Positions 1 through 33,212 of a DNA stretch of 33,212 nt are shown here, piece after piece. This stretch comes from Acidobacteriota bacterium (GTDB lineage: Bacteria; Acidobacteriota; Thermoanaerobaculia; Thermoanaerobaculales; Sulfomarinibacteraceae), in NCBI GenBank assembly GCA_024641545.1, contig JAHECW010000043.1, positions 1 to 33,212 on the forward strand, written 5' to 3'. The stretch's first letter is position 1, and each line of letters opens with the position of its first letter. Position numbers and translations under genes: made by a program. The notes beneath the pieces are model-generated. The model searched no databases. It saw nothing but the letters and a program-made list of their open reading frames with translations, and was not told the DNA's origin.

Positions 1-1
1 C

Positions 2-400
2 TACCTGCAGCTCATGTCGGGCGGTTCACGTTTTTCCAGCCGCAACGAGGAGGTGTCGGCGATTTCCCGCGGTCTCAAGGCCATCGCCAAGGACCTCGAT
101 GTGCCGATGCTCGTCCTCTCCCAGCTCAGCCGGCAACCCGAACGCCGAGGCGGCGACCACCGGCCGCAGCTCTCCGACCTTCGTGAATCGGGGTCCATCG
201 AACAGGATGCGGACGTGGTGATGTTCATCATCCGGCCGTCGGTCTACGATCGTGAGGCCGAAGACCCCCGCAAGGCCGAGCTCATCATCGCCAAACAGCG
301 CAACGGGCCCATCGGTGACATCGACCTCGTCTTCCAGCACGAGTTCACCCGTTTCGAAAACGCGGACACGTCCCGACACGAGGGCGACGCTCCGTGGTAG
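2..400 (+). CDS. dnaB: Replicative DNA helicase DnaB, C-terminal part (5' end outside window)
   Basis: This is the last 132 codons of the replicative helicase, the hexameric RecA-fold ATPase that unwinds DNA at the replication fork. The frame is open from base 2 and begins with YLQLM, the residues that follow the Walker B aspartate in the DnaB family. It continues with the motif region [22 protein letters not shown], a KQRNGP segment and a C-terminal phenylalanine-rich strand, all typical of the DnaB C-terminal ATPase domain. The Walker A region and N-terminal primase-interaction domain lie upstream of the window. The stop codon lies inside the start of radA, giving a 7-nt overlap, so the two are probably translated from one transcript. 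Identification is firm; only the length is unknown. Confidence 0.95.
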
Positions 401-1764
401 CGCGCTCCGGCAAGGACATCATCTTCTTCTGCACCGACTGCGGCCACGAGTCGAGCAAGTGGCTCGGCCAGTGTCCCGGGTGTGATGCGTGGAACAGCTT
501 CGTCGAGGAGCCGAGAGCGCCCAGGGGAGGCGGTCAGCGCGGCTCGACGAAGTCCCCGGTCCGGCGCGGCGCAACCGCGGTGCCGGTGACCGAGGCCGCC
601 GCGGCTGCCACCAGCCGCACCCCCACCGGGCTCGACGGCGTCGACCGGGTCCTCGGCGGCGGCCTCGTCCCCGGATCCCTGGTCCTGGTGGCGGGCGAGC
701 CTGGGGTCGGCAAGTCGACTCTCCTGCTCCAGGTCGCGGCCGCGACCGCCGCCAATCGCGGGCCGGTCATCTATGTCACCGGCGAGGAGTCGTCCGAACA
801 GGTGGCGCTGCGCGCGCGCCGAATCGGCGGTCTCGAGCCCGAGCTCCTGCTCCTGCCCGAGACCTCCTGCGACGCAGTGATCGCGCAGCTCGAGGACATT
901 TCGGCGGAGCTCATCGTCGTCGACTCGATCCAGACCATGACCGCCGATGATCTCGACGCCGTCGCCGGTTCCGTGAGCCAGGTCCGCCAGGTGGCCGCCC
1001 GCTTCCAACACCTCGCCAAAACCCGCGGGATTCCCGTGGTCCTCGTCGGCCATGTCACCAAGGAAGGCCACATCGCCGGTCCAAAGCTGCTCGAACATCT
1101 GGTCGATGTTGTGCTCTCTCTCGAGGGCGAACCGAGCCACGATCTGAGGGTGTTGCGGGCGGGGAAGAACCGCTACGGGACGGTTGCCGAGCTTGCCCTC
1201 TATTCGATGACCGAAAACGGGCTCGAGAGCGTCTCGAACCCGTCCGCCTGGCTTCTCGAGGACCGTCGAAAAGGGGTCCCGGGATCCGTCGTCGCCGCGG
1301 CCCTCGAAGGCACGGCGCCGCTTCTCGTCGAGGTCCAGGCGCTGGCGGCGCCCTCCGCCCTCGGCACCCCGCGGCGGGTGGCCCAGGGCTTCGACGGTTC
1401 GCGCCTCGCACTCCTGGTCGCGGTCATCGAACGGCACGCCGGGATCTGCTTCACCGACCGCGACATCTTTCTCAACCTCGTGGGGGGGCTGTCGCTGAGA
1501 GAACCCGCCCTCGATCTCGCCGTCGCCGCCGCCCTGATCTCGTCGGCGGCGGATCGACCCCTCGCCACCGACATCGCGGTCTTCGGCGAGATCGGTCTCC
1601 TCGGTGAGGTCCGCGCTGTGAGCCGGACCGCGGAGAGGATCCGCGAGGCCGCTGCATTGGGCTTCGGCAGGGTCGCGCTGCCGGCACGGTCGGCGGATGC
1701 AAAGCTTCCGCTGTCGACGATTCCGATCGCGTCGGTCGTGGATCTCGTGGGTCTCCTGCACTAG
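394..1764 (+). CDS. radA: DNA repair protein RadA (Sms)
   Basis: RadA is a DnaB-related ATPase that drives branch migration of recombination intermediates during RecA-dependent repair. The 456-aa product matches the usual length of about 460. In order it shows a C4 zinc finger (C13, C16, C27, C30), a RecA-like core with Walker [10 protein letters not shown] at residues 101-109, the RadA signature KNRYG at 258-262 (KNRFG in most members, a conservative change), and a C-terminal Lon-protease-like domain from about residue 280. The start is a GTG at 394 that overlaps the dnaB stop; no other start would keep the zinc finger. The location directly behind dnaB suggests co-expression of two related hexameric helicases. 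No terminator is obvious in the 76-nt convergent gap to the glycosylase gene. Confidence 0.95.
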
Positions 1765-1840
1765 CCCGGACAGCGGCGGATCGGAATCGGCTTGTCTTTG
1801 CGGTTTCTGCGATCGACCGACCGGCGCCCGTGCGGTTCAC

Positions 1841-2731
1841 TCACCGCTGTTCAAGATCCTCGATCCGCTTCGGCCAGTCGGCTTTGAGCAGCCGCGACAA
1901 CGAGCGGTCGGCGAGTACGCGCCCCTCGGTCTGGCATCGCGCACAGTAGTTGGCCTCTGAGTCGGCGTAGCGGATGCGCTGGACCGGAGCGCCGCAATCG
2001 GGGCACGGCTGACCGAATCGACCGTGGACCGCCATCTCGGCCCGGAAAGCGGTGACCACTTCCGGAAAACCGTCGCCGACGTCCGCCCGGAGTCGATCGG
2101 TCCACTCCGAAAGAACACCGACGGCGGCCTGGTGGAGCCGCCGGGCCTCCTCATCAACAAGTCCCGTCGAAAGCTTGAAAGGTGACAGCCGCGCCCGGTG
2201 GAGAATCTCGTCCGAGTAGGCATTGCCGATCCCGCTGAGAATCCGCGGATCCGTGAGCGCGCGCTTGAGGGTGTGGCGTTCGCGCCTGACGGCCGCCAGA
2301 AACGCCTCGTATCCCGCCTCGAGCACCTCGAGGCCGCCGGGGTCGTGAGCCGCGAGCCGGTCGCGCCCGCTGACGATGTGGATGGAGGCCCGGCGCTTCG
2401 ACCCGGCCTCGGTCAGCAGCACCGTGCCGTCGGCGAAATCGAACGCGGCCAGCCCGCCTCGTTTCGGCGGCGCGGCGCCGGGCACTCTCCATTTCAGGCG
2501 GCCCGCGATCATGAGGTGGATCACCACGAAACACTCGCCGTCGAGTGCGAAGACCACCCGCTTGCCGAGCCGCGAGACCTCGAGCAGGCGTCGACCTGCC
2601 GCCTCGTCGGGCGACGGCTCGACCGTTCGCAGCACGAAGGGGTTGGTCACCCGCAGCCGTTCGAGGCGCGAACCCCCGACCAGTCGGTTGAGACACTCGA
2701 CATAGACCGTGACATCGGGCAGCTCGGGCAT
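1841..2731 (-). CDS. mutM: Formamidopyrimidine-DNA glycosylase / endonuclease VIII-like protein
   Basis: This is a base-excision-repair DNA glycosylase/AP lyase of the Fpg/Nei family, which removes oxidised bases. The protein starts MPELPDV, giving the family's catalytic Pro2 and Glu3 (the start is thus certain), and has the conserved Lys57 in LGKR. The helix-two-turn-helix region contains SGIGNAYSDEIL. A C-terminal zinc finger has cysteines at about 243, 246, 263 and 266. At 296 aa it is longer than typical Fpg (about 270) because some 29 residues follow the zinc finger. The finger's conserved arginine (QRATFYC in E. coli Fpg) is replaced: this protein has DSEANYC. It may therefore belong to a divergent Fpg-like clade, so substrate preference should not be assumed. 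It is the last gene of the minus-strand run from the tRNA at 5850. Confidence 0.9.
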   Translation of the reverse strand: MPELPDVTVYVECLNRLVGGSRLERLRVTNPFVLRTVEPSPDEAAGRRLLEVSRLGKRVVFALDGECFVVIHLMIAGRLKWRVPGAAPPKRGGLAAFDFADGTVLLTEAGSKRRASIHIVSGRDRLAAHDPGGLEVLEAGYEAFLAAVRRERHTLKRALTDPRILSGIGNAYSDEILHRARLSPFKLSTGLVDEEARRLHQAAVGVLSEWTDRLRADVGDGFPEVVTAFRAEMAVHGRFGQPCPDCGAPVQRIRYADSEANYCARCQTEGRVLADRSLSRLLKADWPKRIEDLEQR

Positions 2732-2760
2732 GGACCCATGGTACCGGCTCCAAGGAAATC

Positions 2761-2880
2761 AACCACGAAGACGGGAAGATCGCGAAGCATCACAATCGAG
2801 GTTCTTTCGGACGCGGCGAACGGCCTTCGAAAGAACCTCGACCGGATCTCTGCGATGTTCTTTGCGCCCTTGCGGTGAAA
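2761..2880. repeat. Imperfect palindromic intergenic repeat with a perfect 14-bp inverted core
   Basis: The intergenic space between the M20 hydrolase and the glycosylase gene is filled by one large imperfect palindrome. The core is a perfect 14-bp inverted repeat at 2796-2809 and 2828-2841 with an 18-nt loop. The outer arms are quasi-repeats: ACGAAG/GGGAAG/GCGAAG at 2764-2788 on the left, and GCGATG-TTTGCG-TTGCGG on the right at 2850-2876. This layout resembles the dispersed 'accacgaag...ctttgtggtg' type of palindrome seen in many bacterial genomes. In the transcript it could act as a terminator or an RNA-stability hairpin ahead of the glycosylase gene; there is no T-tract. Calling it a repeat family is inference because only one copy is visible. 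Confidence 0.55.
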
Positions 2881-2889
2881 ACCCGGGCT

Positions 2890-4137
2890 CTATTCTTCGG
2901 TGGCCCCCGGTGCGGCTGCCTGGTAGATCTCGGTGAACATGGCGTAGAAGGCCATGGCCGGCTGGAGCTGGGCGAGGGCGATCTGGTCGTTGACCGTGTG
3001 CGAGTGGATCTCGTCGGCGGGTCCGAAACCGATCGTCGGGATGCCGAACAGCCCCGCCGTGGCGCAGCCGCTGGAGGAGAACTTCGACCGGTGCATCCGC
3101 GGCTCGCGACCGAGCACGCGGCGGGCGGTCGAGACCGCGGCCTTCACCGCCGCGCTGTCAACGGGTGTCTCCCACGCCGGAAAGACCTTGTCGGTCGGGT
3201 AGGCAAAGCCCCGCCAGGACGGTTTGTTGTAATCGAGCAGCCTGACCTCGGCGCCGCAGGCCTTCACCGCGGCCAGATCGTTGATCTCGGCGATGGCGCC
3301 CTCCGGGGTCTCGCCAATGGTCAAGCGGCGATCGATGTGAACCCGGCACTCATCGGGGATCGCGGTCAACGACGGGGATTGCGAGCGAAACTCGGTCACC
3401 GCGATGGAGCCGCGCCCCAGGTTCGGGTGATCGGTCGAGAGTTTGCCGTGGAGTTCGGCGAGCGATTCGACGATGGGGTTCATCAGGTAGATGGCGTTCG
3501 TGCCGCGGTCGGGCTGCGATCCGTGGGTCGACACCCCCCGGGTGACAACCTCGATCTCCATCCGGCCGCGCTGCCCGTAACAGACACCGAGGTGGGACGG
3601 CATGGTCACCACCACCGCTTCGGGTCTGAGATCGGTCTCATTGACGAGATACTGCCAGGCCAGACTCACACAATCCTCGCCGTTGACGGTTGCCGTGACC
3701 CAGATCGAGAAGTCGTCGGGAAGGCCGATCCTGGCCGCCAGGGCGACACCATGGATGACGGAAGCCACGCCGCCCTTCTGATCCGAGGCGCCGCGTCCGA
3801 AGAGGATGCCGCCCGAGACCACGCCCCGGAACGGGTCGTACTTCCAGTCGGTCGGATTGCTGATCCCGACCGTGTCGACATGGGCGTCGAACGCCAGGAC
3901 CCGGGGGCCGCTGCCGAAACGGCCGAGCACATTGCCCATCTCATCGAGGTGGACATCGCGATACCCCAGCTTTTCCATCTCCCGCATGACCCGTTCGCAG
4001 ACAAGTCGCTCACCGCGACTCGGCGACGGGAGGGTCACCAGATCCCTGAGAAACTCGATACACTCCGGCGCGCTTTCTTCGGCCAGCCGAAAGGTGTGCG
4101 CCGCCTGTTCCGGCGGAATCACGTTGTCGATATCCAT
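2890..4137 (-). CDS. M20-family metallohydrolase (YgeY-like)
   Basis: This is a zinc-dependent amidohydrolase/peptidase of family M20, closest in style to the YgeY group. Motifs in order are DAHVDTV (metal His and catalytic Asp), GRGASDQKGG (bridging Asp), NGED (catalytic Glu followed by Asp where many members have Glu-Glu), a dimerisation domain containing GVSTHGSQPDRG and DRRLTIGET, and a C-terminal metal His in EIHSHTVND. The ATG at 4137 is preferred because GGAG lies 6 nt upstream. A GTG at 4176 in the same frame would add 13 residues but has no good ribosome site. The natural substrate cannot be read from sequence. YgeY relatives are associated with selenium/purine metabolism in enterobacteria, but no such neighbours occur here. 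It sits between yggS and the glycosylase on the same strand. Confidence 0.85.
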   Translation of the reverse strand: MDIDNVIPPEQAAHTFRLAEESAPECIEFLRDLVTLPSPSRGERLVCERVMREMEKLGYRDVHLDEMGNVLGRFGSGPRVLAFDAHVDTVGISNPTDWKYDPFRGVVSGGILFGRGASDQKGGVASVIHGVALAARIGLPDDFSIWVTATVNGEDCVSLAWQYLVNETDLRPEAVVVTMPSHLGVCYGQRGRMEIEVVTRGVSTHGSQPDRGTNAIYLMNPIVESLAELHGKLSTDHPNLGRGSIAVTEFRSQSPSLTAIPDECRVHIDRRLTIGETPEGAIAEINDLAAVKACGAEVRLLDYNKPSWRGFAYPTDKVFPAWETPVDSAAVKAAVSTARRVLGREPRMHRSKFSSSGCATAGLFGIPTIGFGPADEIHSHTVNDQIALAQLQPAMAFYAMFTEIYQAAAPGATEE

Positions 4138-4250
4138 GATGTGCTCCACGACCTTCGTCGATGAGAATTTTTTCACAATGCTCGGCGGGGAGCAAGAAGA
4201 AATTGCCTCCCGTTCAAGGGTCGCCCGCTCCGGCCTCGGTCGGCACCATC

Positions 4251-4946
4251 TCAGTCGCCTCGCGGCCCGAAAATCGCCGTGCCGACGCGGACAAGGGTCG
4301 CTCCTTCGGCCACCGCGACCTCGAAATCGTGGCTCATCCCCATGGACAGCTCCGGCAGGGCGTGACCGGTCTCATCCTGGAGTCGATCACGAAGCTCGCG
4401 CAGCCCGCGGTAGTACGGCCGTGAGGCTTCGGGATCGGCGGTGAACGGCGGGATCGCCATGATCCCTCTCACCGCCAAACGATCATGCCGGCAAACCTCT
4501 TCAAGGAGCTCCCGCGCCCCAGCGGGGATCACGCCGGCCTTCTGCGGTTCGCTTCCGACATTGATCTCGAGCAGGACATCCATCACCCGTTCGGGCCAGT
4601 GCTTCTCGAGGAGAGATTGGAGACGGTCTCCGATCTCCGGCCGATCGACGGTGTGGATCACGTCAAAGACCTCGAGGGCGGCTCGGGCCTTGTTCCGCTG
4701 CAGCGGACCGATGAGGTGCCATCTCGCCGAACGGACGCCGGGTTTCTTGGCCTGTGCCTCCTGGACGCGATTCTCCCCGAGATCACGAGCACCGGCGGCC
4801 ACGGCCTCGTCGACAACCTCGGCCGGATGCGTCTTGGAAACCGAGATCAGCGTGACCTCGTTCGGGTCGCGACCGGCGGTCTCGGCCGCCGCGACGATCC
4901 GGCCCTGCACCGCCGCCAGCCGTCCGGTAAGATCGTTCGTCGCCAT
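4251..4946 (-). CDS. yggS: YggS/PLPBP-family pyridoxal-phosphate homeostasis protein
   Basis: This is a single-domain PLP-binding TIM barrel of the YggS/YlmE/PROSC family, which buffers pyridoxal 5'-phosphate and has no known enzymatic reaction. The PLP lysine is K38 in SVSKTHP. Other family marks are GENRVQEAQ, WHLIGPLQRNK, NVGSEPQKAG, GIMAIPP and the C-terminal LSMGMSHDFEVAVAEG followed by VRVGTAIFG. From the ATG at 4946 the protein has 231 residues, matching the usual 225-235. An in-frame ATG at 4979 would add 11 residues and overlap the upstream zinc-ribbon gene by 23 nt, so it remains possible. The gene follows the zinc-ribbon gene with a 10-nt gap and is probably co-transcribed with it. 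Confidence 0.93.
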   Translation of the reverse strand: MATNDLTGRLAAVQGRIVAAAETAGRDPNEVTLISVSKTHPAEVVDEAVAAGARDLGENRVQEAQAKKPGVRSARWHLIGPLQRNKARAALEVFDVIHTVDRPEIGDRLQSLLEKHWPERVMDVLLEINVGSEPQKAGVIPAGARELLEEVCRHDRLAVRGIMAIPPFTADPEASRPYYRGLRELRDRLQDETGHALPELSMGMSHDFEVAVAEGATLVRVGTAIFGPRGD

Positions 4947-4956
4947 CGCTGCCGGC

Positions 4957-5706
4957 TCAGACGCTCCCGGTGGTCTCATTCACCCCGTCGAGGGTCTCTT
5001 GCATGAACAGAATCCGGTGGCAGGTCTCACAGGCGATGATCTCTTCACAACGCCGCACCCGCTGTTGGAGATGGGGTCGCAGCGCAAAGTGGCAGAGCGA
5101 ACAGGAACCATCCATGACCGCCGCCATCGCGGTGCCCTTCTTCGACGCCAGTAAACGCAGAAACCGCGCGCGGTTCTTGGGTGCGACATCGGCTTCGAGG
5201 GCTTTGGCCTCGGTCACGAGCGTGTGGACCTGCGCCATGATTTCCTTTTTCCGCTTCTCCCACGCCTGGACCACCTGTTTGTGCGCCGCCTCTTCTTCCG
5301 GCCGCGCACTGCGACGCTCCTCGAGCTCCGCGGCGAGGTCACGGTTGGCATCTTCGAGTTCACGCCGACGCTTGGACGCCTCCTCGAGGGCCTTGGCGGC
5401 GTAGTCGATCTCTGAAATCACAGCGGTGAACTCCCGCTCGTTTGTGACCATCCCCTTCTGCCGCTGGAAATGTTCGAGCTCGAGCTTCCACTCCTCTTCC
5501 TTCTTGCGGACCTCTCTGAGCTCGGTTTCGTGCTCCTGCACCTGCTCTTCGATCTTTTCGAGCTCAACCTGACGGTCAAGATTGGCTTGTTGGAGTGCCT
5601 GAACCTCGATCGGAGGGGATTGGCGCTCTCGAATCGCCACGGCGATGCGATCGTACAGTTCCTGGAGCCGGACCAATATAGCGAGATCTTGACGTACGTT
5701 GTTCAC
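4957..5706 (-). CDS. Coiled-coil protein with C4-type zinc ribbon (DUF164 / zf-RING_7)
   Basis: The 249-aa product has a long N-terminal antiparallel coiled coil (residues about 1-190, rich in Glu, Lys, Gln and Arg) followed by a C-terminal zinc ribbon with CSLC and CETC pairs about 25 residues apart. This layout is that of the bacterial C4-type zinc-ribbon family (pfam zf-RING_7). Members are thought to bind nucleic acid or act as small adaptors, but a specific role is not established. The GTG at 5706 is chosen as start because AAGGGG lies 5 nt upstream. Starting further upstream would read through the tRNA gene, which the frame happens to leave open. The adjacent yggS gene is 10 nt downstream. 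Confidence 0.85.
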   Translation of the reverse strand: MNNVRQDLAILVRLQELYDRIAVAIRERQSPPIEVQALQQANLDRQVELEKIEEQVQEHETELREVRKKEEEWKLELEHFQRQKGMVTNEREFTAVISEIDYAAKALEEASKRRRELEDANRDLAAELEERRSARPEEEAAHKQVVQAWEKRKKEIMAQVHTLVTEAKALEADVAPKNRARFLRLLASKKGTAMAAVMDGSCSLCHFALRPHLQQRVRRCEEIIACETCHRILFMQETLDGVNETTGSV

Positions 5707-5777
5707 CGCTACCCCTTGTTGCAAAGTTCGAAAGAACCAGTTCGATACCGCTGCCGTCGAACCCTTTCGACGGGCCA

Positions 5778-5850
5778 TGGGCCCACCAGGATTCGAACCT
5801 GGGACCGACCGGTTATGAGCCGGCGGCTCTAACCGCTGAGCTATGGGCCC
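5778..5850 (-). tRNA. tRNA with anticodon CAU, probably tRNA-Ile2 (lysidine type)
   Basis: A complete 73-nt cloverleaf can be drawn. The acceptor stem is GGGCCCA paired with TGGGCCC, the D arm contains AGCTCAGCGGTTAGAGC, the anticodon stem is GCCGG/CCGGT around the loop CTCATAA, and the T arm is CCAGG-TTCGAAT-CCTGG. The anticodon is CAU. Between the CAU alternatives, initiator tRNA is excluded by the paired acceptor end. The loop context and variable region (GGCTCATAACC followed by CGGTC) look more like tRNA-Ile2, whose C34 becomes lysidine by TilS, than like elongator tRNA-Met; this choice is a judgement. The CCA end is not encoded. Confidence 0.93.
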
Positions 5851-5855
5851 AGCGC

Positions 5856-5884
5856 ATTCTAGCTCCGACGGCATCGAAGAACAA
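5856..5884 (-). promoter_or_regulatory. Candidate sigma-70 promoter of the tRNA-Ile2 / zinc-ribbon / yggS run
   Basis: Read on the minus strand there is TTGTTC (5879-5884), a 17-nt spacer and TAGAAT (5856-5861). The -10 is 5 of 6 to consensus and the -35 is weak. The -10 ends only 5 nt before the mature tRNA 5' end, so the primary transcript would carry almost no leader. Confidence 0.45.
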
Positions 5885-5928
5885 GGCGCAGGTTGCAGAG
5901 GGGAACGATTCTCGGGGTGAGCCGGTCA

Positions 5929-5951
5929 CCTTGATTCGTGCCGAATCAAGG
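5929..5951 (-). terminator. Hairpin downstream of rpoD, terminator-like without T-tract
   Basis: A perfect 9-bp stem (CCTTGATTC / GAATCAAGG) closes a 5-nt loop about 40 nt beyond the rpoD stop on the minus strand. No T-run follows, so it may be an RNA 3'-end stabiliser or a weak terminator between rpoD and the tRNA promoter. Confidence 0.4.
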
Positions 5952-5992
5952 GCAAGCGTGCGTCGAGAGTCGTCAGTCAGGGACGCGCCTGA

Positions 5993-7708
5993 TCAGTTGT
6001 TCCCTTCCGAGAACGGCTTGAGCAGGTGCGCCCGCGTCGGGTGGCGGAGCTTTCTCAGCGCCTTGTACTCGATCTGACGAATCCGCTCGCGGGTCACGTT
6101 GAAGGTCCGCCCGACCTCCTCGAGGGTGTGCTCGGTGCCGTCGCCGATTCCGAATCGCAGCTTCAAGACCTGCTCTTCGCGCGGCGTCAGCGACTTGAGC
6201 ACCGACTCGGTGTGGTCCTTGAGGGTCCGCATGATCACCGCATCGATGGGCGAGACCGAGTTGGTGTCCTCGATGAAGTCGCCGAGGTGGGAGTCCTCTT
6301 CCTCACCGATGGGAGTTTCCAGCGAAATCGGCTCCTGTGAGATCTTGTGGATCTTGCGGATCTTGGAGACCGGCATCTCCATCCGGCCCGCGATCTCCTC
6401 CACGGTGGGCTCGCGGCCGAGCTCCTGGACCAGCATCCTCGTCGTCCGGGTGAGCTTGTTGATGGTCTCGATCATGTGGACCGGAATCCGGATCGTCCTC
6501 GCCTGGTCGGCGATGGCGCGAGTGATGGCCTGTCTGATCCACCACGTGGCGTAGGTTGAAAACTTGTATCCGCGGCGGTATTCAAACTTGTCCACCGCCT
6601 TCATCAATCCGATGTTGCCCTCTTGAATGAGATCGAGGAACTGGAGCCCGCGATTGGTGTACTTCTTGGCGATGGAAACCACCAGGCGCAGGTTGGCGAC
6701 GATGAGCTCCTGCTTCGCCTGATCGGTGTTGCCCTCGCCCCGTCGGACCTCGGCCAGAAGGAGCTTGAGATCGTCGTACGGCGTCTCGAACCGCTCTTCG
6801 AGCTTCTCGAGCTCGTCTTCATAGCGGCCGACCCGGGCCTGGTAGAACTGGCGCCGCTCCTTGTTGCGTTCCAGCTGGAGCTTTTTTCGATCCCGGTTGA
6901 TGGTCTGGATGGGAATCGAGAACTGGCGTTCGACCTCGCCGAGGAAGGTGAGAAGCCGGTTCCTGGTCGTCGTCGTGAAATCCGCCCTGCGGACCAGCAG
7001 CGCGATGTCGGCGGTATTGTCGTCAATCTTGTCCGACAATTCGGTGTGTCGTTTTCCACTCCTCTTGCATCGCCGCAGACGACGCTTGAGCTCCTTCGAC
7101 TCTTCATCAAGACGGTTGATGGTCCTGAAGATGCCGAGGTTCTCGACTACCCGATCCTCGGCCTTTTCGTCGATTTCGGCAATGTGGCCCTGGAGCAGCT
7201 CGCGAACGCCGCGGCGCTCGCGCCGAGCCCGCTCGTTGGTCCTGAGGAAGAGCTCGAGCAGTTCCGGCTCCTTGGACAGCGCGATAAAGACCCTGGCCTC
7301 GCCGGCCTCGATCCGCTGCGCGATCTCGACCTCACCCTCGCGGTCGAGGAGCTTGACCGTCCCCATTTCGCGCAGATACATGCGCACCGGGTCGTTGGTC
7401 TTTTCGAGTTGGTCGGTCGCTGCACGAGCAGGAGGCTTGGCCTGAGTACCTTCCTCCTTGTCATCGGCGTCGGCAGAATCTCCGGCGTCCTTCGGCTCGG
7501 CCTCGACGCTGTCAGCCTCGACAACGTCGATTTCGAGTTCCCCCAACCGGATATAAATGTCATCAAGCTTTTCGGCGATGCCGGTAACTTCCTCGGGGAG
7601 GTGCTCGAAGAGCTCCTCGTACATGATGAACCCGCGATCCTTACCGGTCTGAATCAGCTTGTTGAGCTCGGGGTACTTTTCCTCAGCCAGTACGCGCGGC
7701 TGCTCCAT
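5993..7708 (-). CDS. rpoD: RNA polymerase primary sigma factor (sigma-70 / RpoD)
   Basis: This is the housekeeping sigma factor that directs RNA polymerase to -35/-10 promoters. The 571-aa protein has a short region 1.1-like N-terminus, then an acidic Asp/Glu/Ala linker (about 64-95). Region 1.2 is [13 protein letters not shown] (about 104-116), followed by a charged non-conserved insert to about 325. Regions 2.1-2.4 run from [13 protein letters not shown] through [15 protein letters not shown] (330-400), then region 3. Region 4 has [14 protein letters not shown] and the helix-turn-helix [20 protein letters not shown] (about 505-550). The ATG is supported by GAGGTG 7 nt upstream. It is the last gene of the rpsU-mutS2-dnaG-rpoD block, but a 352-nt spacer and candidate promoter allow independent expression. 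Confidence 0.97.
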
Positions 7709-8060
7709 GAATTGTCACCTCAAATCGTATGCGTATTTTCGTTGTGCCCTCAGTCCCGATTTGACCGAGCGTTCGGCCTCTGCACGCGGTCGAACAACAG
7801 ATTCTGACCGCAGTCGCTTCCCACACGGAGGTATTCACTGGAAATCGTCCATCGGGTACGAGAGCGTGGCGGGCACATCGCGATCGAAACAGACCTTCTC
7901 TTGAGGTCCTGTCGCCATCTGACGGAATATGGGTCCCGAACCTCGTTTTGGCAACCCCCTGAGACCAGAATCAGCAAAAAAACTCCAAAATTGGCCGAAT
8001 CTGCACCGGAACGGTGAATATCATGACAGGCTCCGTCCCGAGAAACCGGCCGATGGAGGG
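7709..8060 (-). other. 352-nt dnaG-rpoD intergenic spacer
   Basis: This spacer probably forms the rpoD leader. It holds one candidate promoter (7926-7954) and the rpoD ribosome site (GAGGTG near 7716-7721, minus strand). A 75-codon open frame at 7750-7977 lacks a ribosome site and recognisable content and is not called. The stretch 7970-8000 is A-rich on the plus strand. No hairpin terminator with a T-run was seen behind dnaG. Confidence 0.5.
7926..7954 (-). promoter_or_regulatory. Candidate promoter upstream of rpoD
   Basis: On the minus strand TTGCCA (7949-7954, 5 of 6 to the -35 consensus) is followed by a 17-nt spacer and CATATT (7926-7931, 4 of 6 to the -10). Transcription from here would give a leader of about 210 nt before rpoD. 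An internal promoter for rpoD behind dnaG is known in other macromolecular-synthesis operons, which makes it plausible; it is a pattern match only. Confidence 0.35.
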
Positions 8061-9818
8061 TCAGAAATCGGGCTTTCGGGACTTCAACTCAACGAGTTTC
8101 CTCTGCAGGTCGGCCACCGCCTCGAGGTCCTCGCGATCCGCCGCGTGCCGGACCGCGGCGGTGATCTCATGCGCCTGCGCCTTCCACTGCTCGAGCATCA
8201 CCCGTTGAAGCTGGAGCCGGATCGACTCCTCGCTGAGCTCGGGCCCCGACCCGGCGCTGACCTCGGCGACCAGAACCATGAGCTCGTCATCCACGGTGGC
8301 CTCCTGCAGCCAACGGATGAAATCCCGGTCCTCGTTCGCTTCGTCGGCGCTGAAGATTTTCAGCTTTTCGATCAGACGGCCCAGCCGCTCGTCGCCGCGA
8401 TGTGCCGGGTCGACCTGATCCGCCACCAGCCTCCGCCATCGAGGCCCGCCGTCGAGGATGATCCGGGCGAGGAAGAGCTCACCACTGCCGAGGCTCGTCC
8501 CCGCCCTCGGCGAACGATCGGCGCCCCGCTGCCCTCCCATCCGCCGCGCGAGGTCGCGGAGCACGTCCTCGGAAAAGCCCATTCGCTGGGTCAACTCCAT
8601 GAAGAGCTCGTCGCGGATATGTGGATCTCTCGCCGAACCCACCAGCACCGCAAGGTCAGCCGCTCCACGCTGGCGGGCGGTCCTCTCGTCGGGCAGATCC
8701 TGGACCAGGAATTCGACCAGGGACGAAGGGTTGCCGAGCATCTCGCGCATGGCGTCGCCGCCCCGGGTGCGAATGATGTCGTCCGGGTCGGTTCCCGGCG
8801 GCAATCCGACCACCGCCACCGCGACCCCCGCCTCGAGGAGAACCCTGGCCCCGGTCGCGGCCGCCCGCCTCCCGGCGGAGTCGGCGTCATAGCACAGCAC
8901 CACCCTGCCATCGGCGCCCAGGCGGCGGCGCAACAACCGTGAATGGTCCGAGGTCAGGGCGGTTCCAAGCGTGGCGACGACGTTGGTGATCCCGACGAGA
9001 TGGAGCGAGAAACAGTCGAAGTAGCCCTCCACCACCACCGCCTCGGCGTCGTCGGCGATGGCGCGGCGGGCGCGGTCGAGACAGAAGAGGGTCGAGCGTT
9101 TGTGAAAAAGGGCGCTCTCCGGGCTGTTGAGGTATTTCGGCTCGCCCTCGCCCAGGACCCGGCCGCCGAAAGCGATGAGCCGACCCTCGCTGTCGCGAAC
9201 GGGAAAGGTCAACCGGCCACGGAACCGATCGTAGGGACTCTTCCCGGAGTCGGGCTGGACAGCGAGCCCGGCCTCGATGATCACGCCCTGTGGGTGACGC
9301 CGCTCCAGGTGATCGAGGAGTTGACGCCAGTCATCGGGCGCGTAACCGAAACCGAAATCGCGCCAGGTCTCCTTGCCGTAGCCGCGGCGCTCGAGCTCGG
9401 ACCGAGCGCCGGCTCCGGCGGGAGCAACGAGCTGCTCCGTGAACCAGTGCTGGGCCTCCTCGAGTACGGTCCGGAGCCGGTCCGATGTCTGACGCCGCCG
9501 CCGTGCATCGGGGCTCGCCGGCGGCAGGTGGACCCCGAACTGGCGGGCGAGCCGTTCGACGGCCTCGGGGAAACTCAGGCGCTCCAGCTCCATGACGAAC
9601 TTGATGGCGTCCCCGCCGGCGTGGCAGCCGAAGCAGTAGAAGAGTCCCTTCTCAGGATCGATGGAGAAGGACGGCGTCTTCTCCTCGTGAAACGGACACA
9701 GCCCCTCGTACTTGCGGCCTCGCTTCTTGAGCTTGACATGATCGCTCGCCACCTCGACGAGATCCGTCGCGTCGCGGACCTGGGCGATGACCTGAGGGTT
9801 GAGATCGGCGTCGATCAT
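8061..9818 (-). CDS. dnaG: DNA primase DnaG
   Basis: DnaG synthesises RNA primers for replication and works with DnaB, whose gene end is at the left edge of this window. The 585-aa protein (E. coli 581) starts with the CHC2-type zinc-binding domain (C41, H44, C62, C65; the motif LCPFHEEKTPSF is intact). The RNA-polymerase core follows with RFRGRLTFPVRD and FGGRVLGEGEPKYLNSPE. A TOPRIM domain has VVVEGYFD with its catalytic Glu (about 262) and the CYDADSAG acidic motif (about 306). The C-terminal third is helical and probably carries the helicase-binding domain. The ATG at 9818 is chosen because the zinc domain begins about 40 residues later, as in the family; the frame stays open upstream but only with low-complexity Arg/Pro/Gly sequence. 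Confidence 0.96.
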   Translation of the reverse strand: MIDADLNPQVIAQVRDATDLVEVASDHVKLKKRGRKYEGLCPFHEEKTPSFSIDPEKGLFYCFGCHAGGDAIKFVMELERLSFPEAVERLARQFGVHLPPASPDARRRRQTSDRLRTVLEEAQHWFTEQLVAPAGAGARSELERRGYGKETWRDFGFGYAPDDWRQLLDHLERRHPQGVIIEAGLAVQPDSGKSPYDRFRGRLTFPVRDSEGRLIAFGGRVLGEGEPKYLNSPESALFHKRSTLFCLDRARRAIADDAEAVVVEGYFDCFSLHLVGITNVVATLGTALTSDHSRLLRRRLGADGRVVLCYDADSAGRRAAATGARVLLEAGVAVAVVGLPPGTDPDDIIRTRGGDAMREMLGNPSSLVEFLVQDLPDERTARQRGAADLAVLVGSARDPHIRDELFMELTQRMGFSEDVLRDLARRMGGQRGADRSPRAGTSLGSGELFLARIILDGGPRWRRLVADQVDPAHRGDERLGRLIEKLKIFSADEANEDRDFIRWLQEATVDDELMVLVAEVSAGSGPELSEESIRLQLQRVMLEQWKAQAHEITAAVRHAADREDLEAVADLQRKLVELKSRKPDF

Positions 9819-9843
9819 TGCTGAGGCATTCTCGCACGCTCCA

Positions 9844-9872
9844 TCCCGCGTCCGCGTCCGTTTCCGTCCCCG
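9844..9872. repeat. Period-6 GC-rich intergenic repeat
   Basis: Between mutS2 and dnaG the plus strand reads CCCGCG, TCCGCG, TCCGTT, TCCGTC, CCCGAT: five consecutive hexamers of the form YCCGNN. The same pattern recurs at 32773-32804 and, inverted, at 32918-32951. The rest of this 226-nt gap (9819-10044) also contains a GC hairpin-prone motif near 9925-9940; no gene is seen. Confidence 0.45.
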
Positions 9873-10044
9873 ATACGATGTGCAGCGGCAGGGACGGCGT
9901 CCGGGGCAGCGGCAGACCTTTACCGGGGCGGGACGCCCGCACCACAAAGGCGGCCCGGAAGGCCGGGGTTGAAGGAGCCAAGGACCGCGACCGTGCACGA
10001 TCGCCGCTGCCCAGGCCCTGGCTCCGAACTCTCCCCGCGGCGAC

Positions 10045-12426
10045 CTAGCCGCTTTCCTCGAGCTCGACCTCGGTGGCGCCGGTGCCACCCCGGTTGCCGG
10101 GCGGGTGCTTGAATGACTTCACCGCCGGGTGCTCGCGGCAGACATCGGCGACCATGCGGCGGAGCGTCCCGGTGCCATGCCCGTGGACGATCCGGATCGC
10201 CCGCTTGCCGGCGGAAAAGGCCTGATCGAGAGCCCTTTCCAGGTCCTCCCGCGCCCGTTCGCTGTCCAGTCCGATCAGCATGAGCTCCTGCGGGGCCTCT
10301 TCGCTGACCTCGACGTGGACGATCCGTTTGCTCGGTGCTTTCGTCGATTGACGGAGAACCTCGACATCGCTGGTGGGGACCCAAACCCGCTTGTTGCCGA
10401 TGACCACCGAAACCCGCGATCCCCGAACCGCCTGGATCTCGCCCTCGCCCCCCAGACCGACGAGACGCACCCGCGCGCCGATCTGCGGACCGTCGGGTTC
10501 CGGCGGCGCCTCGGGCCGAGGCTGCGCGCCGAGATCGAGCGCTTCGTCGCGCAGCTTCTGGATGCTGCGCCTACCCAGGGGTTTGAGTTCCTTGGTGGCC
10601 TTCTCGAGCTTGGCGGTCGCCCGATCGAGCTGCTGCTTGGCCCGGAGTCGAAGCCGCTCTCGTTCGGCAGAGAGTTCGACCGGCACCTGCGCGCGTTCCT
10701 TCTCGAGGCGGGCGAGTTCGGCCCCGGCGTCGAGCCTGAGCCTCTCGATTTCGACCTCGCGCACCGCGAGGTCGGTCCGCTCTTCGATCAACTCCTGTTC
10801 GAGGGTCTCCAACCGTCGCAACCAGCGGTCGAGCTCGAGGTGCTCGCCGCCGAGCAGCTCCTTGGCGCGCGCCAGAACACCACCTGAAATTCCCATCCTC
10901 GAGGCGATTTCGAGGGCCCTCGACCTCCCGGGACGACCCACCGCCAAATGGTAGGTCGGTCGTTCGTTGGCCTCGTCGTACTCCATGGCTGCGTTTTCGA
11001 AACCATCGGCCGACGACGCCACCATGGCGATGGAAGCGAGATGGGTGGTGGCGACGGTCAATGACCCACGAGCGGTGAGCGCCTCGAGGAGGGCGCAGCC
11101 GAGCGCGGCGCCCTCGAGGGGATCCGTTCCCGCGCCGAGTTCATCGTAGAGCACCAGGGTTCGCTCGGCCGCATCGCCGAGGAGCCGGGCGGTCGCCGCC
11201 ATGGCGCCCGAGAACGTCGACAGATCAGCCGTGACGTCCTGCTCATCGCCGACATGGCACCACAGATCGTCGATTTCGGGAATCGTGGTCCCCGCGTCAA
11301 CCGGGAGCGGAATCCCGTGGTAGCACATGAGCACCATCAAACCGAGGGTCTTGAGCACCACCGTCTTGCCGCCGGCGTTGGGACCGGAGATGACGAGGGT
11401 TCGCACGCCGGCGGGCAGGGCGAAGTCGAGGGGCACCACCGGTCGCTGGGTCCGGCTGCGCTCGGGATCCCCGAGAACCTCGATTCGAAGATCCCGGAGG
11501 CGGCCGTCGAGGAGAGGGTGACGGGCGCCCTCCAACCGGAGATCCGCCTCGCCTTCGGGAAACACGATGCGTCCGCCCGCGGCTTTCCCGAAGAGGACCG
11601 CCGCCTGGGCGGCATCGAGCCGACCCAGGGTTGCAACGGCGGCTGCGAGCTCCCCGGCCGCACCCGCGAACGCATCGCCGATCACCCTGAGAATGCGTTG
11701 CACCTCGTGCCGCTCTTTGGCCGCCGTCTCGGCCAGCGCATTGTTGAGCTCGACAGCCTCGAAGGGCTCGATGAAGACCGTGGCTCCGGTCGAAGAGGTG
11801 TCCAGGAGAAGCCCGGGAACCTCCGATCGGCCCCCGGAACGGACCGGGAGGCAGTAGCGGTCGCGGCGCACGGTCGGAGGCGCGTCGGCGACCGCATCGC
11901 CGTGCGCCCGGCGAACCCCCGCCAATACCTGGAGAAGATCCTGTCGGCGGCGGCCCGTGGCCCGTCGGAGCCGCGCGAGCTCGGGAGACGCATCATCGGG
12001 GATTCGGCCGTCGCGACCGAGCAGGGGCGAAACCACGGCCACCAGAGCCGTCGTATCGGGAAGTTCCTCGGCGACGCCGCGGAGCACCGCCAACTCATCG
12101 GCGACATCACCCAACCTGCGGCGAACCGCGGCGACCCGCTTCGCCAACGACAGCAGGGCGAGAAACTCCTTCGGCTCGGTCGGTGTCGGTGCTTCGGGTT
12201 CGAGCCATGCGGCTGCCTCGTCGACGCCGTCGAGCGGCAACGGCCCATCGACGGCGATGAGTTCGAGCAGCGCGGAGTTGAAGACCGCACGTCGGAGCGC
12301 CTCAGCGACCCCGGGGAAGCGGCCGGAATTGCCGAGAAGAAAGCGGCCCATGCGCGTTCGCGCATGGGCCGCCACGAGCTTCATGGTCGTATCGAACTCG
12401 AGCTCGGCGTACTGAGAACGTCGCAA
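10045..12426 (-). CDS. mutS2: MutS2 (endonuclease MutS2 family)
   Basis: MutS2 is a MutS-like ATPase lacking the mismatch-recognition domain. In bacteria it is linked to suppression of recombination and to rescue of collided ribosomes. The 793-aa product shows the MutS core with RYCLPVRSGGRSEVPGLL, Walker A GPNAGGKT (about 346-353), a following signature FSGAMAATARLL, Walker B LVLYDELGAGTDP (about 420-432) and a TTHLA switch. A long coiled coil (about 515-625), a KOW-like segment and a C-terminal Smr domain with HGHGTGTLR follow. The Smr LDLHG/LDLRG motif reads LMLIG, so its acidic residue is missing. The start is a TTG three bases after the rpsU stop; an ATG at 12384 is an alternative but would cut the conserved N-terminus. 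It stands between rpsU and dnaG, so is likely co-transcribed with them. Confidence 0.94.
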   Translation of the reverse strand: MRRSQYAELEFDTTMKLVAAHARTRMGRFLLGNSGRFPGVAEALRRAVFNSALLELIAVDGPLPLDGVDEAAAWLEPEAPTPTEPKEFLALLSLAKRVAAVRRRLGDVADELAVLRGVAEELPDTTALVAVVSPLLGRDGRIPDDASPELARLRRATGRRRQDLLQVLAGVRRAHGDAVADAPPTVRRDRYCLPVRSGGRSEVPGLLLDTSSTGATVFIEPFEAVELNNALAETAAKERHEVQRILRVIGDAFAGAAGELAAAVATLGRLDAAQAAVLFGKAAGGRIVFPEGEADLRLEGARHPLLDGRLRDLRIEVLGDPERSRTQRPVVPLDFALPAGVRTLVISGPNAGGKTVVLKTLGLMVLMCYHGIPLPVDAGTTIPEIDDLWCHVGDEQDVTADLSTFSGAMAATARLLGDAAERTLVLYDELGAGTDPLEGAALGCALLEALTARGSLTVATTHLASIAMVASSADGFENAAMEYDEANERPTYHLAVGRPGRSRALEIASRMGISGGVLARAKELLGGEHLELDRWLRRLETLEQELIEERTDLAVREVEIERLRLDAGAELARLEKERAQVPVELSAERERLRLRAKQQLDRATAKLEKATKELKPLGRRSIQKLRDEALDLGAQPRPEAPPEPDGPQIGARVRLVGLGGEGEIQAVRGSRVSVVIGNKRVWVPTSDVEVLRQSTKAPSKRIVHVEVSEEAPQELMLIGLDSERAREDLERALDQAFSAGKRAIRIVHGHGTGTLRRMVADVCREHPAVKSFKHPPGNRGGTGATEVELEESG

Positions 12427-12429
12427 GAG

Positions 12430-12642
12430 CTAGAGCAGACCCGCCCTGCGTTGCTTCGCCATCTTACGCAGCATTTTCTTTCGGGCTTGGATCATCTGCC
12501 GCTTGCGCTCTTCCGACGGTTTCTCGTAGAAGCGGCGGCGTTTGACCTCGGAGAGGATGCCAGCCTTTTCGCACTTGCGCTTGAAACGGCGCAGCGCTTG
12601 TTCAAAGGATTCGTTATCGCGAACGTAAACTCCTGTAGGCAT
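12430..12642 (-). CDS. rpsU: Small ribosomal subunit protein bS21
   Basis: This 70-aa basic protein is ribosomal protein S21, located on the platform of the 30S subunit near the 3' end of 16S rRNA. It begins [20 protein letters not shown] and continues [27 protein letters not shown], all family hallmarks, and ends in a Lys/Arg-rich helix. The ATG at 12642 lies behind an almost perfect ribosome site (AGGAGGTGA at 12651-12659). An upstream in-frame start would add unrelated residues and is rejected. It is the first gene of the rpsU-mutS2-dnaG-rpoD block and has a candidate promoter at 12712-12740. Confidence 0.97.
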
Positions 12643-12650
12643 TGGCGGTC

Positions 12651-12659
12651 TCACCTCCT
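12651..12659 (-). promoter_or_regulatory. Strong ribosome binding site of rpsU
   Basis: The minus strand reads AGGAGGTGA, a 9-base match to the 16S rRNA 3' end, 8 nt before the ATG. It fixes the start of S21. Such a strong site is notable because in some phyla lacking Shine-Dalgarno use rpsU itself is an exception; here the site implies a conventional anti-SD. Confidence 0.8.
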
Positions 12660-12711
12660 CTCCGTGCTTTTCGCGCAGGCTCCGCGGCCGACGCACGCAT
12701 CAGGACGCGCA

Positions 12712-12740
12712 GGCTATCATCCCGCAAGGTCGGCGGTCAA
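12712..12740 (-). promoter_or_regulatory. Candidate promoter of the rpsU operon
   Basis: The minus strand has TTGACC (12735-12740, 5 of 6), a 17-nt spacer and ATAGCC (12712-12717) overlapping the better-looking GATAGC. It lies about 70 nt before the rpsU start. The -10 is weak, so it is a suggestion. Confidence 0.4.
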
Positions 12741-12806
12741 GATCGAACTCAGCAACCCGGGGGACTGCAGCCGGGAAGTGAACCGACGCCGAAACGGCGC
12801 CCGAGC

Positions 12807-13607
12807 TCAGTCTTCGACGACCGTGGTCGCCGCTACCGCGTCCCAGTTCTTGTCATAGGCCTTCCCGGTCTTGGTCTTGAAGTAGAAGGCCGCGGCGCCG
12901 CCTTCGCGCTTTTTATAAAGCCAGGACTCGACGCCCTTTTCCGGGATCTCCTGGATGTTTCGGAAATAGACCTGACCCACAACCGACGTCACCTCTTCCT
13001 TGGTCATGCCCTTGGTGACGGCGTCGAAGCGTTCCTTGGTGATGTAACGCCAGTCTTCGAGTTCAGCGATCTTGGCAACCAACGGGTGGTAGGAGGTCAG
13101 ACCGGCGGCTTCGAAAAAACCTTTCGCGGTGCTGAGGTTATCGATGGCCTTCTTGTAGTCCCCGGCCTTCGCGACCATGTCGTCGGCGACCAGAATGGCT
13201 TCATCGGCGTAGATCATCAAGGCGCTCGCGGTCTCGTCGGATTCGGGATAGTCGTTGATGCCGACGTTGAGTAGATCGGCGAGTTGGCCCTGAACACCCT
13301 CGAACGCCGCTTCGTTCTCGTCAGCGGATGATTCGAGTCCGTTTTGGATCTCTTCGAGCTCGACCTTTTGTTCGTCGGTGCGCTTGTTCTCGGGGATGGC
13401 TTGCAGCTCGGCGAGTTTCGCCTTTGCGACCTCGATCTCGGTACGCATATTCACCAGGGCGTCGTACTCCACCTGCAGGGTGGCAAACTGCTCCTGGAAC
13501 GCGGCAAGCTTGAGCTCCTCCTCGCTCGGCCCCCGAGAGCAACCCTCTACGAGTCCCAACACGGCGACAAGGACGACAAAAACGGACAGTAGACGGAAAC
13601 TCCTCAT
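12807..13607 (-). CDS. Coiled-coil lipoprotein with BamE/SmpA-like C-terminal segment
   Basis: No firm family is recognised. The 266-aa product begins with a lipoprotein signal: a basic start MRSFR, a hydrophobic stretch, and the lipobox-like LVEGC with Cys at about 23. Residues 25-110 are a charged coiled coil. A helical middle region of hypothetical tetratricopeptide-like character follows. The last 75 residues contain TKGMTKEEVTSVVG, then strands ending in WLYKKREGG and AAFYFKTKTG, which resembles the 'GMTxxEVxxxLG' pattern of the BamE/OmlA fold; this is inference. The ATG at 13607 has GGGAGAGG just upstream and starts the signal peptide, so upstream starts are rejected. It is probably monocistronic; a GC hairpin (near 12786-12799) follows the stop without a T-run. 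Likely location is the outer membrane or periplasmic face. Confidence 0.75.
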   Translation of the reverse strand: MRSFRLLSVFVVLVAVLGLVEGCSRGPSEEELKLAAFQEQFATLQVEYDALVNMRTEIEVAKAKLAELQAIPENKRTDEQKVELEEIQNGLESSADENEAAFEGVQGQLADLLNVGINDYPESDETASALMIYADEAILVADDMVAKAGDYKKAIDNLSTAKGFFEAAGLTSYHPLVAKIAELEDWRYITKERFDAVTKGMTKEEVTSVVGQVYFRNIQEIPEKGVESWLYKKREGGAAAFYFKTKTGKAYDKNWDAVAATTVVED

Positions 13608-13783
13608 GGCCTCTCCCTTCGGCAAAAACGCTAGCAGAACCGACGACGCGTGACAACGCCTTTCCCAGCTCAGAGATAGACCTAATCTCATCATCAACCA
13701 CCCGGCCGGTGTTATGCTCATCGGGTCCAGACCACACGATCGAATCCGTCCGGCGAAAGGTCCATTGAACGCGCTGGCGGATC

Positions 13784-13813
13784 TTGACTGCTGGACCGGG
13801 CGCCGGAGATAAT
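13784..13813 (+). promoter_or_regulatory. Near-consensus sigma-70 promoter of the GAF / transglycosylase / YjbQ operon
   Basis: TTGACT (13784-13789) and GATAAT (13808-13813) are each 5 of 6 to consensus, with an 18-nt spacer. The predicted transcript start near 13820 lies just ahead of AGGAGG (13838-13843) and the ATG at 13848. It would leave almost no leader for a GTG at 13824, supporting the ATG as start. Confidence 0.7.
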
Positions 13814-13847
13814 AAAGTTACGTGTGGCGAGTCAGTCAGGAGGCACC

Positions 13848-15599
13848 ATGGAGCGGTATGACGCGATTCTTGAACAGCTCAAAAAAGCGCAGAGTCGTGG
13901 TATGGAAACCATCACGAACCGTCTCGACTTTGTGGTGCAGAGCCTCGAGGAACTGATCCACGAGGCCAAGTCTTCTCTTCAGGGAGCGCTTCCCGAGTCT
14001 GTCAACGAATTCCTTCCCGTGGCCGAGATCGAGGCGGCGCTGGACACCTATCGTCAAGAGGCCGATGCGCAACGGAAGCACTGCGCCGAACTCGAAGCCC
14101 AGATCGGCGCGCTCAAGCACGCCACCGCCAGCCCACAACATTCCGCCTCCATCAACCTGTTGCGGACTCTCGACAAGGCCAGGAGCCAGTCGGAACTTCT
14201 CAAAGAGCTTCTCCCCGCCATTTCCGAACACGCCGCACGTGCCGTCGTTCTCGTCCTTCGTGAGGGCAAGGTGACGGCGTGGAGTGGAATCGGTTTTGCC
14301 GACGGCGAGGTCCTTCGATCCTGGCAGGGGGATGTCGCGGAGAGTTCGGCGTTGTCCAAGCTGTTGGAGGTCTCGCGGCCGGTTCGTTTTGCTCCCGTCG
14401 AGGATGACCTCTTCCGCACATGGTTCGCCGAAGAGGTGGAGCCCCGCGAGATTCTGTTGATCCCGGTGGTGCTGCGGGGCAAGCTGATGGGCACGATCTA
14501 TGTCGACCGGCTCGACGAACACCCGTGGAACCCCGAGACCGCCCAGACACTGGTTGCTCAGGTCTGCTGGCTCATCGACACGCTGCAGTATCGCCAGACC
14601 GCCGCGCCCCCCCTCGCCGAAGCGGTTGAAATCGGTCACACCGCCGAGGTGTTCGTTCCCGAAACACCGCCGACGGTCGAGGAGGCCGAAGCGGAGAGTG
14701 AGATCGGGGCCGAGGCACAGATCGACGAAGCCGAGGCGGCAGCCGAGCCCGAAGATGCGGCCGCAGACGATGCCGACGACGGCGATCTCGCGGGCGCCGC
14801 GACCGCTGCACCCCAGATCGATCCTTCAGCGACGATCAAGATCGACGTATCGGGACTGGGCGCCGCTGAAATCGCGGGTGACGACGATGTCGTGACCGAA
14901 GCCGTCGATGAGATCGGGCGCCATGCCGAGATCACCACCGCCGGCTTCGAACCCGAAGAACCGGCAGTAGCCGAATTTGAAGAGTCGGCCGAGCCCGAGA
15001 GCTTCGATCCGGACGCGCTCGCCGAGTCCGCAGCAGAGGCCGAGTCCGGGTTCGAGCCCGAGCCCGAGTTCGCCCCCGGGTTCCAACCCGAGCCCGAGAC
15101 CCAGTTCGAACCCGAACCCGAGTTCGAACCGACCGGGGCCGGTGACGAGATCGGTGACGAGGACAGCGCCGAAGCCGCACCGCCTGAAGCGAGCGCGGTA
15201 CCGAGCCGGGTTCAGATGCCTGTGACCCCGCCCGAACCGGAGGAAGAGGAGCCGGAACCGTCGGGATCCCGCTTCCTCGACGAACCGCCACCGGTCCAAC
15301 CGGTTCAACCCCCGCCCGCAGAGCCGGAAGAAGAGGTTTCCGAGGACGAGGCACAACGGGAGGAGGCGCGCCGCTTCGCTCGATTGCTCGTCTCCGAGAT
15401 CAAACTCTACAACGAAGAGCAGGTCGAACGCGGTCGCGAGTCGAAGGATATCTATCATCGCTTGCGGGAGGACATCGACCGCAGCCGCGAGATGTTCGAG
15501 AAGCGGATCTCCACCGAAGTCCGCGAGAACCAGGACTACTTCCAGGACGAGTTGGTCAGGATTCTCGCCGACGGCGACCCCGATCTCCTCGGTATGTGA
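13848..15599 (+). CDS. GAF-domain protein with long acidic linker and conserved C-terminal helical module
   Basis: This 583-aa cytoplasmic-looking protein has four parts. Residues 1-100 form a coiled coil. Residues about 103-250 are GAF-like: a helix LLRTLDKARSQSELLKELLP, then strands with VVLVLREG, ARSG-type loop WSGIGF, ILLIPVVLRGKLMGTIYVDR. Residues about 255-500 are a disordered acidic Glu/Pro/Ala linker with FEPEPEF-type repeats near 400-430. Residues 503-583 are a charged helical module (EEARRFARLLVSEIKLYNEE, DIYHRLREDIDRSREMFEKR) ending in DYFQDELVRILADGD. It has no signal peptide or catalytic output domain, so a sensory or scaffold role is likely but unproven. The ATG is fixed by AGGAGG upstream. 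The stop overlaps the next start by 4 nt, so it is translationally coupled to the transglycosylase. Confidence 0.8.
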   Translation: MERYDAILEQLKKAQSRGMETITNRLDFVVQSLEELIHEAKSSLQGALPESVNEFLPVAEIEAALDTYRQEADAQRKHCAELEAQIGALKHATASPQHSASINLLRTLDKARSQSELLKELLPAISEHAARAVVLVLREGKVTAWSGIGFADGEVLRSWQGDVAESSALSKLLEVSRPVRFAPVEDDLFRTWFAEEVEPREILLIPVVLRGKLMGTIYVDRLDEHPWNPETAQTLVAQVCWLIDTLQYRQTAAPPLAEAVEIGHTAEVFVPETPPTVEEAEAESEIGAEAQIDEAEAAAEPEDAAADDADDGDLAGAATAAPQIDPSATIKIDVSGLGAAEIAGDDDVVTEAVDEIGRHAEITTAGFEPEEPAVAEFEESAEPESFDPDALAESAAEAESGFEPEPEFAPGFQPEPETQFEPEPEFEPTGAGDEIGDEDSAEAAPPEASAVPSRVQMPVTPPEPEEEEPEPSGSRFLDEPPPVQPVQPPPAEPEEEVSEDEAQREEARRFARLLVSEIKLYNEEQVERGRESKDIYHRLREDIDRSREMFEKRISTEVRENQDYFQDELVRILADGDPDLLGM

Positions 15600-17554
15600 G
15601 GGTTCCGAGACCGCTTCTTTCGCGCGCGCTGGTTGTCACCGTCATCTCCTCCATCCTGGCGGGGGCGTGCGGCGGCGGCCCGCCAAGGATGCCCGACGCT
15701 CGGCGTCTCGAGATGCTGGAGCGCGCCTGGCGGGCCCGGGACAACGACCCAGCCGGTGCGTGCGATCTCTTTGCCGCAGCCGGACCGGGACCCGTTCTCG
15801 AACACGCCCGTCTCCAGGCCTGGTACGACACCCTCCGCCGCGCCGGCGCCGACTCCGGCCGGTGGCGCGCGTTTCTCGATGCCCGGCCCCCTGCCGATCT
15901 CAGAGATCGCGCCTTCTTGGCCCTCGCCACCACCCTCAACGCCGAGGACGACCGCGATGGAGCCGTTGCGGTTCTCGTCGACGCGCCCGATTCGATTCGC
16001 CAGCCGGCCGATGTCGAGCTCCTGGATCTCGGCGATGAAGCGACCGCGGCGCGCGCTGCTTTCCGGCTTGCCCGCGAAGCCCCGCAGCGCCTCCGGTCCC
16101 ATTCTCCCGCCCTCGAACGCAGCGTTCTCGCGACCTTCTCCCACGGCGACTGGATGGTGCGCGCCGCTGCGTGGCGGTCGGCCGGCCTCGGTGCGCAAGG
16201 CGCCGCCGAGCTCCGGCGGCAGCGCAGGCAGGGAGAGGAAGAAAAGGAGAGGCGCATCGAGCTCGCACGCTGCGAGCTCGATGCCGGATCATCGACCCGG
16301 GCTCTGAACGCCCTCCCTGCGAGCGGCGAATCGGATCCTCTGGAACTCACCCTCAGGGCCGAAGCCCACCGGCGCCGCGCATGGGGTCGAATGCCGGATC
16401 ACGCGGCCTCGACGACCTTCCGCACCTGCCTCGAGGAGGCCCGGCGAGCGGCTGCCCGGGCCCGGGGTCCCAACCGGGACCAAGCGTTGACCCTCGTGCT
16501 CGAGTGCGGCACCGAAGCCGGTGAGCTCGCAGAGGCGCTCGCCGCCTGGCGCCAGCTCGAGAATTCGAGATGGGACGACCCGCGGCGAACCTGGTTGGGG
16601 CGGCGGCTCGGCATCGCGCTCGCTCGATCGGGAACGAAACCGGACGTCATCGACGGGATGGCGAGTGCGTTGCCGCTCCACACGCGCTGCCTTCACTTCT
16701 GGCGATCGGTCTCCGCCGCCGACACCGTCGGTCTTGCCGATCTCGCCGAGGTGGAGATCGCCGACATCTACGGGCGATGGGCGAGGAACCACACCGGTCT
16801 GGACCCTGCCTCGTTGCACTTCACCGCGGCCGATCCCGTCGGCACCGTGGATCCGTCCTTTTCGGTGGCCTGGCTCCTCGCCAACGCCGGTCCTTCCGAG
16901 GCCTCCGATGAGTGGCAGCGTCAGCTCGCGCAGTACCGTCCATCACGATCGGAAGCGCTCACGGCCGCTGTCCTGGCCGCCGACGCAGGACGGCTCAACA
17001 CCGCCATTCGGGACCTCCTCTCGGCGTTCCCGGGAATCGACACGGTCGCCATCGCCGAGATCCCGTCAGATGCCGCCCTTGCCTATCTGCCTTTACGCTG
17101 GTCCGAGCACATCTTGGCGGCCTCCCGCGAGACCGGCCTCGATCCCTGGCTCATCGCCGCCGTGGCGCGCCAGGAGAGCACTTTCGGCGCCCATGCCCGA
17201 TCACCGGCCGGTGCCCGCGGCGTACTGCAACTGCTTCCGTCGACCGCACGGCTCCACGCCCGCAGGCTGGGGCTCGGCGGGCAGCCGAACCTGGAAGACC
17301 CGGAGACCAACATCCGGCTCGGCGCCCACGAGCTCGCCTGGTTGATGCGCCGCTTCGGGGCGACGGAACCTGCCCTGGCCGCCTACAACGCCGGTGATCT
17401 CCGGGCACGGCGGTGGTGGAAGAGATGGCCTGAGCCCGAGATCTTCACCGAGTCGATCCCGATTCCGGAAACCTACAACTATGTCCGGCGGGTGGTCTTT
17501 CTCGCCGATGCCTATCGCCGAATCCACGCCGACGCATGGAGAACGACACCGTGA
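15596..17554 (+). CDS. Slt70-like soluble lytic murein transglycosylase, lipoprotein
   Basis: This 652-aa enzyme should cleave the MurNAc-GlcNAc bond of peptidoglycan with formation of 1,6-anhydro-MurNAc, in the periplasm. A signal of about 25 residues ends in LAGAC, a lipobox. The next ~480 residues are alpha-helical and Ala/Arg/Leu-rich, like the superhelical U-domain of Slt70. The C-terminal SLT domain has LIAAVARQESTFG (catalytic Glu527), RSPAGARGVLQLLPSTA, NIRLGAHELAWLM, LAAYNAGDLRARRWW and NYVRRV, so all family motifs are intact. The start is a GTG overlapping the preceding stop (GTGA). It overlaps the following yjbQ-like gene by 4 nt. The arrangement points to one operon of GAF protein, transglycosylase and YjbQ. 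Confidence 0.9.
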   Translation: MRVPRPLLSRALVVTVISSILAGACGGGPPRMPDARRLEMLERAWRARDNDPAGACDLFAAAGPGPVLEHARLQAWYDTLRRAGADSGRWRAFLDARPPADLRDRAFLALATTLNAEDDRDGAVAVLVDAPDSIRQPADVELLDLGDEATAARAAFRLAREAPQRLRSHSPALERSVLATFSHGDWMVRAAAWRSAGLGAQGAAELRRQRRQGEEEKERRIELARCELDAGSSTRALNALPASGESDPLELTLRAEAHRRRAWGRMPDHAASTTFRTCLEEARRAAARARGPNRDQALTLVLECGTEAGELAEALAAWRQLENSRWDDPRRTWLGRRLGIALARSGTKPDVIDGMASALPLHTRCLHFWRSVSAADTVGLADLAEVEIADIYGRWARNHTGLDPASLHFTAADPVGTVDPSFSVAWLLANAGPSEASDEWQRQLAQYRPSRSEALTAAVLAADAGRLNTAIRDLLSAFPGIDTVAIAEIPSDAALAYLPLRWSEHILAASRETGLDPWLIAAVARQESTFGAHARSPAGARGVLQLLPSTARLHARRLGLGGQPNLEDPETNIRLGAHELAWLMRRFGATEPALAAYNAGDLRARRWWKRWPEPEIFTESIPIPETYNYVRRVVFLADAYRRIHADAWRTTP

Positions 17555-17937
17555 AAGAGATCGCTGTCCGCACCGCCCAACACACTCAGCTCGTCAACAT
17601 CACATCGATGGTCGCCTCGGCGCTCGCCGATCTCGATCAGTCAGCCACGCTGTGCCATGTCTATGTACCGCACACGACCGCTGCGGTGGTGATCAACGAA
17701 GCCGCCGATCCCGACGTCGCCGCCGATCTCGCCGCCGCGTACCAGGCGATGGTCCCGAATGTTCCTTTCGCCCACGCCGAGGGCAACTCCCCCTCGCACC
17801 TCTTGGCCACCCTCCTGGGAAGTTCGGTGAGCATCCCGGTGGACAACGGCCGCCTCAAGCTCGGTATCTGGCAGGGCATCTACTTTGTTGAACTCGACGG
17901 GCCGAGAACCCGGCGGGTTTGGGTCAGCACCATATAG
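17551..17937 (+). CDS. yjbQ: YjbQ-family (UPF0047) secondary thiamine-phosphate synthase-like protein
   Basis: This 128-aa protein belongs to the YjbQ/UPF0047 family, some members of which have a weak thiamine-phosphate synthase activity; their true role is unclear. Family signatures are HTTAAVVINEAADPDV, the second histidine block HAEGNSPSHLLATLLG and the C-terminal GIWQGIYFVELDGPR. The GTG at 17551 is preferred because GGAG lies 9 nt upstream and it gives the GTGA overlap with the transglycosylase; an ATG at 17536 (133 aa) is possible. It is the last gene of the three-gene operon, with no strong terminator behind it. Confidence 0.88.
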   Translation: MKEIAVRTAQHTQLVNITSMVASALADLDQSATLCHVYVPHTTAAVVINEAADPDVAADLAAAYQAMVPNVPFAHAEGNSPSHLLATLLGSSVSIPVDNGRLKLGIWQGIYFVELDGPRTRRVWVSTI

Positions 17938-18270
17938 CCCGAGGTATCCACGAGCTGTCCGCTACGGCCGACGATGCGTCCGCGTCAGAAGTGTCGTCTC
18001 AGCTTGGGGTGCCCAACGCACCGACATCGACCCCTCGCCGCCCCAAGGTGTGGCAACCCACCCGACATCGGCGCCTCGCCGGCCTCGCGACGAAGCCGCG
18101 TGAGCACTTCGGCTCAGCCAGTTTTCCTGAGGAGTTATCACAAGTCATTCTCACCACGCAACTTGCCTGATTGGTTATACGGTCAACAATAGAAGCATTA
18201 CAAAATAAACGACTTATCTCTTGACAATAACCGAGAAGCCCGCACAATGGAATGTGTGGAGGTCAGAATC
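17938..18270 (+). other. 333-nt spacer upstream of the multihaem cytochrome
   Basis: The left half is GC-rich and contains an imperfect direct repeat (CCGACATCG...CTCGCC near 18020 and 18062). A weak hairpin (TGAGC/GCTCA, 18101-18116) is followed by GTTTTCC and may end the upstream operon. The right half (18120-18250) is unusually AT-rich for this window and contains the cytochrome promoter (18221-18248). No gene is seen. Confidence 0.5.
18221..18248 (+). promoter_or_regulatory. Promoter of the multihaem cytochrome gene
   Basis: A perfect -35 TTGACA (18221-18226), a 16-nt spacer and CACAAT (18243-18248, 4 of 6) lie in an AT-rich stretch that could serve as UP element. The -10 overlaps an upstream ATG at 18247, so the ATG at 18271 with its GGAGG is the real start. 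Confidence 0.55.
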
Positions 18271-20361
18271 ATGGTAATATTGAGACGCGTTCTACGCTCT
18301 CTTGAAAACAGGCGAAACCGGTGGTTTGCGATCGCGGTGTTGTGCGCGGCGGTCATTGCGGGAGCGGGTGAAGCCACCGCCCAAGAAGCGGAAGAATACG
18401 AGCCCATCGACAGCTCGGTCTGCGGCGACTGCCATGACTCCAGCGACCACGGCTCGTCGTTCGAGATCGATCTCAAGAACTCGGTGCACGAAGGACTCGA
18501 CTGCCTCGACTGCCACGCCGACCGCGGTACCGCACCGCACCGGAAGCTCGAGGAGCCGTTCTACCCCGGCTGCCAGGGTTGCCGCACCTGCCACGAAGAG
18601 GCTTCCGGGGAATACATCTCGCACGGCCGCGCGAACCTCGGATCCTGCGAGGACATGCCGCACTGCTCGGACTGCCACGGCGCCCATGACATCCTGCCGT
18701 CAACCGCGCAACGGTCGTCGGTCCACCCCACCAACCTGCCGGCGACGTGCGGCAAGTGCCACGAGAACCTCGACATCACCACCAAGTACGACATCCTCAT
18801 CGACCACCCGATCCAAATCTACTCACGCTCGGTTCACGGCAAGGCCACCAAGGGCGGGGTGTATGTCGCCGCGAGCTGCAACGACTGCCACTCATCGGGC
18901 GGCAGCGCGCACAAGATCATGTCGCCGGGATCGCCGGACTCGAGCATCAACCACTTCAACATCCCGTCCACCTGCGGCAAGTGCCACAAGGGGATCGAGG
19001 CCGATTTCTGGGAGGGCATCCACGGCCAGTTGGTCGCCCGGGGTGAAACCGATGCACCGGTGTGCACCGACTGCCACGGTGAGCACGGCATCCTCTCGCC
19101 CGACGATCCTCTGTCGCCGGTCTCGGGCTCCAAGGTCGCCGAGATGACCTGCTCGCCATGCCACGAGTCGGCGGTGCTCAACGAGAAGTACGACATCAAG
19201 ACCGGCCGTCTGACAACCTTCATCGACTCCTACCACGGGCTCAAATCCAAGGCCGGCGACACCCACGTCGCCAACTGCGCCTCGTGTCACGGCGTGCACC
19301 GAATCCTGCCCAGCTCCGATCCGACCTCCACCGTCAACCCGGCCAACCTGCGGGCGACCTGCGGCGAGTGCCACCCCAATATCTCCGAGAAGATCGCCCT
19401 GACGCCGATCCACGGCTTCGGCGGCCAGGGCCTGCGCACGCCGGCTGCCGACGTGATCGAGAAGATCTACATCGTCGCGATCACGGTGATCATCGGTCTG
19501 ATGATCCTGCACTGGCTCATCGACCTCATCCGACACATGGTCAACATCACCTCGAGTCGTCCGCAGATTCTCCGCATGCACATCGACGAGGTCGTCCAAC
19601 ACGCACTGCTTGCGTTCACCTTCATCACGCTCACCGTTTCCGGGTTCGCTCTGCGCTATGACCAGGGATTCATGGCGCGCTTCTTTTTCGGTTGGGAGGG
19701 AGGCTTCCAGGTCCGCGGGATCGTCCACCGCGCGGCGGCCGTCGCATTCATGGGAACCACTCTCTGGCACATCATGTTCCTCTTTTCGCCGCGCGGGCGC
19801 CGGTTCGCCAAGAACATGCTGCCGATCCCGCGCGACTTCCAGTTCTTCCTCCAACGGATGCTCTACAACCTCGGCATGCGGCCGCGCTGGGAGTGCATCC
19901 AGCGTTTCAACTACGTGGAAAAAGCGGAGTACTGGGGGCTGGTCTGGGGCACCATAGTGATGGTCAGCACGGGACTCATGCTGTGGTTCGACAACTGGTT
20001 CATCCAGTTCCTCCCCAAGGGCGTCCTCGACATCGCGTTGGTCATCCACTTCTGGGAGGCCTGGCTCGCGGCGCTGACGATCTTTGTCTGGCATTTCTAC
20101 TCGGTGATCTTCCACCCCCACGTCTACCCCATGAACCCGAGCTGGATCACCGGTCACATGCCCGAGGACATGTACAAACACGAGCACCCGGGCTACTTCG
20201 AGGAGGCACGGCGCGAGACCGAGAAGGTCATCGAGAAGCGCATCGAACGGATGCGTCGCCACAACCAGGACCCCAACGTCGTCAGCGGGGTCGAGACCTC
20301 TCACCCGAGCGAACCGACGACCGGTGCCGGGACGCGAGAATCAAAGGGCGACGACCAGTGA
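18271..20361 (+). CDS. Eleven-haem c-type cytochrome fused to b-type membrane cytochrome (CbcL-like)
   Basis: The 696-aa product has an N-terminal signal or anchor (about 17-40, ending ATAQ). Its periplasmic domain has eleven CxxCH haem c sites between residues 51 and 368. After that come about five transmembrane helices (about 395-625) with histidines placed for haem b, for example VVQHALL, GIVHRAA, LWHIMF, VIHFWEA and FVWHFYSVIFHPH. This resembles the HydC/FdnI/cytochrome b561 type and the domain order of Geobacter CbcL, an inner-membrane menaquinol oxidase for extracellular electron transfer. The likely role is to take electrons from quinol and pass them to periplasmic acceptors; this is inference by architecture. 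The soluble C-terminus is cytoplasmic and highly charged. The ATG is chosen by GGAGG 8 nt upstream. It appears to be transcribed alone. Confidence 0.85.
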   Translation: MVILRRVLRSLENRRNRWFAIAVLCAAVIAGAGEATAQEAEEYEPIDSSVCGDCHDSSDHGSSFEIDLKNSVHEGLDCLDCHADRGTAPHRKLEEPFYPGCQGCRTCHEEASGEYISHGRANLGSCEDMPHCSDCHGAHDILPSTAQRSSVHPTNLPATCGKCHENLDITTKYDILIDHPIQIYSRSVHGKATKGGVYVAASCNDCHSSGGSAHKIMSPGSPDSSINHFNIPSTCGKCHKGIEADFWEGIHGQLVARGETDAPVCTDCHGEHGILSPDDPLSPVSGSKVAEMTCSPCHESAVLNEKYDIKTGRLTTFIDSYHGLKSKAGDTHVANCASCHGVHRILPSSDPTSTVNPANLRATCGECHPNISEKIALTPIHGFGGQGLRTPAADVIEKIYIVAITVIIGLMILHWLIDLIRHMVNITSSRPQILRMHIDEVVQHALLAFTFITLTVSGFALRYDQGFMARFFFGWEGGFQVRGIVHRAAAVAFMGTTLWHIMFLFSPRGRRFAKNMLPIPRDFQFFLQRMLYNLGMRPRWECIQRFNYVEKAEYWGLVWGTIVMVSTGLMLWFDNWFIQFLPKGVLDIALVIHFWEAWLAALTIFVWHFYSVIFHPHVYPMNPSWITGHMPEDMYKHEHPGYFEEARRETEKVIEKRIERMRRHNQDPNVVSGVETSHPSEPTTGAGTRESKGDDQ

Positions 20362-20377
20362 GATCGAGCCGCCCCCG

Positions 20378-20420
20378 CCTCCCGCCGTTGAATCACCCGG
20401 GCCCGGCCTCCGGCGGGAGG
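20378..20420 (+). terminator. Hairpin behind the cytochrome gene, terminator-like
   Basis: A perfect 10-bp inverted repeat (CCTCCCGCCG / CGGCGGGAGG) with a 23-nt loop that itself contains the palindrome CCGGGCCCGG lies 17 nt beyond the stop. No T-run follows. It probably ends or stabilises the transcript. Confidence 0.5.
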
Positions 20421-20534
20421 ATGAGAATCAATTCAGATCGTGTATTGAGATTTCTTACTAATGGTATAGTTCTAGACTGGAACGAAAACCGAACCTTCGT
20501 TCGGTAAAAATTCACTCGTGTCAGGGAGGTTGGG

Positions 20535-23261
20535 ATGGCATCTTCAGGAAAAGTGCGGCCTGCACACAGCATCGGAACAATCATCATTGCGCTTCTTTTG
20601 GTCACTACCGTCCCGGTTCTGGCGGCGGATGGACCGGAGGCCCGGGACGATGCGCAGCCGCTCACCATCGAAGCCCACGAGATCCTCCCGGCGGGCGCAC
20701 TGACCTCTTCGCCCGCAATCAAGACCACCACCAACGCCACCCTGCTGAGCGACGGCTTCGAAGGGTCGTTCCCCGGCGCCACGTGGCAGCTCTATCACGA
20801 CGCCGCGGGCGCCGATGTCGCCTGGGGCAAGAGCAGCTACCGGAAGAGTGCGGGGACCTACAGCATCTGGTGCGCGGCCGGCGGCAGTGCCTCACCTGGT
20901 CAGGGCGGAAGCGTCCCGGTGTTCACCAACACCTGGGCCATCGCCGGGCCGTTCGATCTTTCAGGCGCATCGTCGGGCGAGCTCAAGTTCGACTACTGGC
21001 TTGCCACCGAGGCCTCCTACGACAACTTCAAGTGGCTGGCATCCACCAACGGGACCAACTTCTCGGGGCTCCAGACCTCGGCCAACACCAGCGGGTTCCA
21101 GACCCTGACCCAGGATCTCTCGGACTGGGGCAGCGCCGGCAACCTCCTCGGTCAGTCCCAGGTCTGGATCGCGTTCATCTACCAGTCCGATGAAAGCAAC
21201 ACCTTCGAAGGGGCGTATGTCGACCAGGTCAGCCTGATCACCAACGCCGGCGGCGGCAGCAACTGCGGCACCTATGTTCTGACCGAGGACAACGACAACA
21301 ACTCCTACACCGGCTCTCCCGACGGCGACTGGGGCTACTGTCTCTACAACAACGACGCCAAACACCCCATCGAGTTCAGCTTCAACGTCGACGAGTCGAG
21401 CATCACGTCGGCACAGCTCCTCTTGCTCTGCCACGACGTCGACCAGTACACCACCCCGGGCAACCCGGAGATCGACAAGGTGTATGTCAACAACACCTAC
21501 ATCGGTGATCTCACCGGCGCCAACGACGAGGACTCGACAACCATCTTCACCGTTCCGGTCGGCAACCTCACGACCGGAAAAAACCGGGTGCGAATCGATG
21601 TCAACCAGGGGTCGGCCTCGGTGCCCACCGACTGGTGCGTCGAAATCAAGCAGGCCCAGCTCATCATCAACGGCGGCTGCACCGGTCAGGCGAGCTGCCG
21701 GTCCGTGACCACCAACACCAGCAGCTATGCGCCGGGCGCCACGGTGGCCGTCACCTACGAAGTCGACACCACCGCGACCTCGCAGCAGATTCGCGTCGAG
21801 TCGAACCTGGTGAACCCGGACGGCGTCATCGTCGCCGGCACCGAGCGGAACTACACGACCAACGGCTCCGCCAATGATCCGCAAACCGTCAACCTCGCCC
21901 TGCCGGGCACCGCCGTCGCCGGCACCTACAAGGCCCAGATCCTGATTTTCGACACCGCCTCGGGTCGCCTCGAGTCGTCCTGTGAGGCGACCTTCACGGT
22001 CACCGGCGGCGGCGGCGGTTGTGACGTCACCTGCAGCGCCTCGTTCCCCACCACCGCCCAGGTCGGCCAGACGGTCAGCTTCACCAGCTCAGCCACCGGG
22101 AGCGGCAACTGCGGCACCCTCGAGTACTTCTGGTACCCCGAGCAGGGCTACAGCACGGTGACGGTCTTCGGTCGCAACGGAACCTGGGTCTACGATGAAC
22201 CCGGAACCTACACCTGGCTCTACGTCGTCATCGGCGACAACGGCGGCCGTTGCGAGCGCACCGGCACCATCACCGTCACCGGCGGCGGCAGCGGCTGCAC
22301 CATGACCTGCAACGCGTCGGTCCCGGCCACCGCCCAGGTCGGCCAGACCGTCAACCTCAACGGCTCAGTCAATGTCAGCGGCAACTGCGGCACCGTCGAG
22401 TACTTCTGGTTCCCCGAGCAGGACTACAGCACCGCGACGATCTTCGACCGCAACGCGACCTGGGTCTACAACACCGCCGGCACCTACAACTGGCTGTTTT
22501 CCGCGGTCGCGCAGAACGGCCAGTGCGAGAAGCGCGGCACCATCAACGTCACCGGCGGCGGCGGCGGCTCGAACGTCATCTGGATACCGGTGGCGAGCCG
22601 GGCCAACGGCGCCAACAACAGCACCTGGGTGACGGATCTCGGCATCTTCAACCCGGGAACCGTCGCGGTCACGGTCACGATCAAGATCTGGGTCACCACC
22701 GGAGTCATCACCAAGACGGTCAACGTCAACGCCGGCGGTCAGATCATCATCACCGACGTGATCGGGTGGTTCAACCCGGGTCTCTTCACCTCGGCCGCGA
22801 TTTCCATCATTTCGAGCCAGACCCTGATCATCACTTCTCGAACCTACAACCAGATCGCAGGCGGGGTCATCTGCTTCCCGAGGGGAACCCTCGGCCAGGG
22901 TCTCAACGGCTTCCTCACCGGCAACGGAATGTCGGCGGGGCAGTCGGGTTGGATACCCAATCTCGTCGAAAACAGCTCCTTCCGATCCAACATCGGCTAC
23001 ACCAACACCGGTACGACCAACGCAAGCCTGACCGTCCGGCTCTACAACGGCAACGGTAACCTGCTCGGGAGCTACAACGTCGCCCTGAGTCCCGGACAGT
23101 GGAAGCAGACAAACCAACCGTTCCGCAGCATGCCCGGCTTCGTCCGGCTCGACGCCGGCTCGGCGAAGATCACCGTCAACAGCGGCAGCGGCATCGTCGT
23201 CTACGGTTCGGTGATCGACAACATCACCAACGATCCGACGACGATTCCGTTCTATCGGTAA
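20535..23261 (+). CDS. Large secreted protein with tandem PKD-like domains and C-terminal beta-sandwich
   Basis: The function is not recognised. The 908-aa protein has a Sec signal peptide (hydrophobic 14-29, cleavage near VLAA). An N-terminal region (about 70-235) resembles a MAM/jelly-roll type carbohydrate or adhesion module: it contains DGFEGSFPG, later ending AYVDQVSLIT. A second beta-rich region (about 240-380) follows, then an Ig-like segment (390-490). Next are two near-identical 92-residue PKD-like repeats (496-587 and 588-679), each with paired Cys and the block FPEQxYSTxTxFxRNxTWVY. The C-terminal 230 residues begin WIPVASRANGANNSTWVTDLG and are of a kind common in secreted proteins of Acidobacteriota (recognition by memory). 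GGGAGG precedes the ATG, and a strong terminator follows the stop. Confidence 0.8.
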   Translation: MASSGKVRPAHSIGTIIIALLLVTTVPVLAADGPEARDDAQPLTIEAHEILPAGALTSSPAIKTTTNATLLSDGFEGSFPGATWQLYHDAAGADVAWGKSSYRKSAGTYSIWCAAGGSASPGQGGSVPVFTNTWAIAGPFDLSGASSGELKFDYWLATEASYDNFKWLASTNGTNFSGLQTSANTSGFQTLTQDLSDWGSAGNLLGQSQVWIAFIYQSDESNTFEGAYVDQVSLITNAGGGSNCGTYVLTEDNDNNSYTGSPDGDWGYCLYNNDAKHPIEFSFNVDESSITSAQLLLLCHDVDQYTTPGNPEIDKVYVNNTYIGDLTGANDEDSTTIFTVPVGNLTTGKNRVRIDVNQGSASVPTDWCVEIKQAQLIINGGCTGQASCRSVTTNTSSYAPGATVAVTYEVDTTATSQQIRVESNLVNPDGVIVAGTERNYTTNGSANDPQTVNLALPGTAVAGTYKAQILIFDTASGRLESSCEATFTVTGGGGGCDVTCSASFPTTAQVGQTVSFTSSATGSGNCGTLEYFWYPEQGYSTVTVFGRNGTWVYDEPGTYTWLYVVIGDNGGRCERTGTITVTGGGSGCTMTCNASVPATAQVGQTVNLNGSVNVSGNCGTVEYFWFPEQDYSTATIFDRNATWVYNTAGTYNWLFSAVAQNGQCEKRGTINVTGGGGGSNVIWIPVASRANGANNSTWVTDLGIFNPGTVAVTVTIKIWVTTGVITKTVNVNAGGQIIITDVIGWFNPGLFTSAAISIISSQTLIITSRTYNQIAGGVICFPRGTLGQGLNGFLTGNGMSAGQSGWIPNLVENSSFRSNIGYTNTGTTNASLTVRLYNGNGNLLGSYNVALSPGQWKQTNQPFRSMPGFVRLDAGSAKITVNSGSGIVVYGSVIDNITNDPTTIPFYR
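22020..22571 (+). repeat. Tandem 276-bp coding repeat (two PKD-like units)
   Basis: Two adjacent units, 22020-22295 and 22296-22571, encode parallel sequences with the same cysteine pattern, an identical TAQVGQTV block and glycine-rich ends. The period is 92 codons. Divergence at many positions shows an old duplication. Confidence 0.75.
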
Positions 23262-23285
23262 TCGACACTCACCCCCTGAGTTCCA

Positions 23286-23316
23286 CGGCACCCGGCATCG
23301 CGCCGGGTGCCGTTTT
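23286..23316 (+). terminator. Rho-independent terminator of the secreted-protein gene
   Basis: An 11-bp perfect GC stem (23286-23296 / 23302-23312, CGGCACCCGGC) with a 5-nt loop is followed directly by TTTT. It lies 24 nt behind the stop codon at 23261. Confidence 0.85.
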
Positions 23317-23477
23317 CTCGCTCGTCGGCGGCACACCGAAGATGCCGTAGCGGGGATCCGACAGAGCGGCGGGATCAACCTCCGTCATTTCTGGCACTCA
23401 ATTTGCTCTGTACCGTTTCTGCCCGGATTTCGGGTCGGAAGTGAGTGAAAATGGTACACATCTGGTCGGAATGACTC

Positions 23478-24656
23478 ATGAACCTGGACATTGTCTCCTC
23501 CCTCATCTCCCTCGGCGCCCTGACGACGGTGATGGGGCTGTGGATGCTCGCCGCGAGCTTTGCGCGGGGTGAGGCCAACTCGGACCAGCTGAGGATCTGG
23601 GGGCTCTCGTGCCTCGTCTTCGGGATCGCCTACGTCCTGTTCGCAAATCGAAACCACATCCCCATCTTCTGGTCGCTGGTCGTCGGCAATCTCCTCTACG
23701 CACTGGGATACGGCGGCTTCGGGTTGGCGATCGCGCGCCTGCTCAAACGGCGCTTTCCTTATCGGATCGTTCTCGGCGGCGTCCTTCTCTGCACCCTCGG
23801 CCTCTACATCACGGAGGTGGTCCGGGGTCAATCATCCTGGCGAGTCCTCATCCTGGCAACGGTGACCATCGTTCCTTGGACGGTCTCGTTCGTCCAGTGC
23901 TCACAGCAGCGGCAACGCAGACCCGCACCCCACATCCTGGCCATGAGCCTGGCCTTCCTGGCGATGATCCTCGTGTCGTTCTTCCGGGTCGCCAACGCCG
24001 CCTACCACGGCAACTTCGGTTACAGCGGGCTCCCCACCGGACCCGGGTACCTCTTCGGCAGCCATGTTCTGCTCATCTCGCCGGCGCTTCTCACCGTCGG
24101 CTTCTTTCTCCTCTGCGCCGAACAAACCCAGGAGGAGATCAGACGGCTCGCCGACACCGACCCTCTGACCGGCATCTTCAATCGTCGTTCGGTGGTTCTG
24201 ATGGCGGCCAACCGACTGGCTTCAGCAAAGCGGCGCAGAGAGGATTTCGCCTGCGTCACGGTTGATCTCGATGACCTCAAGGCGATCAACGATTCTTACG
24301 GCCACGCAGCCGGTGACCAGGCGCTCATGCACCTCGCCTCCATCGTGGGTGGGCTGGTGCGGGCCGAGGACGTCTTCGGCCGCCTCGGCGGGGACGAGTT
24401 CGTGGTCTTCATGCCCTTTGCCGACCACGACGGGGCGACCCGGCTGGCGGAGCGCTTCCGCGACGCCATCGCGCGCCGGCCCCTTGTCTTCGAAGGCACT
24501 GAACTGACCATCACCGCCTCCTTCGGCGTTGCCCGCCTGCGCGACTCCGACGAGTCTCCCCTCGATCTCTTCAACCGTGCCGACCAGGCCATGTACGGCG
24601 CCAAGGGTCGGGGCGGCAACACGGTCACGATCGAGGAGATCAAACCCCGGCCGTAG
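23478..24656 (+). CDS. Membrane diguanylate cyclase (GGDEF domain)
   Basis: The 392-aa product makes cyclic di-GMP from two GTP. The first ~215 residues hold about seven hydrophobic helices, a membrane sensor module of unknown ligand. The GGDEF domain starts at ADTDPLTGIFNRR and contains VDLDDLKAINDSYGHAAGDQAL. The active-site motif GGDEF is at 304-308. RAED at 295-298 lies five residues ahead of it, so the inhibitory I-site RxxD is intact and product feedback inhibition is likely. No EAL domain is fused. The ribosome site is weak (GGAATGACTC before the ATG). It is preceded by the terminator at 23286 and a 160-nt spacer, so is its own unit. Confidence 0.92.
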   Translation: MNLDIVSSLISLGALTTVMGLWMLAASFARGEANSDQLRIWGLSCLVFGIAYVLFANRNHIPIFWSLVVGNLLYALGYGGFGLAIARLLKRRFPYRIVLGGVLLCTLGLYITEVVRGQSSWRVLILATVTIVPWTVSFVQCSQQRQRRPAPHILAMSLAFLAMILVSFFRVANAAYHGNFGYSGLPTGPGYLFGSHVLLISPALLTVGFFLLCAEQTQEEIRRLADTDPLTGIFNRRSVVLMAANRLASAKRRREDFACVTVDLDDLKAINDSYGHAAGDQALMHLASIVGGLVRAEDVFGRLGGDEFVVFMPFADHDGATRLAERFRDAIARRPLVFEGTELTITASFGVARLRDSDESPLDLFNRADQAMYGAKGRGGNTVTIEEIKPRP

Positions 24657-24668
24657 TCCCGACCCCTC

Positions 24669-24693
24669 GGGGACCGCACCAGGTCCGGTCCCC
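24669..24693 (+). terminator. Hairpin behind the GGDEF gene
   Basis: An 8-bp perfect stem (GGGGACCG / CGGTCCCC) with a 9-nt loop starts 13 nt beyond the stop. There is no T-run, so it is a terminator-like hairpin only. Confidence 0.4.
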
Positions 24694-24776
24694 TCAACCA
24701 GGATCACGACGAAACCTCGCAGACGCAGCCGAAACTGCGAGAAAGCTCCAGCGCTCCAACCCGCTATGATGGGGCC

Positions 24777-25772
24777 TTGAGCCAACCGCACCGATCTCTG
24801 CTGATCCTCGCCATCGTCACCGCGCTCCTCGGAGCGGTCAGCAGCTGCAAGGGGCCGCAGGAACCGGAGCCCGCCGTGAGCGGCGGCGAGCTCCCGCTCG
24901 ACATTCCCACCCGGTACCCCGGCGCCGGCCGCCTGGTGGCGATCGGTGATCTCCACGGCGATCTCGAGGCGGCCCGCACCGCGCTGAAGCTCGCCGGCGC
25001 CGTGGATGACGCGGACGGCTGGATCGGCGGCGATCTCGTGGTGGTTCAGCTCGGCGACATTCTCGACCGCGGTGACGACGCCATGGAGATCCTCGCCATG
25101 CTCGACGGCCTCGGTGAGCAGGCACGGGCAGCAGGTGGCGCCATCCATCTGCTCAACGGCAACCACGAGCTCATGAACGTCAAGCTCGACATGCGGTACG
25201 TCAGCGTCGGCGGCTACCTCGATTTCCTGCCCGGAGAAAAGCCGAACCGTGATGCCGCGACCGCTCAGGATGTCGTCGACGGTATCGGCGAGCGGATCCT
25301 CGCGCTCCGCCCGGGCGGCGCGGTGGCTCTGCGCTTTGCCGGCAGAAACGTCATCACCGTCATCGGCGACACGGTCTTTGTTCACGGGGGAGTACTCCCA
25401 CGGGTCGCGGACTACGGCGTCGAACGCCTCAACCAGGAGACGAGACGGTGGATCCGGGGAGAGGATCCCTGCCCGCCCGAGCCCCTCCTGGCCGACGACG
25501 GACCGGTGTGGAGCCGCCACTACTCAGATGAACCCGATCACGACGACTGCCGACTGCTCGAAGTCACGCTGCAACGACTCGGCGCGCAACGAATGGTGGT
25601 CGGCCACACCGTCCAGAGTGAGGGAATCTCGTCAGCCTGCGACGGCCGGGTCTGGCGGGTAGACGTCGGCATGGCCGATCACTACGGCGGCGACGCGGCG
25701 GTCCTGGAACTCTCCCACGGCGAAACCCGTGTTCTCAACCTGACCGCGCAAACCGCCCGGTCACCCTCCTGA
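24777..25772 (+). CDS. Calcineurin-fold metallophosphatase lipoprotein (Shewanella-like phosphatase type)
   Basis: The 331-aa product has a lipoprotein signal (hydrophobic 8-22, Cys24 in AVSSC) and a phosphoprotein-phosphatase fold. Metal-binding motifs are GDLHGD (57-62), LGDILDRGDD, LNGNHELMN, VFVHGGVLP and VVGHTVQ, i.e. the five blocks of the calcineurin-like superfamily, in the order of the Shewanella-like PPP phosphatases. Substrate is unknown: a phosphoprotein or a small phosphoester outside the cytoplasm. The start is a TTG, the only start that gives a full signal peptide; no in-frame ATG or GTG precedes it within the frame. A TATGAT box lies immediately upstream (24765-24770), but no -35 is visible. 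The gene converges with the giant gene at 25796. Confidence 0.82.
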   Translation: MSQPHRSLLILAIVTALLGAVSSCKGPQEPEPAVSGGELPLDIPTRYPGAGRLVAIGDLHGDLEAARTALKLAGAVDDADGWIGGDLVVVQLGDILDRGDDAMEILAMLDGLGEQARAAGGAIHLLNGNHELMNVKLDMRYVSVGGYLDFLPGEKPNRDAATAQDVVDGIGERILALRPGGAVALRFAGRNVITVIGDTVFVHGGVLPRVADYGVERLNQETRRWIRGEDPCPPEPLLADDGPVWSRHYSDEPDHDDCRLLEVTLQRLGAQRMVVGHTVQSEGISSACDGRVWRVDVGMADHYGGDAAVLELSHGETRVLNLTAQTARSPS

Positions 25773-25795
25773 CCCGGCCGGGCGCGAGGCGCGGA

Positions 25796-28700
25796 TCAGC
25801 GCTCGATCCCGATCTTCGCCAGCCGGTTCTGCCAGGTCAACGAGGCCAGAAGTTGACCATCGGGGAGAAGCGCCAGGACCGTAACCCCTTCCAGCCCGTC
25901 CCGTAGGAGCCGTGGAGGTTCGACACCGGCCGGATCGACGAGCCAGATCTCCCCGGGCGTCGGTGCGCTGGCCGCGAGCTCCCCGGAAGGGAGCATGGCG
26001 AGATACCCCTCCTGCTGGTCACCAGCGCTCCAACCGGGAACCTCGAGGCTGCGAACCACCGTCCCGTCGGTTGGATCGACGAGGGCGACGACCCCCTCGG
26101 ATGGAACCGCAACCGCGATCAATCCACCGGCCCAGGCGAGCCCGACGACCGGACCGGGAAGGATCGCAAGGCTCTCGGCGTGCCACTCCGGGGGCCGGCA
26201 GCGCATCAAACGCCGGTTGCCGGTGTCGGCGACCACGAGGCTCCCATCCGGCGCCCACAAGAGTCCTCGGGGCCCGTAGTAGTCGTTCTTGAGCACTTTG
26301 GTCGTGCCATCGGGCAGGAGCAGCTGTACCCGGCCGTTCCAGGTGTCGGCGACCGCGAGGGTGCCGTCGGCTGCGAGCGCGAGCCCGGACGGCTCGAGAA
26401 ACTCGCCCGGCCCCGAACCCTCGACCCCCTCGGTGTCCATACACAGCCCCTGTGCCGAATACCAGCGAAGGCGATGGTGTTGGGTGTCGGCGACGACAAA
26501 CCAGCCGTCGGGTGAGACCCCGAGTCCGCGAGGTTCGTCCAGCCCGCGCAGGGAGGTCCCGTCCGCCGGCTGCCAGGGCGAGGTGCAGGCGAGGCTCGAG
26601 GTTTCGAGGATGAGACCGTCATCGAGCACGAGCCACAGACGGGTCGAACTCCCTTCGGCCGCCGCCACCGATTCCAGGCCGTCAAAACCGCGCCGCCAGC
26701 GCAGGACGGCCCCCGCGCTCTTGTGCAGGCCGGTCGCGTCGAGCGCCCAGAGAACCGGCCCCTGCCACGCCAGGGCGCGGATGTCTTCGAGGGAGCCGTG
26801 AACCTGCATCTCCGATCCGTCGCGACCCACCCAAACCGTGCTGCCGTCGCTCCACGCGATTCCGGGACCTCGTGCAGCCGCAGCGCTGACGGCGGCCGGG
26901 GAGGTCTGTTGCCAACGGGTTCCTCCCAGGTGCTTCCACAACCCCGTCCCGCCCCAAGCCCAAACCTCGTCCGCCGCGGTCAGATTCTCGGCGCCCTCGA
27001 TCCGCCCCGCACCCGTCCAGGACGCTCCGGCTTCTCGACGGATCCACAGACCGCCGTCGCCGCAGACCGTCCACCTCTCCGGACCTCGACGCGCTACCGC
27101 GGTCGTCGGACTGCACGGTGGAGGATCGAGCACCGCAATCTTTTGGGCCATCAGATCGAGATCCACCATCGAGCCGTCGCGAAGAACCGCGGTCGCCCCG
27201 GACTCGTCGAGGGCGAGCGAGCGGACCACGTCGACGCTCCGCTCCGGGACCCTGCCGACGACCTCGATTCCCGCGGGCAGCTCGACGGTGGGCTTGAAGG
27301 GTGACTCGGTGGAGACGGTGTTCGGCAGCACTCGATAGAGGACCGCACCGTCGTGCCCGGCAAATCGCAGCAGCCCAGGAACACCGGCCAGCGGGTCGGG
27401 CCCCGGCAGGCCGTAGCCCTGCCGTTCGATGTCGGCGAGTACCACCCATGCCACCTGATACCGGTCGAGCACCGCCCTGCGGGCGTGGGGATTCGCTCCG
27501 GCGTAAAGCGTCTCCAGGTCGGCGAAACGGGCGGTGATCTCGAACTGGGACTGCCCGCGCTGCTTGAGGTGCCAGTCCCAACCGACGACGGTGGGTTGAC
27601 CGGTGTGCATGACGATCCGGGTGTACCGGTTGTACGAGATGCCGGCCGCCTCGGCCACCGCGTCGCCCGCCGCGGCGGCGCCCTGCAGCGCGCGCACCAG
27701 GAACCACGTCTGCGGCGCTTTTTCGGCGAGAAATGCCTGACCATCGAGGGTCGGGCGGGGAGAGATCATTCGGGGCTGGAGCCAACCCTGGGCGACCCCG
27801 AGCGGCAGATTGACCAACGCCACCATCTGCAACGGCAACCAGACCGCCACCAGCACTCTGCGCCGCCATCCACGCTCGCGCAACAGCATGGTTGCAAGAG
27901 CGATCGCGAGCAGGAGCCAGATCCCGTTGTAGATCTTGAAGACGGTGTTCATGCGATCGATGAGGGTGAATCGCTCACAGAACGCCACCGCCATCGTGGC
28001 GAGCGCGGCCAACGACCAGCCGAGACGCAGCAACCGATCCCGAGTGCGCACCGCGGCAACGAACAGGAGCGCGGTCACGGCGAGCGCCGCCGCCGCCGCT
28101 CCCGAACCGAAGCTCAGACCGGCGACGATCCCGACCGCCGCGGCGGGGATGACGATCCAGCCCCGCCGACCGATCGACACGACCCCAAGCACGGCGAGCG
28201 GCACGAGAAACACGCCGAAGTGACGGAGCAGCACCCACCACGGTGCGAAGTCCGCATCGGTGAAGAACAGACCGCGGCCGCCTCCCGCTCCCGCGCTGAT
28301 CCCTACGACCAGTTCGACGATGAACGGCGCGGCGGCGACGAGGCTCACCAAAGCGGCCGCGGTCAGCCTACCGAGACCGATCTCCGGCCGGCGCGACACC
28401 GCGATGGTGCCGAGACCCAGCGCCGCCGTGACAATGAAGAGATCCCATGGATTTGTCGCCACCAGGACCGCGACGCACAGACCGCAGAGAACCGCCGGCG
28501 GGATCCATCCCTTGCGATTCTCATCGGTGCAGAGCCAGCCCCAACCAAGCACCGTCAAGACAACCGGGAGGGCGATGAAATGGCCGTGCAGATCGGCGAA
28601 GATCGCCGTCCACAACGGGTACTCGTCGATGGCGAATCCCGGAATCACCCGCGACGTGGCCCACCACATGTCGAACCAACGGCCGGCGCGGCCGAGATCG

Positions 28701-31315
28701 AGCTCCCAGAGCCACTCGAGATTGCCGGAAAGCAACACCAGCAGTGGCAGCACGGCCGCGGCGAACCACCGACGACGGCGCGTCAGAAGGAGACCGAAAC
28801 CCGCCAGGACCCCAGCCCCGAGCGCGGGGATGGCCGCCGACATCAGGTTGTAGCCGACCCCGGTCGAGCACCCGGTCACGAGAATCGGGAAGGCCGCCAG
28901 GACCTCGCCGAAATAGTAGTAATGGAGGGACATCCCGGCCATCCAGGGCTCCATCGGAGGCCAGGAGGTCGACCGGACAAAACTGTTGAGGAAGGAGAAG
29001 TCCATCGGCTTCTCGCCCCAGTGGATCGCCGGGTTGAAGAGGCGAACCACCAGGAAGAGCAGACCCACCGCGACGACTGTCGCAACCACCCCGACGATGG
29101 CCCTTCGCCGTCGTTTCAGAATGCTCCATGCCTCCCGCCTCCGCTTCACCAGACCGAACCCGCCGGCGGCGATGACCACGATGAAGATCGACGAGGCGGC
29201 GGCGGCGCCGGTCGGCCAGAGGCCGAGCTCGCTGCCGAACCACATCACCCAGGCGGGGACGATCCAACCGGTAGCCAGGGCGAGGCCGATGCCCGCATCG
29301 GGCAACCGCTTCAACGTCGGCAGGAAGATCGTCCAGATCGCCAAACCCAACGCGCCGAAGACCGCCGCCCAGATTGCCAGATCCCACGCCTGGCGAATGC
29401 CGGTCGGCACCGGGTTGACGGCGGGAAGCGGTTCGACGAATCGATCTTCGAGGGCGCGAAAGTCCAGATCCTGGAGATACGGAAGCGGGCGCTGGACCCG
29501 TTCGGTCAGTTCTTCCGGCGAGACCTCCGCGGTCCGCCGGAAGATGACGACGCGCGGAAAATCATAGTTGACGAAGCTCTCATCGGCGAGCTGAACGGGC
29601 GCGAAGAGACCGAAGATCCGCGGTCCCCGGTCGACCCGCGCCACCGGAGTGAACCCGGCTTCGCCGGCGAGCAGCAGCCGGTAGAGCCGACCGGTGAGCG
29701 GGAACCGTTCCGGGTTCGCCAGCACCGTCCGCCGGACCCGGTTGGATGTCAGGACGACCCAGTCGGCGCGTGCGAGTTGGCCGCACCAACGAAGCGATTT
29801 GTCGGAATCATCGCGGAGGTCATACGACGGCAGATCGATCCGCTCGACCGGGCCGTCTTTCGGACGGAGATCGAGGGTCTCGTCCCAGTGCTCGTAGGCC
29901 ACCACCTGTTCGGCTTCGATCATCATGCCGAGCCAGCGGGCGGCGGTCCGGTGCGGATGGGGTTCGACGAAAGCCCAGACGAACGCGAGTCCCCACAGAA
30001 TCGTCCCGGCGGCCACCGCCGCGACCGCGAACCGGCGGCGCCGCCGGCGCAACCGCATCAGCCACCAGGCCGCCACCAGGGTCCCTGGCACGACCAGCGG
30101 TTCCCAGTAGCGCAGGTACTTGACCTGCAGGGTGCTGAGCCGGACCGCCATGGGAATCAGCCACGCGAGCAGGATCAACAGCAGGGTGAATCCGGGCGTC
30201 CAGCTGACGGCGAGCCACCGCCGCCAACGTTTGAGAATCCTGGTCGCACCCGCGCCGGAGCCGATAAGCACGGCCGCCGCCATCAACGGCCCGAGGCCCC
30301 AGAGCGCGAGCTCGTTGAGTGGATACAGGACCGGCAGAGTGCCGTGGTAGACCCGGACATACGGCAGATCGGCCTCGCCCATGACCATCGCCACCTGCTC
30401 ACCGACGCCGCGGAGGTACCCCGGGTTGAGTGCGACGCTGAAGAAGGCAGCGCCGCCGTCGCCGCCGACGCCCATGAGCCGGGCAAGCTGTTCTCCCGTG
30501 ACCATCGCCGCGAACACGCCGACGCCGAACAACGCCAACCTCGAAACGCCCTTCTGCGAACGGGCGACCTGGAGCGCCGCGGCGAGGACGACGACCGGCA
30601 CAAGAGCAGCGAACGGGAACCCGCCGTCGACAAAGGCCCAGGGCTGGCAGAACCAGAAGGCGGCGACGCCGACCGCGATCGCCACCGCACACAGCCGGAT
30701 CGCTTCGATCAGATCCTGCCGCCGCATGACGATCACCAGCGCGACTCCGAGAGGCGCGACCAGCGCGAGCGACGAGACCTTCACCGCCAGCGATGCGCCG
30801 ATGGCGGCGCCGGTCGCCGCTGCACTCAGATTGTCGCCTCGGGACGCAAACCAGAAGCACGCCGCCAGCGCCGCCACGACCCAGACCGCATGATGGCTTT
30901 CGACGGTCGCGAAGTGCGACTGTTGAAGATCGAGAGGAACCCAGGCGACCAGAAGAAGAAAGAGCTCGCCGGTGCGACGTCCCCAGACGCGGTGGGCGAG
31001 CATCCATCCGAGGAGGATCGCCAGCATCGATGCCGCAAGGGACAAGGCCCTGCCCCCGACGAGGAGGCTCCGGGAGTCGTCCCCGATCAAGAGGAGGCCG
31101 GTTACGGCTCGGACCGCCTGAAAATGGAGCGACCCATAGGCGTAGAAGCCGGGATCGGCAAACCAGTTCGTCGCCCGTTCCGAGACATAGCCGACCTGTC
31201 GCTCATCCGGGTGGGTCGATGAGGAACTCGTCCCGTAATCCCAGCCCTGAAGGACAAGGCGGAGGCCAAGCACGACGAGCAGGAGAACCCAGGTTCGCTT
31301 GCGCAGCATCACCAT
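25796..31315 (-). CDS. Giant membrane protein: ArnT/PMT-like GT-C half + DUF2298 (Chlor_Arch_YYY) half + NHL beta-propeller
   Basis: The product is about 1839 aa. Residues 1-~560 carry an N-terminal multi-helix membrane region whose first extracytoplasmic loop has HPDE (35-38), as in ArnT/PMT-type (GT39-like) glycosyltransferases that use lipid-linked sugars. Residues ~690-1340 match the DUF2298 family of archaea and Chloroflexi: PPMEPWMAGMSLHYYYFG (~788-805), FADLHGHFIALP (~906) and RMNTVFKIYNGIW (~1122). DUF2298 function is unknown. The last ~480 residues are beta-rich, with three clear NHL-type repeats (EPRGLGVSPDG, EPSGLALAADG, GPRGLLWAPDG; ~1590-1710). Inference: transfer or remodelling of sugars at the outer face of the membrane, with the propeller binding substrate. 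The start is uncertain; ATG at 31315 or 31309 directly before the first helix is chosen, but the frame is open to 31540. Confidence 0.85.
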   Translation of the reverse strand: MVMLRKRTWVLLLVVLGLRLVLQGWDYGTSSSSTHPDERQVGYVSERATNWFADPGFYAYGSLHFQAVRAVTGLLLIGDDSRSLLVGGRALSLAASMLAILLGWMLAHRVWGRRTGELFLLLVAWVPLDLQQSHFATVESHHAVWVVAALAACFWFASRGDNLSAAATGAAIGASLAVKVSSLALVAPLGVALVIVMRRQDLIEAIRLCAVAIAVGVAAFWFCQPWAFVDGGFPFAALVPVVVLAAALQVARSQKGVSRLALFGVGVFAAMVTGEQLARLMGVGGDGGAAFFSVALNPGYLRGVGEQVAMVMGEADLPYVRVYHGTLPVLYPLNELALWGLGPLMAAAVLIGSGAGATRILKRWRRWLAVSWTPGFTLLLILLAWLIPMAVRLSTLQVKYLRYWEPLVVPGTLVAAWWLMRLRRRRRRFAVAAVAAGTILWGLAFVWAFVEPHPHRTAARWLGMMIEAEQVVAYEHWDETLDLRPKDGPVERIDLPSYDLRDDSDKSLRWCGQLARADWVVLTSNRVRRTVLANPERFPLTGRLYRLLLAGEAGFTPVARVDRGPRIFGLFAPVQLADESFVNYDFPRVVIFRRTAEVSPEELTERVQRPLPYLQDLDFRALEDRFVEPLPAVNPVPTGIRQAWDLAIWAAVFGALGLAIWTIFLPTLKRLPDAGIGLALATGWIVPAWVMWFGSELGLWPTGAAAASSIFIVVIAAGGFGLVKRRREAWSILKRRRRAIVGVVATVVAVGLLFLVVRLFNPAIHWGEKPMDFSFLNSFVRSTSWPPMEPWMAGMSLHYYYFGEVLAAFPILVTGCSTGVGYNLMSAAIPALGAGVLAGFGLLLTRRRRWFAAAVLPLLVLLSGNLEWLWELDLGRAGRWFDMWWATSRVIPGFAIDEYPLWTAIFADLHGHFIALPVVLTVLGWGWLCTDENRKGWIPPAVLCGLCVAVLVATNPWDLFIVTAALGLGTIAVSRRPEIGLGRLTAAALVSLVAAAPFIVELVVGISAGAGGGRGLFFTDADFAPWWVLLRHFGVFLVPLAVLGVVSIGRRGWIVIPAAAVGIVAGLSFGSGAAAAALAVTALLFVAAVRTRDRLLRLGWSLAALATMAVAFCERFTLIDRMNTVFKIYNGIWLLLAIALATMLLRERGWRRRVLVAVWLPLQMVALVNLPLGVAQGWLQPRMISPRPTLDGQAFLAEKAPQTWFLVRALQGAAAAGDAVAEAAGISYNRYTRIVMHTGQPTVVGWDWHLKQRGQSQFEITARFADLETLYAGANPHARRAVLDRYQVAWVVLADIERQGYGLPGPDPLAGVPGLLRFAGHDGAVLYRVLPNTVSTESPFKPTVELPAGIEVVGRVPERSVDVVRSLALDESGATAVLRDGSMVDLDLMAQKIAVLDPPPCSPTTAVARRGPERWTVCGDGGLWIRREAGASWTGAGRIEGAENLTAADEVWAWGGTGLWKHLGGTRWQQTSPAAVSAAAARGPGIAWSDGSTVWVGRDGSEMQVHGSLEDIRALAWQGPVLWALDATGLHKSAGAVLRWRRGFDGLESVAAAEGSSTRLWLVLDDGLILETSSLACTSPWQPADGTSLRGLDEPRGLGVSPDGWFVVADTQHHRLRWYSAQGLCMDTEGVEGSGPGEFLEPSGLALAADGTLAVADTWNGRVQLLLPDGTTKVLKNDYYGPRGLLWAPDGSLVVADTGNRRLMRCRPPEWHAESLAILPGPVVGLAWAGGLIAVAVPSEGVVALVDPTDGTVVRSLEVPGWSAGDQQEGYLAMLPSGELAASAPTPGEIWLVDPAGVEPPRLLRDGLEGVTVLALLPDGQLLASLTWQNRLAKIGIER

Positions 31316-31491
31316 CGAGGGTAACGGAGATCTGCCTCCACCGTCCACTGGTCGGGCGCCGACCGAAACACCGGATCCCGCGATCTCCTGACCGCCGACC
31401 ACGAATCGACAAAGTCGAGAGAGTTTCTCCCGAAACGTCATCTCCGGCCGGATTGCCCGAGTAAAATGTGTCCGGACACGAGGAGGACATC

Positions 31492-31998
31492 GTGCGGATC
31501 GATCCAAAAGCGACGGCAGTCGACCTCTCGCGGGCGGCAAAACAGTGGCAGTCTCTCGGCGAAGCGAAGATCACCGCGGGACGAAACCAGGGAGACGGCA
31601 ACGGCTTGCGCCGTCTGTCGAGCCTGCTCGATGCGGTCGGACCCCTGAGAAAGTCACAGACGTTGTGGATCGAGGCGGCCAAGCTCATGCGCGAGGTGGG
31701 TGCCGCCAACGAACGTTCGGCTGCGGTTGCGGACCAGCAGGCCGGAGCGTGCGACCGCCAGATCGGCTTCTGCGGCGAGTCGTTTCACGAACTCGTGATG
31801 GAGCGGGCCTTCGACAAGGAGCGGCCCCCGAACCTCGCCGAGACCAGGATCGCGGCGTACGAGTTTGAACGCAACGCCGACAACCGTCCCTTCGAGTGGC
31901 TCATCGCCCAGTTTCTCGCCGACCCGGCCCTCGGCAGGCGCACCACGTGGGGTGAAGGCATGGATCTCTGGTGGTTCTCCCGAGCTTCGGGTTCGTAG
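31492..31998 (+). CDS. Conserved-looking hypothetical protein, 168 aa
   Basis: No family is recognised. The soluble, mostly helical protein has charged helices, a pair of cysteines (QAGACDRQIGFCGESF) and a C-terminal tryptophan-rich tail (WGEGMDLWWFSRASGS). It has no signal peptide or membrane segment. The GTG at 31492 is chosen because GAGGAGG (31480-31486) sits 5 nt upstream; an ATG at 31468 lies in frame but has no site. TAAAAT at 31462-31467 fits a -10 box for a short leader. It is divergent from the giant gene and could share a regulatory region with it. Codon bias matches the window, so it is probably real. Confidence 0.65.
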   Translation: MRIDPKATAVDLSRAAKQWQSLGEAKITAGRNQGDGNGLRRLSSLLDAVGPLRKSQTLWIEAAKLMREVGAANERSAAVADQQAGACDRQIGFCGESFHELVMERAFDKERPPNLAETRIAAYEFERNADNRPFEWLIAQFLADPALGRRTTWGEGMDLWWFSRASGS

Positions 31999-32060
31999 AC
32001 TCCGGGTGACGAACATCGACACCGGGAGCTCTGCAAGACCTCCTCGGGATCGACGGGTGA

Positions 32061-32357
32061 TCAGAACCCGTCGGCCGCGGTTTGGAGGATGAGCCGTTCT
32101 TTTGCCGGCCGCGACAGGGTTTTGATCCGACGTTCGCGGATCGAGGCCCCCGACCGATCCGGCTGGAGCTCGTGGTAGCGCAGGACGACCGGCCGGCGGC
32201 CTCGGGTGTAACGAGCGCCTTGACCGGCGTTGTGCTGTTCTACCCGGCGTTCGAGATCGTTGGTGATCCCGGTGTAGAAGGTGCCGTCGGCGCACTCGAC
32301 GATGTAGACAAACCAATCCTCGACGAGGTTTTCATTGGGTTGTCTGGCTTCCGGCAT
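32061..32357 (-). CDS. GIY-YIG domain protein (UPF0213/YhbQ type)
   Basis: The 98-aa protein is a single GIY-YIG nuclease-type domain. The signature pair is VYIVECADGTFYTGIT (17-32), followed by TNDLERRVEQHNAG with the family arginine, and the distal SIRERRIKTLSRPAKERLI. The YhbQ group is often annotated as an endonuclease acting on damaged or structured DNA; its physiological role is unclear. Length and motif order match the group. A 292-nt space separates its start from the tRNA-Arg gene, so it may have its own promoter, which I could not identify. It converges with the hypothetical gene at 31998. Confidence 0.9.
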   Translation of the reverse strand: MPEARQPNENLVEDWFVYIVECADGTFYTGITNDLERRVEQHNAGQGARYTRGRRPVVLRYHELQPDRSGASIRERRIKTLSRPAKERLILQTAADGF

Positions 32358-32605
32358 GGGCTTGGGCTCTCTCTTCCCGCGGTCAAGTTTAGACCGAAAG
32401 GGAGAAACGGCGGACCGGAAGAGACTCGTGGCATGAAACGACCGCTGGGTTCCGCCTCAGAATCGCCGCGGGTCTGTCCGCAGATCGGGGTCCGCCTCTC
32501 CTGAGAGCCAGTGGCCACGGTTGCGAGGAACCGCCGCAGCAACTTCATCGACAGCGATTTGCCGAACCGGAAAACGGGCAGCGCCGTGCAGAATGGTGTG
32601 GCAAT

Positions 32606-32633
32606 TGAAAACGACCACCGCGACGGTGGTCGT
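32606..32633 (-). terminator. Rho-independent terminator of tRNA-Arg
   Basis: On the minus strand a perfect 10-bp stem (ACGACCACCG / CGGTGGTCGT, loop TCG) is followed directly by a TTTTC run (plus strand GAAAA). It lies about 17 nt beyond the CCA end of tRNA-Arg. Confidence 0.8.
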
Positions 32634-32649
32634 AAGTCATTGATTTCAG

Positions 32650-32726
32650 TGGTGCGCCGGGAGGAACTCGAATCCCCGACCTTCTGATCCGTAGTCAGAT
32701 GCTCTATCCAATTGAGCTACCGGCGC
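32650..32726 (-). tRNA. tRNA-Arg(ACG) with encoded CCA
   Basis: A complete cloverleaf: acceptor GCGCCGG/CCGGCGC, D arm GCTC-AATTGGATA-GAGC, anticodon stem TCTGA/TCAGA around loop CTACGGA (anticodon ACG, normally edited to ICG), variable AGGTC, T arm GGGGA-TTCGAGT-TCCTC. The discriminator A is followed by an encoded CCA at 32650-32652, unlike the tRNA at 5778. Confidence 0.96.
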
Positions 32727-32739
32727 ACACCGGGAGCGC

Positions 32740-32768
32740 ATTGTGCCACAGGGTATTCCTCGATGCAA
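32740..32768 (-). promoter_or_regulatory. Candidate promoter of tRNA-Arg
   Basis: The minus strand has TTGCAT (32763-32768), a 17-nt spacer and CACAAT (32740-32745). It ends 13 nt before the mature tRNA 5' end, which gives a normal short leader. Match is moderate. Confidence 0.45.
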
Positions 32769-32772
32769 GAGT

Positions 32773-32951
32773 CAGAGCCCGTTCCCGTGCCCGCATCCGC
32801 GCCGGTGACCACACTCGGTACCGGCGCCGTTGAAATTCTCGAGTCCCCAAGGCCATCGATATCGGTTGCGCCTGCGACCGCAACGGGAAGAGCGGAATCT
32901 CCGGGTTGATGCCGAAGCCGGAGCCGGACGCGGACGCGGACACGGATTCTG
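32773..32951. repeat. Imperfect inverted pair of period-6 GC repeats
   Basis: Left arm 32773-32804 reads CAGAG followed by CCCGTT, CCCGTG, CCCGCA, TCCGCG. Right arm 32918-32951, read on the minus strand, is CAGAA followed by TCCGTG, TCCGCG, TCCGCG, TCCGGC. The arms are diverged copies of the same sequence facing each other across 113 nt. They fill the 276-nt spacer between the tRNA-Arg promoter and the ABC gene promoter. A third copy of the hexamer block is at 9844-9872. Confidence 0.5.
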
Positions 32952-32977
32952 GAACCCAGGTACAGGAACCGCGTATC
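32951..32977 (+). promoter_or_regulatory. Possible ECF-type promoter of the ABC transporter gene
   Basis: GGAAC (32951-32955), a 16-nt spacer and CGTATC (32972-32977) match the layout of ECF-sigma promoters. A TATCAT box (32974-32979) also fits a sigma-70 -10, without a -35. Weak evidence. Confidence 0.25.
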
Positions 32978-33002
32978 ATTCACCCGACTCACGGGGAGGA
33001 AC

Positions 33003-33212
<210 letters not shown>

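Follow-up and report, generated by a model that had tools for sequence, protein, structure and literature searches.

A probable tandem GT-C membrane glycosyltransferase joining a PMT/ArnT-like half, a DUF2298 half and an NHL propeller in Acidobacteriota

Three-component systems for extracytoplasmic glycosylation consist of a polyprenyl-phosphate-sugar synthase of the GT2 type, a flippase and a GT-C enzyme (PMC11127046). In the Pgf system of S. mutans, the GT2 protein PgfS and the PMT_2-family protein PgfM1 modify surface proteins (PMC5856776). In the archaeal oligosaccharyltransferase AfAglB, the metal is held by D47, D161 and H163 (PMC8342417). In the literature searched, we found no functional description of DUF2298, TIGR03662 or TIGR03663, nor any measurement of activity on a DUF2298 protein.

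The window analyzed here is the whole stretch of 33,212 nucleotides from an Acidobacteriota bacterium (contig JAHECW010000043.1). Its minus strand encodes a protein of 1839 aa, with the ATG at 31315 and the stop codon at 25796-25798. The first-pass annotation had described an uninterrupted frame of this length at 25796-31315, with its strand unstated, and we found the frame together with all of the motifs quoted for it: THPDER (residues 34-39), PPMEPWMAG...YYYFG (786-803), ADLHGHF (907-913) and RMNTVFK (1121-1127). The gene is laid out as follows.

25796..31315, minus strand: whole gene P0001, 1839 aa, with a GT-C half, a DUF2298 half predicted to be GT-C, a beta-rich domain and an NHL propeller; one ORF in relatives
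29921..31315, minus strand: first GT-C membrane core, PMT/ArnT-like, residues 1-465, from the model and from structure and profile matches
31199..31213, minus strand: HPDER, residues 35-39, in the first extracytoplasmic loop, from the alignment
29411..29920, minus strand: C-terminal soluble segment of the first half, residues 466-635, an alpha/beta region following the final helix, predicted to be extracytoplasmic
29144..29395, minus strand: three extra transmembrane helices, residues 641-724 (641-663, 676-696 and 704-724), with a positive-inside charge pattern
27908..29254, minus strand: Pfam DUF2298 match, residues 688-1136 (E 6e-67)
27776..29107, minus strand: predicted second GT-C membrane core (DUF2298), residues 737-1180 (model pLDDT 93.8, pTM 0.93)
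29000..29017, minus strand: GEKPMD, residues 767-772, immediately following GT-C helix 1 of this half (737-760), from the alignment
28913..28921, minus strand: YYY motif, residues 799-801, from the alignment
28580..28597, minus strand: ADLHGH, residues 907-912, opening the helix that occupies the TM4 position, from the alignment
27935..27958, minus strand: DRMNTVFK, residues 1120-1127, from the alignment
27326..27733, minus strand: soluble C-terminal domain of the second half, residues 1195-1330, AglB-like by its match to 3vu0
26546..27280, minus strand: W-rich conserved domain, residues 1346-1590, probably beta-propeller-like, from the alignment
25802..26545, minus strand: NHL propeller, residues 1591-1838, from Pfam NHL and the TRIM71 NHL structure 8j72

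A Pfam search of the window protein placed both DUF2298 (227.1 bits against a cut-off of 27.8, E 6e-67) and NHL (49.8 bits against 20, E 2.4e-13) above their cut-offs. TIGR03662 from NCBIfam spans residues 646-1329 with 331.2 bits against a cut-off of 300.25 (E 1.7e-98). These matches agree with two of the three parts assigned in the first-pass annotation, but the first half, assigned there to the PMT/ArnT type, stays below the PMT_2 cut-off in this protein (18.1 bits against 26.1). An overlapping plus-strand ORF at 27353-31222 was rejected as a gene; we regard it as a shadow frame of GC-rich coding DNA because tblastn with the minus-strand protein recovers the full-length product in relatives. 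The gene sits among housekeeping genes, and adjoining glycan genes are absent. Elsewhere in the window (18337-20358), a 674-aa ORF combines a multihaem cytochrome c with CXXCH motifs and a cytochrome b561-type membrane part.

The structure model of the first half (AF2, 32-sequence alignment, pLDDT 88.8) predicts a GT-C fold, and every strong PDB match of either half is a GT-C protein. The closest matches of the first half include ArnT 5f15 (VIA Z 27.8, rmsd 6.5 over 425), ALG12 (Z 27.1), AglB (Z 27.0) and Pmt 6p25 (Z 26.9, rmsd 3.6 over 383), with STT3 also among the best, and the structural match to ArnT and AglB extends to about residue 597-631. Profile matches to PMT1 (1.7e-5) and ArnT (2.6e-4) point the same way, so the earlier reading of this half as GT-C holds at the level of the predicted fold. 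PMT_2 is detected at E<=0.01 in 20 of the 32 aligned relatives (best 7.7e-17), and two tested whole relatives pass its cut-off. HPDER aligns to the PDE motif of ArnT 5ezm, with D37 and E38 in the place of that motif, and HPDE is invariant in the alignment wherever it is ungapped. Profile comparison related the first half to the Agl23 family TIGR03663 (98.0% over 347 columns, reversed control 0.2%) and to the STT3 family (97.2%, reversed control 6.5%). A direct search with TIGR03663 (cut-off 126.25 bits) gave no match at E<=1 in the window protein.

Our model of the DUF2298 half (AF2, 53-sequence alignment, pLDDT 93.8, pTM 0.93) likewise predicts a GT-C fold. All nine Foldseek matches at E<=0.001 were GT-C proteins, among them DPY19 (1.3e-7), AftA (5e-6) and STT3 (2e-5), and the earliest unrelated protein appeared at E 0.04 with a probability of 0.25. 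The 50 VIA matches listed for this half were GT-C proteins, GT-C-type subunits (for example PIG-U) or the AglB C-terminal domain; they include STT3 (Z 17.9, rmsd 7.3 over 462), ArnT (Z 15.9), AglB (Z 15.6), AftA (Z 14.3, rmsd 5.2 over 502 residues) and Pmt4 (Z 14.2, rmsd 4.2 over 345). Residues 1195-1330 match the lone C-terminal globular domain of AglB, 3vu0 (Z 10.6, rmsd 2.6 over 114).

The GT-C assignment of DUF2298 rests on this model because the sequence link of its membrane core did not rise above the reversed control. An hhalign comparison with the first half gave 92% and the reversed profile 50%; with the membrane cores alone the value fell to 1-3%, and we rejected both comparisons as profile proof of a GT-C core. 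The C-terminal domain compared with STT3 reached 93% (reversed 4%), or 28% for the domains alone (reversed 0.2%), a likeness that is no more than suggestive. Searching PDB profiles with the DUF2298 half yielded only triosephosphate isomerase matches at chance level (best E 0.033), and Pfam STT3 had no match at E<=1 in the window protein. The WWDYG motif is absent from the DUF2298 C-terminal domain, where GWDWH (1245-1249) stands at the aligned place. AglB-like STT3 proteins with a DHH motif were seen at four other loci from acidobacterial genomes (L083, L085, L087 and L088), and the one at L085 matches A. fulgidus AglB with E 2.7e-59. This suggests that oligosaccharyltransferases exist in Acidobacteriota.

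Alignment of 53 DUF2298 sequences, from fused and stand-alone proteins, revealed a set of residues that may form a second active site. E768, D772, P786, W791, Y799, R889, E898, P900, D908, H910, W957, N1123, T1124 and F1126 are invariant (53/53), and H912 is kept in 52 of the 53. Both halves carry conserved acidic residues after their first GT-C helix: D37/E38 follow helix 6-23 and E768/D772 directly follow helix 737-760. The first-pass annotation had asked whether two GT-C folds would each have an acidic catalytic pair; both folds are predicted here. D908-L-H910-G-H912 starts a helix at the TM4 place, the position of D161-H-H163 in AfAglB; the two coincide in fold position, and their residue register may differ. 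By analogy, the second site would bind metal via D908 and H910. On the extracytoplasmic side, DRMNTVFK starts a helix further along the chain and is a possible ligand of the lipid phosphate.

The positively charged loops of helices 641-663, 676-696 and 704-724 lie on the predicted inside. The first half is predicted to end outside, and these three extra helices would bring the chain back to the cytoplasmic side ahead of the second core. Because stand-alone DUF2298 proteins can be aligned across these extra helices too, they should have an external N-terminus, to which a GT-C enzyme would be easy to attach in topological terms. Since the propeller comes after the second extracytoplasmic domain, it should be outside as well; the extracytoplasmic location claimed for it earlier is thus supported by the predicted topology.

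The order of GT-C half, DUF2298 and NHL recurs in 21 distinct genomes of the alignment set, which fall into three family-level groups of the class (f1, f2 and f5). In four of the 21, a contig edge cuts the ORF and the DUF2298-NHL part is still present. Identity to the full-length window protein is 78% within the genus, 54-59% in other genera of the family and about 35% in other families; for the first half it ranges from 80% down to about 30%. Twelve additional GT-C/DUF2298 fusions lack the propeller; several of them belong to the window's own family, and one lies on a contig from Chloroflexi (L028). The fusion looks old and single, because stand-alone and GT-fused copies form two separate sets on the DUF2298 domain tree (one label change for the stand-alone set, support 95/77). 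The propeller requires two gains or losses on the same tree. No relative was found in the plasmid records searched. At L075:9947-15895, a 1982-aa ORF carries about 600 residues unmatched by the queries used, followed by a GT-C and DUF2298 fusion.

The NHL part spans about 250 residues (1590-1839), a length that fits a propeller of six blades, and matches the TRIM71 NHL structure 8j72 with E 1.6e-37. Within it we found three clear repeats, the number that had been noted from the sequence. Between DUF2298 and NHL lies a W-rich domain of 245 residues (1346-1590) that was not mentioned in the first-pass annotation. It was seen only in the window's family f1, and f2 and f5 have a linker of about 30 residues instead. 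Neither PDB profiles nor Pfam gave a match to this domain of the window protein; its W/G-rich pattern of about 40 residues looks like that of a second, divergent propeller. The NHL propeller is mobile, with Agl23-NHL proteins at L030, L031, L074, L076 and L082 and a fusion of the DUF2298 (YYY) protein to NHL at L074. One propeller type is common to Agl23, YYY-only and GT-YYY proteins. Agl23-NHL proteins of about 800 aa are encoded at L082:3765-6206 (G000:C38, in the window's own genome), L030:8788-11181 and L031:6400-8793.

We profiled the co-occurrence of DUF2298 and Agl23 in 247 acidobacterial genomes, counting matches over cut-off. DUF2298 was detected in 19 genomes and Agl23 (TIGR03663) in 53. 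Agl23 was present in 18 of the 19 DUF2298 genomes and in 35 of the 228 others (Fisher p 1e-12, or 4e-10 when the window's family is left out, both with kinship ignored). The one DUF2298 genome lacking Agl23 (G085) has a weak DUF2298 match of 79 residues. In 17 of the 19, Agl23 lies within a few kb of DUF2298 on the same contig, and the usual gene run is YYY, Agl23 and GT2. The GT2 is nearest to PgfS and to the undecaprenyl-phosphate Ara4FN transferase (ArnC), and scores below the PgfS cut-off. A GT-YYY fusion without the propeller sits inside such a run at L040 and L041. Three consecutive genes at L074:4037-13576 encode YYY-NHL (995 aa), YYY (918 aa) and Agl23-NHL (1452-aa ORF), which is an alternative packing of the same modules.

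The unusual length of the frame is the only reason to suspect an artefact, an assembly join or a frameshift of separate genes, and we consider such an origin extremely improbable. Independent assemblies share the order at 31-80% identity, internal stops are absent, and the single ORF is conserved in relatives, which refutes a frameshift join. Relatives ending before the propeller had been named as a sign of such a join; some do end there, but 21 genomes keep it, and none of the refuting signs listed in that annotation applies to the family as a whole. The first-pass annotation had also pictured a self-contained machine for cell-surface glycosylation, independent of any other membrane partner. 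The presence of all three modules in a single chain and the lack of neighboring glycan genes would fit that picture, which is nevertheless very unlikely to be right. A separate Agl23 gene accompanies DUF2298 almost everywhere, and a GT2 gene whose product would provide the lipid-linked sugar often does. In the window's genome the full set is spread over three places, with the fusion here, YYY and GT2 at G000:C22 and Agl23-NHL at G000:C38, and at L077 the triple fusion is head-to-head with a YYY-Agl23-GT2 run.

A GT-C-like fold need not mean a transferase, because the PMT-like Haloarcula protein HhAgl23 was shown to flip lipid-linked oligosaccharides in proteoliposomes and to complement a yeast rft1 deletion (PMC11182771). 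DUF2298 could accordingly keep the fold and act as a flippase, a scramblase or a partner of the first half or of Agl23 that handles the lipid carrier. The profile relation between the Agl23 family and the first half and the near-constant company of Agl23 and DUF2298 speak for this, but acidic and histidine residues that are invariant in 53 sequences at GT-C active-site positions would be unusual for a dead site, and the AglB-like C-terminal domain is retained. We regard a non-transferase role as unlikely. With a GT-C fold predicted for both halves, a transferase of lipid-linked sugars, as first suggested from the fusion, is now the best reading of DUF2298.

Our analyses thus favor a tandem GT-C membrane glycosyltransferase, which the protein probably is, built from PMT/ArnT-like and STT3/AglB-like units with one or two extracytoplasmic propellers. 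Points that speak against this reading are the weak sequence link of the DUF2298 membrane core to other GT-C profiles, the flipping activity of Agl23 and the housekeeping surroundings of the window gene. A cytoplasmic PgfS/ArnC-like GT2, such as that at G000:C22, would load polyprenyl phosphate with a sugar, and the lipid-linked sugar would be turned over to the outer leaflet, possibly aided by Agl23. Both GT-C sites would face the periplasm and move the sugar from the lipid carrier to a growing glycan or protein, with the propeller retaining the acceptor or a partner. With two sites available, the chain could attach two sugars successively; alternatively, one site could have a regulatory role. 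This proposed order of steps follows from comparison with three-component systems (PMC11127046), Pgf (PMC5856776) and the Haloarcula Agl22/Agl23 pair (PMC11182771), and we infer that both sites are active, as we do the donor, the acceptor and the role of the propeller. It is possible, if somewhat doubtful, that DUF2298 founds a new metal-dependent, STT3-like GT-C family of bacteria and archaea, working with Agl23 and a PgfS-like GT2 in a previously undescribed surface glycosylation system, with a two-site relay in the fusion on one acceptor held by the propeller.

Pfam gives DUF2298 no function, and the GT-C model, the invariant residues and the partnership with Agl23 and GT2 make it a testable candidate glycosyltransferase. 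DUF2298 is also present in the control genomes of Haloferax volcanii and Methanosarcina acetivorans, which brings it within reach of genetics in a laboratory archaeon. Two GT-C units in a single chain would offer a natural example of coupled transfer. The fold claim would be less new if the GT-C clan of Pfam already includes DUF2298.

Among described families, the stand-alone TIGR03662/DUF2298 (Chlor_Arch_YYY) proteins of about 700 aa are matched by the second half along its entire length and in all invariant residues, but the window copy sits between a PMT-like GT-C unit on its N-terminal side and an NHL propeller on its C-terminal side, and the fused copies form a tree lineage apart from the stand-alone paralogue. 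The DUF2298 half resembles STT3/AglB in its predicted GT-C core, its AglB-like C-terminal domain and a DxH at the TM4 position that may correspond to D161-x-H163 of AfAglB; it differs in lacking a Pfam STT3 match, in having GWDWH rather than WWDYG and in its three extra N-terminal helices. With PMT (GT39) and ArnT (GT83), the first half shares the predicted fold and a PDE-type motif, whereas the window protein falls under the PMT_2 cut-off and carries an additional GT-C unit and a propeller in the same chain. Agl23 (TIGR03663) shows a profile relation to the first half and is itself NHL-fused in places (L030, L082), but it has HHDE where the first half has HPDE, and the window protein has no TIGR03663 match. 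The Pgf system pairs a GT2 with PMT_2 membrane proteins, while DUF2298 and the propeller are undescribed there. The logic of GT2, flippase and GT-C is that of the three-component systems, with the differences that Agl23 would replace the GtrA- or MATE-type flippase and that two GT-C units share one chain.
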